A DNA stretch of 64,000 nt from NCBI GenBank assembly GCA_030418545.1, contig QAIB01000008.1:124001-188000 (forward strand), in the 5' to 3' direction. Origin of the DNA: Xenophilus aerolatus. Its GTDB lineage: Bacteria > Pseudomonadota > Gammaproteobacteria > Burkholderiales > Burkholderiaceae_C. Below, one piece after another: positions 1 to 64,000 of the stretch; position 1 is the first letter of the stretch, and each line of letters begins with the position of its first letter. The position numbers and the translations under genes were made by a program. The notes below the pieces were generated by a model, which searched no databases, was not told where the DNA came from, and saw only the letters and a program-made list of their open reading frames with translations.

Positions 1-124
1 CGGGCGGATAGCTGTAGGTGTCGGCACGCGCGAAAGTCGGCTGCAGCAGGGCCCACACGGCCGGCCAGTCGGCGGCGACGAGGGGCCGGATCACGAGCGG
101 GGAATTCGGGGTGGCGGTGGTCAT
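1..124 (-). CDS. GNAT-family N-acetyltransferase, N-terminal part (runs off the window)
   Basis: About 41 residues are visible, read leftward from an ATG at 124. They begin MTTATPNSPLVIRPL and continue into AADWPAVWALLQPTF and a YSYPP element. The pattern of a short lead, an 'IRPL...DW.AV..ll' strand-helix and an aromatic 'YSYPP' loop is typical of the first part of GNAT acetyltransferases of the MnaT/phosphinothricin-acetyltransferase kind, which move an acetyl group from acetyl-CoA to an amine. The acetyl-CoA motif would lie outside the window. It is divergent from the DedA gene, with only 23 bp between the start codons. The family call is moderate and the substrate is unknown. Confidence 0.6.
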   Translation of the reverse strand, partial: MTTATPNSPLVIRPLVAADWPAVWALLQPTFARADTYSYPP

Positions 125-147
125 GGCCCCGGGATAATGCCAGCCCC

Positions 148-804
148 ATGGACATCGTCGCCTTCCTCATCGATTTCATCCTGCACGTCGACAAGCACCT
201 CGAGGCCTTCGTCGTCACCTACGGCATGTGGGTGTACGCGCTGCTCTTCCTCATCGTGTTCGTCGAGACGGGGGTGGTGGTCATGCCCTTCCTGCCTGGC
301 GACTCGCTGCTCTTCATCGTCGGCGCGCTGTGCGGCGCGGGGCTGATGAGCTATGGCCTCGCCGTGCCGGTCCTCATCGTCGCGGCGGTGCTGGGCGACC
401 AGTGCAATTTCAGCATCGGGCGCTATTTCGGGCCCAAGGTGTTCCAGTGGGAGAACTCGCGCTTCTTCAACAAGAAGGCCTTCGACCAGGCGCATGCGTT
501 CTACGAGCGCTACGGCGGCATCACCATCGTGCTGGCGCGCTTCATGCCCTTCATCCGCACCTTCGCGCCCTTCGTGGCGGGCGTGGCGGCGATGGGCCGC
601 GCCAAGTTCACGGCCTACAACGTCGGCGGCGCGCTGCTGTGGGTGATCGGCATCTGCACGGCGGGCTACTTCTTCGGCAACCTGCCCTTCGTCAAGGAGC
701 ACCTGGACAAGATCATCTGGGCGCTGATCATCGTGCCGGGACTGATCGCCATCTTCGGCGCATGGCGCGGTTCGCGGACGGGCAAGGCGGCACCGACGGC
801 TTGA
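148..804 (+). CDS. DedA-family (VTT domain) inner-membrane protein
   Basis: A 218-residue membrane protein with the DedA/VTT (SNARE-associated) signature. An E-T-G stretch and PFLPGDSLLF lie near residues 40-56, a 'RYFGPKVF' element near 92, and ARFMPFIRTFAPFVAG near 130-145, followed by two or three C-terminal hydrophobic spans ending at an Arg/Lys-rich tail. DedA proteins support membrane homeostasis, and members have been linked to undecaprenyl-phosphate or phospholipid flipping; which lipid this one handles cannot be told. The length matches the family. The gene ends just before a bidirectional hairpin terminator. The start at 148 gives a short N-terminus (MDIVAFLIDFIL) usual for the family. 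Confidence 0.88.
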   Translation: MDIVAFLIDFILHVDKHLEAFVVTYGMWVYALLFLIVFVETGVVVMPFLPGDSLLFIVGALCGAGLMSYGLAVPVLIVAAVLGDQCNFSIGRYFGPKVFQWENSRFFNKKAFDQAHAFYERYGGITIVLARFMPFIRTFAPFVAGVAAMGRAKFTAYNVGGALLWVIGICTAGYFFGNLPFVKEHLDKIIWALIIVPGLIAIFGAWRGSRTGKAAPTA

Positions 805-816
805 GCCCGGAAAAGA

Positions 817-846
817 AAAAGGCGCGTCCCACGGGGCGCGCCTTTT
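817..846. terminator. Bidirectional hairpin terminator between DedA and the lipoprotein gene
   Basis: The arms AAAAGGCGCG (817-826) and CGCGCCTTTT (837-846) form a perfect 10-bp inverted repeat with a 10-nt loop. A-rich and T-rich flanks make it usable from both sides, which fits its place between two convergent genes. Confidence 0.8.
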
Positions 847-862
847 CGGTGCCGGTTGCCGC

Positions 863-1153
863 TCAGTAGCGCGGGCCGTTGTTCGGGTAGTACGAGCCCG
901 GCGGGTAGTACTGCTGCTGGTTGTAGTAGTTGCGCTCGTCGACGCTTCGGCCCACCTGGTTGCCGATCACGCCGCCGATGGCGGCACCGCCCAGCGTCGC
1001 GCCGGTGTTGCCGCCGATGGCGTGGCCGACCGCCGCGCCGCCGAGGGCACCGATGCCGGTGCCGAGATTCTGATTGGGTCCGCTCGCGCAGCCCGCCAGT
1101 GCCATGACCGACGAGGCGGCCGCTGCAGCAATCCAATAACGCGACTTGATCAT
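863..1153 (-). CDS. Glycine-zipper 2TM-domain lipoprotein
   Basis: A 96-residue predicted outer-membrane lipoprotein. It starts MIKSRYWIAAAAASSVMALAGCASG: a signal peptide with lipobox LAGC, so Cys22 would be lipidated. After that comes a glycine zipper (GTGIGALGGAAVGHAIGG, then GGAAIGGVIGNQVG) as in SlyB/OsmB/Rickettsia 17-kDa-like proteins, and a Tyr/Asn/Gln/Pro-rich tail. The start at 1153 was chosen because the signal peptide begins there; longer in-frame extensions add arginine-rich non-signal sequence. Exact role is unknown; such proteins are usually envelope-stress or outer-membrane stability factors. A similar protein is encoded at 59577. Confidence 0.82.
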   Translation of the reverse strand: MIKSRYWIAAAAASSVMALAGCASGPNQNLGTGIGALGGAAVGHAIGGNTGATLGGAAIGGVIGNQVGRSVDERNYYNQQQYYPPGSYYPNNGPRY

Positions 1154-1309
1154 GTGGTCCACCTTTCTGTTTGAGGATGGACTCATCTTGCGCAACGCCG
1201 CGCCGCGACAGGTGTAGGAACCCGCCGATGGCCCCTGTGCGACGGCAAGGGCCGCGGCGTGTGCGGCGGCGCCTGAACGCCGTGAGCGCCGAAGGCGCAG
1301 CATCGAGCG

Positions 1310-2836
1310 CTAGAGCTGGCGGCTGCGTGCGAGCGGCGGGTTCTGCGCGAAATAGCGCTGGATGCCGCGCATCAGCGCGTCGGCCAGGTCTTCCTGGTAG
1401 GCGACCGTGCGCAGCTTCGCTTCTTCCTCGGGGTTGCTGATGAAGGCGGTTTCGACCAGCACGCTCGGGATGTCGGGCGCCTTGAGCACGGCGAAGCCGG
1501 CCTGCTCGACGCTGCCCTTGTGCAGGCGTGCACCGATGCCCTTGATCTCGCCCAGCATGGCGGTGCCAAGCTTGAGGCTGTCGTTGATCTGCGCCGTGGT
1601 GCTCATGTCGAGCAGCGCCCGCTGCACCTGCGCCTCGTGCTCGCCGACGTTGACGCCGCCGACGCGGTCGGCCTGGTTCTCCTTGTTGGCGAGCCAGCGC
1701 GCCGCGCTGCTGGAGGCGCCGCCCTGGCTGAGCGCGAAGACGCTGGCGCCGCGCGCGGCCGGTGTCGTGAAGGCGTCGGCATGGATGCTCACGAACAGGT
1801 CGGCCTGCACGCGCCGCGCCTTCTGCACACGCACATGCAGCGGCACGAAGAAGTCGGCGTCGCGCGTGAGGAAGGCGCGCATCGGATTGCCGTTGACGCT
1901 GGCCGCGTTGATGCGGTCGCGCAGGCGGTGCGCGACCTGCAGCACGATGTCCTTCTCGCGCGTGCCGGCGGGGCCCATGGCGCCGGGGTCTTCGCCCCCA
2001 TGGCCCGGGTCCAGTGCGACGATGATGATGCGGTCGGTGCGGCTGGCGGTCGCCGTGTTGGGCACCGGCCGCAAGGGGGCGGGAGCGGGCGCCGGGGCCG
2101 GGCGCACCGGCGCGGTACCGACCACGGGCGGCAGCGGCGCGGGGGCCACGAGGTTCGGCGTGTCGCGCGTGGCCGGCCCCGACGGGGGCGACGGCTTCAT
2201 CGACTGCTGCGCCATCAGGTCGCCCAGCGGATCGGCTGCAGGCGCCGCCGGACGCACGGGCGCCGGCGCCTCGCCGGGGCGTGCGAGCTCGCGCGGCGCC
2301 ACGCCGGCCACGGTGGTGTCGCTGCCGCCGCCGCGCGTGTCGCGCAGGCGTTCGGCGATCAGCGATTCAAGCGGGTCGACCGCCTGCGCGGGGTACAGGT
2401 CGAGCACCAGCCGATCGCGGTAGGCGGCCACCGGCGCGAGCGAGAAGACCTGCGGCAGCACGGCCTGCTTGAGGTCGAACACGATGCGCACGACCGAGGG
2501 CGCGTTCTGCCCCACGCGCAGGCCGGCGATGTAGGGATCGTCGGGCCGCACCTTGCCCACCAGTTCGCGCAGGGCGGGGTTGAGGTCGATGCCCTTGATG
2601 TCCACCGCCAGCCGGGGCGGGCTGCCCACCACCAGCTGCTGCGTCTGCAGCCGGCCGTCGGATTCGATGGTGATGCGCGTGTAGTCGTTGGCCGGCCACA
2701 CGCGCACGGCGACGATGGTGGCGCCGCGTGCGATCTGCTGGGCGCCGAGCAACAGCACCAGCGTGCCGGCCTTGAGCAGCTGGCGGCGCGCGGCGTCGTT
2801 GGCGGAAGGGAAGGAGTGGTCGTCGTTTCGGCTCAT
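1310..2836 (-). CDS. amiC: N-acetylmuramoyl-L-alanine amidase AmiC
   Basis: A 508-residue periplasmic zinc amidase that cuts the MurNAc-L-Ala bond of peptidoglycan during daughter-cell separation. A twin-arginine-type signal (RRQLLKAGTLVLLLGAQQ) lies near residues 18-35, an AMIN septal-targeting domain at about 40-150, then a Pro/Ala-rich linker, then the Amidase_3 domain. Catalytic elements seen are DPGHGGEDPGA (zinc His), SIHADAF (zinc His) and ETAFISNPEEE (catalytic Glu). Its start overlaps the stop of tsaE by 4 bp, the common tsaE-amiC order in proteobacteria, so the two are probably cotranscribed and translationally coupled. Confidence 0.95.
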   Translation of the reverse strand: MSRNDDHSFPSANDAARRQLLKAGTLVLLLGAQQIARGATIVAVRVWPANDYTRITIESDGRLQTQQLVVGSPPRLAVDIKGIDLNPALRELVGKVRPDDPYIAGLRVGQNAPSVVRIVFDLKQAVLPQVFSLAPVAAYRDRLVLDLYPAQAVDPLESLIAERLRDTRGGGSDTTVAGVAPRELARPGEAPAPVRPAAPAADPLGDLMAQQSMKPSPPSGPATRDTPNLVAPAPLPPVVGTAPVRPAPAPAPAPLRPVPNTATASRTDRIIIVALDPGHGGEDPGAMGPAGTREKDIVLQVAHRLRDRINAASVNGNPMRAFLTRDADFFVPLHVRVQKARRVQADLFVSIHADAFTTPAARGASVFALSQGGASSSAARWLANKENQADRVGGVNVGEHEAQVQRALLDMSTTAQINDSLKLGTAMLGEIKGIGARLHKGSVEQAGFAVLKAPDIPSVLVETAFISNPEEEAKLRTVAYQEDLADALMRGIQRYFAQNPPLARSRQL

Positions 2837-3294
2837 GCAGCGGTGGCGGCAGCCAGCAGTTCGCGTCCGCGCGCAGTGTGGGCGTGCAACGTGACAGTGC
2901 GGAGATCGTCGTCGCTCATTGCTTCTATTTTAATAGCAAGGTCCGCAACCGGGATGCGCCCTGCGGCATTGTTCGGCCATTCGGCGAGCTTCAGGCCCGG
3001 TGCCGCGAAGATGTCGCGGAAGCCCGCGTCGTCCCATTCGCGCGGATCGCCGAAGCGGTAGAAGTCGAAGTGGTGGATCGCCAGGCCATCGGGCGCTGCA
3101 TGCGGCTCCACCACCGCGTAGGTGGGGCTCTTGATGCGGCCGGTGATGCCGAGCGCCCGCAGCAGGTGGCGCACGAAGGTGGTCTTGCCCGCGCCCAGTT
3201 CGCCATGCAGGGTGATGAAGGCGTCGCGCAACGCGGGCGCTGCCGCCAGGCGGTGCGCGAAGCGGTCGGTGTCGTCCTCGTCCTGCCACTGCAC
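2833..3294 (-). CDS. tsaE: tRNA threonylcarbamoyladenosine biosynthesis ATPase TsaE
   Basis: TsaE is the small P-loop ATPase that works with TsaB and TsaD to make t6A37 in tRNAs decoding ANN codons. Seen are the Walker A motif GELGAGKTTF, the family element RIKSPTYAVVE, 'HFDFYRF', and KLAEWPNNA. About 153 residues is normal for the family. The start is uncertain: a GTG at 3294 is used, and the reading frame stays open upstream into the divergent queG region. It is followed by amiC with a 4-bp overlap. Confidence 0.88.
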   Translation of the reverse strand: MQWQDEDDTDRFAHRLAAAPALRDAFITLHGELGAGKTTFVRHLLRALGITGRIKSPTYAVVEPHAAPDGLAIHHFDFYRFGDPREWDDAGFRDIFAAPGLKLAEWPNNAAGRIPVADLAIKIEAMSDDDLRTVTLHAHTARGRELLAAATAA

Positions 3295-3333
3295 GGTCGC
3301 AGTCGCGGAGGAGGGCGTTCCTACAATCGATGG

Positions 3334-4431
3334 GTGGTCGTCGGCACTCAACTCGTCACTCGGAAACTCGTGGCCCACATCAATGCGTGGGCGCGGGAAC
3401 TGGGATTCTCCCAAATCGGTGTGGCGGGCATCGACCTTTCGAGCGCCGAGCCGGGCCTGCGCCAGTGGCTGGACAACGGCTTCCATGGCGACATGGACTA
3501 CATGGCCGCGCATGGCATGCGCCGGGCGCGGCCCGCCGAGCTGGTGCCCGGCACCGTGAGCGTGATCACGGCGCGCATGAACTACCTCCCGCGCGAGACG
3601 CCGCCCGACTGGCAGGCCATCGAGTGGGCGCGGCTCCAGCGCCCGGCCGAAGGCGTGGTGTCGACCTACGCCCGGGGGCGGGACTACCACAAGGTGATGC
3701 GCGCGCGCCTGCAGCGCCTGGCCGACCGCATCGCCCAGGAGCTGGGCCCTTTCGGGCACCGCGTCTTCACGGACTCGGCGCCGGTGCTGGAGGCCGAACT
3801 CGCCGCGCGCAGCGGCCAGGGCTGGCGCGGCAAGCACACGCTGGTGCTGGACCGTGAGGCCGGCTCGATGTTCTTCCTCGGCGAGATCTACGTCGACCTG
3901 GCGCTGCCCCACAGCGAGCCGGTCAGCGCGCACTGCGGCAGCTGCCGTGCCTGCATGGACGTGTGCCCCACGCAGGCCATCCTCGCGCCCGGCCGGCTCG
4001 ACGCGCGGCGCTGCATCTCCTACCTCACGATCGAGCATGCGGGTGCCATCCCGCTCGAGCTGCGGCCGCGCATGGGCAACCGCATCTACGGCTGCGACGA
4101 CTGCCAGCTCGCCTGTCCCTGGAACAAGTTCGCGCACCGCGGCACGCTGGCCGATTTCGACGTCCGCCCGGGCCTGGCCGGCGAACCGCTGGCGGCGCTC
4201 TTCGCCTGGGACGAGCCGACCTTCCTGCACCGCACCGAGGGCGGCCCGATCCGCCGCATCGGGCACCTGCGCTGGCTGCGCAACATCGCCGTGGCGCTGG
4301 GCAATGCGCTGCGCGGCGGCGATGCCTCGGCCGCACAGGCGCTGGCCACGCGCCGCGAGCATCCCGATGCGCTGGTGCGCGAGCACGTGCACTGGGGCCT
4401 GGCGCAGGCCCGGCTGCTATCGAAACCATAG
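3334..4431 (+). CDS. queG: Epoxyqueuosine reductase QueG
   Basis: A cobalamin-dependent iron-sulfur enzyme that reduces epoxyqueuosine to queuosine in the wobble position of tRNAs with GUN anticodons. Motifs present are ELGFSQIGVAGIDL at the N-terminus, 'GMDYM'-like HGDMDYMAAH, and two 4Fe-4S sets CGSCRACMDVCP and CDDCQLACPWN, followed by a HEAT-like C-terminal segment. About 365 residues is the usual size. The start is uncertain: a GTG at 3334 is chosen, with a TACAAT -10-like box at 3322-3327, which would make the mRNA nearly leaderless. A GTG at 3370 is the alternative. It is divergent from tsaE. Confidence 0.93.
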   Translation: MVVGTQLVTRKLVAHINAWARELGFSQIGVAGIDLSSAEPGLRQWLDNGFHGDMDYMAAHGMRRARPAELVPGTVSVITARMNYLPRETPPDWQAIEWARLQRPAEGVVSTYARGRDYHKVMRARLQRLADRIAQELGPFGHRVFTDSAPVLEAELAARSGQGWRGKHTLVLDREAGSMFFLGEIYVDLALPHSEPVSAHCGSCRACMDVCPTQAILAPGRLDARRCISYLTIEHAGAIPLELRPRMGNRIYGCDDCQLACPWNKFAHRGTLADFDVRPGLAGEPLAALFAWDEPTFLHRTEGGPIRRIGHLRWLRNIAVALGNALRGGDASAAQALATRREHPDALVREHVHWGLAQARLLSKP

Positions 4432-4486
4432 CTGGTCGCGCCCGTGCGACGGGCGTTGCGGGCACTTTTCTTTCGAAGAACGAGGG

Positions 4487-5392
4487 TCAGCGCGGCAGGC
4501 TCAGCGCGAAGGGCAGGCTGAGCATGCCCAGCAGCGTCGACAGCGTAACCAGGCCCGCGACGAAGGGCCCGTTGTAGCCCATGCGCGCGGCCAGCACGTA
4601 GGCACTGGAGGCGGTCGGCACGGCCGAGAAGGCCATCAGCACCGCGCCCTGCGCCGGCGGCAGGCGCAGCCCGAGCGCCAGCCCCCAGGCGATCAGCGGC
4701 AGCACGAGGTGGCGGATCGCCAGCACCGACACCGCCAGCAGCTTGCCGCGCGCCAGGCTGGCGAACTGCATGCCCGCACCGGCGGCCAGCAGCCCGAGGG
4801 CCAGCGATGCGGCGCCGATGCGCGACACCGCCGGTTCGAGCCAGCCCGGGATGCGCAGGCCCAGCAGGTTGGCGACCAGGCCGGTCGCGGTGGCGATGAT
4901 CAGCGGGTTGCGCACCAGCTGCCGCAGGAAGCCCGACTGGCCATGGCGCGCCATCGGCCACACCGCCGCCACGTTCATCAGCGGCACGCACACGCCGATC
5001 AGCACGGCGATCATGAGCAGCCCTTCGGCGCCGGCCAAGCGCTCGGCCATCGTCAGGCAGATGAAGGAGTTGAAGCGGAACGCGATCTGCGCGCTCGCCG
5101 CGTGGTCGCGCCGGTCGATGCGGGGACCGATGGCGGGCAGGAAGGGCAGTGCATAGGCCAGCGCGATGCCCGCGAGCCCGATGCCCACGCCTGCCGCGAG
5201 CAGGTGCGAGGTGGTGCCGAAGTCGATCGGGCTGCGCACGATCGAGTGGAACAGCAGCACCGGGAAGAGGAAGTAGTAGACGAGGCTCTCGACCTGGTCC
5301 CACACGCGCCGGTCGAGGGCGGTGTACCGGCACAGCAGCCAGCCGCAGGCGATGAGGGAGAAGTCGGGGACGAGCAGCTGCGCATGGTTCAC
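4487..5392 (-). CDS. AEC-family (auxin efflux carrier) transporter
   Basis: About 301 residues, nearly all in hydrophobic spans, with the two-repeat layout of the AEC/BASS-like carriers: an N-terminal half (PDFSLIACGWLLCR, YYFLFPVLLFHSIV) and a C-terminal half with RNPLIIATATGLVANLLG and PTASSAYVLAARMG. The last motif is the conserved substrate-site stretch of the bacterial MleP/YfdV-like permeases. The start is taken at GTG 5392 because the first residues (NHAQLLVPDFSLI) match the usual AEC N-terminus; the same frame is open far upstream, but that extension is a shadow of the Bug and xerD genes. The substrate is unknown. Confidence 0.85.
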   Translation of the reverse strand: MNHAQLLVPDFSLIACGWLLCRYTALDRRVWDQVESLVYYFLFPVLLFHSIVRSPIDFGTTSHLLAAGVGIGLAGIALAYALPFLPAIGPRIDRRDHAASAQIAFRFNSFICLTMAERLAGAEGLLMIAVLIGVCVPLMNVAAVWPMARHGQSGFLRQLVRNPLIIATATGLVANLLGLRIPGWLEPAVSRIGAASLALGLLAAGAGMQFASLARGKLLAVSVLAIRHLVLPLIAWGLALGLRLPPAQGAVLMAFSAVPTASSAYVLAARMGYNGPFVAGLVTLSTLLGMLSLPFALSLPR

Positions 5393-5578
5393 CGGGCGAG
5401 CATATCGGAGCGGTCGGCGTGTACCGGCGCAGCGCCGCGGCGTAGGCCGGGGCCGCATTTCCTGTGGACTTGTGGGTAATCCTGGGGCGGCGGTCCGCGG
5501 CGCAGCATTTAGCATCCGCGGTCGCGTGCATTTGGTTTCAAGTGCACCTCCCACCCCAAGATACAAGGAGTTTTGACG

Positions 5579-6559
5579 ATGCAACGTCGCCAGTGGAATG
5601 CCCTTGCCGGCAGCGCCATGCTCGCCGCGCTGGTCGCGGCGCCAGCCGCCTTCGCCCAGGGCTATCCGGACAAGCCGATCGAACTGCAGGTGCCCTTCGC
5701 GCCCGGCGGCACTACCGACATCGTGGCCCGCGTGGTGGCCGACCCGCTCGGCAAGGTGCTGGGCCAGCCGGTGGTGGTGGTCAACAAGGCCGGCGGCGGC
5801 GGTGCCGTGGGTGCGCTCGAAACTTCGCGCGCCACGCCCGACGGCTACAAGCTCGGCGTGGCAACGGTGTCGAGCACGGCGGCCAACCCGGCCATCAATC
5901 CCAAGACGCCGTACAACCCGATCACCGACTTCACGCCCATCATCAACATCGCGGCCACGCCCAACGTGATCGCGGTGAACCCGAACTTCCCCGCCAAGGA
6001 CTACGCGGCCTTCATCGCCGAACTGAAGAAGAGCCCCGGCAAGTACTCGTACGGCTCGTCGGGCACGGGCGGCATCGGCCACCTGCTGATGGAGCTGTAC
6101 AAGAGCATGACGAACACCTTCGTCACGCACATTCCCTACCGCGGTGCCGGCCCGGCGCTGAACGATGTGGTGGCCGGCCAGGTGCCGATCATCTTCGACA
6201 ACCTGCCCTCGGCGCTGCCCTTCATCAAGGCCGGCAAGCTGGTGCCGATCGTCGTGGCAGCGCCGCAGCGCCTGAAGGACCTGCCCAACGTGCCCACCTT
6301 CAAGGAAGTGGGCCTGGAGCCGGTGAACCGCATGGCCTACTACGGCATCCTGGGCCCCAAGAACCTGCCCAAGGACGTGGTCGACAAGATCAGCGCCGGC
6401 ACCAAGAAGGCGCTGGAGGACCCGGCGGTCAAGAAGCGCATCGAGGACACGGGTTCGATCATCGTGGCCAACACGCCCGAGCAGTTCGCGGCCCAGATCA
6501 AGGCCGAGTACGACGTGTACAAGCAGGTGGTGCAAAAGCAGAAGCTCACGCTGGATTGA
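5579..6559 (+). CDS. Bug/TctC-family periplasmic substrate-binding protein (1)
   Basis: A 326-residue secreted binding protein. A signal peptide ([19 protein letters not shown]...AFAQG) is followed by the family signature [20 protein letters not shown] and later by [21 protein letters not shown]. Bug proteins bind small carboxylates or amides. No TctA/TctB membrane partners are next to it, so it is an orphan of the kind found in large numbers in Bordetella and Comamonadaceae. ATG 5579 is preferred to TTG 5573 because AAGGAG at 5565-5570 is well spaced for it. A strong terminator follows. Confidence 0.93.
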
Positions 6560-6580
6560 GCCGGCTGCCTTGCCAGGACC

Positions 6581-6608
6581 GGGCCGCCTTCGGGCGGCCC
6601 TTTCTTTT
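6581..6608 (+). terminator. Rho-independent terminator after Bug gene 1
   Basis: Stem GGGCCGCC (6581-6588) and GGCGGCCC (6593-6600) with a TTCG loop, then TTTCTTTT. It separates the Bug gene from xerD. Confidence 0.88.
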
Positions 6609-6622
6609 GCTATCTTCGTGCG

Positions 6623-7534
6623 ATGACCGCCGCGCTTGCTGCTGCCTCCCCCACGCCCGAGATCGATGAGTTCATCGACGCGCTGTGGCTGGAGCACGGC
6701 TTGTCGAAAAACACGCTGGCGGCCTACCGGCGCGACCTCGCGCTCTTCGGCCAGTGGCTGGCCGGCCGCGGGCTGGCGATGGATGCCGCGCGCGAGCACG
6801 ACCTGCAGGCCTACATGGGCGCACGCATGGCCGACAAGGGCAAGGCGACCTCGGCCAACCGGCGGCTCACCGTGTTCAAGCGCTACTACCGCTGGGCGCT
6901 GCGCGAGCGGCGCATCGCGGCCGACCCCACGCTGCGCCTCGTGCCCGCGCGCCAGGCGCTGCGCGTGCCCAAGACGCTGAGCGAATCGCAGGTGGACGCG
7001 CTGCTGGCCGCGCCCGACCTCGGCACGCCGCTGGGCCTGCGCGACCGCGCGATGCTGGAGCTGATGTACGCCAGCGGGCTGCGCGTGAGCGAGCTGGTAG
7101 CGATGAAGACCTTCGACCTCAGCCTCAACGACGGCGTGCTGCGCGTGCTGGGCAAGGGCAACAAGGAACGTCTCGTGCCCTTCGGCCAGGAGGCGCGCCG
7201 CTGGATCGAGCGCTACCTCGCCGACGCGCGCCCGGTCATCCTCGGCGGGCAGCAGACGGCGGATTTCTTCGTCACCGCTCGCGGCGCCGGCATGACGCGC
7301 GCCATGTTCTGGGTCATCGTCAAGAAGCAGGCCGCCGCCGCGGGCATCCATGTGCCGCTGTCGCCCCACACGCTGCGCCATGCCTTCGCCACGCACCTGC
7401 TCAACCACGGGGCCGACCTGCGCGCCGTGCAACTGCTGCTGGGGCATGCGGACATCTCGACCACGACCATCTACACGCACGTGGCGCGCGAGCGCCTGAA
7501 ACAGCTGCATGCGCAGCACCACCCGCGTGGCTGA
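6623..7534 (+). CDS. xerD: Tyrosine recombinase XerD
   Basis: A 303-residue site-specific recombinase that, with XerC and FtsK, resolves chromosome dimers at dif. The N-terminal SAM-like domain begins with IDEFIDALWLEHGLSKNTLAAYRRDL. Catalytic residues are recognisable: Arg in ASGLRVSEL, Lys in GKGNKERLVPFG, His/Arg in HTLRHAFATH, His in LGHADISTT, and the Tyr nucleophile in IYTHVAR. Length and motifs fit XerD rather than XerC, though this was judged by eye. Its end overlaps the next gene by 26 bp. Confidence 0.92.
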   Translation: MTAALAAASPTPEIDEFIDALWLEHGLSKNTLAAYRRDLALFGQWLAGRGLAMDAAREHDLQAYMGARMADKGKATSANRRLTVFKRYYRWALRERRIAADPTLRLVPARQALRVPKTLSESQVDALLAAPDLGTPLGLRDRAMLELMYASGLRVSELVAMKTFDLSLNDGVLRVLGKGNKERLVPFGQEARRWIERYLADARPVILGGQQTADFFVTARGAGMTRAMFWVIVKKQAAAAGIHVPLSPHTLRHAFATHLLNHGADLRAVQLLLGHADISTTTIYTHVARERLKQLHAQHHPRG

Positions 7535-8285
7535 GGCATCCGCCGTCCGTGTGGGCTGCGCGGGATGGAGCCTGCCGCGTGCGCAGTGGCCGCGCTTCCC
7601 GGCCGAGGGCAGCCACCTGGAACGCTATGCGGCGCGCTTCGACGCGGCGGAGATCGACACCAGCTTCTATCGCCCGCATCGTGCGCAGACCTATGCACGC
7701 TGGGCCGCCTCGACGCCGCCGCACTTCCGTTTCGCCGTCAAGCTGCCGAAGACCGTCACGCACGAGGCGCGCCTCGACGGCGCGCGCGATGCGCTCGATG
7801 CCTTTCTCGGCGAGGTCGCAGGGCTCGGCCCGAAGCTGGGCTGCCTCCTGATCCAGCTCGCGCCCAGCCATGCCTTCGACGCGAACGTGGTGCGGCGCTT
7901 CCTCGCCGACCTGCAGCGCCGGCATGAGGGACCGGTCGCCATCGAGCCGCGGCATGCCTCGTGGTTCGCGCCGGAGGTCGATGCATTGCTGGCGCGGCAA
8001 CGCGTCGCGCGCGTGCTGGCCGACCCGGTGCTGCACGCGGGCGGCGAATGGCCGGGCGGCTGGCCGCAACTCGTGTACCTTCGGCTGCACGGGCGCCCGC
8101 GCGTGTACTGGTCGGCTTACGACGACGCGCTACTGGAGCGGCTGGCGTTGCGCCTGCAGCAGGCACGCAGCGATGGCGCGGCCTGCTGGTGCATCTTCGA
8201 CAACACGGCCGGCGGCGAAGCCACCGGCAACGCGCTGACGCTCAAGGCGCGGCTTTCGCATCGATTCAACGAGGAGACGACATGA
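7509..8285 (+). CDS. DUF72-family TIM-barrel protein
   Basis: A 258-residue DUF72 (YecE-like) protein. Recognisable family elements are VGCAGWSLPRAQWPRFP at the start, 'YAARFDAAEIDTSFYRP', 'FRFAVKLPKTVTHE', 'IEPRHASWF' and the end element 'CWCIFDNTAGGEATGNAL'. The fold resembles a TIM barrel with a conserved acidic and aromatic pocket; no enzyme activity is established for the family. It starts inside xerD (26-bp overlap) and shares an ATGA overlap with the next Bug gene, so the three may be cotranscribed. Confidence 0.9.
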   Translation: MRSTTRVAEASAVRVGCAGWSLPRAQWPRFPAEGSHLERYAARFDAAEIDTSFYRPHRAQTYARWAASTPPHFRFAVKLPKTVTHEARLDGARDALDAFLGEVAGLGPKLGCLLIQLAPSHAFDANVVRRFLADLQRRHEGPVAIEPRHASWFAPEVDALLARQRVARVLADPVLHAGGEWPGGWPQLVYLRLHGRPRVYWSAYDDALLERLALRLQQARSDGAACWCIFDNTAGGEATGNALTLKARLSHRFNEETT

Positions 8286-9277
8286 GGACACAGACACGTC
8301 GCTGGACGCGGCCTCTCGCGCTGGGCGCGCTGACCGTGGCCGCGGCGCTGGGCAGCGGCCTGGCCGCGGCACAGGCTTTTCCCGCGGCCAAGCCCATCCG
8401 GCTGATCGTGGGCTACCCGCCCGGCGGCGGCATCGACTTCGCGGCGCGCACGGTGCAGGTGCCGATGCAGGAGGCGCTCAAGCAGCAGATCGTGGTCGAC
8501 TACAAGCCGGGCGCGAGCGGCATGATCGCCGCCACCGAACTCACGCGCCAGCCGGCCGACGGCTACACGCTGCTGCTGGCCAACACGGGGCCGTTCGCGA
8601 TCGCGCCGTACCTGCAGTCCAAGCCGCCCTACGACCCAATCAAGCAGTTCACCTACATCGGCCAGATCAGCCAGGGCAGCTACATCGCGGTGACGCGGCC
8701 GGACCACCCCGCGAAGAACCTCAAGGAATTCGTGACCTGGGCCAAGCAGCAGGGCGGCAAGGTGAACTTCGCGTCGGGCGGCAACGGCACCTCGACCCAC
8801 CTCAACGGCGAGCTCATGAACCAGGTCGCCGGGCTGGACATGACCCATGTGCCCTACAAGGGCAGCGCGCCTGCGGTGCAGGACCTGATCGGCGGCCAGA
8901 CGCAGATCCTCATCGACGCCGGCAGCGTGCTGCTGCCGCAGGTCAAGGGTGGCAAGCTCAAGGCGCTGGCCGTCACCGGGCCGAAGCGCGACCCGCAACT
9001 GCCCGATGTGCCCACGGTCAAGGAACTGGGTCTGGGCGGCATGGAGTCGGTGGGCTTCCAGGGCCTTGTCGGGCCGGCCGGCATGCCGAAGGAGGTGGTC
9101 GACCGCCTTTCGGCCGAACTGGCCAAGGCGCTCGCGCAGCCCGACGTGCAGGCCAAGTTCGCCACCGCGGGCGCCGAGGTGCACTCGCTCGGGCCGGCGG
9201 AGTTCTCGGCCTTCGTGAAGGCCGACAACGAGAAGTGGGCCAAGCTGATTCGTGAACGCAAGCTGCAACTGGACTGA
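8282..9277 (+). CDS. Bug/TctC-family periplasmic substrate-binding protein (2)
   Basis: A 331-residue binding protein with signal peptide (MRTQTRRWTRPLALGALTV... ending AAAQA) and the Bug core (KPIRLIVGYPPGGGIDF, then ADGYTLLLANTGPF, VPYKGSAPAVQDLIGGQ). It has no TctAB partners nearby. It begins within the stop of the DUF72 gene and is followed 8 nt later by a third Bug gene of only moderate similarity, suggesting a tandem cluster rather than a recent duplication. Ligand unknown. Confidence 0.92.
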   Translation: MRTQTRRWTRPLALGALTVAAALGSGLAAAQAFPAAKPIRLIVGYPPGGGIDFAARTVQVPMQEALKQQIVVDYKPGASGMIAATELTRQPADGYTLLLANTGPFAIAPYLQSKPPYDPIKQFTYIGQISQGSYIAVTRPDHPAKNLKEFVTWAKQQGGKVNFASGGNGTSTHLNGELMNQVAGLDMTHVPYKGSAPAVQDLIGGQTQILIDAGSVLLPQVKGGKLKALAVTGPKRDPQLPDVPTVKELGLGGMESVGFQGLVGPAGMPKEVVDRLSAELAKALAQPDVQAKFATAGAEVHSLGPAEFSAFVKADNEKWAKLIRERKLQLD

Positions 9278-9285
9278 CCGTGCCC

Positions 9286-10284
9286 ATGAACACGTCGACT
9301 GACATGCGCCGGCGCGCGCTTCTTCGGGCCGCGCCCGGCCTTGCGGCCCTGGGCGCCATGGGCCTGATGCGCCCGGCGCATGCGCAGGAACTGCCGCGCA
9401 CCCTCCGCCTGGTCGTGGCCTATCCGGCCGGCGGTGTGAGCGACGTGGTGGCTCGCGCCCTGGCCGACCGGCTGGCCGCACAGATGGGCCACACGGTGAT
9501 CGTCGACAACCGCGCCGGCGCCAGCGGCGCGATCGGCATGGACGTGGTGGCCAAGGCCGCGCCCGACGGCGCGACGCTGGGCTTCGCGGCCATCAGCCCG
9601 CTGGTGCTAAGTCCGCACCTGGGCAAGCTGCCCTACGACCCGCTGCGCGACGTGGCGCCGGTGGCCAGCGTGATGTACTCGCCCGTGCTCCTGCTGGCCA
9701 CCCCGGCGAGCGCCAGCGCGGATTTCTCAGCACTGATGGAGCTCGCCCGGGCGCAGCCGGGAGCGGTGCGCTGGGCCACCTCGGGCCCGGCCTCGCTGGG
9801 CCACATCATGCTGGAGCAGCTGCGTGCGGCGGCGCGGGTGGACATCACGCACATTCCCTACAAGGGCGGCGGCCAGCAGATGAACGACGCACTCTCCGGC
9901 CAGTTCGAGGTGCTGTCGACCAACGCAGGCCCGGCGGTCGCCGCCCAGATCCAGGCCGGCAAGCTGCGCCCGCTGGCGGTGGGGGCGCCCGCACGCCTCG
10001 ACACGCTGCCGCAGGTGCCGACGCTGGCCGAGCTGGGCTACCGCTCGGCCAACCTGTCGTCGCAGTTCGGCGTCTTCGCCCCGGCTGCGCTGCCGCCCGC
10101 ACTGGTGGCGCGCTACAACGCCGAGATCAACAAGGCGCTCGCCAGCCCCGAGCTGCGCGCCAAGCTCACGGCCACCGACAACGTGCCCACCGGCGGCAGC
10201 CCCAGCGATTTCGCCCGCGAGATCCTGGCGGAGTATGAAAGCAATGGGCGCATCATCCGGGCCGCGGGCATCAAGGCCGATTAA
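9286..10284 (+). CDS. Bug/TctC-family periplasmic substrate-binding protein (3)
   Basis: About 332 residues. The leader has a basic stretch (MRRRALLRAAPGLAALG) ahead of the hydrophobic core and AHAQ cleavage region, so Tat export is possible but not certain. The core has LRLVVAYPAGGVSDVVARAL, 'APDGATLGFAAISPL' and IPYKGGGQQMNDALSGQ, all Bug-family landmarks. The frame also offers GTG 9280 and ATG 9304; ATG 9286 is a compromise. It is the last gene of a run from xerD and precedes a TetR gene on the same strand. Confidence 0.9.
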   Translation: MNTSTDMRRRALLRAAPGLAALGAMGLMRPAHAQELPRTLRLVVAYPAGGVSDVVARALADRLAAQMGHTVIVDNRAGASGAIGMDVVAKAAPDGATLGFAAISPLVLSPHLGKLPYDPLRDVAPVASVMYSPVLLLATPASASADFSALMELARAQPGAVRWATSGPASLGHIMLEQLRAAARVDITHIPYKGGGQQMNDALSGQFEVLSTNAGPAVAAQIQAGKLRPLAVGAPARLDTLPQVPTLAELGYRSANLSSQFGVFAPAALPPALVARYNAEINKALASPELRAKLTATDNVPTGGSPSDFAREILAEYESNGRIIRAAGIKAD

Positions 10285-10307
10285 GTCGTCGGGTTGCAGG
10301 CAAATTC

Positions 10308-10327
10308 AGCCTACCTTATAGTAGGCT
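10308..10327. promoter_or_regulatory. Palindromic operator overlapping the TetR start
   Basis: AGCCTAC-N6-GTAGGCT (10308-10314 and 10321-10327) ends one base before the TetR ATG at 10329. A regulator bound here would block its own expression. The core CTAC-N6-GTAG recurs at 10945-10958. Confidence 0.72.
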
Positions 10328-10328
10328 G

Positions 10329-10892
10329 ATGGCCGCCGCCAATCCCTCTGCCTTCAACACCCGCGACGAGATCCTGCGCGTCGGGCGCGAGCTGGTCCAG
10401 ACGCGCTCGTACCTGGGCTTCAGCTTCCAGGATGTGGCCGACGCGGTCGGCGTGCGCAAGGCGAGCCTGTATCACCACTTCCCGACCAAGGAGGCGCTGG
10501 GCATCGAGGTGTTGAAGGAGGCGGCGCAGGCCTTCGACGCCTGGGCCGCGCGCCGCGCCGGCGCGCCGGCCGAACGGTTGGATGCTTACTTCCGCATGTA
10601 CCGCAATGGCCTGCAGGCCGGCTCGGCCGTCTGCCCGGCAGGCGCGTTGGTACCCGGCTGGGCCTGCATCAACGAGGACCTGCAGGCGGCCGTGCAGGGC
10701 CTGCGCCAGGCGCAGGTGCGCTGGCTCGCCGGCGTGCTTGGCGAACTGGGGCGCGATGCGCCGACGGCGCAGCGGCAGGCGGCGTGGATCTACGCGACCT
10801 GCCAGGGCGCGCTCATCACGGCCCGCATGAGCGGGCGCGTGCGCGATTTCGACGAGGTGACGACCCAGCTGCGCGCAGTGCTGCTGGACTGA
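10329..10892 (+). CDS. TetR/AcrR-family transcriptional regulator
   Basis: A 187-residue regulator. The N-terminal HTH is clear: 'TRDEILRVGRELVQTRSYLGFSF' leads to QDVADAVGVRKASLYHHFPTKEALG, the classic TetR recognition helix. The C-terminal ligand domain has PAGALVPGWACIN, which resembles the YxAF/TetR_C subgroup often controlling fatty-acid, quinone or aromatic metabolism. It is flanked by two CTAC-N6-GTAG palindromes, one over its own start and one before the thiolase gene, so it probably represses itself and the thiolase-MaoC genes; an acyl-CoA-type inducer is a guess from context. Confidence 0.92.
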   Translation: MAAANPSAFNTRDEILRVGRELVQTRSYLGFSFQDVADAVGVRKASLYHHFPTKEALGIEVLKEAAQAFDAWAARRAGAPAERLDAYFRMYRNGLQAGSAVCPAGALVPGWACINEDLQAAVQGLRQAQVRWLAGVLGELGRDAPTAQRQAAWIYATCQGALITARMSGRVRDFDEVTTQLRAVLLD

Positions 10893-10906
10893 AGCGCCGT
10901 TCCGTG

Positions 10907-10932
10907 GGGCATGCATCGCATGCCCTTTTCTT
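10907..10932 (+). terminator. Rho-independent terminator after tetR
   Basis: GGGCATGC (10907-10914), loop ATC, GCATGCCC (10918-10925), then TTTTCTTT. The thiolase gene therefore needs its own promoter, consistent with the operator just downstream. Confidence 0.86.
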
Positions 10933-10944
10933 TGGCTGACAAGA

Positions 10945-10958
10945 CTACCGATCGGTAG
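10945..10958. promoter_or_regulatory. TetR-type operator upstream of the thiolase gene
   Basis: CTACCGATCGGTAG is a perfect 14-bp palindrome, with the same CTAC-N6-GTAG half-sites and spacing as the site at 10308-10327. It lies between the tetR terminator and the ribosome-binding site (AAGGAG, about 10970). Confidence 0.74.
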
Positions 10959-10983
10959 GTAGTCGATACAAGGAGATCGATCC

Positions 10984-12117
10984 GTGAAAGCCCTCATCAG
11001 CGCGTATGCGCGCTCCCCGTTCCACTTCGCCCGCAAGGGCCGGCTCGCCGAAGTGCGGCCCGACACGCTGGCGGCCGAGGTCGTCAAGGGCCTGCTCGCG
11101 CGCACCGACCTCGACCCCGCGCTGCTGGAGGACGTGATCCTCGGCTGCGCCTACCCCGAGGCGGCGCAGGGCAACAACCTGGCGCGCATCGTCGGCCTGC
11201 TGGCCGGCCTGCCCGAGGCCGTGGGGGGCATGACGGTGAACCGCTTCTGCGGCTCGTCGATGCAGGCGGTGCACATCGCCGCGGCGCAGATCGAGGCCGG
11301 CATGGGCGAGGCCTTTCTCTGCGTGGGCGTGGAGTCGATGACGATGGTGCCGCAGGGCGGCTTCAACTTCTCGCCCAACCCCGAGCTGCTGGCGAACACC
11401 GCGGCCTACCTGTCGATGGGCGAGACGGCCGAGAACGTGGCCGAGCACTGGCAGGTGAGCCGCGCCGACCAGGAGCTGCTGGCGCTGCAGTCGCACCAGA
11501 AGGCGGCCCGCGCACGGGACGAAGGCCGGTTGGCCGCGGAGATCGTGCCCATCCGCCTGCCCGATGGCGAACTCGTCGATGCCGACGGCTGCATCCGCCC
11601 CGGCACCACGCTGGAAGCGCTCGCAGGCCTCAAGCCCGCCTTCCGGCCCGACGGCGTGGTGACGGCGGGCACGTCGTCGCCGCTGACCGACGGCGCGGCG
11701 GCGGTGCTGGTGACCAGCGACGACTTCGCGGCGCGGCACGGCCTCGCACCGCTGGCGCGCGTGCGCAGCTTCGCCACCGTGGGCGTCGATCCCGCCATCA
11801 TGGGCATCGGCCCGATTCCGGCCACACGCAAGGCGCTGGCCCGCGCGGGCCTCGCGGTCGACCAGCTCGATGTGGTGGAGATCAACGAGGCCTTTTCCTC
11901 GCAGGCCCTGGCCTGCATCCGCGACCTGGGCCTGGACCCGGCGACCGTGAACCTCGACGGCGGTGGCCTGGCGATCGGCCATCCGCTGGGCGCCACGGGC
12001 GCGCGCATCACGGGCAAGGCGGCGGCGCTGCTGGCGCGCGAGAAAGGGCGCTATGCGCTGTCGACCCAGTGCATCGGCGGCGGCCAGGGCATCGCGACCG
12101 TGCTCGAGCGGCCATGA
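10984..12117 (+). CDS. Acetyl-CoA C-acyltransferase (thiolase)
   Basis: A 377-residue thiolase that cleaves 3-ketoacyl-CoA with CoA, or runs the reverse condensation. The nucleophilic Cys is in NRFCGSSMQAVHIAA (near residue 90), the catalytic His in GGGLAIGHPLGATGARI, and the second Cys in STQCIGGGQG; 'EINEAFSSQALA' is also present. It starts with GTG 10984 after AAGGAG. It sits behind a TetR-type operator and before a MaoC-like hydratase, suggesting a small fatty-acid or aromatic-acid degradation unit. Length is at the short end for the family but complete. Confidence 0.94.
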   Translation: MKALISAYARSPFHFARKGRLAEVRPDTLAAEVVKGLLARTDLDPALLEDVILGCAYPEAAQGNNLARIVGLLAGLPEAVGGMTVNRFCGSSMQAVHIAAAQIEAGMGEAFLCVGVESMTMVPQGGFNFSPNPELLANTAAYLSMGETAENVAEHWQVSRADQELLALQSHQKAARARDEGRLAAEIVPIRLPDGELVDADGCIRPGTTLEALAGLKPAFRPDGVVTAGTSSPLTDGAAAVLVTSDDFAARHGLAPLARVRSFATVGVDPAIMGIGPIPATRKALARAGLAVDQLDVVEINEAFSSQALACIRDLGLDPATVNLDGGGLAIGHPLGATGARITGKAAALLAREKGRYALSTQCIGGGQGIATVLERP

Positions 12118-12184
12118 AGCATCGCCTGCGCCGACACCGGACAATCGCCCGGCCGCCGTCGGCGGATTCACACGGAGCCCAGCC

Positions 12185-12649
12185 ATGAGCGATGCCAGAG
12201 CACCGCGCCTGTACCTCGAAGACCTGCACGTCGGCGACCGCTTCACCAGCGGCGAGCATGCGCTCGACGCCGCGCAGATCATCGCCTTCGCGCGCGAATT
12301 CGATCCCCAGCCCTTCCACACCGACCCCGAGAAGGCCGAGCACACCTTCTTCCGCGGGCTGGCCGCGAGCGGCTGGCACACCGCGGCGCTGACGATGAAG
12401 CTGCTGGTCGAGAGCGGCATTCCGCTGGCCGACGGCATCATCGGCTCCGGCGGCGAGGTGGCCTGGCCGCAGCCCACGCGGCCGGACGACGTGCTGCATG
12501 TCGAAAGCGAGGTGATGGAGATCATCCCCTCGCGTTCCAAGCCCGAGCGCGGCATGGTCGTGATGCGCTGCGAGACGCGCAACCAGCGCGGCGAAGTGCT
12601 GCAGCGCTTCTCGCCCAAGATGGTGGTGTCGCGCCGGCCGAAGGGCTGA
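12185..12649 (+). CDS. MaoC-family (R)-enoyl-CoA hydratase-like protein
   Basis: A 154-residue single hot-dog-fold protein. The hydratase motif is recognisable: ARFDPQPFHTDPEKAE (Asp and His of the 'D-x4-H' pair) and 'GLAASGWHTAALTMKLLV'. MaoC proteins hydrate enoyl-CoA or related thioesters. ATG 12185 follows GGAGCCC at about 12175. It lies 67 bp after the thiolase with no clear terminator between, so the two probably act in one acyl-CoA pathway. Confidence 0.9.
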   Translation: MSDARAPRLYLEDLHVGDRFTSGEHALDAAQIIAFAREFDPQPFHTDPEKAEHTFFRGLAASGWHTAALTMKLLVESGIPLADGIIGSGGEVAWPQPTRPDDVLHVESEVMEIIPSRSKPERGMVVMRCETRNQRGEVLQRFSPKMVVSRRPKG

Positions 12650-12655
12650 GCTTGC

Positions 12656-13195
12656 TCAGGCGGGTTGCTGCAGGGCCTGCAGTTCGGCGTCGCTGAAGCC
12701 GGCCCTGGCCCGTGCCTCGAGGTTGAAGGGCGGCTTCAGCCGCGGCGCCTCGTGCCGCCGGTACAGCACCCGGTAGTGCGCCAGCGCGTCGAGCCCGTCG
12801 CGCGCGCACAGCCAGGCGTACCAGCGGTTGCCGATGGCCACGTGGCCGATCTCGTCGCGCAGGATGATGTCCAGGATCTCCACCGCCCGCAGTGCATCGG
12901 GCGTGTTCACCCGCCGCAGCTTGGCCTGGATGAGCGGCGTGGCATCCAGCCCGCGCGCCTCCAGCGTGCGCGGCACCAGGGCCATGCGGGCGACCACGTC
13001 GTCCTTCGTCTTCTCGCACATGGTCCACAGGCCGTCGTGGCCGGGGAAGTCGCCGTAGCGCCAGCCCATCGTCTGCAGATGGGCGTGGATCAGCGTGAAG
13101 TGGTAGGCCTCCTCGTCGGCCACGCGCAGCCAGTCGCGGTAGTAGGCCGCGGGCAGGCCGTCGTAGCGCCACATCGCATCGAGCGCGAGGTTGAT
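12656..13195 (-). pseudogene. DUF455 (ferritin-like) protein, C-terminal part, cut by the prophage
   Basis: About 178 residues of a DUF455/COG2833 protein. After the junction the frame reads NLALDAMWRYDGLP, then DWLRVADEEAYHFTLI and ILRDEIGHVAIGNRWYAW; the E..H pairs resemble the metal-binding helices of ferritin-like folds. The N-terminal part is at 48939-49232. Rejoining codon ATC at 48951-48953 with AAC at 13190-13192 restores the frame. A remnant starting at ATG 13174 (172 residues) could still be made, but lacks the first helices. Function of the family is not firmly established; tRNA hydroxylation has been suggested for related folds. Confidence 0.88.
13191..13195. other. Left attachment site core (attL)
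   Basis: TTGAT is shared with 48949-48953. Left of it is host DUF455 sequence, right of it phage sequence. The reconstructed attB has the dyad arms CATCGAG (left, 13177-13183) and CTCGATG (right, about 48963-48969) around the core, as expected for a serine-integrase attB. Confidence 0.85.
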
Positions 13196-13222
13196 TTAGT
13201 TTAACCTTGATATTATGTTTGG

Positions 13223-14812
13223 ATGGACACAGCCTATTCGTACATCCGATTCAGCTCAGACAAGCAGGAACAAGGCGACTCTATACGGCGGCAAACCAAA
13301 GCCGCCCGTGACTACGCCGCAGCGCATGGGCTGATCCTAGACACGCAGACGTACCAAGAATTCAAGGGCATCTCAGCGTTCACCGGGGAGAACAAGGCAA
13401 ACGGCAAGCTGGGTCTCTTCGTTGAAGCCGCAGAAAAGGGGCTGATACCGAAAGGCTCTCGACTGATCGTGGAGTCACTTGACCGGCTCTCGCGCGAGGC
13501 GGTTGATTTGGCGATGAGTCAGTTCCTTCGCATCACGGCGGCAGGAATCATCATCGTCACGCTAGGCGACCACCCCAAGGAATATTCGACAGCATCGATT
13601 CGGGCCAACTGGACTGAATTAATCTTGACGCTTGCTCAGATGGAGCGCGCTCACGACGAGAGCGCAACGAAGTCGAAGCGCGTCAGTGAGGCATGGGAGA
13701 ACAAGCGAAACACCGACAAGATCATGACTCGCATGGTCCCCGCGTGGCTAAGCACCGACGACTACGTCCACTGGGAAATCGACCCCGAGAAGGCGGCGGT
13801 CGTGCAGCGAATCTTTGCTATGGCCCACGATGAGGGACTTGGCACACCGACTATCGCTCGACGCCTCAACGCGGACGGCGTCCCAACATTCAAGAAGCCG
13901 ACCAAAAAGGAATTGGAAGCGATCGCTCGTGGCGAAGAATTGCTGGAGCCTGAATGGTCACATGGCACCGTGGCCCATGTGCTTAACAACAAGGCAGTGA
14001 TCGGCATCCTTCACACGGAGAAGGTTTACCGGGAAGACTACTACCCGCCGATCATCAAGAAGGAAGTCTTCGAGAGCATGGGCATGCTCTTCAAGCAGCG
14101 TCACTTTGCGCCTGGAGCAAGAGGCCAGGGCGGCATCGTGAATCTGTTCTCCGGCCGTAGTTACTGCGGCATATGCGGAAAGCGCATGAAGACCGTGTCG
14201 CAGCACGAGCACAACGTCTACCTTCATTGCGAGCGGGCATACCAGGGCAGCAAAGACTGCAAAGCAACCAGGGTGGCCTATCACGCGTTCGAGGAAGACA
14301 TCCTCAAGCACTTGATCATTGCGCAGCATCGGTTGGTCTTCAAACTCAGGGAAGAAGTCGCCCACGACCCACGAGAGATTCTGCGGCGTCAGCTTGAGGT
14401 CCTAGAGGGCGACATCGAGACGGCACTTGACCGTCTTCTTTCGACAAAGTCTGAAGCCCTCAGCAGGCGGCTCGAAAAGCTGGAGGCCGACAAGGTCGTC
14501 TTGCTGGATCAAATCAAGAACGCTGTGGTGATTCCGAAGGCGACCAACGTGCTCAACGACTTGGTCACGACGTACAAGCGCTTCGTTGAGCTGCAGAAGA
14601 CGGACAAGGACAGCGAGGAATACAAGGCTCTGCGCAAGCGGCTTCAGACCGGCCTGCGCGGTGCGGTCAAGAAGATCGAGTTCCACCACAAGCCGGGTAG
14701 TGACGGAGTAGAGCACTACAGAGTCACCTTCCTGTCCGGCACAGAGCGCGAACGCACGTATCGCAGGCCGCCCAAGGGATTTCAGCCGGGTAATATAAAA
14801 GGCAAGCGCTGA
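13223..14812 (+). CDS. Large serine recombinase (phage integrase)
   Basis: A 529-residue integrase. The resolvase catalytic domain is N-terminal: YSYIRFSSDKQEQGDSIRRQ, with the nucleophilic Ser at about residue 11, then the SLDRLSREAVDLAM helix. A recombinase domain follows at about 170-290 (GLGTPTIARRLNADGVPTF), then a zinc ribbon with CGICGKRM and further Cys residues in 'HCERAYQGSKDC', and a long coiled coil at about 390-470. It lies beside attL. TATTAT at 13211-13216 is a good -10 box seven bases before the ATG and no Shine-Dalgarno is visible, so the mRNA may be leaderless. Confidence 0.95.
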   Translation: MDTAYSYIRFSSDKQEQGDSIRRQTKAARDYAAAHGLILDTQTYQEFKGISAFTGENKANGKLGLFVEAAEKGLIPKGSRLIVESLDRLSREAVDLAMSQFLRITAAGIIIVTLGDHPKEYSTASIRANWTELILTLAQMERAHDESATKSKRVSEAWENKRNTDKIMTRMVPAWLSTDDYVHWEIDPEKAAVVQRIFAMAHDEGLGTPTIARRLNADGVPTFKKPTKKELEAIARGEELLEPEWSHGTVAHVLNNKAVIGILHTEKVYREDYYPPIIKKEVFESMGMLFKQRHFAPGARGQGGIVNLFSGRSYCGICGKRMKTVSQHEHNVYLHCERAYQGSKDCKATRVAYHAFEEDILKHLIIAQHRLVFKLREEVAHDPREILRRQLEVLEGDIETALDRLLSTKSEALSRRLEKLEADKVVLLDQIKNAVVIPKATNVLNDLVTTYKRFVELQKTDKDSEEYKALRKRLQTGLRGAVKKIEFHHKPGSDGVEHYRVTFLSGTERERTYRRPPKGFQPGNIKGKR

Positions 14813-14880
14813 TATCCAGCCTAAAGGCAAGAATCGCTCGCGTTTATAGCGAGCAATCTTTAGTTTCTCCAGACTTGCAC

Positions 14881-14900
14881 CCGTAGCAAGTTCGCTACGG
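14881..14900. promoter_or_regulatory. Hairpin in the leader of the 14916 gene
   Basis: CCGTAGC (14881-14887) and GCTACGG (14894-14900) form a perfect 7-bp stem with a 6-nt loop, just before GGAG and ATG 14916. A second stem GCTCGC/GCGAGC lies at about 14833-14851. These may end the integrase mRNA or protect the next one. Confidence 0.5.
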
Positions 14901-14915
14901 CAAATGGAGAACTGA

Positions 14916-15653
14916 ATGGAAGCAAACGAAAACGAGCTGATCAACCAAGACGGCGAGGCCTTCTGGGATCTTGGGCGAGCGGAGGACATCGAGCCGCGTG
15001 TTAGCGAGCTGTGCGCGGCGGTGCGGGCGGCTCAGCCAGCCTTCTTCATGACGGAGAAGGCGAACGAACTTCGGGCCAAGGGGTGCGACGACGAAACCAT
15101 CCTGCTCGACGCCGTGCATGCTGGGTACGTCAAGCTCTGCAAGGCGCTCAAGGTCCAGTACATCGAAGACATCCACCCAAGCGTGGCGGTCGAACATCTG
15201 CGCGGCCTGCCGGTGCTGGAAGATGGCGGCCTGGTTCCTTACCTTGACCTCATCAAGACTATCGAAGCGAGCTACCGCTCGATTGGTCAGGTCGTTGTCA
15301 TGCTCAAGGCGCGCGATTCGCAGTACGTCTACGAGTTCAGCTCCAGCTACAACGGCGTCGAAAAGCCGGCGAAGCTGGTCGTCAGCATCAGCAATGGTGC
15401 CGACTTCGTCGTCGACGTGCAGGTGCAACTGGATGGCTACGTCTTTCGCGAAGACTACCTGTCCGACGATGCTGAAGACGAAAGCTGGGAAGAGGTGACT
15501 GCCAAGCAATTCCTCGCCGCCAGCCCCACTCAGGATTCGCTGGTTCTGGAGTTGCACAAGCCTTTCCATGACGCAGTCGAATATCGGCTTGGCGTCCTTC
15601 ACCGGATGCTTGCTGACGGCGTTGACTGGCTGAGCAAGGCGGAGTCAGTCTGA
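14916..15653 (+). CDS. Hypothetical phage protein (245 aa)
   Basis: I do not recognise this protein. It is acidic, soluble and without signal peptide or membrane segment. The first half is helical (EANENELINQDGEAFWDLG, 'AAVRAAQPAFFMTEKANELR'), and the second half has alternating beta-like segments such as KLVVSISNGADFVVDVQVQL. It starts at ATG 14916 behind GGAG. Its stop overlaps the ATG of the ParB-like gene (TGATG), so it is translationally coupled to the ParB and glycosyltransferase genes and may belong to the same function. Confidence 0.75.
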   Translation: MEANENELINQDGEAFWDLGRAEDIEPRVSELCAAVRAAQPAFFMTEKANELRAKGCDDETILLDAVHAGYVKLCKALKVQYIEDIHPSVAVEHLRGLPVLEDGGLVPYLDLIKTIEASYRSIGQVVVMLKARDSQYVYEFSSSYNGVEKPAKLVVSISNGADFVVDVQVQLDGYVFREDYLSDDAEDESWEEVTAKQFLAASPTQDSLVLELHKPFHDAVEYRLGVLHRMLADGVDWLSKAESV

Positions 15654-16372
15654 TGACCACCGCCACCGAGATCAAAAGCTTTGTCTCTGGTGGCGGCTTG
15701 CGGCGAGTGGACGACCTCGTTCCATTCGACCGCAACTCGCGCACCCACAGCGAAGCGCAAGTCGCACAGATCGCCGCGTCCATCAAGGAATTCGGCTTCA
15801 CGAATCCGATCCTGGTCGATGAGGCCAACACCATCATCGCCGGCGAAGGGCGGTGGAGGGCGGCGAAGAAGCTCAAGATGGACGAAGTGCCGTGCATCGT
15901 GATTGCTGGCCTGTCGCCTGCGCAGAAGGCAGCCTACGTCATTGCTGACAACAAGCTTGGCCTCAACTCAGCGTGGGACACCGAAATGCTGATGAAGGAG
16001 CTTGCGCGGCTCGATGAACTGCACTTCGACGTTGACCTTGCCGGGTTCAGCGAAGTGGAAATCCTCAATCTCTCGTGCGAGGTCGTTGTAGACGCTCCAG
16101 CCCCTGACGTCTCCAATGGTGTGGGAGAGCAGGTGGAAAACGGAACACAGGCCGACGGGTTCCCGACGCCACCCGAGAAGGACTGGAGCGGCATGCCGGA
16201 GTTCGTTCAGCCGGACGCAAGGCCCTTCCGCTCTGTGATCGTGCACATGCTGGACCAAGCTGCGGCCGATCAATTTGCGGCGCTCATCGGACAGACCATC
16301 ACCGAGAAGACCAAGTACGTGTTCTTTCCCAAGAAGGAGCAGCCTGCCGGTCCAAAGGAGGTGTTCGCCTGA
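15653..16372 (+). CDS. ParB/Srx-domain protein (ParB N-terminal fold)
   Basis: A 239-residue protein with a ParB-N domain at about 15-130. Seen are VDDLVPFDRNSRTHSEAQV, IAASIKEFGFTNPILVD, IIAGEGRWRAAKKL and 'VIADNKLGLNSAWD'. The GEGRWRAA element is the family's nucleotide-binding 'GxxRxxA' motif. It has no ParB HTH or dimer domain, so it is not a partition protein. In phages such stand-alone domains lie next to DNA methyltransferases or base-modifying enzymes; here it overlaps (stop/ATG) the TAGT-like glycosyltransferase gene. A role as CTPase/NTPase switch or accessory in DNA modification is inference. Confidence 0.88.
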   Translation: MTTATEIKSFVSGGGLRRVDDLVPFDRNSRTHSEAQVAQIAASIKEFGFTNPILVDEANTIIAGEGRWRAAKKLKMDEVPCIVIAGLSPAQKAAYVIADNKLGLNSAWDTEMLMKELARLDELHFDVDLAGFSEVEILNLSCEVVVDAPAPDVSNGVGEQVENGTQADGFPTPPEKDWSGMPEFVQPDARPFRSVIVHMLDQAAADQFAALIGQTITEKTKYVFFPKKEQPAGPKEVFA

Positions 16373-17283
16373 TGCACCTACCGAAGCATCCCGTCTACGT
16401 GGTGAGCAAAGGCCGCAGCCAGTACATGATGACTTCGCAGGTGCTGACGACGATGGGAGTCCATCACTTCGTCGTCGTTGAACCGCAAGAGGTCGATGTG
16501 TACGTCGATGCAATCGCCGCACGCAGTCTCAAGGCTTCAGTTCTTGAGCTGGACTTGACCTACAAGGACACGTACGAGCTGTGCGATGAGCACGGGCAGA
16601 CGAAGAGCACCGGACCTGGGCCAGCGCGCAACTTCGCGTGGGAGCACAGCATCGGCGCTGGCGCGTCATGGCACTGGGTCATGGACGACAACATCAAGAA
16701 CTTCTACCGGCTCCACAAGAACCGGAGAACGAAGTGCGTCAACCCAGGCATCTTCCTGGCGATGGAGGACTACGCAGAGCGATACGCCAACGTCGCGATG
16801 GTCGGTCCGAACTACTTGTCGTTTGTGCCAGACCGCGTGCGTCATCCGCCGTTCTTCAAGAACACGCGCATCTACTCGTGCAACTTGATTCGGAACAACG
16901 TGCCTTTCAGGTGGCGGTGCCGGTACAACGAAGACACGATCATGTCCATCGACATGCTCAAGGCGGGCTGGTGCACGATTGAGTTCAATGCCTTTCTGCA
17001 GCACAAGCAGCAGACGCAGAAGATGAGCGGCGGCAACACCGCTGAGTTCTACCACCGTGAGGGCGTTGTAGGGAAAGGCTCATATGCGGCTGGCGGCACC
17101 ACTGCGAAGTCGGTAATGCTTGTGAAGGTCCATCCCGATGTCGCACGCCTTGCGTGGCGGTTCGGCCGAGTGCATCACTACGTGGACTATCGGCCGTTTC
17201 GGGGACGGCGCCTGATTCTTCGCAAGGGGATCGTGCTGCCCACTGAGCCCAACGAATACGGCATGCAGCTGAGGTCGGTATGA
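16372..17283 (+). CDS. TET-associated-type glycosyltransferase (TAGT / GREB1-like)
   Basis: A 303-residue GT-A-fold-like glycosyltransferase. The N-terminus has 'HPVYVVSKGRSQ'; the metal-binding acidic site is in WHWVMDDNIKNFYRL (near residue 103); the later acidic motif is CRYNEDTIMSIDMLKAGW; an aromatic/His segment FNAFLQHKQQTQ follows. This matches the TAGT family described next to TET/JBP dioxygenases in phages and proposed to glycosylate oxidised bases in DNA. No TET/JBP or nucleotide hydroxymethylase is visible here, so the acceptor is open. It overlaps the ParB-like gene upstream and the 17280 gene downstream (ATGA). Confidence 0.75.
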   Translation: MHLPKHPVYVVSKGRSQYMMTSQVLTTMGVHHFVVVEPQEVDVYVDAIAARSLKASVLELDLTYKDTYELCDEHGQTKSTGPGPARNFAWEHSIGAGASWHWVMDDNIKNFYRLHKNRRTKCVNPGIFLAMEDYAERYANVAMVGPNYLSFVPDRVRHPPFFKNTRIYSCNLIRNNVPFRWRCRYNEDTIMSIDMLKAGWCTIEFNAFLQHKQQTQKMSGGNTAEFYHREGVVGKGSYAAGGTTAKSVMLVKVHPDVARLAWRFGRVHHYVDYRPFRGRRLILRKGIVLPTEPNEYGMQLRSV

Positions 17284-17645
17284 AGCCCGATTGGCCGAGT
17301 ATCAAGAGCGACTACATCGAAACCACCATGACGCTTGCCGAAGTGCAGCACAAATGGCGGTTGGCACGGGGCACGTTGAGTGCGCGTGCGACACGCGAGA
17401 AATGGCACGAGAAAAAGCAGCAATTTGCAGCAAATCTTGAGCAGATTCGGCGGGAAAACGTTCTTGCAAGACGCGCTGCGGAGCAGGAGCAGTTTGACAG
17501 CAACGTCCTCAAGGTGGCGAGCGGCCAGCTCATGGTCATCGCACGCCAACTACAGGACGGCAAGGTCGATGCGGCGAAGGTGCTCAAGCTGGCGAACGCT
17601 CTTGAGACAGTTCAACGCATCGGTGGTATCGCGTTCACGAAATAG
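17280..17645 (+). CDS. Small HTH protein resembling terminase small subunit N-terminus
   Basis: A 121-residue protein. Its first half (DWPSIKSDYIETTMTLAEVQ, then 'KWRLARGTLSARATREKWHEK') follows the W..IK..Y....t..ev....TL..RA..E.W pattern of the HTH in PBSX-type TerS and some phage regulators. The second half is a basic and acidic helix, probably coiled coil. A better TerS candidate lies next to TerL at 25309, so this one may be a DNA-binding accessory of the ParB/TAGT group, with which it overlaps by 4 bp. Confidence 0.6.
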   Translation: MKPDWPSIKSDYIETTMTLAEVQHKWRLARGTLSARATREKWHEKKQQFAANLEQIRRENVLARRAAEQEQFDSNVLKVASGQLMVIARQLQDGKVDAAKVLKLANALETVQRIGGIAFTK

Positions 17646-17653
17646 GAGCCGAA

Positions 17654-17833
17654 ATGGACAAGGCTGAACAAGAAAAACTCCTAGAGCTGGTGCGGCAGCG
17701 ATTCAAGGAGCGCAAAGAAGCCGGCTTAGAGCCCGAGTACTACCTGATGCGGAAGGGGAAGCTGTCGGGAATGATCCACCCTGAGCATGTTGAGCTGCGA
17801 CTCAAGGAGGGGTGGAAGTTTCACAACCTCTAG
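17654..17833 (+). CDS. Small phage protein (59 aa)
   Basis: A small ORF with a good ribosome-binding site (AGGAG, spacing 7) starting ATG 17654, eight bases after the preceding stop. It begins MDKAEQEKLLELVRQRFKER and ends LRLKEGWKFHNL. It is highly charged, mostly helical, and not recognised. It closes the ParB-TAGT-HTH operon just before a hairpin. Confidence 0.65.
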   Translation: MDKAEQEKLLELVRQRFKERKEAGLEPEYYLMRKGKLSGMIHPEHVELRLKEGWKFHNL

Positions 17834-17838
17834 GCATG

Positions 17839-17861
17839 AAAAGGCCCTCGCGAAGAGGGCC
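17839..17861 (-). terminator. Hairpin terminator between convergent phage genes
   Basis: GGCCCTC (17843-17849), loop GCGAA, GAGGGCC (17855-17861). On the minus strand the stem is followed by TTTTC, so it best ends the 17874 gene, though it may also stop the plus-strand operon. Confidence 0.7.
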
Positions 17862-17873
17862 GTGTAGACGACT

Positions 17874-18206
17874 TCAACGGGCGTGAACGAGCAGCACCCC
17901 GTTGAAGTCGTCGTTTGGGATGAACCCGCGCTCTGACAACCAGACAATGTTGAGCGTTGCAAGGATCACCTGTTGCAGCGGCATGGGAGCGACCTTGGCA
18001 CCGGCAGCGATTGCCCCGAGCTGCGCAAGGTACGTGTCAACGACGTTCGTCCCCAGGTTCTCGTCGCTGTCGCGCATGTACTTCTTCATGGTGTCTCCCA
18101 TGAACAGCTCTGTAAGTTCTTCTGGCGAAAACGCCGGAGGGCAGAGCGTGAAGCCCAGCCCATCCGGTCGGTCATTGCGCCAGAACACGCTGGCGCGAAT
18201 GATCAC
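17874..18206 (-). CDS. Hypothetical phage protein (110 aa)
   Basis: Not recognised. It starts MIIRASVFWRNDRPDGLGF, with a central 'SPEELTELFMGDTMKKYMRD' and a helical, hydrophobic region QLGAIAAGAKVAPMPLQQVI. It has no signal peptide. Its ATG overlaps the stop of the 18203 gene, so the two form one minus-strand operon facing away from the integrase module. Being oppositely oriented in the early region, it is a possible lysogenic-state gene, but no DNA-binding motif can be seen. Confidence 0.68.
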   Translation of the reverse strand: MIIRASVFWRNDRPDGLGFTLCPPAFSPEELTELFMGDTMKKYMRDSDENLGTNVVDTYLAQLGAIAAGAKVAPMPLQQVILATLNIVWLSERGFIPNDDFNGVLLVHAR

Positions 18207-18397
18207 GGAGCGCTGACGAAGACCTTGAGGCTTCCGGCCAGGGCGGCCAGCTTGTCGAGTTCTTCCGCGGTGAGCTTCCCGCCCAGCGCACCCTTCTTCA
18301 TGTTGTCCGTCATGCGGTTGAAGAGGGGGACGGGCGGCTTTGCGGGGCCCTTGGTCTTCTTGGCTTCGGCGGTAGCGGGGGTGGTTTGAGTAGCCAT
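18203..18397 (-). CDS. Small basic phage protein (64 aa)
   Basis: It begins MATQTTPATAEAKKTKGPAK and ends DKLAALAGSLKVFVSAP. The start at 18397 is set by GAAGGA eight bases upstream; the frame continues open upstream but without start signals. The N-terminal half is Lys/Pro/Ala-rich and probably disordered. On the minus strand upstream there is a small hairpin (ACCGC/GCGGT, about 18419-18433) and a TATTAT -10-like box. Function unknown. Confidence 0.62.
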   Translation of the reverse strand: MATQTTPATAEAKKTKGPAKPPVPLFNRMTDNMKKGALGGKLTAEELDKLAALAGSLKVFVSAP

Positions 18398-18763
18398 TTG
18401 ATTGATTCCTTCAATTAACCGCGATGTTGCGGTAAAGAAATAATATCCTCGGCTTGAAGGAATTACGGGCTTTTGAAGGTTGGGGCCAACTTTTACACTT
18501 TTGAGGAAATCAAGCTCCCAGAGGTGTTTTCGCAGAAGTCCAATAGGTACTATCACAACTCTCGCTCCCGAATTCCAGTGAGCATTCTGGAGGCTTGCAG
18601 CCTCATTGGCACATCGGAATTCAAGAGCGGAGTGCACGAATTGCGAGCTGCGTCATCCGGACCGCCTCACAGTCCGATGACGATCCGGCGCGTTACACCG
18701 GCCACGCCTCATAACTGTGTACTTGCCCACGACCGCGGACAAAAATAACTCATCAACAAATTG
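18398..18763. other. 366-bp gap upstream of the tyrosine recombinase
   Basis: It holds the leader and likely promoter of the 18203 gene at its left end (TATTAT on the minus strand near 18442). From TTG 18473 a plus-strand frame of 91 codons is open, and its first 50 codons (ANFYTFEEIKLPEVF, 'SRSRIPVSILEACSLI') look protein-like, but there is no ATG and no ribosome-binding site. It may be a degraded gene. The part just before the recombinase (18660-18760) shows nothing clear. Confidence 0.5.
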
Positions 18764-19363
18764 ATGGGGTACCAAAAGATGAAATTCCAAGCAGGTCACG
18801 TTCCTTCTCATCGCGGGCGCACCACGGCCACAGACCCAATCAAGACATCTGCGGACGTTGCCAAGATCAAAGAGTTGATCCGCAACCACGTTCGGAACTA
18901 CGCACTCTTTACTGTCGCGATCGGAAGTGCTCTTCGCGGTGGCGATCTGACAAAGCTTCAATGGATTGACACCCTTGACGACGGTACGACCATCACACTC
19001 AAAGTTCTTGAGGGCAAGACGAAGAAGCCCCGGGTAATTCCCCTTAACGCGGAAGCTTCGGCAGCTCTGCGGGAATGGCGCAAGCACTGCGAGTCAGAAT
19101 TTATCTACAGTGGGCAACGTGGAGCGCTCACAGTTGCACAGTGGGGCAGGATGCTCAAGGGGTGGTGCAAAGAGGTCGGATTGGAGGGGCGGTTTTCCAG
19201 TCACTCAGCCAGGAAGACATTTTGCAGGGTGTCTCATGACGAGCATGACGTGCCTCTCATCGTTCTAATGGAAATTCTCAACCATTCGTCCCCACGGCAA
19301 ACCATGACATACATGGGTTCTCTTGGCGATGAGGTCAAGCAGGCTTACTCGCGAGTGATTTAA
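18764..19363 (+). CDS. Short tyrosine recombinase (phage integrase catalytic domain only)
   Basis: About 199 residues. Catalytic elements are all in order: Arg in GSALRGGDLTKLQW, Lys in LEGKTKKPRVIPL, HSARKTFCR (His, Arg), LNHSSPRQTMTYMGSL (second His and Tyr nucleophile). The usual N-terminal SAM-like core-binding domain is absent or very short. With a complete serine integrase at attL, it is probably not the integrating enzyme. Dimer resolution of a circular replicon, DNA inversion, or a remnant are possible. ATG 18764 is chosen (TTG 18761 and ATG 18779 are alternatives); no clear ribosome-binding site. Confidence 0.88.
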   Translation: MGYQKMKFQAGHVPSHRGRTTATDPIKTSADVAKIKELIRNHVRNYALFTVAIGSALRGGDLTKLQWIDTLDDGTTITLKVLEGKTKKPRVIPLNAEASAALREWRKHCESEFIYSGQRGALTVAQWGRMLKGWCKEVGLEGRFSSHSARKTFCRVSHDEHDVPLIVLMEILNHSSPRQTMTYMGSLGDEVKQAYSRVI

Positions 19364-19394
19364 GTTTTTTAGCAAGTCTGGTGGGAATAAAATA

Positions 19395-19413
19395 GTAGAT
19401 GCACAGCATCTAC
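19395..19413 (+). promoter_or_regulatory. Hairpin that buries the start codon of the GIY-YIG gene
   Basis: GTAGATGC (19395-19402), loop ACA, GCATCTAC (19406-19413). The ATG at 19399 lies inside the 5' arm. AATAAAATA just upstream resembles the TAAATA element. Hairpins that hide start signals are known from phage homing endonuclease genes such as I-TevI. Confidence 0.65.
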
Positions 19414-19845
19414 ATCATCACGAACACCCACACTGGCAAGGTCTACGTTGGCAGGGGTAAATCCATTGCGGGACGAAGAAAACATCACCGTAGTGCGCTC
19501 AGACACAATAGGCACTGGAATCCTGCGATGCAGGCAGATTACAACGCTGACCCTGATTCATGGGAGTGGTGTAAGACTCTTGAAGAAGTAGAGACGCTCG
19601 AAGAAGCTCTTCGAGCAGAGACTGAATGGATCAAGGCTTTTCCCGAGGTGTACAACTATTTCGGAAGAGACGATGCGACTTCACATCGTGCCAAGCTTTC
19701 AAAAGCACGGCGCGGGAACCCGCTGACGGCGGAGCACAGGGCCAAACTCAGTAAAGCGGCGTTGGGCAGGAAATTTACGGACGAGCATAGAGCAAAAATA
19801 GCAGCCTCGGTTAAGGCTGCTTACGCCAAGACGAGGAGCCGATAG
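19399..19845 (+). CDS. GIY-YIG homing endonuclease with NUMOD3 repeats (free-standing)
   Basis: A 148-residue endonuclease. The GIY-YIG module is at residues 2-90: IYIITNTHTGKVYVGRG, then 'RRKHHRSALRHNRHWNPAMQ', with catalytic Arg and Glu (LRAETEWIKAF). The tail has repeated 'AKLSKARRG..LTAEHRAKLSKAALG' NUMOD3 units that bind DNA. The N-terminal half is very similar to the protein at 20540, while the tails differ. A hairpin covers the start codon. Confidence 0.9.
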   Translation: MHSIYIITNTHTGKVYVGRGKSIAGRRKHHRSALRHNRHWNPAMQADYNADPDSWEWCKTLEEVETLEEALRAETEWIKAFPEVYNYFGRDDATSHRAKLSKARRGNPLTAEHRAKLSKAALGRKFTDEHRAKIAASVKAAYAKTRSR

Positions 19846-19848
19846 AGC

Positions 19849-20394
19849 TCAAATCCAGCCTTTAACTTTGGCGGCTCTTACCAGTTCGTCAAGCTCTCCA
19901 GGGCGAGGTTTGTTGACTTGCTCAAACGCCAATTGAACTGGAGACTTCACGCGCTTCTTGCGGCGTATGTCTACTGTTCCACCGACGTTCTGCAGTGGAT
20001 GCCCTTCACTCAGTAAAAAGTTCTTCCACCACGTTTCCGTCTCATTTCCCTCTGGATCAAGCACGACCATTCTCAGGGTGTGCCTAAATTTGTGATAGCG
20101 GGCGAACTCGTAGGCAGGCTTCATATCTCTGCCGTGTTCGATAGCGCGACGATGCTGGTCCCACCGCCTGTTTGGGTTGACAGCAATTCCTACGTAGAAG
20201 TAGATTGGGCATTCTTCTGGTCCAACGGCTAATGCGTAGACTTGGTCGATCTGCCGGCCAGTACTGTTCTTGAATTCTTGTTGCTTCTTGCGTTCGTCTT
20301 TGATCTTTTGCTTGACTCTAAAATTCATGTCGAATGTGGTAGTTTCGATCTGATATTTAGGGCCTATAAATAGCTTCGTAGACAACAAGCTCAA
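19849..20394 (-). CDS. GIY-YIG-domain protein with an amber codon after its best start
   Basis: A 181-residue frame with a GIY-YIG-like core (VYALAVGPEECPIYFYVGIA, then NPNRRWDQHRRAIEHG) and a basic region 'VDIRRKKRVKSPVQLAFEQV'. The only strong initiation signal on this strand is AGGAGG with ATG 20409, but that reading hits TAG at codon 5 (20395-20397) and the open frame resumes with TTG at the very next codon (20394). Either the gene restarts at TTG, or the amber is suppressed, or it is newly inactivated. It converges with the 19399 gene (3 bp apart). Confidence 0.65.
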   Translation of the reverse strand: MSLLSTKLFIGPKYQIETTTFDMNFRVKQKIKDERKKQQEFKNSTGRQIDQVYALAVGPEECPIYFYVGIAVNPNRRWDQHRRAIEHGRDMKPAYEFARYHKFRHTLRMVVLDPEGNETETWWKNFLLSEGHPLQNVGGTVDIRRKKRVKSPVQLAFEQVNKPRPGELDELVRAAKVKGWI

Positions 20395-20468
20395 CTAGGT
20401 TCTGTTCATAGTTCCTCCTAGGTTAAGGTTGTTAAGGTTGTTGAGCGTGTTATCTCCTTAGGCTTAAA

Positions 20469-20507
20469 GGCCCGCATATTCCTGACATGGTATGCGGGCC
20501 TTTTTTT
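20469..20507 (+). terminator. Strong hairpin with T tract
   Basis: GGCCCGCATA (20469-20478) pairs with TATGCGGGCC (20491-20500), then seven T residues on the plus strand. On the minus strand the 3' side is TTTAAGCC, so it may also end the 20540 transcript. Direct repeats of TTAAGGTTG lie beside it at about 20423-20443. Confidence 0.85.
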
Positions 20508-20539
20508 GCGCTGAATACGACGAAAGGGCCGTAGCCCTT

Positions 20540-20968
20540 TCAGATGTAGCGGAAGTTTGGATGCCTTGTGCCAGTCCTACCCTGCCCAAGCTCTTTGATC
20601 ATTTGCCGCTGTGATCGGTAAATGGTCACGCCGTCAATCGTGCACTTTCGTCCTGGCGAGCCGTTTGCGCCTGTCCTTTTCGCCTTGACGCCAGCTCGGC
20701 CGAGAATGTTGTAGACCTCCGGGAATGCGTTGACCCATTCCTTCTCAATTGCTCTACCATCATCGGACCCACCGTCCACGGTTTCAATAACGGTGTATTC
20801 CCAGCAAGTTGGGTCTTCGTTGTAATCAGCTTGCAGTGTGGGATTTGAATGCTTATTGCGTCGTAGCTCGCTGCGATGGACGTTAAATCGGAAGTAGGTG
20901 TCCAGTGTCTTGCCCACATAGACTTTGCCAGTGCGGGTGTTCGTGATGATGTAAAAGTGGTAGAGCAT
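20540..20968 (-). CDS. GIY-YIG homing endonuclease with a NUMOD1-like tail
   Basis: A 142-residue protein. The N-terminal GIY-YIG half (FYIITNTRTGKVYVGKTLD, 'VHRSELRRNKHSNPTLQADY', IEKEWVNAFPEVYNILGR) is clearly paralogous to the 19399 product. The C-terminal part (CTIDGVTIYRSQRQMIKELG) looks like a NUMOD1-type HTH, so the two share a nuclease but carry different DNA-binding ends. Its ATG lies 1-2 bp after the stop of the 20970 gene on the same strand. Confidence 0.87.
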   Translation of the reverse strand: MLYHFYIITNTRTGKVYVGKTLDTYFRFNVHRSELRRNKHSNPTLQADYNEDPTCWEYTVIETVDGGSDDGRAIEKEWVNAFPEVYNILGRAGVKAKRTGANGSPGRKCTIDGVTIYRSQRQMIKELGQGRTGTRHPNFRYI

Positions 20969-20969
20969 C

Positions 20970-21239
20970 TCATTCTCCGTGCCCGTTCAGAATGAATCGG
21001 CAGTGCGCCTCATCCATCAATGCGCTCACATCCTTGAAGCCAGCTTTCTTGCTGATATCGATAAGGTGCTTTAGCTCGCGGTGGATCTGATGAATTGCAA
21101 GCTGTGCATCCCGCAAGGCGCACATATCGAGCGAAATGCTTCTCCACTTCTTTGCGACCTTCAATTTAAGTTCATTGTCGTAGAAGCGGTCCACAAGGTA
21201 TTCTTGGGTGATGTGATTGGTTTTGAGGGCAGTAGCCAT
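20970..21239 (-). CDS. Hypothetical phage protein (89 aa)
   Basis: It starts MATALKTNHITQEYLVDRFY at ATG 21239 behind AAGGAGAG. It is predicted all-helical, charged, with 'ALRDAQLAIHQIHRELKHLI' and 'DVSALMDEAHCRFILNG'. No family recognised. An 8-bp hairpin (TTAAGAGC at 21255-21262 with GCTCTTAA at 21279-21286) and a TATACAT -10-like box lie upstream. It leads an operon with the 20540 endonuclease gene. Confidence 0.68.
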   Translation of the reverse strand: MATALKTNHITQEYLVDRFYDNELKLKVAKKWRSISLDMCALRDAQLAIHQIHRELKHLIDISKKAGFKDVSALMDEAHCRFILNGHGE

Positions 21240-21254
21240 CTTTCTCTCCTTAGG

Positions 21255-21286
21255 TTAAGAGCGAGCACCATTGCTTCAGCTCTTAA
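21255..21286 (-). promoter_or_regulatory. Leader hairpin of the 20970 gene
   Basis: TTAAGAGC and GCTCTTAA form a perfect 8-bp inverted repeat with a 16-nt loop, ending 15 bases before ATG 21239 on the minus strand; a TATACAT box lies upstream of it. Confidence 0.5.
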
Positions 21287-21319
21287 TCTATGTATAGAAA
21301 AAGTGGCTTTTTCCTGCAT

Positions 21320-21559
21320 TTATTCGCTAGTTGTCTTAGTCGGCCGCGTTCTAGGTCTTCCCACGGGCCTACGCATCTTCTCCTTGATAAGGTCACGCTG
21401 GCGTCTATAGACTCGCAGCTCCATCGAATGAACAAGCTTCTCAAAGATTGCACGGAAGTTGTCGGTTAAAAGAGGTGCAGCTAACTCGTAAGCGTGCTGC
21501 AATGCAGTCAGCGCCTTCTGCAATTCTTCGTCTGTGCCGGTGTAGTTTGGGGTAGCCAT
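21320..21559 (-). CDS. Small phage protein with AT-hook-like tail (79 aa)
   Basis: It starts MATPNYTGTDEELQKAL at ATG 21559 (GAGAAG eight bases upstream); the longer open frame has no such signal. The middle is helical (LQHAYELAAPLLTDNF), and the C-terminus KMRRPVGRPRTRPTK has the RP-GRP core of an AT-hook, so minor-groove DNA binding is possible. A TAAATA element lies on its own strand at 21583-21588. Possible regulator; no family recognised. Confidence 0.62.
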   Translation of the reverse strand: MATPNYTGTDEELQKALTALQHAYELAAPLLTDNFRAIFEKLVHSMELRVYRRQRDLIKEKMRRPVGRPRTRPTKTTSE

Positions 21560-21582
21560 TTGTCTTCTCGTGGGTAAATGGC

Positions 21583-21588
21583 TATTTA
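21583..21588 (-). promoter_or_regulatory. TAAATA element (minus strand)
   Basis: CTAAATAG read on the minus strand, 29 bases from ATG 21559. TAAAT/ATTTA forms a small hairpin here. It is the only minus-strand copy found before a gene, and that gene is on the minus strand. Confidence 0.55.
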
Positions 21589-21631
21589 GTACAAAAACCT
21601 GATCAATTGTCGGATTCGCACTGTGCACGGC

Positions 21632-21637
21632 TAAATA
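21632..21637 (+). promoter_or_regulatory. TAAATA element with hairpin before the 21658 gene
   Basis: CTAAATAC at 21631-21638; the hairpin TACCTC-N5-GAGGTA overlaps its last bases (about 21636-21652). ATG 21658 follows. It is back-to-back with the minus-strand copy 43 bp away. Confidence 0.58.
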
Positions 21638-21657
21638 CCTCTTTGCGAGGTACACGC

Positions 21658-21903
21658 ATGCGACACATCAAAAAGGCGTTCATCGACATCTTCACAGACG
21701 GCGACCGTGATTGGGACTACGCTAAGGTGATTGGCACACTCGGACTGGTCGTCTTCATGGGCATCAGCTTTTGGTCTTACGGCCTGAAGGGCAAAGACTT
21801 TGCGCCCATTGAGTGGGCTACAGGGTTCACCATGATCGTTGCTGGCGCTGCTGGCGTGAGCAAACTGCGCGATAAGACGATACGATCGAGCCCTACAGAA
21901 TAA
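21658..21903 (+). CDS. Small two-TM membrane protein, holin-like
   Basis: An 81-residue protein from ATG 21658 (MRHIKKAFIDIFTDGDRDW). There are two hydrophobic spans, VIGTLGLVVFMGISFWSYG and 'WATGFTMIVAGAAGVSKL', with a basic N-terminus and charged tail, the layout of class II-type phage holins. It lies next to another small membrane protein gene (21921). No endolysin lies beside it, so the holin call rests only on size and topology. Confidence 0.6.
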   Translation: MRHIKKAFIDIFTDGDRDWDYAKVIGTLGLVVFMGISFWSYGLKGKDFAPIEWATGFTMIVAGAAGVSKLRDKTIRSSPTE

Positions 21904-21920
21904 TTGTTGAGGGCGAACAC

Positions 21921-22154
21921 ATGGAAGACGATGTCGATCTGTGGAAGGTGGCTGGCTATTCCTGCTTGAGCTGGTTCGGCGCAGCATTGCTGTCGCCGCT
22001 GTTTGCTCTATTTGGGGCTGACTACGCGGTGGGCGCTACAGTGGTATGCGGCCTATTGGCAGGCGTCATGGCTGAAGGTGCGGGACGAAACGAAGCAGCG
22101 TTGAAGAAGGTCCGCGCGGAACTTGACGAGCTTCGTAAGAAGTATTCAACATAG
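21921..22154 (+). CDS. Small membrane protein with coiled-coil tail (77 aa)
   Basis: It starts MEDDVDLWKVAGYSCLSWFG behind GAGGG. Two hydrophobic segments (CLSWFGAALLSPLFALFG, YAVGATVVCGLLAGVMAEG) are followed by a charged helix AALKKVRAELDELRKKY. It may work with the 21658 protein, for instance as a holin/antiholin pair, but no homologue is recognised. Confidence 0.6.
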   Translation: MEDDVDLWKVAGYSCLSWFGAALLSPLFALFGADYAVGATVVCGLLAGVMAEGAGRNEAALKKVRAELDELRKKYST

Positions 22155-22206
22155 AATGGCTGCACCGCACGTGTCTGGCCGTCATTGACTCCAAGGCTGG
22201 CAGACC

Positions 22207-22620
22207 TTAAAACTTCGTCGGCTCATCCCACACTGGAAAGATCCCGTAGTTGAAGTCAGTGGCAATCTGAAAGACCCGCTTTACGGCATCTGAGCGTGTT
22301 GCCATCATCATGGTCCCGTCTTTCCTATAGACGCAGTGGCCAGCAAACACGCCTCCTTTCGCCACAATCTGATCAATTCGCTGCTGGTTGAATTTGAAGG
22401 CCATATTGACGCCCACGTCAAGGCCGCCGTCTTTGTCGCGTTCGATGCTTTGATACACCACCCTGTAGTTTTCAGGCCAATGCTCTGACAGTTGCTCGAC
22501 GCAGTGCTTGAACTGCTTTCGCTCCTGCATAGTTACGTCTGCGGGCTCATCGACCTCTGTCTTAACGCCGCAGCCCAAGATGTGCGCGCATACAAGAACA
22601 ATGGTTAGAAGCTTGGTCAT
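22207..22620 (-). CDS. Prophage-encoded lipoprotein (137 aa)
   Basis: MTKLLTIVLVCAHILGCGVK is a signal peptide with lipobox ILGC (lipidated Cys17). The mature part has 'QERKQFKHCVEQLSEHWPEN' and GGVFAGHCVYRKDGTMM, with two Cys that could form a disulfide. It is on the minus strand, apart from the late genes. Lipoproteins in this setting are often expressed by lysogens and cause superinfection exclusion; that is only a suggestion here. Confidence 0.75.
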   Translation of the reverse strand: MTKLLTIVLVCAHILGCGVKTEVDEPADVTMQERKQFKHCVEQLSEHWPENYRVVYQSIERDKDGGLDVGVNMAFKFNQQRIDQIVAKGGVFAGHCVYRKDGTMMMATRSDAVKRVFQIATDFNYGIFPVWDEPTKF

Positions 22621-22722
22621 GGCGGTCCTTTCAAGTGAGTTGCTTTACAATTTTAATTAGCGTACGGACCAATTACGGGCGTTACACTCTCCATTAATTA
22701 TTGCAGGAATGCACTTTTCTTA

Positions 22723-22728
22723 TAAATA
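22723..22728 (+). promoter_or_regulatory. TAAATA element before the structured leader
   Basis: TATAAATAAG (22721-22730), nine bases before the long stem at 22737. If it is a promoter, the transcript would begin almost at the stem. Confidence 0.55.
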
Positions 22729-22736
22729 AGTTGCGA

Positions 22737-22845
22737 CAGATTAAGAGAGACCTGAGTGGCTGTGGTGGCCTTGTACGATGCGTGCAAGCGGACGTGTTCC
22801 TCATTCAGGTCTCCCTTAATCTGTTGAACCATTAGTTGCCACCAC
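22737..22845 (+). ncRNA. Pseudoknotted RNA leader upstream of the polymerase gene
   Basis: The arms 22737-22758 and 22802-22823 pair over 22 positions with one A-C mismatch and one G-U. Inside the loop is a second hairpin, CTTGTAC (about 22770-22776) with GTGCAAG. Loop bases GTGGTGGC (22762-22769) are perfectly complementary to GCCACCAC (22838-22845) outside the stem, which makes a pseudoknot. The latter lies just before the weak GGA and ATG 22865. The design is like the loop/leader pseudoknot that controls repZ in IncI/IncB plasmids; alternatively it is a stand-alone RNA partner of the polymerase. Orientation is inferred from the gene. Confidence 0.68.
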
Positions 22846-22864
22846 GACTAGGAATCGCAGAACT

Positions 22865-23965
22865 ATGAAACAACCAAAAGCGCCCTTTGGCGCTTACGAA
22901 CCCAACCTGAGCAATAAGAAGGTACGCAGAGCAGTCGCTGAGAAATTGGCGAACTTAGAAGCTGCGGGCTTCTCCGCCGACAAGCCAAAGCAAATCTACG
23001 CTGACAGACTCAGCGAGCTGATTGGGCAATCAAATCACGACCTGGGCCGCTACATCCGCTCTACGTGTCTTATTCAGACACGCGGGTACAAGAAATCGGC
23101 AGAAGGGCCTAACGGTGCGGGCTTTCCTATTTCGTACAAGCTGAACGCCATCGGCTTCAGACTGCTCAAGGACAAACTGAAAGACTTTGACGACCTCAAG
23201 GTCGAAGCTGTCGTTGCAGATAAGAGGCTTGCGACATACGCCAAGCGGCATGTGGACGAACTGTCCGCTCTGACATTCAACTACACAGACAAGAACGGCC
23301 GGCTGTGGCATGGACTGCAAAACATCCCAAGAGCAGACAAGGTGGCTTTCTGGCGCCACCACAATCTGCCTTTCAACTACGACATCAGCGCCTGCGCTCC
23401 AACCATCCTTATCCAGCTCGCGCACAACGTGGGGATGCTTGAGCTGCTGCAAGGACCAATCCACGCTTACATTAACAACAAAGATTCAATGCGTGCCCGG
23501 ATTGCCGAAGAGTTGGGAATTTCGCGTCAGCACGCTAAGCAAATTTTGAACTCCCTCTTCAACGGGGCACGACTTGCCAAGAACAACTTCTGCGCCATCT
23601 ACCGGGACTTGCCTGGACCGCCAGTGGACAAGAACAGGCGCATGGAGTGGTTGCAAAGCGATGTCGAAATTTCGCTGCTGAAGACTGCCATCGACCACGC
23701 ATGGTGGAAGATCGGGCGCAAGCTGGATGTCAATACGAAAAAGGGCGCCGTCCGCTGGAACATCTACTTCACGGCCGAACGGACGGTGCTGAACTCAATC
23801 GTGCGGTACCTGGACGAGAAGGGCCTGCAATTCTTTACTGAACATGACGGGTTCAGATCGAGCGGCGAGGTCGATACGGACGAGCTGAGTGGGTGGATCA
23901 AGGACAAGACGGGCTATGACTTGCAGATCGAGCGGGAAGAAGAGACACCACTTGAGCAGCATTAA
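22865..23965 (+). CDS. Minimal family-A-like polymerase (putative, divergent)
   Basis: A 366-residue protein not assigned with certainty. Three elements look like palm/fingers motifs of family A DNA polymerases or single-subunit RNA polymerases: FNYDISACAPTILIQLA (motif A, near residue 175), SRQHAKQILNSLFNGARL (motif B, with the K..N.-F-G pattern, near 220), and LQFFTEHDGFRSSGE (motif C 'HD', near 322). No exonuclease domain and no room for one. The N-terminal 100 residues (SNKKVRRAVAEKLANLEAAG) are helical. It lies between a pseudoknotted leader and iteron-like repeats, so replication is the leading guess. An unrelated Rep protein with coincidental motifs cannot be excluded. Confidence 0.6.
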   Translation: MKQPKAPFGAYEPNLSNKKVRRAVAEKLANLEAAGFSADKPKQIYADRLSELIGQSNHDLGRYIRSTCLIQTRGYKKSAEGPNGAGFPISYKLNAIGFRLLKDKLKDFDDLKVEAVVADKRLATYAKRHVDELSALTFNYTDKNGRLWHGLQNIPRADKVAFWRHHNLPFNYDISACAPTILIQLAHNVGMLELLQGPIHAYINNKDSMRARIAEELGISRQHAKQILNSLFNGARLAKNNFCAIYRDLPGPPVDKNRRMEWLQSDVEISLLKTAIDHAWWKIGRKLDVNTKKGAVRWNIYFTAERTVLNSIVRYLDEKGLQFFTEHDGFRSSGEVDTDELSGWIKDKTGYDLQIEREEETPLEQH

Positions 23966-24202
23966 CAACAAGCTATGTTTGTAACAACTTTCGTCCAGCT
24001 CATTCTGAGAGACACCCGCAGAGCAGCATTAACAACAAGCTATGTTTGTAACAACTTTCGACCAGCTCATTCACCGCCTCGACCGACCCATTTTGAGAGC
24101 CACCCGCAGAGCAGCATCAACAACAAGCTATGTTTGTAACAACTTTGCTCCAGTAGGTGGGCCGTCCGTTTTCCGGCCCAATTATTGCTTGTAACAACTT
24201 CC
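23954..24202 (+). repeat. Four iteron-like direct repeats after the polymerase gene
   Basis: Units begin at 23954, 24021 and 24109 (periods 67 and 88 bp) with core GAGCAGCATTAACAACAAGC then TATGTTTGTAACAACTT and CCAG. A fourth, decayed copy (GCTTGTAACAACTTCCGG) is at about 24187-24204. The first unit includes the last three codons and stop of the polymerase gene. A 21-bp insertion separates units 2 and 3. The layout suits a replication-initiator binding array; the spacing is irregular and the units too alike in the 'spacer' for CRISPR. Confidence 0.8.
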
Positions 24203-24204
24203 GG

Positions 24205-25030
24205 CCAGCCGAGATTTTCACGCTGCCGCCATTCCCAGCCGCATTCCACAGCCCCCAATCGTCAACCACCGCCTCCAATCGTCAACCTGCGGGCCTCCTT
24301 TAAGTGTAACAAAAAAGAGGTGTCTGGTGTGATCTGGAGGGGTCTGGGTGCACCCGGTGCGTTCCGGGGTGACTTGCGCCGGAGTGAGTAGATTGGTGAT
24401 TTCTACACCTTTTTAAGCCCCTCAACGGAGAGCCTCGTAACACAAAAGTTGTGTACTTTTTGGAGAAAGCGCCACCCTATAGACGCAACTTCTGAAAAGT
24501 GCCAACTATAAGGAGCAAGTGGGCCCGCCCGGACATCGTTACACAAACCCCGTTTACTTTTACCGGCAAGTTGGCAAATCCGGCCTTTATTCACTTTTGA
24601 GGCGTTTCCCAACTCTTTGAGTGAAGTCATCCACTTCATTCAGGACGAAGGTGGCTGCAGGATCGGACGGTAACGACCTAGTTACGCTCCGATCCCAGAG
24701 CCATGCTGGTCCTCTCAGCTGGTCAAGCTCTATCAGAACCTTGACAGGTCCTGGCCCAGAGGACTTGGGTCCCATTAGGTGATGGCTCTGTCATCTGAGC
24801 AGGATAGGTGTCTCTGGGCCTCAACCTGCACCTCATGGATTACGTCTTGGCCCAGGTTGTTGGGCGTCCGGACGGGCTGACTCGCGGGTATCACATTAAG
24901 GTAATGGACGCCCCAGATAAGGACGCGCGGAAAGTCCTCGCCAAGTTATATCGCTCGGGCGGGCTCACTCGGACATAAAAGCTGGATTGGGAGTCCGGGC
25001 GGGCTGACTTGCCTCCTTAAATACGGACTA
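24205..25030. ncRNA. Non-coding region dense in nested inverted repeats (candidate large RNA or origin)
   Basis: No convincing gene in over 800 bp. Structures seen: AGGTGT/ACACCT enclosing 24318-24409; ACACAA-AAG-TTGTGT at 24440-24454; interleaved AGTTGG/CCAACT (24569/24609) with TTCACT/AGTGAA (24590/24620), a pseudoknot pattern; TGAAGT/ACTTCA (24622/24633); GGATCGGA/TCCGATCC (24660/24688) with inner GTAAC/GTTAC; three nested stems CAGAGCCAT/ATGGCTCTG (24696/24782), GTCCTCT/AGAGGAC (24709/24758), GTCAAG/CTTGAC (24722/24740); GGGCGTCC/GGACGCCC (24862/24906). GGCCCAGAG (24753) can also pair with CTCTGGGCC (24812), competing with the second nested stem. Three copies of TCCGGRCGGGCTGACTYGC lie at 24867, 24955 and 24994. 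Strand is not known. Confidence 0.6.
25018..25023 (+). promoter_or_regulatory. TAAATA element before the 25048 gene
   Basis: TTAAATAC, 30 bases from ATG 25048, framed by AGTCCG (24992-24997) and CGGACT (25024-25029), which are inverted repeats. Confidence 0.55.
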
Positions 25031-25047
25031 CCAATTGCCGAACAAAC

Positions 25048-25260
25048 ATGAAAGACATTGACGAAGACCTAGCCAAGGCAATCCATCAAGCAATGCCCGA
25101 CTCTCTCCACGAAGAGGTCGCAAAGTTCAAAGATGAACTATCCATCACGCCGCCTGATGACGTTGCGAAGATTGAAGTGCTGAAGCAGAAGTTGGAGGCA
25201 CTCCGTGCTCAAGCAATTGAGCATTACCGCTTCATGACTGAAGGTCCGCCGAAAGATTAA
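25048..25260 (+). CDS. Hypothetical phage protein (70 aa)
   Basis: It begins MKDIDEDLAKAIHQAMPDSL and has a coiled-coil-like stretch DVAKIEVLKQKLEALRAQA. Acidic, soluble, not recognised. It is the first gene after the structured region and precedes TerS, so a packaging accessory role is possible. Confidence 0.68.
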   Translation: MKDIDEDLAKAIHQAMPDSLHEEVAKFKDELSITPPDDVAKIEVLKQKLEALRAQAIEHYRFMTEGPPKD

Positions 25261-25272
25261 CGTAGCGCGCAC

Positions 25273-25308
25273 TAAATACTCCCGTCATAACAAAAGACGG
25301 GAGTACAA
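25273..25308 (+). promoter_or_regulatory. TAAATA element plus perfect hairpin before TerS
   Basis: TAAATA at 25273-25278, overlapped by TACTCCCGTC pairing with GACGGGAGTA (10 bp, about 25277-25305), then CAA and ATG 25309. No ribosome-binding site outside the hairpin is visible. Confidence 0.62.
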
Positions 25309-25752
25309 ATGCGCAAATACGCAATCCTGCCACCTGAGACGGGTTGGCGAGCTGAATTGGCTAAGCGCAAGGTTGAATGGACAAACCGCAGCCTAGACCA
25401 AATTCACCAAGACATCGAGGACTACGTCTACCAAGAGGCCATGAACGGCACGAAGCTGTCATGGCTCGCACGGGAGTTTGGAGTCACGCCAGGAGAGTTC
25501 CGCTCTCTCTATGAAGGCGTCTGGCAGTTGGGTCATGACGCGCTACTGAAGGCCATCACGACCGACACGCTCGATGCAGCGCTGAACACCAATCAGGTCG
25601 TCGCAAAGATTTGGGCAGGCAAGGCAATCGCTGGCATGTCCGACGGTGGCGGCAGCATGCGGTCGGTAGACGTAGATGAGACGGACTTCGACAGCAACGA
25701 CGTCAAGATCAACGTCAACATCGTTCGTCGCAAAGACAACGCTGACGAATGA
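25309..25752 (+). CDS. Terminase small subunit (putative)
   Basis: A 147-residue protein. An N-terminal HTH-like region (SLDQIHQDIEDYVYQEAMNG, KLSWLAREFGVTPGEFRSL) is followed by the helical 'DALLKAITTDTLDAALNTNQ' and VVAKIWAGKAIAGMSDGG. The last part matches the 'A..G......wiGK..lG..D' oligomerisation pattern of TerS proteins. The acidic tail ends DVKINVNIVRRKDNADE. The position two genes before TerL supports it; it would recognise pac or cos DNA. Its stop overlaps the next ATG. Confidence 0.78.
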   Translation: MRKYAILPPETGWRAELAKRKVEWTNRSLDQIHQDIEDYVYQEAMNGTKLSWLAREFGVTPGEFRSLYEGVWQLGHDALLKAITTDTLDAALNTNQVVAKIWAGKAIAGMSDGGGSMRSVDVDETDFDSNDVKINVNIVRRKDNADE

Positions 25753-26027
25753 TTCGGGGGCCACGCAAGCGTCGCCCATTCACCGAAGAAGCACTAAAGA
25801 GAAGAGCAGCGTCACGGGTCGCCACCCTAGCTGCATGGTCCGCTGAATGGGAGCGGCCCTCTCACTACGAACTCGTTGAAGGACTCACGCGGGAGCACTC
25901 GCCTGAGTTCTTCAAGCTTGTCCACGCCCTGCGCAAGGAGTGGCTGTACCAGAAGCGCGGGGCCATGTTCAGCGCCCAGGCGCAGGCGAAGAAGCGCATC
26001 AGGGAGGCCAAGCAACGTGGAGCTTGA
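25749..26027 (+). CDS. Hypothetical phage protein between TerS and TerL (92 aa)
   Basis: It begins MIRGPRKRRPFTEEALKRRA and ends with 'SAQAQAKKRIREAKQRGA'. It is very basic and helical. It overlaps TerS (ATGA) and runs 11 bp into TerL, so all three are coupled. A nucleic-acid-binding packaging accessory is plausible, but no family is recognised. Confidence 0.7.
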   Translation: MIRGPRKRRPFTEEALKRRAASRVATLAAWSAEWERPSHYELVEGLTREHSPEFFKLVHALRKEWLYQKRGAMFSAQAQAKKRIREAKQRGA

Positions 26028-27327
26028 CCTTGACCTTCTTCCGCACCAAGCAGAGTTCATAGAGGACACGACAACCCGTGACCTGGCTCTTGTCGGTGGC
26101 CGTGGCTGCGGAAAGACCTACTCACTTTGTCTAAAGCTCATCACGCTCGCTGCGCTCCAAGCCGGTCACGTGGGAGCCGCGCTGTCACCGACTGGGACGA
26201 TGGCTGAAAAGGTACTGATACCTGGGATGCACGAAGCCCTGCAGCAGCACGGCATCAAGTACGAGTACCACGGCAGTTACCGCCGCTTCAAACTCTTCTT
26301 TGGTCGAAAGCACACGATCATCCACATCCTTAGCGCCACGAACATTCGAGACGCGCTCGGTCTCAATTTGGCTTTCTTCGGCATCGACGAAGCTGACACG
26401 ATGAACACGGAGGTTGCGCTTGAATCATGGCGCAAGTTGTCCGGCGCACTTCGAGCAGGCAATCCAGCCTACCAGCAGAAGGTGGCCGTCTCTACGCCCG
26501 AAGGATTCGGCTTCATGCATCAGCATTGGGTTGATTCGTTGAACGACGACAACCGCTCGATGCGCCGGCTGATCCGAGGCAAGACGCTCGACAACCCGTT
26601 CCTTCCACCGAACTACCTTGATGACCTTCGAGCGACATACCCAGCGCACTACCTGAACGCGTACTTGAACGGCGAGTTCGTCAACATGGCGGGCCGAGCC
26701 GTCTACGACCACTACAGCTTCGAGGATGGTGCGAACCTCACCAACCTCACTCTCGGCGATCTTGATCCTACTGAACGACTCCTCATTGGCGTGGACTTCA
26801 ACGTCGAAGGCATGTCAGCAGTGATCGCAGTGCAGCGTGGTCAAGAAGTGCACGTCGTAGACGAACTGCTTGGTGCGTTCAACACGCAGGCGCTCATTGA
26901 TCAAATCAAGGAAGAGTACACGGGGAAGCAGTTGCTGGTCTTCCCCGACCCCGCTGGCAACCAGCGCAAGTCAAGTACTACGAACACCGATCACGGGCTG
27001 ATTCGTCAAGCCGCAATGCCAATGCGCTTGATGTCTTCACACCCGCGCGTCCGCGACCGCGTCAACTCAGTCAACGCGATGTTCAAAAACGGCAATGGCG
27101 ACCGTCGGCTGCTCGTCAACAAGCAGACGTGTCCAGGTCTCCACAAGTCGCTGATGACTCAGGTTTGGGATAGCAACGACAAGCCAAAAAAGAACGTGCC
27201 CATTGGGCTGCCAAGCACGAAGAACACGTACATCGACGGCCCACTCGATGCGCTCGGCTACATGATCTACACGAATTGGCCTGTTCGCGGCTTCGGCGCC
27301 TCAAACATCAAGCTCGTAGGCGTCTAA
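26017..27327 (+). CDS. Terminase large subunit (TerL)
   Basis: A 436-residue packaging motor and headful/cos nuclease. ATPase: Walker A VGGRGCGKTYS near residue 28; Walker B LAFFGIDEADT near 120; coupling motif region VSTPEGFGF. Nuclease (RNase H fold): first Asp in LLIGVDFNVEGMSAV, second in FPDPAGN, third in the C-terminal NTYIDGPLDALGYM. The start at GTG 26017 is chosen for GGGAGG at 26002-26007; a longer open frame upstream is the shadow of the 25749 gene. Terminase_6 type. Confidence 0.94.
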   Translation: MELDLDLLPHQAEFIEDTTTRDLALVGGRGCGKTYSLCLKLITLAALQAGHVGAALSPTGTMAEKVLIPGMHEALQQHGIKYEYHGSYRRFKLFFGRKHTIIHILSATNIRDALGLNLAFFGIDEADTMNTEVALESWRKLSGALRAGNPAYQQKVAVSTPEGFGFMHQHWVDSLNDDNRSMRRLIRGKTLDNPFLPPNYLDDLRATYPAHYLNAYLNGEFVNMAGRAVYDHYSFEDGANLTNLTLGDLDPTERLLIGVDFNVEGMSAVIAVQRGQEVHVVDELLGAFNTQALIDQIKEEYTGKQLLVFPDPAGNQRKSSTTNTDHGLIRQAAMPMRLMSSHPRVRDRVNSVNAMFKNGNGDRRLLVNKQTCPGLHKSLMTQVWDSNDKPKKNVPIGLPSTKNTYIDGPLDALGYMIYTNWPVRGFGASNIKLVGV

Positions 27328-27339
27328 CCAGTGCGCAAG

Positions 27340-27345
27340 TAAATA
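27340..27345 (+). promoter_or_regulatory. TAAATA element before the portal gene
   Basis: GTAAATAA, 30 bases from ATG 27370; GGGAG lies between. No hairpin seen at this copy. Confidence 0.5.
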
Positions 27346-27369
27346 AGAACAACAAAGGGAGACTCAGTA

Positions 27370-28692
27370 ATGCCCGTTGCAACACAACACCCAGCCTACG
27401 TCAAGCTGCTGCCAAAGGTCGCGAAGACCGAGGACGCATTCGCTGGCGACGTGCTGGATTACGTTCCAAGGCTCAGCACACAGACCGAAAAGGACTGGAA
27501 GGCAATGGTAGATAGACCAGCCTTCTATAACGTCACAGAGCGCACGACGCAGGCGCTCGTTGGCGCCTTAATCCGCAAGCCATACACCCTCGAAGGCGTT
27601 GCGGGCGACGTACCTCACACCGATGAGACGACCTTTGACGAATTCATCCAGCGGTCCTACAAGCAGCTCCTGCTGAGCGGTCGTCTCGGTCTTCATGTGG
27701 ACTACGACGAGGCAGCAGGCTCGCCAAAGCTCATCGCCTATGAGTTCTGCAACATCATCAACTGGTCGAAAGACTTTGTCGTCATCGAAGAGCACATCAC
27801 AGAGCCAAACCCCGATGACCCTTTTGAGCTTGTCAGTGTTCCTCAGTGGCGTGAGCTGCGCCTCGTTGACGGCCTCTATGTTGTCCGGATCTGGCGAAAG
27901 ATCAGCGAGAACTCCTATGAGGTCATCGCAGAGCAAGAACCGACCATCCGTGGCGCTCGACTCGACTACATCCCTTTCTGGTTCGTCACCCCATACGACT
28001 GCTCAAAAGACGTGTACGCGCCACCACTGGCGGGTCTTGCAGACCTCAATGTCGCGCACTTCAGGCTAACTGTTGACCTCTACCACGGCGCCCACTTTGC
28101 TGCATTGCCGACCCCTTGGGTGTCTGGGACCCTGTTCACCGTTGACGGTCTACCGCCTCAACAGATCAGGATTGGCAGTGAAAACTTCATTCACCTAGAG
28201 CAAGGTTCAACGATTGGCTACCTTGAGCCCAACGGACAAGGTCTGCCACGCATTGAGTCAATGGCGAAAGGCGTTGAAGAGCAAATGTATGCGGCCGGGT
28301 CAAGGCTGCTCACCGTCAAGCGAGGCGTCGAAAGCGCCGAGGCTTTGCAGCTCCGTTCCGGCTCTGAAAGCGCCACGCTGGAAACGCTGGCGTCTGCACT
28401 AGAGCAAGGATTGCAGCTTGCCTTGAATTGCTACAACGCATGGGCAGGGTCGGCCGTGGAGCCAGAAGTCGCCCTCAATCGTGACTTCACCGCAGCGATG
28501 CTCGACCCGCAGCAAATGTCTGCGCTGCTCAACCTCTACAGCGCAGGCGTCATCACGCTTGAGTCGCTGATGCAGAAGTTGTACGAAGGCGAGGTAGTTG
28601 CTGACCCAATTGTTGAGGTCGCAATGCTCGCTGAACAGCCAAAGCCGCAAGCTGATGCGCCTAGCGATGAGGTTTCACCACCAGCGCAATAA
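27370..28692 (+). CDS. Portal protein (DUF4055-type)
   Basis: A 440-residue portal subunit; a dodecamer of it would form the DNA channel and docking site for terminase. The N-terminal 'VLDYVPRLSTQTEKDWKAMV' and ERTTQALVGALIRKPYTLE are typical of the DUF4055 portal family, as is 'YIPFWFVTPYDCSKDVYAPP' and the long helix near LEQGLQLALNCYNAWAG. The tail is Pro/Gln-rich. Its stop codon TAA is the first half of the next TAAATA element. Confidence 0.88.
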   Translation: MPVATQHPAYVKLLPKVAKTEDAFAGDVLDYVPRLSTQTEKDWKAMVDRPAFYNVTERTTQALVGALIRKPYTLEGVAGDVPHTDETTFDEFIQRSYKQLLLSGRLGLHVDYDEAAGSPKLIAYEFCNIINWSKDFVVIEEHITEPNPDDPFELVSVPQWRELRLVDGLYVVRIWRKISENSYEVIAEQEPTIRGARLDYIPFWFVTPYDCSKDVYAPPLAGLADLNVAHFRLTVDLYHGAHFAALPTPWVSGTLFTVDGLPPQQIRIGSENFIHLEQGSTIGYLEPNGQGLPRIESMAKGVEEQMYAAGSRLLTVKRGVESAEALQLRSGSESATLETLASALEQGLQLALNCYNAWAGSAVEPEVALNRDFTAAMLDPQQMSALLNLYSAGVITLESLMQKLYEGEVVADPIVEVAMLAEQPKPQADAPSDEVSPPAQ

Positions 28693-28739
28693 ATAACTCC
28701 GTCATCAACTACTGCCTCTCGGGGAGAGGACGACGGATG
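28690..28739 (+). promoter_or_regulatory. TAAATA element with two-part hairpin before the scaffold gene
   Basis: TAAATA 28690-28695 overlaps the portal stop. TCCGTC pairs with GACGGA, whose last bases touch ATG 28737, and CCTCTC pairs with GAGAGG inside. Confidence 0.6.
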
Positions 28740-29408
28740 CTTAGATTTGAAACGAACGAGGTACCAGCGGGGCTGGAAGCTCACTATGAAGACGCCGGCA
28801 ACGGCATCTACAGACTGAAGGTTGAGGGTGTGGTTCCCACCTCTCAATTTGATGAACAAAAGAACAAGCTCAAAGAGTTTAGAGACAACAACACAGAGCT
28901 CAAGCGACGTGTTGATGAGCTTTCAAGCTTTGAGACGATGTTCAAGAGCGGCGACTTTTCTGCGGAAAAGATCAATGCAAAGGTGAAGGAACAGGCTTCG
29001 GTGATGTCTTCAGAAATGAAGACCGCATACGAAGCGCAGATTGCGGAATTGGGCGCGTCCCTGCAAACGGCGAATGGTCGTCTTGAAAAGATCGTGCTTA
29101 ACAACGCAGTCGCAGCCGCTGCTCTCAAACACGGGGTGAGTGAGACAGCACTAGAAGACGTGCTTGCGCGTGCCAAGGCAACCTTCAAGGTTGTCGATGG
29201 TGAGCTTCAAGCTGCTGACGATGTACGAGACGCCAAGGGCAATCCGTACACGATGGACAGCTGGATGGCGAGCCTCGCTGACAAGGCAACGCATCTCTTC
29301 AAAGCATCTAGCGGTGCTGGTGCAGGAAAAACAGGAAGGCCATTCTTAACGCCTGAAAAGAAGTCCGGCGTGGACTTGATCTCGGCGGGATTGGCAAAGC
29401 GTCGCTGA
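28737..29408 (+). CDS. Scaffolding protein (putative)
   Basis: A 223-residue protein between portal and major capsid. The N-terminus is beta-like (LRFETNEVPAGLEAHYEDAG); the middle is a long charged coiled coil (EQKNKLKEFRDNNTELKRRV and 'AQIAELGASLQTANGRLEKI'); the C-terminus has a mixed domain and a basic end SAGLAKRR. This layout is that of internal scaffolds that guide capsid assembly. No protease is encoded nearby, so scaffold exit without cleavage is likely. Confidence 0.8.
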   Translation: MLRFETNEVPAGLEAHYEDAGNGIYRLKVEGVVPTSQFDEQKNKLKEFRDNNTELKRRVDELSSFETMFKSGDFSAEKINAKVKEQASVMSSEMKTAYEAQIAELGASLQTANGRLEKIVLNNAVAAAALKHGVSETALEDVLARAKATFKVVDGELQAADDVRDAKGNPYTMDSWMASLADKATHLFKASSGAGAGKTGRPFLTPEKKSGVDLISAGLAKRR

Positions 29409-29449
29409 TTTAGACGCTCTCACAACAAGAAGAACAAAGGGAGCCAACC

Positions 29450-30403
29450 ATGGCAATTATCACTCTCTCCGAAATCAAGAAGCTTGGCTACGACGACCTC
29501 TCCGCAGGTCTGGCTGAGTCGATTATCTCCGTCAACCCGCTGTACTCGATGCTGCCGTTCAACTCGGTCAACGGCAACGCGTACGCATTCAACCGCGAAG
29601 CTACTCTTGCAACTGCAAAGGCTGCAGGTCGCGGCGCATCAACGACTTCGGTCAAGGGCGCACCAACGTTCACGCAAGTGGCTCAGTCCCTCATCACTCT
29701 GATCGGTGATGCTGAGATTGCTGGCTACGATCTTGCACAGGGCATTGGTGAAGGCGCTGGCAATGATCCAGTCGCTATGCAGATCGCATCGAAGGCTAAG
29801 GCTGTCGGTCGTGAATATCAGCGCTTGATGGTCGCTGGTGACTCAGCAACTCCAGCATCGACCAACGACAACGGCGTGACCAACGATGCTGAATTTGACG
29901 GCCTCATCAAGCTCATTGGCTCCGACTCTGCATTCGCTTCGCAGAAGCTCGACAAGGCAAATGCTGCTCTGACGCTCGACATGCTCGATGAGCTGGTCGA
30001 CCAAGTTAAGGCTGCAAAGGCTCAGTTCATCATGGCTGCACCTGCTGCTGTCCGCAAGATCAAGTCGCTCATGCGCGCTTCTGGCGGTGTTGAATACCGT
30101 GAACTTTCCGGCGAGCAAGTCGCTTCCTGGAACGGCATCCCAATCTTCGTCAACGACTTCATGGCGTCGGACTACGTTACTGGCACTGCTGGTAATCAGA
30201 CCCACATCATCGCTGGTTGCTTTGACGACGGCACTCGCAAGCTCGGTGTCTCTGGCGTTATCCCACAGTCTGGCGGTCTGACCGTTGACGACGTTGGCTT
30301 CGCTGAAGCGTCTGACTTCAAGATCATGCGCGTGAAGATGTACGCAACGATGGCTGTGCACTCGACCAAGTCGGTTGCAGGTCTTTGGAACGTAGGCATC
30401 TAA
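29450..30403 (+). CDS. Major capsid protein (HK97 fold)
   Basis: A 317-residue protein. It begins MAIITLSEIKKLGYDDLSAG; 'GNAYAFNREATLATAKAAGR' looks like the E-loop region; LDMLDELVDQVKAAKAQF followed by IMAAPAAVRKIKSLMRA is the spine helix region; SGEQVASWNGIPIFVND is the typical P-domain/A-domain 'G.Pv...d' strand. The context (after the scaffold) and a strong GGGAG site agree. The codons are regular and adapted, as expected for the most abundant virion protein. Confidence 0.92.
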   Translation: MAIITLSEIKKLGYDDLSAGLAESIISVNPLYSMLPFNSVNGNAYAFNREATLATAKAAGRGASTTSVKGAPTFTQVAQSLITLIGDAEIAGYDLAQGIGEGAGNDPVAMQIASKAKAVGREYQRLMVAGDSATPASTNDNGVTNDAEFDGLIKLIGSDSAFASQKLDKANAALTLDMLDELVDQVKAAKAQFIMAAPAAVRKIKSLMRASGGVEYRELSGEQVASWNGIPIFVNDFMASDYVTGTAGNQTHIIAGCFDDGTRKLGVSGVIPQSGGLTVDDVGFAEASDFKIMRVKMYATMAVHSTKSVAGLWNVGI

Positions 30404-30423
30404 GTCAATCCAAGTTGACCCAG

Positions 30424-30454
30424 TAAATAAGGAGCGGCTCGTCCGCTCCTTTTC
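30424..30454 (+). promoter_or_regulatory. TAAATA element with hairpin and T-run after the capsid gene
   Basis: TAAATA 30424-30429; AGGAGCGG pairs with CCGCTCCT (loop CTCGT), followed by TTTTC. By structure it may act as a partial terminator for the capsid message as well as a leader for the next gene. Confidence 0.6.
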
Positions 30455-30469
30455 TATTTGGAGGCTCCA

Positions 30470-30979
30470 TTGGCACTCACGCTTGGACAAAACACATACG
30501 CTGACGAAGACGCAGCAAGCGAGTACACCACGATGGCTGGCCTCGACGCACTGTCAAATCCGCAAACCAGCCTCGTGCAAGCCACGATGGCTCTTGACCG
30601 TCTTTACGGCAGTCGATTCATTGGCCGCAAGGCACAGCTTGATCAAAAGCTTGCATGGCCCCGCATACCGACCTCCAGTGATGTTTCCGTCTCTGATGAT
30701 TGGTACTACACAGACTCTTTCGGCAACTACAGAGACTTCAACAGTGTACCCGCAGAGGTAATCCAGGCAACTGTTGAGCTTGCAGTCTTGCTTGAAGCGG
30801 GTTTTGACCTCTACGCCCAGCCAGAGCCTCTAGTCCTTGAGCTGAAAGAAAAGCTCGATGTGCTGGAGACGCAGGCAAAGTTTGCCTCTCCACGTCGTGA
30901 CGAGGGCAACCTCTACAAGATCAACGTCATCTTGGCACCACTGCTCAGCCAGGGCGGAACGATCAAGGCGGTGCGTTGA
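30470..30979 (+). CDS. Head-tail adaptor, 'DnaT-like' family
   Basis: About 169 residues. The family look is 'NTYADEDAASEYTTMAGLDA', 'LVQATMALDRLYGSRFIGRK' and QKLAWPRIPTSS, then VPAEVIQATVELAVLLEAG. Such proteins are annotated as DnaT-like ssDNA-binding but sit at the connector position in many phages. TTG 30470 is preferred as start, since GGAGG at 30460-30464 is spaced 5 bases from it; TTG 30458 would lie on the ribosome-binding site itself. Confidence 0.78.
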   Translation: MALTLGQNTYADEDAASEYTTMAGLDALSNPQTSLVQATMALDRLYGSRFIGRKAQLDQKLAWPRIPTSSDVSVSDDWYYTDSFGNYRDFNSVPAEVIQATVELAVLLEAGFDLYAQPEPLVLELKEKLDVLETQAKFASPRRDEGNLYKINVILAPLLSQGGTIKAVR

Positions 30980-31296
30980 TGGACTACCTGAAGAAGCAGA
31001 CCAGCGCCACCAAGAGCATCACGAAGTTCGGTAATGGCCTGAACGCTGAACTCAACTACCTCGATACAGGCGCGAAGCAAAAGATTTCGTGCGTAGTCGT
31101 CTCGTCGGATGAAAGCTACCTTGAAGGCAGCGTGCACCGCAAGGCAAAGAGGGCGCTGGTGTCTGGTGCGCTTAAAACGGCGCCGAGAGCAAACGACTTC
31201 ATTGTCATGGCGAAGCAGACGTTCACGATTCGCGAAGTCGAAGACCTAACGCCTGATGGCAAGACAACCATCATGTTCAAGCTGTTGGTGTCGTAA
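30979..31296 (+). CDS. Head-closure/stopper-like protein (putative)
   Basis: A 105-residue, mostly beta protein (MDYLKKQTSATKSITKFG; 'KISCVVVSSDESYLEGSVH'; DFIVMAKQTFTIREVEDL). Size and position between the adaptor and the tail terminator fit the stopper (gpFII/gp16-type). It starts in the stop of the adaptor gene (TGATG). The family is not recognised by motif, so the role is positional inference. Confidence 0.65.
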   Translation: MDYLKKQTSATKSITKFGNGLNAELNYLDTGAKQKISCVVVSSDESYLEGSVHRKAKRALVSGALKTAPRANDFIVMAKQTFTIREVEDLTPDGKTTIMFKLLVS

Positions 31297-31307
31297 GGGG
31301 AGGGCGC

Positions 31308-31718
31308 ATGAACCTAAGCACCGCACGCACCATCCTTCTTGAGCACGCAAAGCTGCTGACGAACATTGGCCGTATTACTGTTGAGAACGACAACTATGAG
31401 GCGAAGAACCGGGAGCCGTGGGCACGTTTCAGTCTCACGCCAGTAGAGACCATCGTTCAGACAGTTGGACAAGACCCATGGCTGCGCATTGGCGGCCTTG
31501 CAACGATCCAGCTCTTTGAGCCTGTCGGCGTGGGAGCAGCCTCGCTGTTCACCAAAGCTGACGCTGTCATCGCCCACTTCAAGACCGCATCGCGGCTTGG
31601 CACCTCACCTGACATCGTGCACATCGAAAAGTCTTTCGGCTCGAACACGATTGACGGTCCGTCCTTCTCCAGGCTGAACGTATACGTGCGTTGGTACGCC
31701 TTCACGCGTGACGCATAA
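31308..31718 (+). CDS. Tail terminator protein (putative)
   Basis: A 136-residue protein, 'NLSTARTILLEHAKLLTNIG', 'WARFSLTPVETIVQTVG', RIGGLATIQLFEPVGVG, and LNVYVRWYAF at the end. The strand-rich core with the 'R..G.a.IqlF.p.g.G' pattern is that of the DUF4128/gpU-type terminators that cap the tail tube. It is followed by the tube gene. Its TAA stop is part of a TAAATA element. Confidence 0.78.
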   Translation: MNLSTARTILLEHAKLLTNIGRITVENDNYEAKNREPWARFSLTPVETIVQTVGQDPWLRIGGLATIQLFEPVGVGAASLFTKADAVIAHFKTASRLGTSPDIVHIEKSFGSNTIDGPSFSRLNVYVRWYAFTRDA

Positions 31719-31721
31719 ATA
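31716..31721 (+). promoter_or_regulatory. TAAATA element before the tail tube gene
   Basis: ATAAATAA at 31715-31722 overlaps the stop of the terminator gene, 35 bases from ATG 31751; GGGAG follows. No hairpin seen at this copy. Confidence 0.5.
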
Positions 31722-31750
31722 AGAACTACAAGATTTAGGGAGCCCAAACA

Positions 31751-32659
31751 ATGGCATTCGCACAGAACTCACGTGTACAGGTTTTAACCGTACCGGAAAC
31801 CAGCCTAGGTGTTACGCCTGCTACCCCGACCATGGCGCTTAAGCCAGTCGTTTCGAGTAGCGTGAACCTCACCAAGACCCTCATCAACTCAAATGCACTG
31901 ACCGGCAATCGCCGCAAGAAGTTCTCCCGCCATGGCAACACGGCGGTCGGCGGGGAAATCGCAGTTGAGCTGTCGTATGGTCAGTTTGACGACCTCATTG
32001 CTGGTGCAATGCTCAGCGACTGGACGACGGACGTGCTTCGCATTGGCACCACCCGTAAGTCGTTCAGTGTCGAAGTCGGCTCGCTGGATGTGGCCCAGTA
32101 CCAGCTCTTCAAGGGTGTCGTGCCTAACACCATGTCGGTTGACGTGGCACAGGACTCCATCATCGGTCTGTCCTTCGGCCTGATCGGCAAGAGCCAAACT
32201 ACTGCTACTTCGACAGCGGCAACGACCGTCACCCCAGCTCTGTCCAATGAGCCAATGGTGCACAAGGAAGGCAGCATCTCTGTTGACGGCGTCGAACTCG
32301 GCATCGTCACCGCCTTCAGCTTCCAGATCGACAACGGCTACCAAGCTGCATACGCAATCGGCTCGGGCGACGCTGCTGACATTGCCTACGGGCAAGCCGC
32401 AGTCACGGGCTCTATGACTGTCTACTTCCAAGACCTCGTCATGTACAACCGTTTCATCAATGAGACGCAGGTGGCTGTCGAGCTTGTGACGGAAGACCCA
32501 GCGGGCAACAAGTACACCTGGCTGATGAACAACGTGCAGTTCAACACTGGCACTCTTCCGGTCGGTGGCGCTGGTCCACGCACCATCACGATGTCCTTTG
32601 AGGCACTCGATGACGACGGAACACATGGGCCGCTGGAAATCACCCGCGAAGCTGCCTAA
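31751..32659 (+). CDS. Major tail tube protein
   Basis: A 302-residue protein of the Phage_tube_2 kind. Seen are SRVQVLTVPETSLGVTPATP, 'KFSRHGNTAVGGEIAVELSY', 'VGSLDVAQYQLFKGVVPNTM' and a C-terminal domain GSMTVYFQDLVMYNRFIN. It would form the hexameric rings of a non-contractile tail. It is larger than lambda gpV, consistent with two related beta-sandwich halves. The next gene's ATG overlaps its stop. Confidence 0.88.
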   Translation: MAFAQNSRVQVLTVPETSLGVTPATPTMALKPVVSSSVNLTKTLINSNALTGNRRKKFSRHGNTAVGGEIAVELSYGQFDDLIAGAMLSDWTTDVLRIGTTRKSFSVEVGSLDVAQYQLFKGVVPNTMSVDVAQDSIIGLSFGLIGKSQTTATSTAATTVTPALSNEPMVHKEGSISVDGVELGIVTAFSFQIDNGYQAAYAIGSGDAADIAYGQAAVTGSMTVYFQDLVMYNRFINETQVAVELVTEDPAGNKYTWLMNNVQFNTGTLPVGGAGPRTITMSFEALDDDGTHGPLEITREAA

Positions 32660-32949
32660 TGAGCAAGGTCAAGGCTGCGCAAGAGGAATTGGTATCGGAG
32701 ATTGCTGCGGACATGCTCTTTCGGATCATGCTCCGCACTCCAGTCGATACGGGTCTTCTGCAAAGCTCCTTTGAGATTCAAGACCTCACCGCTGACGGCT
32801 TCACTATCGTCAACGACACCCCGTACGCGCTCTACGTTGAAGAGGGCACCGAAAAGATGGGACCAGCACACATGGTGCGGGCCACTCTTGAGGAACGACA
32901 AGAAATTGTTGATCGCGCGGCACTAACAATTAAAACAAGACTCGCATGA
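32659..32949 (+). CDS. HK97-gp10-like virion morphogenesis protein
   Basis: A 96-residue protein: 'MLFRIMLRTPVDTGLLQSSF', YALYVEEGTEKMGPAHMVRA. The TPVDTG-L-S and 'Y...vE.GT..m..h.m.r' patterns are those of the HK97 gp10/tail-completion family, which usually lies before the tube gene. Here it follows the tube gene and overlaps both neighbours by a few bases. Confidence 0.82.
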   Translation: MSKVKAAQEELVSEIAADMLFRIMLRTPVDTGLLQSSFEIQDLTADGFTIVNDTPYALYVEEGTEKMGPAHMVRATLEERQEIVDRAALTIKTRLA

Positions 32950-33341
32950 CCAAAGCAACATCCATCAAGGATTTTCACTCGAAGACCAAGTCAGTTAAAG
33001 TCCACAACCCCGAAGACCGGAACGATATCTTTCTGCGTGAAGACGGCTCGCCAGTGACCATCGAAATTGTTGGCCCATTTAGCGCAGAGTTCTTGAAGGC
33101 AAACATCGAGTGTCAACGTCAAAAGTTGAAACTTGAAGTTGAGCAAATTGGTGATCCTGAGGTCACTGAAAACATCAATCTTGAATTCCTGTCAAAGTTA
33201 ATTGTTGGGTGGAACGCGCCAGAATTTTTCGGTGAATACAGCAAAGATGCGGCCCTTGCTTTGCTCATGGACCGTAAAACAAGCTGGATCGCTTACCAAG
33301 TTGACGCCGCATTTAACAAGTTCGATTTTTTCAAAGGCTGA
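32946..33341 (+). CDS. Tail assembly chaperone, short form (gpG-like)
   Basis: A 131-residue protein: 'VHNPEDRNDIFLREDGSPVT', IEIVGPFSAEFLKANIECQR, then helical 'NLEFLSKLIVGWNAPEFFGE'. It occupies the place between tail tube and tape measure where lambda has gpG. Near its 3' end is the slippery heptamer T TTT TTC (33326-33332) in the correct frame, so some ribosomes would move to the -1 frame and make the long GT form. Confidence 0.86.
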   Translation: MTKATSIKDFHSKTKSVKVHNPEDRNDIFLREDGSPVTIEIVGPFSAEFLKANIECQRQKLKLEVEQIGDPEVTENINLEFLSKLIVGWNAPEFFGEYSKDAALALLMDRKTSWIAYQVDAAFNKFDFFKG

Positions 33342-33742
33342 CGGAAAGGCTGTGCAACTGGACGCGCCACCAAGTTGCACTTGATTCCGAGTACGAATCG
33401 GGCCTGACTGTCAGGGAAAATCTAAAGCGCATATCATCGCAGACAAAGAAATTGTTTGATGACGTGGTCAAGGAGCAAGGCGACGCTCTCCCACCTGCGG
33501 ATAAATATCCTGAGCAGCTGGATTACTTGAACAGGATGTTTGTCGAACTCAGTAGATCACGCACGTACGATCATGGCTTCGCAAAATGTCTCTCCTTTGT
33601 GGAGATCAAGGCTTATCTCGAACTGACTGGCGCAAAGCTTGATTACGAAGAACTCCAGATAATCATTCAAGTGGATGATGCCTGGACGCACCAGTACAAC
33701 AAAGAGAGAGCAAACGAAAGACAACGCCAAGCTGCTAACTGA
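32946..33742 (+). CDS. Tail assembly chaperone, -1 frameshift product (gpGT-like)
   Basis: The -1 frame is open from 33317 to the stop at 33742 and has no start codon of its own before ATG 33452, well inside the domain. Slippage on T TTT TTC at 33326-33332 joins 129 residues of the short form to about 136 residues reading QRLTERLCNWTRHQVALDSE and later FVEIKAYLELTGAKLDYEEL. Total about 265 residues. In lambda the ratio of G to GT is needed for tail assembly; this is the same layout. Confidence 0.85.
33326..33332 (+). promoter_or_regulatory. Programmed -1 frameshift site
   Basis: T TTT TTC, with GAT-TTT-TTC in the zero frame and the zero-frame stop TGA nine bases on at 33339-33341. Confidence 0.83.
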
Positions 33743-33756
33743 AAAGGAAGGCAGCA

Positions 33757-35892
33757 ATGGCGACAGTCAACGAATTTGCAGAATTAAAAATCAAGGTCGA
33801 TGCCAGCGAGCTGACAAAGCTCGACAAGGACATTGATCAATCCAAAAAGAAAATTGGCGACCTGGGCGACACCGCATCAAAGAGCGGTGGTGGCCTTGGC
33901 TCGCTCGGTAGTGCCGCAGAAGGTGCCGGCGCTGGCCTTGGCACGTTTGCCGTGGCTGCAGGTGCAGCAGCAGTAGCAGTCGGATTTGTAGTCACGAAGG
34001 TAGCGGACTCTATTGGCTGGTTTGTGGACCTCGGGAAGACAGCGCTCGACGTGTCCGACAAACTCAATGACTTCTCCGAGCAGACGCTCATCTCCACTAC
34101 CCGGCTCAACTACCTCACCAACGCATACAAGCTGACAGGTGTCACGGCCAAGGAGGTCATCGACAACGCTGAAGCTCTCTCTGGCAAGCTCGCCAAGCAG
34201 GACGAGGCGACAGGTAAGGTCGTCATGGCGATGGAGAAGTTGGGTGTCTCCACGAAGGACGCCAACGGAGAACAGAAGACGGCGCTCCAGCTCCAAGAGG
34301 ACATCGTCGTGGCCGCATCGAAGGCCAAGGACGCGTCCGAAGGGCACGCCCTGGCCGTTGCCGCACTGGGCACCTCCTACTACAAGCTTCGCCAGCCAAT
34401 CCTTGACGTGAAGGAGAAGGGCGAGGCTATGTACGACCTGATGGTCAAGACAGGTGGGTACATGAGCGGCGACATGTCGAAGGCGTCGGGCGAGCTGCAT
34501 GACAACCTTGACCGCCTGAAGGTCGTCTTCGGCGGCATCGGCACCACCATCGCTAAGGTAGCCCTTCCAGCGCTGAGTGCGGTGGCTGAGAAGGTGTTGA
34601 GTGTCGCGACGACGGTTGCCCAGGCTATCGCGCGTATCACCGGCATGAACCCAGCAACGGAGAAGGTCAACGATGCCATTGGGGACATCAACCGCCAGAA
34701 GTCCATTGCTGAGGCGACCATCGCCAAGCTTGAGGGCAGCGAGTTCGGCCAGACCGCGCAGGGTCAGAAGGCTTTGCAGTCGGCCAAGGACCAACTTGCT
34801 CTCTTGCAGGAGCGCAGCCGTGAAATGGCACGGTACAAGACCGCCACGGATGCAGCAGCCGCAGCACAAAAGAAGCTTGACCTGCAAGGTACTCCGGGCG
34901 AAGGTCAGTCCACGGCATCTGCTCGCGACCCAAAGCCATCAAAGGGCAGCAAGGAGAAGGCGGAGAAGGAGCCAAAGACACTCTCCGACATCGACATTTA
35001 CAAGAAGCAGCAGGCGGCGCTCGAAGACTTCCGCAAGTCAGAGGAAGAGCTTGCGAACTGGGAAAAGAGCGAGCGCGAAAAGGCGGCGAAGCAGGAAGAG
35101 CACATGCACAAGCTCCTTGAGCACCGTGCTGAGCTGTACAAGGGGTACATCGACCAGAACTATGAAGTGATGAAGCAGTTGGCAGAGGTCAACACTCTTG
35201 AGGAAAAGGGGCTGCTCACCACGGAAGAGGCGATCAAGGCTCGCCAGAAGCTGAATGATGAGCGCGCACCAGAGACCTTCGCTGAGGGCTGGAGCAGCGC
35301 CATGAAGAAGTTCTCCAAGGACGCGCAGGACAGCGCGAAGGCTGGCGAGGACGCATTCAACAGCTTCGCTAACAACGTCGAAGGCGCCCTCAACAACTTC
35401 ATCCAGACGGGCAAGTTCTCGTTCTCCGACTTTGCACGCTCTGTCATCGCTGACCTGGGCAAGATGGCCGCGAAGGCAGCTGCATCAGGCATTGCCAACC
35501 TCCTGAGCGGTGCCATTGGCTCGGCGCTTGGTAGTGGTACCAACTGGGCGTCCAACGGATCTGGCTTCGGCACGGGCAGCAACTTCGGGAACATGGATTT
35601 TGGCGGCTTCTTTGCTGATGGTGGTGATCCTCCAGTCGGAAAGGTGTCCGTGGTCGGTGAGAACGGACCAGAGGTGTTCGTGCCGAAGACTGCGGGCACG
35701 ATCATCCCGAACAGCGCTTTGAGCGGTGGCAACCTCAACGTGGGTGGCATCACCATCAACGTGCAAGGTGGACAGACCAACGAAGAGACCGGCAACGTCG
35801 TAAGTAAGAAGATGCTCACCGTGATTAACGGATTAGTAGATCAACGCATCACCCACGGCTTGCGACGAGGCAACCGCTTGAACCCACTGTAA
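33757..35892 (+). CDS. Tape measure protein
   Basis: A 711-residue protein that sets tail length and enters the host envelope at injection. It begins with a short coiled coil (ELTKLDKDIDQSKKKIGDL), a Gly/Ala-rich hydrophobic stretch FAVAAGAAAVAVGFVVTKVA near 70-90, a long helical region, a Lys/Glu-rich linker near 390-410, and the lambda gpH C-terminal domain 'FAEGWSSAMKKFSKDAQDSA' to ARSVIADLGKMAAKAAASG. It ends with GENGPEVFVPKTAGTIIPNS, a common TMP end motif. At about 0.15 nm per residue the tail would be near 100 nm; this is only a rule of thumb. Confidence 0.92.
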   Translation: MATVNEFAELKIKVDASELTKLDKDIDQSKKKIGDLGDTASKSGGGLGSLGSAAEGAGAGLGTFAVAAGAAAVAVGFVVTKVADSIGWFVDLGKTALDVSDKLNDFSEQTLISTTRLNYLTNAYKLTGVTAKEVIDNAEALSGKLAKQDEATGKVVMAMEKLGVSTKDANGEQKTALQLQEDIVVAASKAKDASEGHALAVAALGTSYYKLRQPILDVKEKGEAMYDLMVKTGGYMSGDMSKASGELHDNLDRLKVVFGGIGTTIAKVALPALSAVAEKVLSVATTVAQAIARITGMNPATEKVNDAIGDINRQKSIAEATIAKLEGSEFGQTAQGQKALQSAKDQLALLQERSREMARYKTATDAAAAAQKKLDLQGTPGEGQSTASARDPKPSKGSKEKAEKEPKTLSDIDIYKKQQAALEDFRKSEEELANWEKSEREKAAKQEEHMHKLLEHRAELYKGYIDQNYEVMKQLAEVNTLEEKGLLTTEEAIKARQKLNDERAPETFAEGWSSAMKKFSKDAQDSAKAGEDAFNSFANNVEGALNNFIQTGKFSFSDFARSVIADLGKMAAKAAASGIANLLSGAIGSALGSGTNWASNGSGFGTGSNFGNMDFGGFFADGGDPPVGKVSVVGENGPEVFVPKTAGTIIPNSALSGGNLNVGGITINVQGGQTNEETGNVVSKKMLTVINGLVDQRITHGLRRGNRLNPL

Positions 35893-35896
35893 GAAC

Positions 35897-35930
35897 TAAA
35901 TAGCTGCTGGAGGTATGAATGCCAGCAGCT
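35897..35930 (+). promoter_or_regulatory. TAAATA element with hairpin holding the start of gene M
   Basis: TAAATA 35897-35902 runs straight into AGCTGCTGG (35902-35910), which pairs with CCAGCAGCT (35922-35930). GGAGG and ATG 35919 lie at and within the loop, so translation could be tuned by this stem. Confidence 0.65.
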
Positions 35931-36263
35931 TTACCACTTACAGACCGCATTTCACAGTCGTCTCAACGCAAGACGACACCACGCAGCATCAGTTGCCAGT
36001 TTGGCGACGGGTACGAACAGATTCGCCCTGACGGCATCAACTACCTTGTTGATGAATGGTCCATTCAATATGAGGCACTGAACGCCACTGAGCGCGCAAC
36101 ACTTGTCAACGTGCTTCGCAGCGTGGGTGCTTGGGACTACCTCACGTGGACACCCATCGGCTCATCTACGCCGCTTAAGTGGCGAGTAGTTGGAGGTTGG
36201 ACTGAGTCGCCGCAATCCGGCGCTCTGTACTCCCTGAGCTTCAACCTCAAGCAGTTCTTCTAA
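35919..36263 (+). CDS. Minor tail protein M-like
   Basis: A 114-residue lambda gpM-family protein: 'LPLTDRISQSSQRKTTPRSI', CQFGDGYEQIRPDGINY, the central 'YEALNATERATLVNVLRSVG', and a W-rich end KWRVVGGWTESPQSGALYSL. The FGDGYeQ element is the family mark. It is part of the tail-tip complex, and is followed with no gap by L. Confidence 0.92.
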   Translation: MPAALPLTDRISQSSQRKTTPRSISCQFGDGYEQIRPDGINYLVDEWSIQYEALNATERATLVNVLRSVGAWDYLTWTPIGSSTPLKWRVVGGWTESPQSGALYSLSFNLKQFF

Positions 36264-36796
36264 TGCCGATTCCGTACTCAGAGATTCGGTCCCTCACGCA
36301 GGACTCACCCCTGATCGACCTGTTCATCTTGGACCTGATAAACGGGGAGACTCACCGCTTTTGCAACGAGGCAGCAGCCGACGGGGGAGCGCTCTTCCTT
36401 TCAGGAGTTCCGTATTACCCGCTTCCCGTAGTCATAGAAGGCTTCGGACAGAACAACACCGGCGCGCCTCAGCGCCCGACTATCAGCATTTCGAATGTGT
36501 CGAGAGAGCTACTGTCTTTGGTCGTTTCGTACGGCGACATGGTCGGGTCAACCATCAGTCGTATCCGCATCTTTGCGAAGAACCTCGACGGAGGTTCTTC
36601 ACCCGATCCAGATCAAATCTTCGGACCAGAAAAATACCTCATCACGAAAAAGATCGTCCACAACCACACCATGATCCAGTGGGAGATTGCTGCGCCATTC
36701 GACCGTCCGAACACCAAACTCCCGATCCGTCAGGCGCTGCGCGATCCAACGTCGAACAGCAAAGGCTTCCCGGGTCTGGCACGGAGGATTCGATGA
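36263..36796 (+). CDS. Minor tail protein L-like
   Basis: A 177-residue lambda gpL-family protein: SLTQDSPLIDLFILDLINGE, 'GVPYYPLPVVIEGFGQNNTG', 'PTISISNVSRELLSLVVSYG', and FGPEKYLITKKIVHNHTMIQ. It is shorter than lambda gpL and seems to lack the C-terminal cysteine-rich (iron-sulfur) part, so the tail tip may be built somewhat differently. Its stop overlaps the start of K. Confidence 0.88.
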   Translation: MPIPYSEIRSLTQDSPLIDLFILDLINGETHRFCNEAAADGGALFLSGVPYYPLPVVIEGFGQNNTGAPQRPTISISNVSRELLSLVVSYGDMVGSTISRIRIFAKNLDGGSSPDPDQIFGPEKYLITKKIVHNHTMIQWEIAAPFDRPNTKLPIRQALRDPTSNSKGFPGLARRIR

Positions 36797-37566
36797 AGCT
36801 GAACGACAAAGCTTTGGCTGACTTCCAAGCCCATGTCCTGCGGGACTACCCAAACGAAGCATGCGGCTTCATCGTGAAGGGCAAGTACATCCCCTGTAAG
36901 AACGTCTCCGCGACACCTGAGACACACTTTGAGGTCGATTCAAAGGACTACATAAAGGCACTCAAGAAAGGTCCTCTGGAAGCACTGCTGCACTCCCACC
37001 CATACAAAGAAGGTGAGAGGCTGATGCAGCCTGCCGAATGGCCGACGACCGCTGACATGGAAAGTTGGCTGGCGTGGAAGATGGAGATTCCATTTGGCAT
37101 CGTCGGCACGGACGGTGTTGGCTTTACCCGCATGGCGTGGTTGGACGAAGCGAACCCCGAACCCCTGACCGGACGTGAGTTCATTCACGGCGTCAACGAC
37201 TGCTTCAGCGTCATCCGCGACTGGTTCAGGCAAGAGCGTGGCATCACGCTGAAGAATTTTGCTCGTGGCTGGGGTTGGTGGGAGATGGACAAGAACCTCT
37301 ACGTGGACAACTTCGCAGCGGCAGGCTTTGAAGAGATAGACGTTGACGACCTTCAGGTGGGCGACGTAGTGATGCTCCAGATTGGCTCGATCCAAGTCAT
37401 CCACCATGCAGCAGTAGTCGTCGGCAACAACCAAATCTTGCATCACCAATGGCGAAAGCTGAGTCACGTTGACTCGCTCAGCCGCTGGCACCGATGCATA
37501 AAGAAGGCAGTGCGGTTCAACCCAACACTGCTACAGGGAGACAAGAATGAAAACGATCCACTTTGA
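36793..37566 (+). CDS. Tail tip protein K-like: JAMM plus NlpC/P60 domains
   Basis: A 257-residue protein with two domains. Residues 1-130 are a Mov34/MPN (JAMM) domain with LLHSHPYKEGERLM and a later 'TTADMESW' acidic residue. Residues 135-250 are NlpC/P60: Cys in GVNDCFSVIRDWF and His in VIHHAAVVVGNN. In lambda, gpK is proposed to cut peptidoglycan or process tail proteins. The start is ATG 36793 at the L stop; an open frame further upstream is a shadow of L. It overlaps gene I by 20 bp. Confidence 0.9.
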   Translation: MKLNDKALADFQAHVLRDYPNEACGFIVKGKYIPCKNVSATPETHFEVDSKDYIKALKKGPLEALLHSHPYKEGERLMQPAEWPTTADMESWLAWKMEIPFGIVGTDGVGFTRMAWLDEANPEPLTGREFIHGVNDCFSVIRDWFRQERGITLKNFARGWGWWEMDKNLYVDNFAAAGFEEIDVDDLQVGDVVMLQIGSIQVIHHAAVVVGNNQILHHQWRKLSHVDSLSRWHRCIKKAVRFNPTLLQGDKNENDPL

Positions 37567-38206
37567 CGGAGCCATCGCCCAGCTTGCTGGATGCGAGACG
37601 GTAGAAATGGACGTGAAGAACGCCCAAGACCTCGTCAGTGCGTTGAATAGCCAGGTCAAGGGCTTCCGGAAGTTCGCTGCGGAAAACAAGATCATCCTGG
37701 CCGCGTCGAAAGACGGCATGGAAGATGCCAAGGCCATTGTCAGCCACAACAGGGAAATGACCTTTGAGGGCCGCGACCACCTGTGGGTCGTGCCTGCATT
37801 CTCAGGCTCAGGTATCGAGACGGCCATCATTGCAGCAGTCGGTGCAACTGGTGCTGCTGCTGTGGCCATCACCGTTGCAGTGAACCTTGCGGTGTCTTTG
37901 GTCACGTCGGCAATCATCAAGGCGCTTGCGCCGTCGCCTGACTCGTCCGAAGGACCAGCAGAGGCAGCAAAGAGACCGTCGTTCCTCTTCAACGGGTCCA
38001 TCCTGACGTATGAGCAGGGATACGCAATCCCGTTGATCTACGGCAATCACCATGCCGCAGGCATCGTCATCGGGACCGACATCGACGTAGAGGACATTCC
38101 GTTTGACTTCGCAACGATGTTCCCTGATCCAGCGGGTGGTGCATCAGGTAGAGGACACGTTCCAGCAGAAGCATGGATGAACAACGAAAACGCCGGAGAC
38201 ATGTAA
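37547..38206 (+). CDS. Tail assembly protein I-like
   Basis: A 219-residue lambda gpI-family protein: ubiquitin-like N-terminal part (KTIHFDGAIAQLAGCETVEM, 'DLVSALNSQVKGFRKFAAEN'), a Gly/Ala hydrophobic hairpin GATGAAAVAITVAVNLAVSL near 100-125, and a C-terminal segment with 'FLFNGSILTYEQGYAIPLIYG'. It would help attach J at the tail tip. It overlaps K and J. Confidence 0.88.
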   Translation: MKTIHFDGAIAQLAGCETVEMDVKNAQDLVSALNSQVKGFRKFAAENKIILAASKDGMEDAKAIVSHNREMTFEGRDHLWVVPAFSGSGIETAIIAAVGATGAAAVAITVAVNLAVSLVTSAIIKALAPSPDSSEGPAEAAKRPSFLFNGSILTYEQGYAIPLIYGNHHAAGIVIGTDIDVEDIPFDFATMFPDPAGGASGRGHVPAEAWMNNENAGDM

Positions 38207-41200
38207 TGGCAGAGCCACAGAACAAGAACAACAAAGGCAGAAGCAAGAAGACGATCCAGAAGGCATGGGAGGCATACCACCTTAACCCGCTGAAGGGTGA
38301 GAAGAAGGGCGGCGGTGGTGGTTCAGCGCCAGAGTTGCCAAATACCCTCGCGTCCCGAGCAATCGTCAAGATCGGTGTGCTTGCATCCGAAGGGCCAGTG
38401 CAAGGTCCAATGGGTGGCGCTCAGGGCATCTACATCAACGAGACGCCGCTCCAAAACTCTGATGGTACGTACAACTATAAGAACATCAAGTACGACTGGC
38501 GAGTGGGTACCCCAGGTCAAAGTCTCATCACGGGCTTCGGTGAAGCGCCATCCATTGTGGACGTTGGCGCAGTGTTGACCACCACATCTGATGTGATCCG
38601 CGAGACCACAGAAGACGATGCAAGCTCCGTCAAGATCATCATCAACCTGCCAACCGGACTTGTCTTCTCCTGGCAAGGCCAGTTGTTCCCAACATGGGTG
38701 GACCTGAAGATCTACCGTCGTCTGTCGGGCACGACGGCTTGGGAGTTCGTCACTGACGTGCAGATTTCGGGAAAGACCGACTCCATCACGCAGAAGCAGG
38801 TCCGCATTACACGACCTGATGGCGTTGGGAAGTGGCAGTACCGCGTGCAGCGCGTTACCGCAGACAGCAATGTCAGCACGCTCCGCAACGACACGACTAT
38901 TGCTCAGCACGTCGAGTACACCCCGATCCAGGCTGACAACAACTACCCCGACGTTGCATGGTTTGCTGTGGGTGTTGATGCTGAGGCCGTCAACGGTCAA
39001 ATCCCAAAGATCAGCGTCTTGTGGAAGGGCCTCACCGTCAAGGTGCCATCCAACTACAACACTGAAACGAGAGCGTACACGGGCATGTGGAACGGCGCAT
39101 TCAAGAACGAATGGACCGACAACCCAGCCTGGATTCTGTATGACCTCCTGACCAATGAGCGCTACGGCCTCGGCGCGCGTGGACTGTTGGCCGCTGACGT
39201 GAACAAGTGGAGCTTCTACGACGCTGGCGTCTACTGCGATGAGATGGTTCCGGCGAATGAAGCGCACACCGAATTCGAGCCACGCTTCCGCTTTAACTAC
39301 CCGATTGCATCCCGCGATGATGCCTGGAAGGTGCTCAGCTCCATCGCTGCCAACATGCACGCGACGATCTACCAAGACATGCGCGGCCAAATCTCGCTGT
39401 CTCAAGACAGACCTGCCGACCCGAAGATGCTTGTCACCAAGGCAAACGTCATCAGCGGGGAGGGCACTGCTCCTTTCAACTACAAGGGCACTGACCTCGA
39501 AGAGCGCCCAACGTCGATCAAGGTGACGTTCAACGACCGGTTGAACATGAACCTGCCTCGCATCATCACGGTGGAGAGCGAGGAATACATCGACCTGTAC
39601 GGCTACAACGTTTCGGACATCGCTGCCTTCGGTGTGGTGACAGAAGGACAGGCACGCCGCCACGGTCTGTGGACTCTGTACACGGCGCACGAACAGACAG
39701 ACATTGTCAACTTCAGCATGGGCTTGAACGGCGCCGACTTGGAGCCGGGCGACATCGTCAGCATCTGGGATGAGGACTACACGGACAAGGCAGGCGGTGG
39801 TCGAATTGTGAGCTATGCGACCGGCACCGTTACGCTGGATCGTGACGTAGAGATTGGCTTGGGTTCTTCCATCCGTGCCATGCTGGCAGACGGCATTACC
39901 GTCGAGTCGAGAAGCATCACGAATGTCCCTGGCACATACCGCACAGTCACGGTCAGCCCTCCGTTCTCGCAGCCTCTCATCGACCATGCTGACTACATTG
40001 TCGTCAGCTCTGTTGAGCCTCGTCAGTTCCGCGTCACATCGAACATTGGCGATGGCAAGCAGTACAACATCGAGGCGATTGCGCACAACCCGAACAAGTA
40101 TCTGCTGATCGAGCAAGGCATTGACCTGCCTGCACCGGTCTACACGGACAGCGAGCCAAGTGTCTGCTCTGCGCCGCAAGACCTGACAGCCCGTGAATCG
40201 GTCATAAACGACAACGGCGTACTGATCCGTCAGGCGCTGGTGTCATGGGTTCCACCAGCGCGCGGGAAGGCGGTGAGCTACCTGCTTGACTACCGTCGCG
40301 TGGCTGACGTTGGCGGTGTAGATGCCGGTGACTCTTGGGTATCGGTCAGCGTAAAGGGCACCTCGTACTCAATCCCGCAGGTTTCCACGGGTAGATACGA
40401 GATTCAGTGCCGTGCTGTGTCCGTCTTTGGCATGGCTTCAGCAGACTTCGCGACCGCATTCTTGAACATTGACACAAACGGAGGCGAGTCGTCGCCACTG
40501 CTGGCACCTGTTGGCTTGCAGAACGCAATCGATGGGTCCACCACGCAGTTTGTCGGCCGTGACCTTGTCGTGAAGTGGCAAAACCCATCCGACCAGTCCA
40601 CCGCTCTTGCTGCGCTACGTGACTTCCAAGTCACGATCATCGATGCGGACAGCAACGACGTGATGCGCCAAGACTACGTCGCTGGCGTTCCTCCTGGCGG
40701 CTTCCAGCAGTACACCTACACGTTCTCCATGAACACCAACGATGGCGGTCCTATCCGTCGTCTCAAGGTGTCTGTGCGCTGCCGCGACACGTCGAACAAC
40801 CTGAGCGCAGCAGTCGAACGCACGTTCTTGAACCCAGCTCCAGCGTACGTCACTGGCATCGAGGTCACGCCAGCAATGGGCATGGTCTACATCCAGCTCA
40901 ACAGACCAACCGACGCGGACTTTGCGGGCGTGGCGATCTGGAGAGGATCGTCAGCAGGCTTCACGCCATCACCATCGACTCTTGTCTTCCGTGGCGACAG
41001 CATCTTCTTCACTGACAACGCCGTCGAGCCTGGAACTACCTACTACTACAAGGTCGCCGCCTTCGATGACTTCGGCTTCGCTGACGATGCATCAGATTTG
41101 AACCTGTCGGCATCCTTCAGCGCTACGCCTTTGCAGTTCGAGGTCGGTGTTCCAGGCGGCACAACGTTCCCAACGTCGGCGGAAGAGGGCGACACCTTCT

Positions 41201-43032
41201 ACCGTACTGACCTCAAGACGCTCTACATCTACACGTCGGGCGCATGGGTTGCGGCAGGTGTTGCGACAGGGACTGCTCTGCCAAGCACAGCTCAAGAGGG
41301 CGACACGTTCATCCTCACCCCAGACAATGTCATGTATATCCGCAAGAGCGGTGCATGGCAGGCCATTACTCCTGCTGATGGGTCGATCACGACTGGCAAG
41401 CTGGCGGCTGGAGCAGTCACGACGGCCAAGCTTGCAGCGGGCGCAGTCACTGCGAACGAGATAGCTGCATCGACCATTACTGGCGGCAACATTGCCGGTA
41501 ACACGATTGAAGGCACCAACATTGCCGGTAACACCATCACCGGCAACAAGATCGTCGGAAGCACCATTACTGGCGACAAGATTCAGGGTGCGACGATCAC
41601 GGGCGACAAGATCGCCGGCAACACCATCGAGGGCACCAACATCAAAGGCACCACCATCACGGGTGACAAGATTGTTGGTGGGACCATCACAGGCGACAAG
41701 ATCGCTGCGGGCAGCATTGACACCTCTTTGCTGAAGGTGGCGGCAAGCAACAACTCTGTGCCTGACTCGGAAATGGCGTACGGGAACGGTGGCACGCTTA
41801 CTCGCTCGGGCTGGTTGCCAAAGGGCTGGGGAACCTTCCAGACGCACGACGTTGCGCCGGTGTTCGGTATCAACTACCCAGACTTGTCGTGGAATCCATC
41901 GGGCTCAAACTCGATGGCGATCTACCAGCCGAACAACAGCTACAACGGCAACCAAGATTGGTCGGTCTACCAGCAAATCTACTCGCCGCCGATTGCCGTG
42001 GTGGCAGGCAGACGCTACGAGTTCTCCGTGTACACGGGTGCTCACCGCGCGATGAACGGGTGCCATATCGAGTTCTACAACGCGTCGGACGCTGGTTTGG
42101 GATCGATCAACGGCACGGTCAACAACGTAGAAGCGGCGGGCGGCAAGGCACTGTCCGGCTACAAGCGCATCGGCGGGTTTGCGTACGCGCCGTCCGGCAC
42201 AGCCTACGCCAGACTTTGCGTGAAGAAGGCTCCGACGATCACTGGCAACAGCAACTCCTACGCGTTCTTCACCAAGCCATATCTTGGTGAGGCATACGCA
42301 AATCAGACTGAGTTCACGCCATACACGCCAAACGGGGGTGGCACGCTCATCGACGCAAATGGGATCACCACTAACAGCCTGTCAGCTTTGAGTGCCAACG
42401 CCGGCACTCTTTCTGCCGGTCAAATCACCATCAACAGCAACAACGCTGGCGATTGGGGTTACATCCGCACTCCGGGCAAATGGCTGGACGGCAACTGGGG
42501 CTGGATCATGGCGCAGCACCCGAACGGAAGCATGTTCTTCGATTTGACTATGAGCAACTTCCGCCTTTGGGCTCACCACAACGCCGGCGTGTCCGCGTCT
42601 TGGGGACTCGATGCACCGGGCATCTCTATGGGACCGGGCGGGCTGACGGTGTCGCAGGCAAACGTCATCAACACACTGCAAATCGCTGGCAACGCCGTCA
42701 CGATCCCTGCTGCAGCGACCATGAGCACCGGGCCGGTTTACAACAGCTCTGCGTGGGCGTCGAATCCGCGCGCAGTGTTCTACAACTACGATGGCCAGGG
42801 CTCGCCAATTTTGATCTGGTGCTTGTTCCGAACTTCGAACAATGATCACATTGATGTCTACGTCTACCGCGGTGGATCGCTGTTGGCTTCAGGTGCTGCC
42901 GGTGCAGCAACGTGCTTTGCGATCCAACCACCGGCAGGCGGTGGTGACATCTTCGTGACGACAGGAAGTAGTTCGGGTGGCGCAATCAGCTTGCTCAGTG
43001 GAAGCGTCATCCTCATGACGGTAAAGAGGTAA
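38206..43032 (+). CDS. Host-specificity/central tail fibre protein J-like
   Basis: 1608 residues from ATG 38206 (GGAG upstream; an earlier in-frame ATG is inside gene I). The N-terminal 'LPNTLASRAIVKIGVLASEG' to NYKNIKYDWRVGTPGQ is the conserved lambda gpJ hub. Fibronectin-III-like domains follow (about 650-950). At about residues 1065-1180 there is a low-complexity run of TGDKI-G-TI and 'AGNTIEGTNI' pentapeptide-like units, probably a fibrous stalk. The last 400 residues, rich in Gly, Asn and Trp, form the probable receptor-binding end. Confidence 0.92.
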   Translation: MAEPQNKNNKGRSKKTIQKAWEAYHLNPLKGEKKGGGGGSAPELPNTLASRAIVKIGVLASEGPVQGPMGGAQGIYINETPLQNSDGTYNYKNIKYDWRVGTPGQSLITGFGEAPSIVDVGAVLTTTSDVIRETTEDDASSVKIIINLPTGLVFSWQGQLFPTWVDLKIYRRLSGTTAWEFVTDVQISGKTDSITQKQVRITRPDGVGKWQYRVQRVTADSNVSTLRNDTTIAQHVEYTPIQADNNYPDVAWFAVGVDAEAVNGQIPKISVLWKGLTVKVPSNYNTETRAYTGMWNGAFKNEWTDNPAWILYDLLTNERYGLGARGLLAADVNKWSFYDAGVYCDEMVPANEAHTEFEPRFRFNYPIASRDDAWKVLSSIAANMHATIYQDMRGQISLSQDRPADPKMLVTKANVISGEGTAPFNYKGTDLEERPTSIKVTFNDRLNMNLPRIITVESEEYIDLYGYNVSDIAAFGVVTEGQARRHGLWTLYTAHEQTDIVNFSMGLNGADLEPGDIVSIWDEDYTDKAGGGRIVSYATGTVTLDRDVEIGLGSSIRAMLADGITVESRSITNVPGTYRTVTVSPPFSQPLIDHADYIVVSSVEPRQFRVTSNIGDGKQYNIEAIAHNPNKYLLIEQGIDLPAPVYTDSEPSVCSAPQDLTARESVINDNGVLIRQALVSWVPPARGKAVSYLLDYRRVADVGGVDAGDSWVSVSVKGTSYSIPQVSTGRYEIQCRAVSVFGMASADFATAFLNIDTNGGESSPLLAPVGLQNAIDGSTTQFVGRDLVVKWQNPSDQSTALAALRDFQVTIIDADSNDVMRQDYVAGVPPGGFQQYTYTFSMNTNDGGPIRRLKVSVRCRDTSNNLSAAVERTFLNPAPAYVTGIEVTPAMGMVYIQLNRPTDADFAGVAIWRGSSAGFTPSPSTLVFRGDSIFFTDNAVEPGTTYYYKVAAFDDFGFADDASDLNLSASFSATPLQFEVGVPGGTTFPTSAEEGDTFYRTDLKTLYIYTSGAWVAAGVATGTALPSTAQEGDTFILTPDNVMYIRKSGAWQAITPADGSITTGKLAAGAVTTAKLAAGAVTANEIAASTITGGNIAGNTIEGTNIAGNTITGNKIVGSTITGDKIQGATITGDKIAGNTIEGTNIKGTTITGDKIVGGTITGDKIAAGSIDTSLLKVAASNNSVPDSEMAYGNGGTLTRSGWLPKGWGTFQTHDVAPVFGINYPDLSWNPSGSNSMAIYQPNNSYNGNQDWSVYQQIYSPPIAVVAGRRYEFSVYTGAHRAMNGCHIEFYNASDAGLGSINGTVNNVEAAGGKALSGYKRIGGFAYAPSGTAYARLCVKKAPTITGNSNSYAFFTKPYLGEAYANQTEFTPYTPNGGGTLIDANGITTNSLSALSANAGTLSAGQITINSNNAGDWGYIRTPGKWLDGNWGWIMAQHPNGSMFFDLTMSNFRLWAHHNAGVSASWGLDAPGISMGPGGLTVSQANVINTLQIAGNAVTIPAAATMSTGPVYNSSAWASNPRAVFYNYDGQGSPILIWCLFRTSNNDHIDVYVYRGGSLLASGAAGAATCFAIQPPAGGGDIFVTTGSSSGGAISLLSGSVILMTVKR

Positions 43033-43035
43033 ATA
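43030..43035 (+). promoter_or_regulatory. TAAATA element at the end of gene J
   Basis: GTAAATAG overlaps the J stop codon and lies only 10 bases before ATG 43040. AAAGAG and CTCTTT flank it as an inverted repeat. Confidence 0.45.
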
Positions 43036-43039
43036 GCCG

Positions 43040-43627
43040 ATGCTACAAATCTCTTTCTACGAGCCAAACGGCAAGATCAGGTTCTACACGACGGTTCCAG
43101 ACTTGGAGACGGCAGACTACGCTTCGGGCAAGGAAGGTCTGCCATACGTGGTTGGCACGCCGCTAGGAGAGGGTGCTTACGTGCTCGACGGAGTGATTTT
43201 TGCCCTGCCACCACAGCCGACTGCCGCACATGTTTTCGACTACAGCACCAAGGAATGGGTAGACCCACGGACCCTGGACGACTTGAAGTCGGCGCAGATT
43301 GCGTTGGTAGATCGTGGCTTCGAGGCGGCTTCGGCTGCACTTGTTGAGGGCTATCCACCAGCCGAACGGCTGACATGGCCTACGCAGCAGGCTGAAGCAC
43401 TGGCGTGGCAGGCGAACAGCACTGCTCCGACACCATTCCTTGACGGCATTGCAGCATCGCGGGGAATCACACCGGAAGACATGCGGCAGAAAACCTTGGA
43501 GAACGTCCTGCTCTTCATGGGTGCATCGCAGCAGTTGGTCGGCCAGCGGCAGAAGCTGAAAGACCAGATCACGGCGGCAACTACCGTAGAGGAAGTCCAA
43601 GCCATCGTATGGGCCCTACCTGGATAA
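43040..43627 (+). CDS. Tail fibre-associated protein, DUF4376-like (putative)
   Basis: A 195-residue protein. The N-terminal part is strand-rich ('LQISFYEPNGKIRFYTTVPD', 'YVLDGVIFALPPQPTAAHVF'); the middle and end are helical: LDDLKSAQIALVDRGFEAAS, 'RLTWPTQQAEALAWQANSTA', PFLDGIAASRGITPEDM. That helical pattern is the DUF4376 look found in tail fibre or fibre-assembly proteins. It lies just after J. Confidence 0.68.
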   Translation: MLQISFYEPNGKIRFYTTVPDLETADYASGKEGLPYVVGTPLGEGAYVLDGVIFALPPQPTAAHVFDYSTKEWVDPRTLDDLKSAQIALVDRGFEAASAALVEGYPPAERLTWPTQQAEALAWQANSTAPTPFLDGIAASRGITPEDMRQKTLENVLLFMGASQQLVGQRQKLKDQITAATTVEEVQAIVWALPG

Positions 43628-43643
43628 ATAGCTTCACGCTATT
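43625..43643 (+). promoter_or_regulatory. TAAATA element with overlapping hairpin
   Basis: TAAATA 43625-43630 overlaps the previous stop; AATAGC pairs with GCTATT across TTCAC. CAGGAGG and ATG 43656 follow. Confidence 0.58.
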
Positions 43644-43655
43644 ACAGGAGGCTCG

Positions 43656-44042
43656 ATGCCACATACAACTTATACGCTCAACAAGGTTGCAGAAGCCGTT
43701 GTTGGCAAGACCACTTTCACTGCGCCGACCGTTTACATTGGTCTGTCTACTACTACCCCAGTCGCTGCCGGTACTGGTGCAACCGAGCCTTCTGGCAACG
43801 GATATGCACGGGTTTCTGGTACGACGTGGGCAACAGCGTCCGGTGGAGCTACCTCAAACTCGGCAGCAATTTCGTTTGCGAAGGCAACTGGGTCTTGGGG
43901 CACTGTGACGTACGTGGTTGCTTACGACGCATCCACTGCTGGCAACATGCTTTGGTTTGCTCCGCTTGGCGCATCGAAGTCGATTGCCGCTGACGACACA
44001 CCATCCTTCGCGACTGGTTCTATCACCGTCACCCAAAGCTAA
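43656..44042 (+). CDS. Phage tail fibre/virion surface protein (128 aa)
   Basis: It begins 'PHTTYTLNKVAEAVVGKTTF', then 'TVYIGLSTTTPVAAGTGATE', 'GYARVSGTTWATASGG' and ends GSITVTQS. This 'vyigLstt.p...G....e....GYarv..' layout is a common small virion or fibre protein family in siphoviruses. All-beta, Thr/Ala/Gly-rich. Function within the fibre is not known. Confidence 0.75.
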   Translation: MPHTTYTLNKVAEAVVGKTTFTAPTVYIGLSTTTPVAAGTGATEPSGNGYARVSGTTWATASGGATSNSAAISFAKATGSWGTVTYVVAYDASTAGNMLWFAPLGASKSIAADDTPSFATGSITVTQS

Positions 44043-44061
44043 TCCGCTGTTGGGGTAGTGG

Positions 44062-44367
44062 ATGGCTGATACCGGATGGCTGTCACCCGGTACCTGTTCC
44101 GATACAGGTACTACATGGGCGAATTCAAACAATGCGTCTGCGCTTGACGGCAGCGATTCGTCCACCTCAAGCAACATCCCGATCTCGACCCGCTTTCAGG
44201 TGTGGCAAGAGGGCTTCGGACAAACGGACGACTTCCTCGTTGAGGATGGTCAGTTCGATGTCGTGCTGTGCGCGGTAGGTAGCTTCACGTTTCTGCTCAG
44301 CGCAGATGGATACGACGACCTTGAGGTGGTCATTGAGGCCGTAGAGCCAGAAGAGGGAGAAGAATAA
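44062..44367 (+). CDS. Hypothetical virion protein (101 aa)
   Basis: It begins 'ADTGWLSPGTCSDTGTTWAN' and ends with an acidic tail (VEPEEGEE). The first half is Ser/Thr/Asn-rich and the second beta-like (FLLSADGYDDLEVVIEAVEP). It shares an ATG/stop overlap with the next gene. Probably a decoration or fibre component by position. Confidence 0.62.
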   Translation: MADTGWLSPGTCSDTGTTWANSNNASALDGSDSSTSSNIPISTRFQVWQEGFGQTDDFLVEDGQFDVVLCAVGSFTFLLSADGYDDLEVVIEAVEPEEGEE

Positions 44368-44840
44368 TGGCGATCACAGTCACTAATGTCCAGGCAATTT
44401 ACCCGTCGGGTACGACCGTTTCAAATGGCGCTTCGTACCCAACCATTGGAAGCAGTTTTAATATAGTCAGTGGAACATATTATGTCGCAACGATATATGG
44501 CGCGAATATGCCTACTAGTCTTGGCAGTCCACCGTGGTATGCCGGCTCCTCGAAGACTGTGCTGCCGTTGAACTTAATAGATTCGATTCCCGGAAAGATG
44601 TATGTCTACGGCGGATTTGCCACCTCCACCACCTCCAACGTCTACATTACCATGCAAGGAACCCAAGACACGGGTTCAGCAGTCACTTACTGGTGCAACA
44701 CTGATGCCATCACTGGACTTTCGTCGTCGGGGACGATTGTTCAGTCCGCGAAAACTACTACAGCGGGCACGAATCCGGGGGTAACGCTCAGCAGCACCAC
44801 CCCAGGCAGCGTTGTTTACATGGTAGGTGGATCGACGTAA
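44367..44840 (+). CDS. Hypothetical fibre protein (157 aa)
   Basis: It begins MAITVTNVQAIYPSGTTVSN and is Ser/Thr/Gly/Tyr-rich throughout (STTSNVYITMQGTQDTGSAV; TLSSTTPGSVVYMVGGST at the end). All-beta by composition, no signal peptide. It is directly followed by the 933-residue repeat protein with no spacing (stop TAA, then ATG), so they may be subunits or separated modules of one fibre. Confidence 0.62.
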   Translation: MAITVTNVQAIYPSGTTVSNGASYPTIGSSFNIVSGTYYVATIYGANMPTSLGSPPWYAGSSKTVLPLNLIDSIPGKMYVYGGFATSTTSNVYITMQGTQDTGSAVTYWCNTDAITGLSSSGTIVQSAKTTTAGTNPGVTLSSTTPGSVVYMVGGST

Positions 44841-47642
44841 ATGACCACCATTACGCTAGAGAGCGGATGGACCAGCTTAAAGAACGCCACACTGTCCGGC
44901 TCACCACCACTCAGTCAAGTCGTAGTTGCTTACAACACGGCAGGTGATACGACGCCATCGTTCACGACAAGTGGTGGAACAGCGAACGCGCTAATTGCTC
45001 TTGAGATCAGAGTCGCGCCAACAGCGGTGTTCGAAAGCGGGTGGACGTCCGTCTCTGATACAAAGACCAGCTTAATGTATGGCGCTGGCCTTTATCAGCA
45101 AGTAATTTCGGGGTACACCACTGCTGGCGACAACACTCCGTCAGCAAATCTGTACGGCGCAGATGTCGGGCTTCTTGCTATTGAACTTGCTGACCCCTCA
45201 TCTAGTGGTCCGCTCAACCCATCCTCTTCAGTGTCTTCGGGCGGCACCGTGTCGTGGGCGACGCCAAGCGACGCAAACGAGAGCGACAACGTCTACACCA
45301 CGCACACGGTCAGCACTACTGCGGCCAACATGCCGTATCTCAACACGTCGGGATACGGCTTCAACATCCCATCGAATGCCACCATCAAGGGCATCACGGT
45401 TGTTGTCGAGAAGAAGTACACCGGTGGCTCGACAGGCAACGTAAGAGACAACACCGTCCAGCTCATGAAGGCTGGCTCCCGTGTCGGGAGCAATCTCGCT
45501 GTCACTGGCACGAACTGGAGTTCCACCGACACGAACGTCACGTACGGCGGCAACACGAACCTCTGGGGCACTACGTGGACTCCAGCGGAAATTAATGACT
45601 CCGCCTTCGGTGTCAGCGTCCGAGCAGTAGGTAACGGTACTGGTGCCAACCGTGTTGCCAACATCGACAACGTCCGTATCACCGTCAGCTACATCGCTCC
45701 CCTGCCAACAGGCACCGCGCCAACCATCGTTCAGCAGGCCATCAATACCAGTGGCACGACGACTCTGCCTAGTGCCACAACGGCAGGCAACACGCTGCTT
45801 GTCATCGCGACGTACGACCCAAGCGGTGGAACCAGCTCCATCACGGACAGCAAGGGCAACACAGTCCCTGCGCAGTTCCTCGACTACGGCACGGGCATCA
45901 CAAAGTACCGTGCATGGCTGATCCCCATCACGACCGCTGGTGCATCGCATTCCATCACCGGCTCTTTCGGCACGTACACGGCGTACTCAACGATATCCGT
46001 CTACGAGCTGTCTGGCGCAGTCACGGTAGACACACCTGTCACTGCCTCTGCGTACGACACGACCTCGCCGTATGAGGTCACGTCTGGCTACCCATCGCAG
46101 ACGAACAACCTTCTGTTCGCAATCATCGCATCAGAGGGCAGCGACAACGTCACGTTCAGCGCATCGGGTTGGACAAAGCAGAACGAGTTCGCGGATTTCA
46201 CTGCATATTGGGGTCAATCCAACTTCACTAAGGTAGGTGGCTCTGGACAGGAGTTGTTCAGCGCAACCATGTCAGCTAACTCGCCAGATATCGTTTCAGT
46301 CTTTGGACTGAAGCAGGGTACTGGCTCTAACCCGGTGGATTTGGGCACGGCGTCAGTTACGTCAACAGGCGCGATCAGTTCACCTTCGTTGCAGGTCCAA
46401 CGCGGGCTGTCTGCTTCTCTGACGGGCACGTCAAACATCAACGGTACGTTGGCCGCCACAAGGGGTCTGTCGGCTGCTTTGACTGGCAGCACGACAATCA
46501 CTGCATCCCTTGGTAGGCTTGTCTCGCTGAGCGCTGCGGTAACGGGTTCATCGACTATTGAAGCCTCGTTGAGCGCTGTCAAGGAGCTGTCCGCAGCGGT
46601 TGTTGGCACCTCAACAATCAGCTCGCCAACGCTCGACACGTACAAACAACTCAGTGCTGATCCGATTCAGTCAACCGGGACGATCACTGCGTCTCTGTCC
46701 GTCGCAAAGGAGCTGAGCGCGTCCTTAACTGGATCAACCGCGATCACTGCAAAGCTAGATGCGCAGAAGTTGCTGAGTGCCGAAGTGCAGAGCACGGGAA
46801 GCATCACCGCAACCTTGAGCGCTGACAAGCAGCTTAGCGCGCAACCGATCATTGGCACGACCACCATCACTGCCACCTTGGGCAACTTGGTCAGCCTCGA
46901 AGCCCAACCTATCGTATCCACGGGTACGGTTGAAGCTGGCGCAATTGAGTTGCTGAAGACGCTTGAGGCCGATTCGATTGTCGGCACGACCACGATCCAG
47001 GCGGGAACGTTGCTTGTCGAGCGTGGGCTGTCTGCGGCGGTGGCTGGCACAACCAACATCAGTGCAGCGCTTTCGGTGCAGAAGGGCCTTGCCGCATCGT
47101 TGACTTCTACCGGCACCATCACTGCCGCGTTGAGCATCAAGAAGGAGCTTGCGGCGCAGCCTATTACTTCAACAGGTCAGATCTCGGCATCGCTAAGTGT
47201 CGCGAAGGAGCTGTCGGCTGAGGTCATTGGTACTTCTGTCATCGACGCAAGCGGGCTGCAAGTTGTTCGTGGCCTTGCTGCATCGGTCTCCGGATCAACC
47301 GGCATCGTTGCGGGTCTGTCAGTGCTTCGCGAGCTGAATGCTGCGCTCACTGGAGCAACAGACATCGTTGCCGCCGTTGAGGTAGAGAGAGGTCTTGCGG
47401 CTGTAGTAGAGGGCAACTCCGACATCACTGCTCTGTTGGCGCTGGAAGTTGGCCTTGCAGCTCAGCTTACTGGCGCAACGACGATTACCGCAGCACTGTC
47501 CTTGGTCGCAAGCTTCCGCGACAAGCCAGTCATCGAAGTGCAGGTGCTTGCGCCTGAACAGATCGATGTACAGGTGCTGCCAAATGGCTTGATCACTGCA
47601 CAGGTCATAGACAAGCCAGCACTAAATATTTCCATTCAATAG
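44841..47642 (+). CDS. Large repeat-containing tail fibre protein (933 aa)
   Basis: The N-terminal half contains two related 'ESGWTS' blocks, then segments such as TYGGNTNLWGTTWTPAEI and a jelly-roll-like domain around 'LVIATYDPSGGTSSITDSKG'. Residues 501-891 are 19 back-to-back units of 20-22 residues with pattern L-x-A-x-L/V-x-G-x-T-x-I-x-A-x-L, followed by a 42-residue strand-rich end ('VIEVQVLAPEQIDVQVLPNG'). This suggests a long fibrous shaft. Domain function (receptor binding) is inferred from place and shape. Confidence 0.75.
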   Translation: MTTITLESGWTSLKNATLSGSPPLSQVVVAYNTAGDTTPSFTTSGGTANALIALEIRVAPTAVFESGWTSVSDTKTSLMYGAGLYQQVISGYTTAGDNTPSANLYGADVGLLAIELADPSSSGPLNPSSSVSSGGTVSWATPSDANESDNVYTTHTVSTTAANMPYLNTSGYGFNIPSNATIKGITVVVEKKYTGGSTGNVRDNTVQLMKAGSRVGSNLAVTGTNWSSTDTNVTYGGNTNLWGTTWTPAEINDSAFGVSVRAVGNGTGANRVANIDNVRITVSYIAPLPTGTAPTIVQQAINTSGTTTLPSATTAGNTLLVIATYDPSGGTSSITDSKGNTVPAQFLDYGTGITKYRAWLIPITTAGASHSITGSFGTYTAYSTISVYELSGAVTVDTPVTASAYDTTSPYEVTSGYPSQTNNLLFAIIASEGSDNVTFSASGWTKQNEFADFTAYWGQSNFTKVGGSGQELFSATMSANSPDIVSVFGLKQGTGSNPVDLGTASVTSTGAISSPSLQVQRGLSASLTGTSNINGTLAATRGLSAALTGSTTITASLGRLVSLSAAVTGSSTIEASLSAVKELSAAVVGTSTISSPTLDTYKQLSADPIQSTGTITASLSVAKELSASLTGSTAITAKLDAQKLLSAEVQSTGSITATLSADKQLSAQPIIGTTTITATLGNLVSLEAQPIVSTGTVEAGAIELLKTLEADSIVGTTTIQAGTLLVERGLSAAVAGTTNISAALSVQKGLAASLTSTGTITAALSIKKELAAQPITSTGQISASLSVAKELSAEVIGTSVIDASGLQVVRGLAASVSGSTGIVAGLSVLRELNAALTGATDIVAAVEVERGLAAVVEGNSDITALLALEVGLAAQLTGATTITAALSLVASFRDKPVIEVQVLAPEQIDVQVLPNGLITAQVIDKPALNISIQ
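46341..47513 (+). repeat. 19 tandem 20-22-residue repeats within the fibre gene
   Basis: Typical units read LSAALTGSTTITASLGRLVS and LSAAVAGTTNISAALSVQKG. DNA identity between units is modest, so the array is old enough to have diverged but keeps the amino-acid period. Confidence 0.85.
47633..47638 (+). promoter_or_regulatory. TAAATA element before the 47650 gene
   Basis: CTAAATAT at 47632-47639 near the end of the fibre gene; then TTTCC and GGAAA pair around ATTCAATA, just before ATG 47650. Confidence 0.5.
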
Positions 47643-47649
47643 GAAACGT

Positions 47650-48018
47650 ATGGCACAAGAAGTCGCACTCACAATTGATCAAGGCAGCCAATACGTGCAG
47701 CCATTCAAGTTCTTCGCTGATGAAGGCAACACTGACATTTTGGATTTGAGCGGCGCGAGCGCTGCCATGCAGTTCAAGCGCGATGACTATGATGGCGCGG
47801 TAGTGTTGGCGCTGACCTCTGCATCGGGGCTTGTCATTGACGCCGCTCAGGGCACGATCACGGCCACCATCACGGCGGCGCAGACAGCAGCAATCAAGGT
47901 GATGAAGGGTGACGACTCAGTCACCGGCCGCTACGACCTTGAGATTGAGGTTGGTGGCGTCAAGAAGCGTGTCTTGCAAGGCGACTTCACCATCACCCGC
48001 GAAGTCACGACTATTTGA
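47650..48018 (+). CDS. Small virion/baseplate-type beta protein (122 aa)
   Basis: 'AQEVALTIDQGSQYVQPFKF', 'LDLSGASAAMQFKRDDYDGA', GTITATITAAQTAAIKVMKG, and 'YDLEIEVGGVKKRVLQGDFT'. This 'i.qGs.y...f.....dlsg..a..q.r' layout is that of small beta-sandwich proteins found with BppU-like or fibre genes in many phages. It is the last structural gene. Its end overlaps the H-NS-like gene on the other strand by 8 bp. Confidence 0.7.
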   Translation: MAQEVALTIDQGSQYVQPFKFFADEGNTDILDLSGASAAMQFKRDDYDGAVVLALTSASGLVIDAAQGTITATITAAQTAAIKVMKGDDSVTGRYDLEIEVGGVKKRVLQGDFTITREVTTI

Positions 48019-48370
48019 TTAGGAAGTCCTCTTTGATCTTGCCCTCAGCAAGCAGAGGCTTCATCCACCTTGGGGCATGACCCTTGCCGCTCCACAGTTC
48101 ACCATTCGGCCCTTGATATTTGGGGGCGCTCACCGTGCCTTTGTCAGCACGTTCTTTGCGGGGAGTGGATCGACGGGCGGGAGCGTACTTGCGCAGCTCC
48201 TCGACAGCTAGATGGATGTCCAATCCCTGAGCTTGCAGCTTTCTCGCCAGCGCATCCACCAGCACCTTTACCTCTTCAACAGAACGGCTGGCGAGCAGTT
48301 CACGGGCCTTCTGCGCCTTCTTCTCCAGCTCAGCGATTTCCTTCTGTATGTCAGCGTAGCTCTGTGCCAT
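48011..48370 (-). CDS. H-NS-family nucleoid-associated protein
   Basis: A 119-residue protein. The N-terminal coiled coil (AQSYADIQKEIAELEKKAQK) serves oligomerisation; a basic linker 'KYAPARRSTPRKERADKG' follows; the C-terminal H-NS domain reads YQGPNGELWSGKGHAPRWMK, with the W-S-G-K/R-G loop that inserts in the minor groove of AT-rich DNA. It is alone on the minus strand among late genes, with AAGGA before ATG 48370 and a GATAAT -10-like box, so it could be expressed by the lysogen. Confidence 0.88.
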   Translation of the reverse strand: MAQSYADIQKEIAELEKKAQKARELLASRSVEEVKVLVDALARKLQAQGLDIHLAVEELRKYAPARRSTPRKERADKGTVSAPKYQGPNGELWSGKGHAPRWMKPLLAEGKIKEDFLIK

Positions 48371-48419
48371 TGCATTCCTTGTTGTTGGGGGAAGTCTGCA
48401 TTATCTACGAGCGTCAGGA

Positions 48420-48425
48420 TAAATA
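48420..48425 (+). promoter_or_regulatory. TAAATA element before the 48448 gene
   Basis: ATAAATAT, 28 bases from ATG 48448, with GGGAGAG between. It overlaps the upstream region of the minus-strand H-NS gene. Confidence 0.5.
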
Positions 48426-48447
48426 TGGTTTTCAGGCGGGAGAGCAA

Positions 48448-48852
48448 ATGCCAGAGTCAGCAGCAGCGGTAGCGCAGGCCCGCATTGAGACGCACCTTGA
48501 GCACATCAAAGAGAACGTAGAGCAGTTGGCGGCGGATCAAAAGGACCATGCCCAGGAAATGAGGGACATGAAGGAGATGGCGTACCAGCTCCATGCCAGC
48601 TCTCAAATCCAGCTTCAGGCGATTGAGGCAACCAACAAAAGAGTAGACATCTTTGACAAGAGCCTAGACGCTGTTCGCGAAAGGATTGATGTGCTTGACG
48701 AAAAGATGGACAAGGTCGAGGACGACTTCATGTCGTTCAAGACGAAGATGCTTACCTACATGGGGATCGCTGGCACCGCTGCGGCTGGTGTATGGGCCAT
48801 CTTTGGGTCGCACATCACTACCTGGGCACTGCGTCTGTTCGGGATCGGCTAA
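48448..48852 (+). CDS. Coiled-coil protein with C-terminal membrane anchor (XhlA/holin-like)
   Basis: 134 residues from ATG 48448 behind GGGAG. A long helix (RIETHLEHIKENVEQLAADQ to 'DKSLDAVRERIDVLDEKMDKVEDDF') leads into one hydrophobic span YMGIAGTAAAGVWAIFGSHI and ends LRLFGIG. Haemolysin XhlA-type proteins, which act with holins, have the same build. As the last gene before attR it could belong to lysis, but no endolysin accompanies it. Confidence 0.68.
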   Translation: MPESAAAVAQARIETHLEHIKENVEQLAADQKDHAQEMRDMKEMAYQLHASSQIQLQAIEATNKRVDIFDKSLDAVRERIDVLDEKMDKVEDDFMSFKTKMLTYMGIAGTAAAGVWAIFGSHITTWALRLFGIG

Positions 48853-48938
48853 CGCTTTTGAGCAGCGACCTTGCGGCGGCGCTCATTCTACGAAGTGCCA
48901 AACGCCAGTCAAGTAACATACTGTTACATATCAAGCAT

Positions 48939-49232
48939 CTAACCAATCTTGATGGCGTTGAACTCGATGTGACAGATCGAATGGACCAGCGCGGCGCGGC
49001 CCTCGTCGGTGAAGGGCGAGCGCGTGGGCACCTCGGTGGCCGACACGCGCACCGGCCTTGCCGGTCGGCCAGGCACGCCGGGCTCGTCGCCCGCGTCGCG
49101 CACCGGCACGCACCAGGTCTCGTCTGCTATCGATTCCATAGCTGTCTGCGCCCACAAGGCGCGCGTCGCCGCCACTTTCTCTTCGGGATCGGTGAGGCGG
49201 AGCGCATGCAGGGCACGCAGGCGGGGGTGCAT
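48939..49232 (-). pseudogene. DUF455 (ferritin-like) protein, N-terminal part, cut by the prophage
   Basis: About 94 host-encoded residues from ATG 49232 (MHPRLRALHALRLTDPEEKV) to GRAALVHSICHIEFNAI, then KIG and a stop supplied by phage DNA. The E..H in HIEFNAI is the first metal-ligand pair of the ferritin-like core. It continues in frame with the fragment at 12656-13195. An upstream ATG (49310) would extend into the palindromic element and is less likely. Confidence 0.87.
48949..48953. other. Right attachment site core (attR)
   Basis: TTGAT, same as 13191-13195. Sequence to the left is phage, to the right host. Confidence 0.85.
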
Positions 49233-49242
49233 CCCTACAATT

Positions 49243-49410
49243 CTAGGGATGCTCTTCACGAATCGAGCGGCAAGTGTGCGCTGCGCATCGGGATGAGCCA
49301 CGAGGCGCAAAGCGCAGCAATAGCCCGGCTATTGCGAGCATTTGCAACGACGTGGGTCGCCCGATTGCGCAGATGCACACGGCGCGAGGATTCGTGAAGA
49401 GCATCCCTAG
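49243..49410. repeat. 168-bp imperfect palindrome (MITE- or REP-like)
   Basis: The outer 22 bp (49243-49264 and 49389-49410) are perfect inverted repeats containing AGGGATGCTCTTCACGAA. Inner stretches (around GTGTGCGCTGCGC and its partner) are imperfectly matched, and the centre is GCAATAG-CCCGG-CTATTGC at 49317-49335. It lies between the divergent DUF455 fragment and the carbonic-anhydrase gene. No transposase inside. Confidence 0.8.
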
Positions 49411-49489
49411 GGATCGCATCGCCGATGGCACTGCGCCTGTGCGGCGAGTGCCTTCATCCCCCACATCCGAACACGCTGGAGACTCCCCG

Positions 49490-50014
49490 ATGGCCCTGTA
49501 TGAACTCGACGGCGTCGCGCCGCAACTCGCCGCTGGCGCCTGGGTGGCCGACAGCGCCCAGGTCATCGGCAACGTGAAGATGGACGTGGACAGCAGCGTG
49601 TGGTTCGGCGCCGTGCTGCGCGGCGACACCGAGCAGCTTTCCATCGGTCGCAACAGCAACATCCAGGACCTGTCGGTGCTGCACGCCGACGTCGGCTGTC
49701 CGCTCACCATCGGCGAGAACGTGACGGTGGGCCACCAGGTCATGCTGCACGGCTGCACGATCGGTGACAACTCGCTCATCGGCATCCAGGCGGTGGTCTT
49801 GAACAACGCGAGGATCGGCCGCAACTGCATCGTCGGCGCCGGCAGCGTGGTGACCGAGGGCAAGGAGTTCCCGGACAACTCCCTCATCATCGGCGCGCCC
49901 GCCAAGGTGGTGCGCACGCTCGACGAGGCTGCCGCCGCCAAGCTGCGCCAGAGCGCGGAGCATTACGTGGACAACGCCCGGCGCTTTGCGAAGGGCCTGA
50001 AAAAGATCGCTTGA
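49490..50014 (+). CDS. Gamma-carbonic anhydrase-family protein
   Basis: A 174-residue left-handed beta-helix protein (hexapeptide repeats). Metal-binding histidines sit in 'LSVLHADVGCPLTIGENVTV' and GHQVMLHGCTIGDNS; VWFGAVLRGDTEQLSIG is the family motif. Such YrdA/PaaY-like proteins may hydrate CO2 or act as thioesterase-like accessories; activity is often weak. ATG 49490 fits the family N-terminus (MALYELDGVAPQL). It is followed by hslO. Confidence 0.92.
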   Translation: MALYELDGVAPQLAAGAWVADSAQVIGNVKMDVDSSVWFGAVLRGDTEQLSIGRNSNIQDLSVLHADVGCPLTIGENVTVGHQVMLHGCTIGDNSLIGIQAVVLNNARIGRNCIVGAGSVVTEGKEFPDNSLIIGAPAKVVRTLDEAAAAKLRQSAEHYVDNARRFAKGLKKIA

Positions 50015-50060
50015 ATGAAGTTCACTCGCTGCTTCTTCCCCGTTTCCCCCATCAAGGCAC

Positions 50061-50108
50061 CCGCGGAACCGGCTGGGCCGGGCCGCTGGGTGCGCCCCCT
50101 CGAGGGGG
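50061..50108 (+). repeat. Dispersed GC-rich intergenic repeat, copy 1
   Basis: Core GGAACCGGCTNNGCCGGGCC followed by CCCCCTCGAGGGGG. The same unit occurs at 52533-52580 and, inverted, at 60129-60176. Forms two hairpins. Confidence 0.8.
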
Positions 50109-50139
50109 AGCGCCGAAGGCGCATGGGGGTGTAAGTCCA

Positions 50140-51126
50140 ATGTCCGAACTGCACACCTTTCTTTTCGACGGCCTTCCCGTGCGCGGCATGGTGGTGAGGC
50201 TCGACCAGGCCTGGCAGGAGGTGCTGGGGCGCCGCGCCTCCAACACCCACACCGGCGCCTACCCGCAGCCGGTGGCCGAACTGCTCGGCGAGATGACGGC
50301 CGCTGCCACGCTGATGCAGGCCAACATCAAGTTCAAGGGCTCGCTGATCCTGCAGATCTTCGGCGACGGGCCGGTCAAGGTCGCGGTGGCCGAGGCGCAG
50401 CCCGACCTGGGCGTGCGCACCACGGCCAGCGTGGTGGGCGAGGTCGCGGCCGACGCGGCCCTGCCCGACCTGGTCAACGTGAACAACAAGGGCCGCTGCG
50501 CGATCACGCTCGACCCCAAGGACCGCCTGCCCGGCCAGCAGCCCTACCAGGGTGTGGTGCCGCTCTTCGGCGACCGCGGCGAGAAGCTGGGCAAGCTCAG
50601 CGACGTGCTGCAGCACTACATGCTGCAGAGCGAGCAGCTCGACACCACGCTGGTGCTGGCTGCCGACGACAAGGTCGCGGCGGGCCTGCTGATCCAGCGC
50701 TTGCCCGTGACGGGCGAGGGCAACCTGGCCGGCGGCACGGCACGCGCCAACGAGGACGAGATCGGCCTGAACGAGGACTACAACCGCATCGCCACGCTGG
50801 CCGCCAGCCTGACGCGCGAGGAACTGCTCACGCTCGACGTGGAGACCATCCTGCGCCGCCTGTTCTGGGAAGAGAAGCTGCTGCGCTTCGAGCCGCGCAG
50901 CGGCATGCTGGGCCCGCACTTCGCCTGCACCTGCAGCCGCGAACGCGTGACCAACATGCTGCGCGGCCTCGGCCGCGAAGAGGCCGAGAGCATCCTGGCC
51001 GAGCGCGGCAACATCGAGGTGGGCTGCGACTTCTGCGGCAAGCAGTACCGCTTCGACCCGGTCGATGCGGCGCAGATCTTCACCTCGCCGGGCGATCAGA
51101 TGCCGGGCAGCAGCGTCGTCCAGTAA
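50140..51126 (+). CDS. hslO: Redox-regulated chaperone Hsp33
   Basis: A 328-residue holdase activated by oxidation. The N-terminal domain has 'RGMVVRLDQAWQEVLGRRAS' and ELLGEMTAAATLMQANIKFK. The zinc/redox switch is at the end: CTCSRERV (near residue 266) and CDFCGKQYRF (near 302), i.e. CxC and CxxC. It starts at ATG 50140 after a dispersed repeat with no strong ribosome-binding site. The length is slightly larger than E. coli Hsp33. Confidence 0.95.
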   Translation: MSELHTFLFDGLPVRGMVVRLDQAWQEVLGRRASNTHTGAYPQPVAELLGEMTAAATLMQANIKFKGSLILQIFGDGPVKVAVAEAQPDLGVRTTASVVGEVAADAALPDLVNVNNKGRCAITLDPKDRLPGQQPYQGVVPLFGDRGEKLGKLSDVLQHYMLQSEQLDTTLVLAADDKVAAGLLIQRLPVTGEGNLAGGTARANEDEIGLNEDYNRIATLAASLTREELLTLDVETILRRLFWEEKLLRFEPRSGMLGPHFACTCSRERVTNMLRGLGREEAESILAERGNIEVGCDFCGKQYRFDPVDAAQIFTSPGDQMPGSSVVQ

Positions 51127-51131
51127 GCCGC

Positions 51132-51809
51132 TCAGCCCGTGCGGCCGGCCAGCAGGTCGGTGAAGAGGCGGTGCTCGCAGCCCGGGTCGGAGCACTTCTC
51201 GCAGGGCCAGTTCCACGCCTGGGATTCGGTGCCTTTTCGGCCCGAAGCCCCCGTCCGCTCTGCGCTTTCCGCCATGGAATTGATGGCGTTCCAGGCGTTG
51301 GCGAGCCGTTCCGGGCCGCTGCCATGCACCACCGTGTAAGGCACGCCGCCACGGGCCAGGGCCGCGCGGACCAGCGCATCCACCGGCTCGCGCACATGCG
51401 GGCCGTCGCGCTGCAGGCCGTCGGCGACCCAGGGCAGGTCGAGGGCGGTGAGCAGCGTGATGGCGCAGCGCCGCTGGGCCGCGAGCGCGGCGTCGTAGAG
51501 CGAGGTGTCGGCGAAGAGCAGGTCGCTGTAGACGGCCGTCATCAGGGCGGTGGTGTCGGCCACGGCGACGCCGTCCGCTGCCGCCGCGGCGATGCGGCGC
51601 GTCTGTTCGTCGGCAATGGCCGCCTGCTCCTCGGGCCGGGGCGTGCGGCCTTCGCGGTCGCACCACTCGCGCAGGTACTCGCCGACGAAGGTCGCAGCGA
51701 TGCCGCGCGCCTGAAGGCGTGCCGTGAGGGCCCGAGCCAGCTCGGTCTTGCCGGTGCTTTCTGCACCGAGCACGGCGATCACGCAGCCGGCGGGCAGGCG
51801 GGGCGTCAT
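51132..51809 (-). CDS. NadR-like ATPase / ribosylnicotinamide kinase domain protein
   Basis: A 225-residue P-loop protein: GAESTGKTELARALTARL (Walker A), 'FVGEYLREWCDREGRTPRPE', ADTTALMTAVYSDLLF (Walker B-like). This is the kinase half of NadR-type proteins that phosphorylates nicotinamide riboside. It has no N-terminal adenylyltransferase or HTH. The C-terminal tail 'WPCEKCSDPGCEHRLF' has Cys/His that could bind zinc. The 4-bp overlap with the PnuC gene upstream argues for coupled uptake and phosphorylation of the riboside. Confidence 0.86.
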   Translation of the reverse strand: MTPRLPAGCVIAVLGAESTGKTELARALTARLQARGIAATFVGEYLREWCDREGRTPRPEEQAAIADEQTRRIAAAAADGVAVADTTALMTAVYSDLLFADTSLYDAALAAQRRCAITLLTALDLPWVADGLQRDGPHVREPVDALVRAALARGGVPYTVVHGSGPERLANAWNAINSMAESAERTGASGRKGTESQAWNWPCEKCSDPGCEHRLFTDLLAGRTG

Positions 51810-52447
51810 GCCGGTTGCGCAGCCGCGGCGGGCGTTGGTAGCCGCCGACGCCACGCGACATAGCCCGCGACGCTGAGCGCTGCGAAGACAGCGTACAGGC
51901 CCACCGTGAGCCACAGGCCCTTGTGCACGAAGAGACCGACGCTGACGAGGTTGACCGCCAGCCACACGCCCCAGTTCTCGATGAACTTGCGCGCCAGCAG
52001 CACCTGGCCGACCACGCTGAGCGCAGTGACGAAGCCGTCGGACCAGGGCACGTCGGTGTCGGTGAAGCGGTGCAGGAAGAGGGCCAGGGCCGGCCAGAGC
52101 AGCGCCGAGCCGGCCGCGGCGGCGAGCCAGCCGTGCGTCGAGAGTCGCGCCACCTGCAGACTGCTGCCGTCGGCCCGGTGCCCGCGCAGCCACTGGAACC
52201 ACCCCCAGGCCGCCATCACGGCGAAGAAGACCTGCAGGCTGGCGTCGCCATAGATGCGGTGCGCGGCGAACACGCCCACGTAGAGCAGCGAACTGAGCAT
52301 CGCCAGCGGCCAGCCCCAGTGCACCTCGCGCATGTTGCACGCGACCATGGCCAGCGCCAGCACGGCGGCGACGAGTTCGAGCCAGGAGGCGGGCGCACCG
52401 TCGATGTGGAAGGCGGGGGCAGCCAGGAGGTCGAGCAGCGCGGGCAC
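51806..52447 (-). CDS. pnuC: Nicotinamide riboside transporter PnuC
   Basis: A 213-residue inner-membrane protein with about seven hydrophobic spans. Family elements: 'WLELVAAVLALAMVACNMRE', WPLAMLSSLLYVGVFAAHRI, 'FFAVMAAWGWFQWLRG' and NWGVWLAVNLVSVGLFVHK. PnuC moves nicotinamide riboside by facilitated diffusion, trapped by phosphorylation, here presumably by the overlapping NadR-like kinase. GTG 52447 is taken as start (VPALLDLLAAPAF). No NAD-responsive riboswitch was recognised upstream. Confidence 0.9.
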   Translation of the reverse strand: MPALLDLLAAPAFHIDGAPASWLELVAAVLALAMVACNMREVHWGWPLAMLSSLLYVGVFAAHRIYGDASLQVFFAVMAAWGWFQWLRGHRADGSSLQVARLSTHGWLAAAAGSALLWPALALFLHRFTDTDVPWSDGFVTALSVVGQVLLARKFIENWGVWLAVNLVSVGLFVHKGLWLTVGLYAVFAALSVAGYVAWRRRLPTPAAAAQPA

Positions 52448-52532
52448 GACGCGAGCCTCAGCGATAAGCCATCGACGGCAGCGACGAAATATCGACTGTG
52501 CTGGAGGCCGCGGAGCTGGCCACGCGGGAACA

Positions 52533-52580
52533 TCCGCGGAACCGGCTTTGCCGGGCCGCAGGATGTGCCCCCTGAGGGGG
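52533..52580 (+). repeat. Dispersed GC-rich intergenic repeat, copy 2
   Basis: CCGCGGAACCGGCTTTGCCG and CCCCCTGAGGGGG; the region 52448-52624 between pnuC and ftsB consists largely of this unit and a following GGGCGGCT/AGCCGCCC hairpin. Confidence 0.8.
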
Positions 52581-52624
52581 TATCGGGCGGCTACACGCAG
52601 TGAGCCGCCCAAACGGGGGGGAGC

Positions 52625-52903
52625 TCATTTTGCGATCTGGACCAGGATCTCGTTGGGCTTGACCATGCCCAGTTCCTGTCGGGCGCGCTCCTCGACCATC
52701 TCGATGCCCTCCTTGAGGTCGTTCACCTCGGATTCGAGTCGCTCGTTGGCGATCTGCGCCTTGGCATTGGCCTCTTTCTGGTCGTTGAGCTTCTTCTGCA
52801 GCTGGGCCACCTCGGGCACGCTCCCGCGCCCGGTCCACAGCTGGAACTGCAACAGCACCAGCAAAAGGACCAGGACGATCGGAACGACGAAACGGGAGCG
52901 CAT
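52625..52903 (-). CDS. ftsB: Cell division protein FtsB
   Basis: A 92-residue bitopic protein: short cytoplasmic start MRSRFV, one TM span VVPIVLVLLLVLLQFQLW, then a periplasmic coiled coil (VAQLQKKLNDQKEANAKAQI, 'LESEVNDLKEGIEMVEERAR') and ELGMVKPNEILVQ. FtsB joins FtsL and FtsQ in the divisome. It follows eno in the same direction (20 bp), the usual proteobacterial order. Confidence 0.94.
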   Translation of the reverse strand: MRSRFVVPIVLVLLLVLLQFQLWTGRGSVPEVAQLQKKLNDQKEANAKAQIANERLESEVNDLKEGIEMVEERARQELGMVKPNEILVQIAK

Positions 52904-52923
52904 GGCCCGCCGTGGGGTACCGG

Positions 52924-54210
<1,287 letters not shown>

Positions 54211-54258
54211 TCAGTGGCTCTCCAGTTTTTTGAAATCGGTGTGCAGCAGGGTGGGACC

Positions 54259-54549
54259 TCAAAGTCCCTCGACGGCGATCATGTTCATGATGGCGGCACC
54301 GGCCCGCGCGTCGCGCGCCTTGCGGTACTCCTCGGTCTCGTAGAAGGCCTTGGCCTTCTCGAAGCTCGGGAACTTCAGCAGCACGACGCGCTTGGGCTGC
54401 CAGTCGCCTTCGAGCGGCTGCACCTCGCCGCCCCGCACGCAGACCTCGGCGCCATGCGCCTGCATGGCCGCGGAGGACAGTTTCTTGTACTCCTCGTACT
54501 GCGTGGGATTGGTGACGTCGACGTAGGCGATGACGTAGCCGCTGGGCAT
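54259..54549 (-). CDS. DUF1330-family protein
   Basis: A 96-residue ferredoxin-like (dimeric alpha/beta barrel) protein: MPSGYVIAYVDVTNPTQYEE, 'GAEVCVRGGEVQPLEGDWQP', KRVVLLKFPSFEKAKAFYET, and YRKARDARAGAA. Typical of DUF1330, function unknown. It is placed between kdsA and eno on the same strand, as often in Comamonadaceae. Confidence 0.9.
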   Translation of the reverse strand: MPSGYVIAYVDVTNPTQYEEYKKLSSAAMQAHGAEVCVRGGEVQPLEGDWQPKRVVLLKFPSFEKAKAFYETEEYRKARDARAGAAIMNMIAVEGL

Positions 54550-54580
54550 GTGATGTGTCTCCGGATGAGGGGCGAGGAAA

Positions 54581-55438
54581 TCAGGCGTCGAAGGCGTTCT
54601 CGAGGAAGCCGTTCTTCTTGGTGATGCGATCGAGCGCGACGAGCGTCTCGAGCAGCGCCTTCATGTGCTTGAGCGGCACCGCGTTGGGGCCGTCCGACAG
54701 GGCCTTGTTCGGGTCGGGGTGCGTCTCCATGAAGAGGCCCGCCACGCCCACGGCCACGGCCGCACGCGAGAGCACCGGCACGAACTCGCGCTGGCCGCCG
54801 GAGCTGGTGCCCTGGCCGCCGGGCAGCTGCACGGAATGGGTGGCGTCGAACACCACCGGCGCGCCGGTCTCGCGCATGATCGCCAGGCCGCGCATGTCCG
54901 AGACGAGGTTGTTGTAGCCGAAGCTCGCACCCCGCTCGCAGGCCATGAAGCTGTCTTCGGCCAGGCCCTTTTCCCGGGCCGCCGCACGCGCCTTGTCGAT
55001 GACGTTCTTCATGTCGTGCGGCGCGAGGAACTGGCCCTTCTTGATGTTCACCGGCTTGCCCGACTGCGCGGCGGCGCGGATGAAGTCGGTCTGGCGGCAC
55101 AGGAAGGCGGGCGTCTGCAGCACGTCGACCACCTTGGCGGCCTCGGTGATGTCGTCTTCGGAGTGCACGTCGGTCAGCACCGGCAGGGCCAGCTCGCGCT
55201 TGACCTTGGCCAGGATCTCCAGGCCCTTCTCGCGACCCGGGCCGCGAAAGCTGGTGCCCGATGAACGGTTGGCCTTGTCGAAGCTGCTCTTGAAGATGAA
55301 GGGGATGCCCAGCGAAGCCGTGATCTCCTTCAGCGTGCCCGCGGTGTCGAGCTGCAGCTGCTCGGACTCGACCACGCAGGGGCCGGCGATGAGGAAGAAG
55401 GGCTGGTCCAGGCCGACGTCGAAGCCGCAGAGTTTCAT
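54581..55438 (-). CDS. kdsA: 3-deoxy-8-phosphooctulonate synthase (KDO8P synthase)
   Basis: A 285-residue enzyme that condenses phosphoenolpyruvate and arabinose-5-phosphate, first committed step for Kdo in LPS. Motifs: [15 protein letters not shown], '[14 protein letters not shown]', [24 protein letters not shown] and '[13 protein letters not shown]'. Complete. It follows pyrG (18 bp). Confidence 0.96.
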
Positions 55439-55456
55439 GTGCGCTCCCTGCCCGGA

Positions 55457-57274
<1,818 letters not shown>

Positions 57275-57288
57275 CTACATTCCGCGCC

Positions 57289-58518
57289 ATGCAAGACCTC
57301 GCCGGCAAACACATCGTCCTGGGGCTCACCGGTGGGGTGGCCTGCTACAAGTCGGCCGAGCTGTGCCGGCTGCTGGTCAAGGCCGGTGCGCAGGTGCAGG
57401 TCGTGATGACCGAGGCGGCGGCGCAGTTCATCACGCCGGTGACGATGCAGGCCCTGTCGGGCCGGCCGGTGTATGTCTCGCAATGGGATGCGCGCGAGCA
57501 CAACAACATGCCGCACATCAACCTCAGCCGCGAGGCCGATGCGATCGTGCTGGCCCCAGCCAGCGCCGACTTCATCGCGCGGCTGGTGCAGGGCCGTTCC
57601 GACGAACTGCTGAGCCTGATGTGCCTCGCGCGGCCGATGGAGCGGGTGCCGCTGCTGGTCGCGCCGGCCATGAACCGCGAGATGTGGGCCCACCCGGCCA
57701 CGCAGCGCAACCTGCGCCAGCTCGATGCCGACGGCGCCCGCGTGCTGGGCGTGGGCAGCGGCTGGCAGGCCTGCGGCGAGACCGGTGACGGCCGCATGCT
57801 GGAGCCGGCGCAGTTGCTCGAAGAGATCGTGGCCCAGTTCCAGTCCAAGGTGCTGGCCGGGCAGCACGTGGTGGTCACGGCCGGCCCCACCTTCGAGGCG
57901 CTCGACCCGATCCGCGGCATCACCAACCACTCGTCCGGCAAGATGGGCTTCGCCATCGCGCGCGCGGCGCGGGAGGCCGGCGCGCAGGTCACGCTGATCG
58001 CCGGGCCGGTGCACCTGGAGACGCCGCGCGGCGTCCAGCGCACCGACGTGCTTTCAGCGCAAAACATGCTCGCAGCGGCCGAGGATGCTGCGCAGGCAGC
58101 TACAGTTTTCATAGCAACCGCCGCCGTGGCGGACTGGCGTCCGGCGGAGCAGGCGAGCCAGAAGATCAAGAAGAACGGCGACGGCCAGACGCCCGTGCTG
58201 CACTTCGTCGAGAACCCCGACATCCTGGCCCGGATCGCCCGCAGCGATCGGGCCCGCCAGGGCGCGCTGTTCTGCGTCGGCTTCGCGGCCGAGAGCGAGA
58301 ACCTCGTCGAGCATGCCAAGGCCAAGCGCGAGCGCAAGGGCATCCCGCTGCTGGTGGGCAACATCGGCCCGCTGACCTTCGGGCAGGACGACAACAGCCT
58401 GCTGCTGGTGGACGCCCAAGGCGTGCGCGAACTGCCGCGTGCCCCCAAGCTGCAGCTCGCCCGCGAGCTGGTGGCCGAGATCGCCGCACGGCTGCCGCGC
58501 AACCCGCCCGCCCCATGA
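57289..58518 (+). CDS. coaBC: Bifunctional phosphopantothenoylcysteine decarboxylase / synthase CoaBC
   Basis: A 409-residue coenzyme A biosynthesis enzyme. The N-terminal CoaC flavoprotein half: VLGLTGGVACYKSAELCRLL, 'NMPHINLSREADAIVLAPAS', and substrate clamp PAMNREMW. The C-terminal CoaB half: VVVTAGPTFEALDPIRGITN, HSSGKMGFAIA and 'KIKKNGDGQTPVLHFVENPD'. The next gene overlaps by 4 bp, then dut, giving a coaBC-x-dut operon typical of the order. Confidence 0.96.
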   Translation: MQDLAGKHIVLGLTGGVACYKSAELCRLLVKAGAQVQVVMTEAAAQFITPVTMQALSGRPVYVSQWDAREHNNMPHINLSREADAIVLAPASADFIARLVQGRSDELLSLMCLARPMERVPLLVAPAMNREMWAHPATQRNLRQLDADGARVLGVGSGWQACGETGDGRMLEPAQLLEEIVAQFQSKVLAGQHVVVTAGPTFEALDPIRGITNHSSGKMGFAIARAAREAGAQVTLIAGPVHLETPRGVQRTDVLSAQNMLAAAEDAAQAATVFIATAAVADWRPAEQASQKIKKNGDGQTPVLHFVENPDILARIARSDRARQGALFCVGFAAESENLVEHAKAKRERKGIPLLVGNIGPLTFGQDDNSLLLVDAQGVRELPRAPKLQLARELVAEIAARLPRNPPAP

Positions 58519-58970
58519 ACCCCGAATGGAACACCCCGCCCGGCGGCGACTTCGCCCGCTACGTGGAGCAGCTCACGGCGCGATCGCTGCGGCAGGTGAG
58601 CGCGCCGCAGTCGCACGAGCACCAGATGGACGTCGGCATGGGCGACCACGCGCCGCCATCGCCGCCGCGGGGCAAGGGCTTGCCGGCAGCGCCCGCCGCT
58701 CCGACGGTCGGCAAGCCGGCCGGCAATGACGGCGCGATGCGCGGCTTCGCGCGTTCGCTGGCCATCGGCTGGGCCGGCCTGCTGCTGGTGCTGCTCAGCA
58801 GCGGCGCCACCGTTGCAGCGCTGGGCGTCCTCGTCGCCGGGCTGTGGGCCGGATTCCAGTTGCGCCGCTGGCTGCTGCCGCCCGGTGGGGCGGCCGGGCT
58901 CAAGGCGGCACTCGAAGACATCGCACGGCAGCAGGCCGTGCAGAACCGACAAGGAAAGAACAAGCCATGA
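58515..58970 (+). CDS. Hypothetical membrane protein between coaBC and dut (151 aa)
   Basis: It begins [20 protein letters not shown], followed by a disordered Pro/Gly/Ala-rich stretch, and near residues 80-120 two adjacent hydrophobic segments ([36 protein letters not shown]). The tail is charged ([18 protein letters not shown]). Not recognised. Overlaps both coaBC and dut by 4 bp. Confidence 0.75.
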
Positions 58971-59413
58971 AGATCGACGTGCGCGTGCTCGACGCCCGCA
59001 TGAAGGACGAACTGCCGCGCTACGCCACCCCCGGCAGCGCCGGCCTGGACCTGCGCGCCTGCCTCGCCGAGCCCTTGACGCTGGCGCCCGGCGCCTGTGA
59101 ACTCGTGGGCACCGGGCTGGCGATCCACCTGGCCGATCCCGGCTACGCGGCGCTGATCCTGCCGCGCTCGGGCCTGGGCCACAAGCACGGCATCGTGCTG
59201 GGCAACCTCGTGGGCCTGATCGACAGCGACTACCAGGGCGAGCTCAAGATCAGCGCCTGGAACCGCAGCCAGACCGCCTTCGTCATCCAGCCCATGGAGC
59301 GCCTGGCCCAACTGGTGGTCGTGCCCGTCGTTCAGGCGCGGTTCAACCTCGTCGACGCCTTCGCGCCCACCGAGCGTGGCGAGGGGGGCTACGGCTCCAC
59401 CGGCACGCGCTGA
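58967..59413 (+). CDS. dut: dUTP diphosphatase
   Basis: A 148-residue trimeric dUTPase that turns dUTP into dUMP and PPi. The five motifs are visible: [12 protein letters not shown] (I), '[17 protein letters not shown]' (II), [14 protein letters not shown] (III), [11 protein letters not shown] (IV) and [11 protein letters not shown] (V). Complete and standard length. Start ATG 58967 inside the stop of the previous gene. Confidence 0.97.
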
Positions 59414-59576
59414 AAGCGCCTCGTTGCAACTGTGAGGGCCGGGTAAAGGTGTGAACCCGGTCAGGTGCGGGCGTATCCGAGATCTCAGAATGTTGGACCT
59501 GTCATCGCCCGGCGAGCACGGGCGTTGAAGAAGCAGCATCAGTGGTGAGCCCACCGCTTGCCCAGAGGAGCCTCAC

Positions 59577-60086
59577 ATGCAACGCCTGACCCGCATCCTG
59601 TCCATCACCGCCGCCGCCGTGGCGGTATCCATGCTCACGGCCTGCGTGGCGCCCGCGCCGGTCTACTACCAGCAGTCGAGCTATCCCTACCAGCCGGCGC
59701 AGCCGGTCTATCCGGCCGGCTACGGCGCCAACCCGTACGTCGAGCTGGGCCACGTCGCCAACATCGAGGTGATCCAGTCCCAGACCCCGGGCTACGGCAC
59801 CTCGGGCGGCGGTGCCGTGGCAGGCGGTGTCATCGGCGGGGTGGTGGGCAACCAGTTCGGCCGCGGCAACGGGCGCGCAGCGGCCACGGCGCTGGGCGTG
59901 ATCGGCGGCGCCCTGCTGGGGAACACGATCGAGGCGCAGAACAACGCGCCGCGCGTCTACCAGAGCTACCGCGTCTCGGTGCAGACCGACAACGGTGCGT
60001 ATCGCGCCTTCGACGTGCCCAGCCCGGGCGACCTGCGCATCGGCGACCGCGTGCGCATCGACAACGGGCAGATCTCCCGTTATTGA
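59577..60086 (+). CDS. Glycine-zipper 2TM-domain lipoprotein-like protein
   Basis: A 169-residue protein. Signal peptide with lipobox-like 'LTACVAP' (Cys22), a Tyr/Pro/Gln-rich stretch, then glycine zipper GGGAVAGGVIGGVVGNQFGR and 'VIGGALLGNTIEAQNN', and a C-terminal beta part FDVPSPGDLRIGDRVRIDNG. Related in type to the protein at 863 but longer. Likely outer-membrane lipoprotein of the 17-kDa antigen class. Confidence 0.86.
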   Translation: MQRLTRILSITAAAVAVSMLTACVAPAPVYYQQSSYPYQPAQPVYPAGYGANPYVELGHVANIEVIQSQTPGYGTSGGGAVAGGVIGGVVGNQFGRGNGRAAATALGVIGGALLGNTIEAQNNAPRVYQSYRVSVQTDNGAYRAFDVPSPGDLRIGDRVRIDNGQISRY

Positions 60087-60128
60087 CCCACCCCCAAGGC
60101 TTCGCGGACTTCGTTCCGCTTCGCCAAG

Positions 60129-60176
60129 CCCCTCAAGGGGGCACACGCGACGGCCCGGCAAAGCCGGTTCCATGCG
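60129..60176 (-). repeat. Dispersed GC-rich intergenic repeat, copy 3 (inverted)
   Basis: The reverse strand reads GGAACCGGCTTTGCCGGGCC and CCCCCTTGAGGGG, as in copies 1 and 2. It fills most of the gap 60087-60231. Confidence 0.78.
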
Positions 60177-60231
60177 TGTTCCCGCATGGCCTGCTCCGCG
60201 GCCACCTGAGCGGGGAGGGTGAGGGCGTTGC

Positions 60232-60756
60232 TCAGTGCAGGCGGTCGTTGCCCGGCGCCATCGGCTCGAAGCGGAAGAAGCCCGTGCCGGCGGTGCCCTT
60301 GCCGATCTCTTCCTCCGTCGCCTCGCGCACCGAGCGCACGGTGACCGACAGGCGCAGCGCGATGCCGGCCAGCGGGTGGTTGCCGTCGAGCACGAGGTGG
60401 TCCGGGTAGATCTCGGCCACGGTGTAGAGCGCGTTCTTGGGGATGCTGTCGCTCACGCCCTGCGGCAGGGCAGCGCCGTCGAAGGTCATGCCTTCCTCGA
60501 CCTCGGCCGGGAAGAGCGAGCGCGGCTCGAGGAAGAGCAACTGGTCGTCGAAGTCACCGAAGGCCTGCTCGGGCTCCAGGTGCAGCGACACCACGTCGCC
60601 CACCTCATGGCCCTGCAGGGCCGCCTCGACGGTGTCGAAGAGGTCGTCGCCGCCGATGAGGAACTCCACCGGTTCGTCCAGCACATCGAGCGTGTCGCCC
60701 AGGGTGTCCTTGAGCGTCCAGGTCAGGCCGACCACGCATTGGGGGGTGATTTCCAT
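60232..60756 (-). CDS. slyD: FKBP-type peptidyl-prolyl isomerase, SlyD-like
   Basis: A 174-residue cytoplasmic prolyl isomerase/chaperone. Seen are 'VVGLTWTLKDTLGDTLDVLD', EPVEFLIGGDDLFDTVEAAL, 'VSLHLEPEQAFGDFDDQLLF' (insert-in-flap start) and HPLAGIALRLSVTVRSVREA. It lacks the His/Cys-rich metal-binding tail of E. coli SlyD, as is usual for shorter homologues. Its ATG is only 16 bp from the divergent oxygenase gene. Confidence 0.9.
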   Translation of the reverse strand: MEITPQCVVGLTWTLKDTLGDTLDVLDEPVEFLIGGDDLFDTVEAALQGHEVGDVVSLHLEPEQAFGDFDDQLLFLEPRSLFPAEVEEGMTFDGAALPQGVSDSIPKNALYTVAEIYPDHLVLDGNHPLAGIALRLSVTVRSVREATEEEIGKGTAGTGFFRFEPMAPGNDRLH

Positions 60757-60772
60757 GGGGGAGAATTCTCCC

Positions 60773-61909
60773 ATGGACATCTCCCGACCGCTGCCCCTGC
60801 TGGGCGGCCTCACGCCCGAACGATTCATGCGCCGGCACTGGCAGAAGAAGCCGCTGCTGGTGCGCCAGGCCATGCCGGGCATCGTGCCGCCGGTGGCGCG
60901 CCAGCGGCTCTTCGAACTCGCGGGCGAGGAGGGCGTCGAGTCCCGCCTGGTCGAGCACGACGCCCGCCGCGGATGGCGCCTGCGCCATGGCCCCCTGGCG
61001 CGCCGCGCGCTGCCGCCACTGGCCCGGCGCGCCTGGACGCTGCTGGTGCAGGGCGTGGACCTGCACGACGAGGCGGCGCATGCGCTGCTGCAGGCCTTCC
61101 GCTTCATGCCCGACGCGCGGCTGGACGACCTCATGATCAGCTACGCCAGCGATGGCGGCGGCGTCGGGCCGCATTTCGACAGCTACGACGTGTTCCTGCT
61201 GCAGGTCAGCGGCCGGCGCGAATGGGCGATCGGGCGCCAGCGTGACCTGTCGCTCAAGCCCGACCTGCCGCTGAAGATCCTCGCGAACTTCGAGCCCGAG
61301 CAGCGCTTCGTGCTCGAGCCCGGCGACATGCTGTACCTGCCGCCGCGCTATGCGCACGACGGGGTGGCCGTGGGCGGCGACTGCATGACCTACTCCATCG
61401 GCCTGCGTGCGGCCACCGACGCCGAACTGGGTGCCGACCTCCTGGCCCGCGTCGCCGACGCGGCCAACGACGAGCTGGCCGAAAGCGGCCCGGCACGACG
61501 CTACGGCGACGCATCGCAGCCGGCCGTCGAGCGGCCCGGTGCCATTCCGGCGGCGCTGCAGGCCTTCGCGCGCGAGGCGGTGCGCCGAGCGGTTGCCGGC
61601 GACGAGGCCATCGACCGCGCACTGGGCGAAGCGCTGACGGAGCCCAAGTCCAACGTGTGGTTCGACCCTTCGGAAGCCGGCGAGCTGACGCGGGGCGTGC
61701 GGCTGGACCGCCGCACACGCATGCTCTACGACGAGCGCCACGTGTTCATCAACGGCGAGAGCTTCCGTGCCGGCGGCCGCGACGCGACGCTGATGCGCCG
61801 GCTCAGCGACGAACGCATGCTGGCGCCGCGTGAGCTGCGGCATGCCAGCGCCGAGGCCCTCGAACTGCTGCAGGACTGGCACGAAGCGGGGTGGCTGCAT
61901 GCCGAGTGA
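60773..61909 (+). CDS. JmjC/cupin 2-oxoglutarate oxygenase, RoxA (YcfD)-like
   Basis: A 378-residue Fe(II)/2-oxoglutarate-dependent ribosomal oxygenase; the E. coli homologue hydroxylates an arginine of ribosomal protein L16. Iron ligands: VGPHFDSYDVFLLQVSGRRE (HxD) and the later His in LPPRYAHDGVAVGG. Also 'FMRRHWQKKPLLVRQAMP' at the start and a winged-helix-like C-terminal region (SNVWFDPSEAGE). Start ATG 60773. Confidence 0.9.
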   Translation: MDISRPLPLLGGLTPERFMRRHWQKKPLLVRQAMPGIVPPVARQRLFELAGEEGVESRLVEHDARRGWRLRHGPLARRALPPLARRAWTLLVQGVDLHDEAAHALLQAFRFMPDARLDDLMISYASDGGGVGPHFDSYDVFLLQVSGRREWAIGRQRDLSLKPDLPLKILANFEPEQRFVLEPGDMLYLPPRYAHDGVAVGGDCMTYSIGLRAATDAELGADLLARVADAANDELAESGPARRYGDASQPAVERPGAIPAALQAFAREAVRRAVAGDEAIDRALGEALTEPKSNVWFDPSEAGELTRGVRLDRRTRMLYDERHVFINGESFRAGGRDATLMRRLSDERMLAPRELRHASAEALELLQDWHEAGWLHAE

Positions 61910-62387
61910 ACTGCCCGAGGGCGCCTTCGACGGGCGCCAGGCCTTCATCTCTCACCTGCGCACGGCCTTCGCAGCCGCCGCGCAGCAGGGTTGGAAGGAA
62001 ATGGTTCTGAGTGACGCCGACTTCCTCGACTGGCCGCTGGGCGAGCGCGAGGTGATCGACGCGCTGCAGGCCTGGGCGGCTTCGGGCCGCAGCCTGCGCC
62101 TGCTGGCGCGGCGCTTCGACGGCGTCGAGCGCCAGCATGCGCGCTTCGTCCAGTGGCGGCGCATGTGGGACCACATCGTGCAGGCGCGGGCGGTGCCGGG
62201 CGAGGGCAGCAGCGAGGTGCCCAGTGCCCTCTGGACGCCGGGCTGGTTCCTGCACCGCATCGACCCGGAGCGCTGCCGCGGCGTCTGCGGGCTCGAGGCC
62301 GAGGCGCGCGTGGGGCTGCGCCAGGCGCTCGACGAGCAATTCCAGCAGGGCCGGCCGGCCTTTTCCGCGTCGGTGCTCGGTCTCTAG
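61899..62387 (+). CDS. Hypothetical cytoplasmic protein (162 aa)
   Basis: It begins PSELPEGAFDGRQAFISHLR; 'EMVLSDADFLDWPLGEREVI', 'RSLRLLARRFDGVERQHARF', 'WTPGWFLHRIDPERCRGVCG'. The order (D.DF..WPLGe..vi..L..W....R.l.llA..f) resembles uncharacterised Burkholderiales proteins found after RoxA; no catalytic motif seen. It overlaps the RoxA-like gene by 11 bp. Confidence 0.78.
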   Translation: MPSELPEGAFDGRQAFISHLRTAFAAAAQQGWKEMVLSDADFLDWPLGEREVIDALQAWAASGRSLRLLARRFDGVERQHARFVQWRRMWDHIVQARAVPGEGSSEVPSALWTPGWFLHRIDPERCRGVCGLEAEARVGLRQALDEQFQQGRPAFSASVLGL

Positions 62388-62389
62388 CC

Positions 62390-63166
62390 TCAGGCGTCGA
62401 GCCAGCAGCTGCCTTCGGCTGCGTTAGCGGTCAGCACGTCCTCGGGCTGCGTGCCCAGCGCCTCCGCGAGCAGGGCCTTCGCCAGTTCCGGCCGGTTGTT
62501 CTGTTCGCTCAGGTGCGCCGCCAGCACGTGCCGCAGGCCCGCATGGTGCACGGCACGCGCGATCTCCGCCGCCGCCTGGTTGGACAGATGCCCGTAGTTG
62601 CCGCCGACGCGTCGCTTCAGGAAGGGCGGGTAGGACGACTGGGCGAGCAGCTCCGGGTCGTGGTTCGACTCCAGCACCAGGGCCTGCAGCCCCTGCAGCC
62701 GCGTCATCACGTGCGCGCTGGCATGGCCCAGGTCGGTCAGCACGCCCAGCGTGCGGGCGCCGTCGGTGCAGCGCAGCTGCAGCGGCTCGCGGGCGTCGTG
62801 CGGCACGGTGAAGGGCGTGAGCATCAGGTCGCCCACCACGATGTCCTGGCCGTCGCGTGCGAACTGCAGGCGACCCGCGTAGTCGGGTGCGCCCGTGGCC
62901 AGCCAAGTGCCCTCGCTCATCCAGACGGCCGCCCCGTGCTTGCGCGAGAACGCGTGCGCGCAGCCGATGTGGTCGCTGTGCTCGTGCGTGATGAAGACGG
63001 CGTCGATGTCTGAGGGCGCCACGCCGGCGCGCACCAGTCGCGCGTCGAGCTGACGAATCCCGAAGCCGCAGTCGACGAGCAGCCGCGACACCCGGCCGGC
63101 GCTGTGGACCTCGACCAGCGTCGCATTGCCGGTGCTGCCGCTGCCCAGGCTGCGAAAACGAAGCAT
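62390..63166 (-). CDS. MBL-fold metallohydrolase (WalJ/YycJ-like)
   Basis: A 258-residue beta-lactamase-fold hydrolase. It begins MLRFRSLGSGSTGNATLVE; the metal motif is FITHEHSDHIGCAHAFS (HxHxDH) near residue 56; LVLESNHDPELL supplies the downstream His/Asp site; 'VLAAHLSEQNNRPELA' the last His. Similar proteins (YycJ/WalJ) are 5'-3' exonuclease-like or cell-wall linked. Converges with the 61899 gene. Confidence 0.9.
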   Translation of the reverse strand: MLRFRSLGSGSTGNATLVEVHSAGRVSRLLVDCGFGIRQLDARLVRAGVAPSDIDAVFITHEHSDHIGCAHAFSRKHGAAVWMSEGTWLATGAPDYAGRLQFARDGQDIVVGDLMLTPFTVPHDAREPLQLRCTDGARTLGVLTDLGHASAHVMTRLQGLQALVLESNHDPELLAQSSYPPFLKRRVGGNYGHLSNQAAAEIARAVHHAGLRHVLAAHLSEQNNRPELAKALLAEALGTQPEDVLTANAAEGSCWLDA

Positions 63167-63252
63167 GCGCGGTTCCTACAAAGAAGAATGCCGGCAGCAG
63201 CCGGCATCGCAGGCGGGCCGCACGGGCAGGGGGCCTGCCCGGCGGATATTCA

Positions 63253-64000
63253 TCACTTGAGGTCGTCGGCGATGACCTGGACGATGCGCTGCGCATTGGC
63301 CGAGGTCTCGGGACCGCCGGCTTCGTTGAGCACCGACACCGTGGTCGATTCGCCCTGGCTCTTGACCTGGACGCGGTACTTCGCGGGCTTCTCGGCGTCC
63401 CTGGAGCGGTTGAAGATCTTGCTGAAGAAGCCCGGCTCCTTGCGGTCCGGGTCGGGGGTGACGTAGCGCACGAAGTAGATGCCGGCGCTGCGGTCGCGGT
63501 CCTCGACGGTGAAGCCCGTGCGGTCGAGCGCCAGGCCGACGCGGCGCCAGGCGCGATCGAAACCTTCGCTGATCTGGACCACCGGCTGGCCGCCGACCGT
63601 GGCGACCTGGGCGGCGCGGGCCGAGGGCGGCGCCGAGGCCACGGCTGCCTTCGACTGCTCCTGCGTCACGCCGAGCTTGACCATCAGGCGACGGAGGAAT
63701 TCGGTCTCGAGTTCGGGATCGACCGGGCGCGGCTGCCAGTTGGTGAGTTCCTTGCGCTGGGTGGTGTAGACCTCGACCATGCCGCGGTGGCTGATGTAGA
63801 TCTCGGTGCCGTTGGGGCTGCGCTCCATGCGGGTGCGGAAGCGGTCGAGTTCGCCGGTGGAATAGGCGCTGTCGATCAGCTTGCCCAGCGAGCTGCGGAT
63901 GATGTCCTGCGGGATCTTGGCGCGGTTCTCAGCCCAGTCCGTTTCCATGATGCCGAGATTGCGCTGCTCCATCGTCAGCAGGAAGCCGTTCTCGAGCCAG
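63253..64000 (-). CDS. bamC: Outer-membrane assembly lipoprotein BamC, C-terminal part (runs off the window)
   Basis: About 249 residues visible, reading WLENGFLLTMEQRNLGIMET at the window edge, then 'WAENRAKIPQDIIRSSLGKL', 'RMERSPNGTEIYISHRGMVE', and the second helix-grip domain GFDRAWRRVGLALDRTGFTV to YFVRYVTPDPD. BamC is an accessory of the BAM complex that inserts outer-membrane proteins. The signal peptide lies outside the window. Confidence 0.9.
   Translation of the reverse strand, partial: WLENGFLLTMEQRNLGIMETDWAENRAKIPQDIIRSSLGKLIDSAYSTGELDRFRTRMERSPNGTEIYISHRGMVEVYTTQRKELTNWQPRPVDPELETEFLRRLMVKLGVTQEQSKAAVASAPPSARAAQVATVGGQPVVQISEGFDRAWRRVGLALDRTGFTVEDRDRSAGIYFVRYVTPDPDRKEPGFFSKIFNRSRDAEKPAKYRVQVKSQGESTTVSVLNEAGGPETSANAQRIVQVIADDLK

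Follow-up and report, generated by a model that had tools for sequence, protein, structure and literature searches.

The window analysed here, a stretch of 64,000 nucleotides from Xenophilus aerolatus, contains a prophage that corresponds to a region of lower G+C between about 13.2 and 48.9 kb. A serine recombinase lies at one side, followed by terminase, portal- and tail-like genes (all of these recognised by eye in the ORF list), and the prophage ends, by our reading of the borders, seem to interrupt a single host gene. Comparison of 16 prophage ORFs with Pfam and PHROGs recovered recombinases, ParB_N, a glycosyltransferase, GIY-YIG domains and a weak small-terminase match, and no replication family. 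The polymerase gene studied here (22865-23965, + strand) sits between small genes on the opposite strand and the packaging genes. The features in and around it are the following:

22721..22726, +: putative -10 element TATAAA, read from the sequence, 7-9 nt before the leader stem
22736..22758, +: 5' arm of the leader stem P1 (inverted repeat I2; P1 recovered in seven loci)
22761..22769, +: K1 strand TGTGGTGGC in the apical loop (permutation test, seven-locus comparison)
22781..22790, +: P2 arm CGU-GCAA-GCG, the GCAA at this loop being the part common to the seven leaders
22796..22801, +: K2 strand GTTCCT on the 3' side of the apical loop, pairing with 22850-22855
22802..22824, +: 3' arm of P1 (inverted repeat, seven-locus comparison)
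22833..22850, +: hairpin P3, TAGTT-loop-GACTA, its loop holding K1' GCCACCAC at 22838-22845 (folding, seven-locus layout)
22850..22855, +: K2' AGGAAT, overlapping a putative Shine-Dalgarno AGGA
22865..23965, +: predicted minimal family A-like polymerase of 366 aa (ORF; AF2, Foldseek, motif columns), modelled with a winged-helix-like N-terminal domain (about residues 11-110) and a palm/fingers core (about 130-357)
23954..24209, +: downstream repeat array, putative iterons/origin, with 40-nt copies at 23954 and 24021 and a 28-nt copy at 24119
24186, +: diverged 24-nt copy of the same array, core TGTTTGTAACAACTTT

Transcription from the putative TATAAA element would begin near the base of the leader stem; a promoter consensus scan called no + strand promoter at 22721..22726. 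DNA bases may be modified in this prophage: at 15653-17283, a gene with a ParB_N domain precedes one that resembles TET-associated glycosyltransferases (Pfam TAGT; PHROG beta-glucosyl-HMC-alpha-glucosyltransferase). Closer to the polymerase (19399-20968), there are three GIY-YIG genes, those at 19399 (+) and 20540 (-) passing the Pfam threshold and that at 19849 (-) falling short of it; in the related locus L016, a relative of these genes lies directly upstream of the polymerase. A GIY-YIG reading by eye of the frames beside two other polymerases of the family (L017 and L164) was dropped, Pfam lending it no support. Long-range inverted repeats (30 nt at 73% and 20 nt at 90%) occupy 24502-25012, in the ORF-poor stretch before the terminase genes.

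The polymerase and its relatives

The original prediction described motif A-, B- and C-like elements in order in the 366-residue product, and the motif columns of the family confirmed this. The motifs are YDISACAPT (A), K225..G234 (B) and EHDG (C), and R146, Q152, Y172, D173, R210, K225, W280, Y301, E305, H327, D328 and G329 were identical in all 75 sequences, the window protein included, that were long enough for the motif alignment. Motif B agreed only in part: K225 was invariant (75/75), and the R-x3-K that had been proposed was not kept, position 221 being variable. The family also has no Tyr before the Gly of motif B, and no fingers Asp was invariant or nearly so between motifs A and B (alignment A4). 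The two catalytic Asp, D173 and D328, are 155 residues apart in the window protein (family median 163, range 145-185).

A palm/fingers fold with two metal-site Asp had been expected, and this is what structure prediction returned. The AlphaFold model (AF2, 31 sequences) had a mean pLDDT of 90.2 and a pTM of 0.82, and its best Foldseek match in the PDB was the Klenow fragment (1d8y, E 8.2e-5, probability 1.0, TM 0.44 by query length); Taq polymerase was second and T7 DNA polymerase ranked fourth (E 1.2e-3), RNA polymerases scored lower, and three of the 272 PDB matches reached E 0.001. Viral structure models that ranked high included the replication protein of Zamilon virus, which is a virophage, and a phage 'putative DNA polymerase I'; the polymerase of Rheinheimera phage Barba31A was found at rank 21. 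The window protein is thus predicted to adopt a family A palm/fingers fold, with no exonuclease domain, as the original prediction had also stated. In the model, a hairpin (strands 141-143 and 146-148) carries R146, and helices are predicted at 113-128 and 130-135, candidates for the thumb region. The N-terminal 110 residues (pLDDT 86; predicted helix-strand-helix-helix-hairpin) had no significant match in the PDB (best E 0.12); many winged-helix proteins were among the weak matches, and we call this domain winged-helix-like.

At the fifth position after the motif A Asp (D+5), 72 of the 75 sequences have Ala and three have Cys. By motif alignment, not by superposed coordinates, this is the position of E710 of E. 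coli Pol I, whose role is ribose exclusion according to the excerpted text of PMC7581432. Insofar as the motif alignment is right, the small residue hints at the use of NTPs.

The family comprises about 80 relatives, almost all from uncultivated phages, at 22-36% identity to the window protein. In IMG/VR, a first round of pattern scanning yielded 41 loci and a later one 87 relatives, 80 of which were kept (overlapping sets); a scan of genome_contigs (84,980 species) gave five loci including the window's own, and a profile search of 399 genomes of the same order gave only the window's own match. After removal of two genes with an in-frame stop, the set of 85 rows contained 83, of which 78 passed a crude 90% filter; these 78 'distinct' genes retain four pairs at least 80% identical, one of them at 99% (L041/L042). 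The two removed before counting, L069 (on the same contig as L019) and L023, have the stop within the matched stretch and are possibly pseudogenes, sequencing errors or cases of recoding.

Searches with the window protein in Pfam, PHROGs, NCBIfam, PADLOC (0 families at E 10) and the PDB (phmmer) yielded nothing usable. PF00476 matched neither the window protein nor, at E 0.1, any of the 31 A4 members, and a profile search of PDB sequences with the family recovered no polymerase. Direct comparison of the family with PolA by hhalign gave 1.4% (E 0.04) and was not significant in any setting tried. The family did match a group of three proteins, two from Polaromonas plasmids and one from a Desulfovibrio phage (hhalign 99.6%, E 6e-24), and this group matched PolA at 89% (E 2e-6) by default and at 43% (E 2.5e-4) with context pseudocounts off; the PolA comparison was redone after removing two wrong ORFs (L058, L161). 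Since the direct profile, PF00476 and PDB-sequence comparisons were negative, the case for kinship to PolA depends on the predicted structure and on the intermediates from plasmids. The segment GRLWHGLQNIP of the window protein resembles GRLSS..NLQNIP of PolA.

The Polaromonas plasmids pW9NP1 (L005 37-1653, 538 aa) and pH8NP1 (L056 6095-7600, 501 aa) encode larger polymerase relatives, annotated as hypothetical and as Clp N-terminal domain protein; that of pW9NP1 lies directly before RepA, and a pattern search with the 538-aa protein recovered no viral relatives. A distant relative (L057 5001-5855) occurs in two unannotated records of a 142 kb Desulfovibrio/Nitratidesulfovibrio phage. Weak tblastn matches in Erwinia phages were dropped; the one opened lies antisense to an annotated gene. 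Among the open-access papers that literature searches listed, none names the polymerase family or the leader in its title or at the start of its abstract.

The leader RNA

The upstream stem of the original prediction was recovered as P1, a 23 nt inverted repeat that is 91% complementary. The 144-nt leader folds at -55 kcal/mol (z -5.4), and none of 200 shuffles folded as low. The proposed pairing of its apical loop with sequence before the start codon also held (K1, GTGGTGGC at 22762-22769 with GCCACCAC at 22838-22845), and we found a second pairing that had been missed, between 22796-22801 and 22850-22855 (K2). The window's K2, six pairs including one G-U, is the weakest of the seven leaders compared below (12.5, vs 15 with the tail of L016), and the window's own minimum-energy fold draws the P2 arm differently. 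The AGGA within K2' is a putative ribosome-binding site. Rfam returned for the window (22000-25400) only mir-4788, at 23.8 bits vs a gathering score of 91 and a chance match at E 1; for the six other leader loci it returned a single tRNA in L108 and no leader match at gathering score.

Seven loci share the leader: the window, L016, L017, L046, L066, L108 and L164. L016, whose polymerase is 36% identical to that of the window, has the same leader, and a scan for long stems near the genes (25-90 nt loop) recovered the same layout in L017, L046, L066 and L108. A pattern derived from the L046 and L108 RNAs and blind to the protein found one new contig, L164, where a polymerase relative again stands behind the leader (its identity to L117 is 24%, E 1.6e-12; YDIKSAKPT and FIHDGF); this protein departs from the family at motif B (no Gly at K+9) and, by our reading, has Lys at D+5. 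A pattern of the window type matched 11 contigs: two were the window's phage and L016, and the nine others, with no polymerase match in the fetched stretch, were judged chance matches.

The common plan runs from P1 (20-26 bp) through the K1 arm, the P2 arm with its GCAA loop and the K2 arm to P3, with K1' in its loop, and K2'; by sequence reading, each of the seven has K2' on the presumed ribosome-binding site or directly 5' of it. The other six leaders fold with z-scores between -4.4 and -6.3. Counted from arms with hand-chosen boundaries, the MAFFT leader alignment having misplaced the arms, 137 of 140 P1 pairs are canonical, 19 of 20 positions vary and 14 have at least three pair types. When the K1 partners were permuted among loci (L016 left out, its K1 being equal to that of the window), the sum for the own partners was reached by one of 720 arrangements, itself; for K2 in seven loci, two of 5040 were as good, the true one included. 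An earlier unrestricted matrix had given the L066 loop 20.5 with the tail of L046 vs 20 with its own, and the window loop 24 with the tail of L016 vs 22.5 with its own. The leader is a real RNA structure. The seven are not independent events, since the window and L016 are alike, as are L046, L108 and L164; in the polymerase tree, five leaders fall in one clade (100/99) and L108 elsewhere, L164 having been found after the tree was made.

A stricter descriptor run on 471,809 bases gave 21 matches, the highest-ranking being six leaders and the L046 stem read in antisense; 40 shuffled regions gave one match. All six lie upstream of the gene on the coding strand. Among phage and plasmid loci totalling 1,794,167 bases (some overlapping), seven distinct leaders scored at least 62 and the next distinct match 53.5, and a scan of 76 upstream regions of 190 nt recovered six leaders and no further one. 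The loop complementarity predicted to be conserved in homologues was thus found, with covarying stem and pairing, in seven loci, and these scans found no stringent leader in most of the polymerase relatives. L017 has a 146-aa frame of no known family between leader and polymerase gene.

By eye, we observed leader-like shorter folds with a possible loop pairing upstream of L083 4989, L117 2977, L025 and L061 9980; these were excluded from the leader count. The fold of L083 (CTTGCCG/CGGCAAG and GATGTCT/AGACATC), reached by no scan, resembles a shorter-stemmed leader.

Repeats and other replication genes

The window has three close repeat copies and a diverged fourth, all 3' of the gene. In L016 and L017, too, the repeats follow the gene, whereas those of L046 are internal to it. 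An exact repeat of 16-77 nt (28 direct, 5 inverted) is common to the linker-coding region and the gene end in 33 of the 76 genes of the family that could be tested; such paired repeats were absent from the other 43, and none of 145 control ORFs reached a linker/end repeat of 15 nt. Among the six leader loci tested, L108 has paired repeats and the window, L016, L017, L066 and L046 do not.

The common motif of these repeats, ATACCCTAkTGTATTACAAGTC, matched 50 times in genes (about 86 kb), 24 times in the 300 nt behind them (23 kb), twice in the 300 nt before them (23 kb) and 12 times elsewhere (808 kb). The corresponding densities are 0.58/kb (genes), 1.03/kb (300 nt downstream) and 0.015/kb (far away); because the motif came from linker copies of the same genes, the in-gene density is partly built in, and so is part of the downstream excess where those genes carry the matching copy. 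It does not match the window's own repeats, which are a version of their own. Repeats are similar within one genome and different between genomes, as expected if each set were matched to its own protein. Since 26 of 32 linker copies are in the same reading frame (L096 and the near-copies L041/L042 clearly are not), a peptide-level cause of the linker repeats is possible.

In 24 phage records of 30-52 kb, some of which may be fragments, we searched for three protein families, DnaB_C and D5_N (both at E 0.001) and DNA_pol_A (E 10), and found each in none; among 14 control genomes, 14, 3 and 10 were positive, respectively. Pfam annotation of the phages carrying L046 (27 of 35 listed ORFs) and L108 (9 of 43), 36 of 78 ORFs in all, revealed terminase, portal, endonuclease VII, a sigma factor, methyltransferases and others, and no helicase or primase. 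As DnaB_C, D5_N and DNA_pol_A were not found in the 24 records, the family polymerase may be the main replication gene of these phages.

Proposed role and nearest known systems

We propose that the window gene encodes a phage origin-binding initiator with its own priming or polymerising domain, preceded by a translation-limiting leader, and we give this reading a probability of roughly 0.5. Computation supplied its basis, namely the fold prediction, catalytic residues that do not vary, leader covariation and the repeats; we infer DNA binding to the repeats, primase activity, an origin function and translational repression. The winged-helix-like domain would bind the short repeats in its own linker and/or just behind the stop codon, which would constitute the origin; the family A-like palm would make a first primer or short strand there, and the host replisome would extend it. 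The upstream RNA would be a structured mRNA leader, with a stem of about 22 bp, small apical arms, a hairpin and the presumed ribosome-binding site. It would limit translation through its two pairings, that of one apical arm with the loop of the hairpin and that of a second arm with a stretch that overlaps or directly precedes the presumed ribosome-binding site. About 22 bp of helix (roughly 60 A) separate K1 from the base of the stem; pairing in cis beside the fully formed stem appears geometrically unlikely, because K1' begins only 4-13 nt past the end of P1, and P1 would have to open. We thus prefer a K1 pairing between two molecules, which would give a dose-dependent repression rising with gene copies. 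An initiator-primase with origin repeats and a translation-limiting leader would account for most of the features.

One rival sees in the protein an RNA polymerase or RNA primase of the phage instead of a DNA polymerase, with the repeats as its promoters. It would explain why the equivalent of the ribose-excluding E710 is Ala (72) or Cys (3 of 75) and why the repeat motif is close to the gene and rare elsewhere, and the reverse complement of this motif may resemble the T7 promoter. Each locus has few motif copies, however, with only 12 of 88 matches far from the gene, the PDB matches favour DNA polymerases over RNA polymerases, and the D+5 assignment comes from motif alignment, not from superposed coordinates; we consider this reading unlikely. 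The reduced fingers motif B (no conserved R-x3-K, no Tyr before Gly) and the lost PolA profile signal could also betray a degenerate, inactive polymerase relative that serves only as a repressor or accessory DNA-binding protein. Yet the catalytic Asp pair, the hairpin Arg, K225, E305 and His327 are identical in 75/75 sequences at 22-36% identity, which argues for selection on the active site and makes an inactive relative very improbable.

Other rivals concern the leader. The folded RNA might be the working partner (primer, template, guide or allosteric cofactor) of an RNA-dependent polymerase system in replication or anti-phage defence. A simple attenuator would not need so elaborate an RNA as this cloverleaf-like one, with its conserved GCAA loop and two covarying pairings that cross, and polymerases far apart in the family have it (five in a single clade, L108 outside it, and L164, which was detected by its RNA alone); moreover, CCPol-MP, a primase discussed below, is described as extending a primer on an RNA template (PMC7581432, excerpted text). 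A partner role is nevertheless quite unlikely: only seven leaders were recovered among all loci scanned, the 76 upstream regions of 190 nt adding none beyond six, L017 has another frame between leader and polymerase gene, every leader has K2' on or directly 5' of the presumed ribosome-binding site, and PADLOC gave no match. Somewhat less probable still is a scheme in which the leader is released and dimerises or docks via its two kissing arms as primer, template or switch for a minimal polymerase that would be the small phage's only replication enzyme, with the paired repeats as start or copying sites. A leader that worked as DNA, for instance as a hairpin origin or packaging signal, and whose RNA form was incidental would suit a long near-perfect inverted repeat beside a putative replication gene, but K2' is at or just before the presumed ribosome-binding site in the seven, and the six scanned leaders are all upstream on the coding strand; we regard it as the least probable reading, the G-U strand bias of the leader (3 G-U vs 1 A-C) being too small to decide between the two roles. 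The original prediction had offered either a plasmid-like replication control locus or a new RNA-associated polymerase system. Replication control is the better alternative, because the searches made found no other replication gene, many of the genes have iteron-like repeats within or behind them, and the second pairing lies near the presumed ribosome-binding site. The other loses ground, since most relatives have no stringent leader, L017 has its intervening frame and small TV-Pol/CCPol-type polymerases are already known.

The arrangement proposed here, that of an initiator-primase, has parallels in several systems. In lambda O/ori, repeats lie in the linker-coding part of the initiator gene, as here; in contrast to lambda O, the linker repeat of the window family is usually matched behind the gene (28 direct, 5 inverted) and the domain is a polymerase fold. 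In I-complex plasmids, antisense RNA and a pseudoknot control replication genes such as repZ. The replication genes of these plasmids resemble the window gene in having a folded leader before the initiator, with kissing loops as a control step (excerpts of PMC10724649), whereas the window leader is one long-stemmed sense-strand RNA with two crossing pairings.

The nearest named family is TV-Pol, predicted primase-polymerases of mobile elements and viruses that likewise have a minimal family A-type core with the hairpin Arg, two Asp and no nuclease domain. TV-Pols, for which the source covers a Sputnik virophage protein, are 400-600 residues long (Iyer, Abhiman, Aravind 2008, PMC2579912), so that the window protein, at 366 the typical length of its family, is hardly 'far smaller than known' polymerases as originally claimed. 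TV-Pols are characterised there by an absolutely conserved hairpin Arg, RxxxK with a fingers Asp and a coiled-coil two-helix thumb, and a D5-like helicase is fused or adjacent in many, not all, members (PMC2579912). In the window family, RxxxK and a fingers Asp are not conserved, and the 24 records (some possibly fragments) gave no D5_N match. Its N-terminus is winged-helix-like, and a folded leader and repeats go with genes of the family. As the RxxxK and the link to a D5 helicase are not seen, we do not assign the family to TV-Pol.

The nearest tested enzyme, by analogy, is CCPol-MP, an A-family primase found in SCC elements, whose putative origin carries iterons (PMC7581432, excerpted text). 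CCPol-MP and the PolA-SSB pairs, the latter surveyed in Bacillota as far as the excerpts of PMC10061031 go, share with our family, as we read it, an A-family polymerase acting as mobile-element primase, no proofreading, and iterons at a putative origin. The catalytic Asp of CCPol (D169 and D324, PMC7581432) are 155 residues apart, as are D173 and D328 in the window (family median 163, 145-185). CCPol differs in keeping, according to the same excerpts, the steric-gate Glu and Phe, where the window family has Ala or Cys at the steric gate, and in needing an OB-fold partner and occurring together with a COG3378-type (COG3378/DUF927) helicase; D5_N was found in 0/24 records here. Primer-independent synthesis is a further mark of the CCPol-MP type. 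The reduced family A polymerases divPolA1 and divPolA2 also belong to tailed phages, and at least divPolA1 has a truncated thumb with catalytic residues kept; unlike the window protein, divPolA1 keeps an inactivated exonuclease domain, and divPolA2 phages also encode PolB. No leader RNA or repeats appear in the excerpted divPolA descriptions (PMC11348598).

How replication starts is often unclear in 35-kb phages without recognisable helicase, primase or polymerase genes. If our proposal is true, an initiator-primase that is self-contained and has its origin placed around its gene would provide the explanation for a group of such phages. It would also widen the small set of A-family primases, of which the literature considered here reports tests of CCPol-MP type enzymes only. 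The small steric-gate residue makes the use of dNTPs vs NTPs a sharp biochemical question. The leader, a structured RNA with clean covariation and no Rfam match, offers a concrete control circuit. In L046, L108 and L164, its P2 arm has a 5-bp stem and a GCAAU pentaloop, the size of a phage boxB hairpin, and a protein-binding role of this arm is possible.
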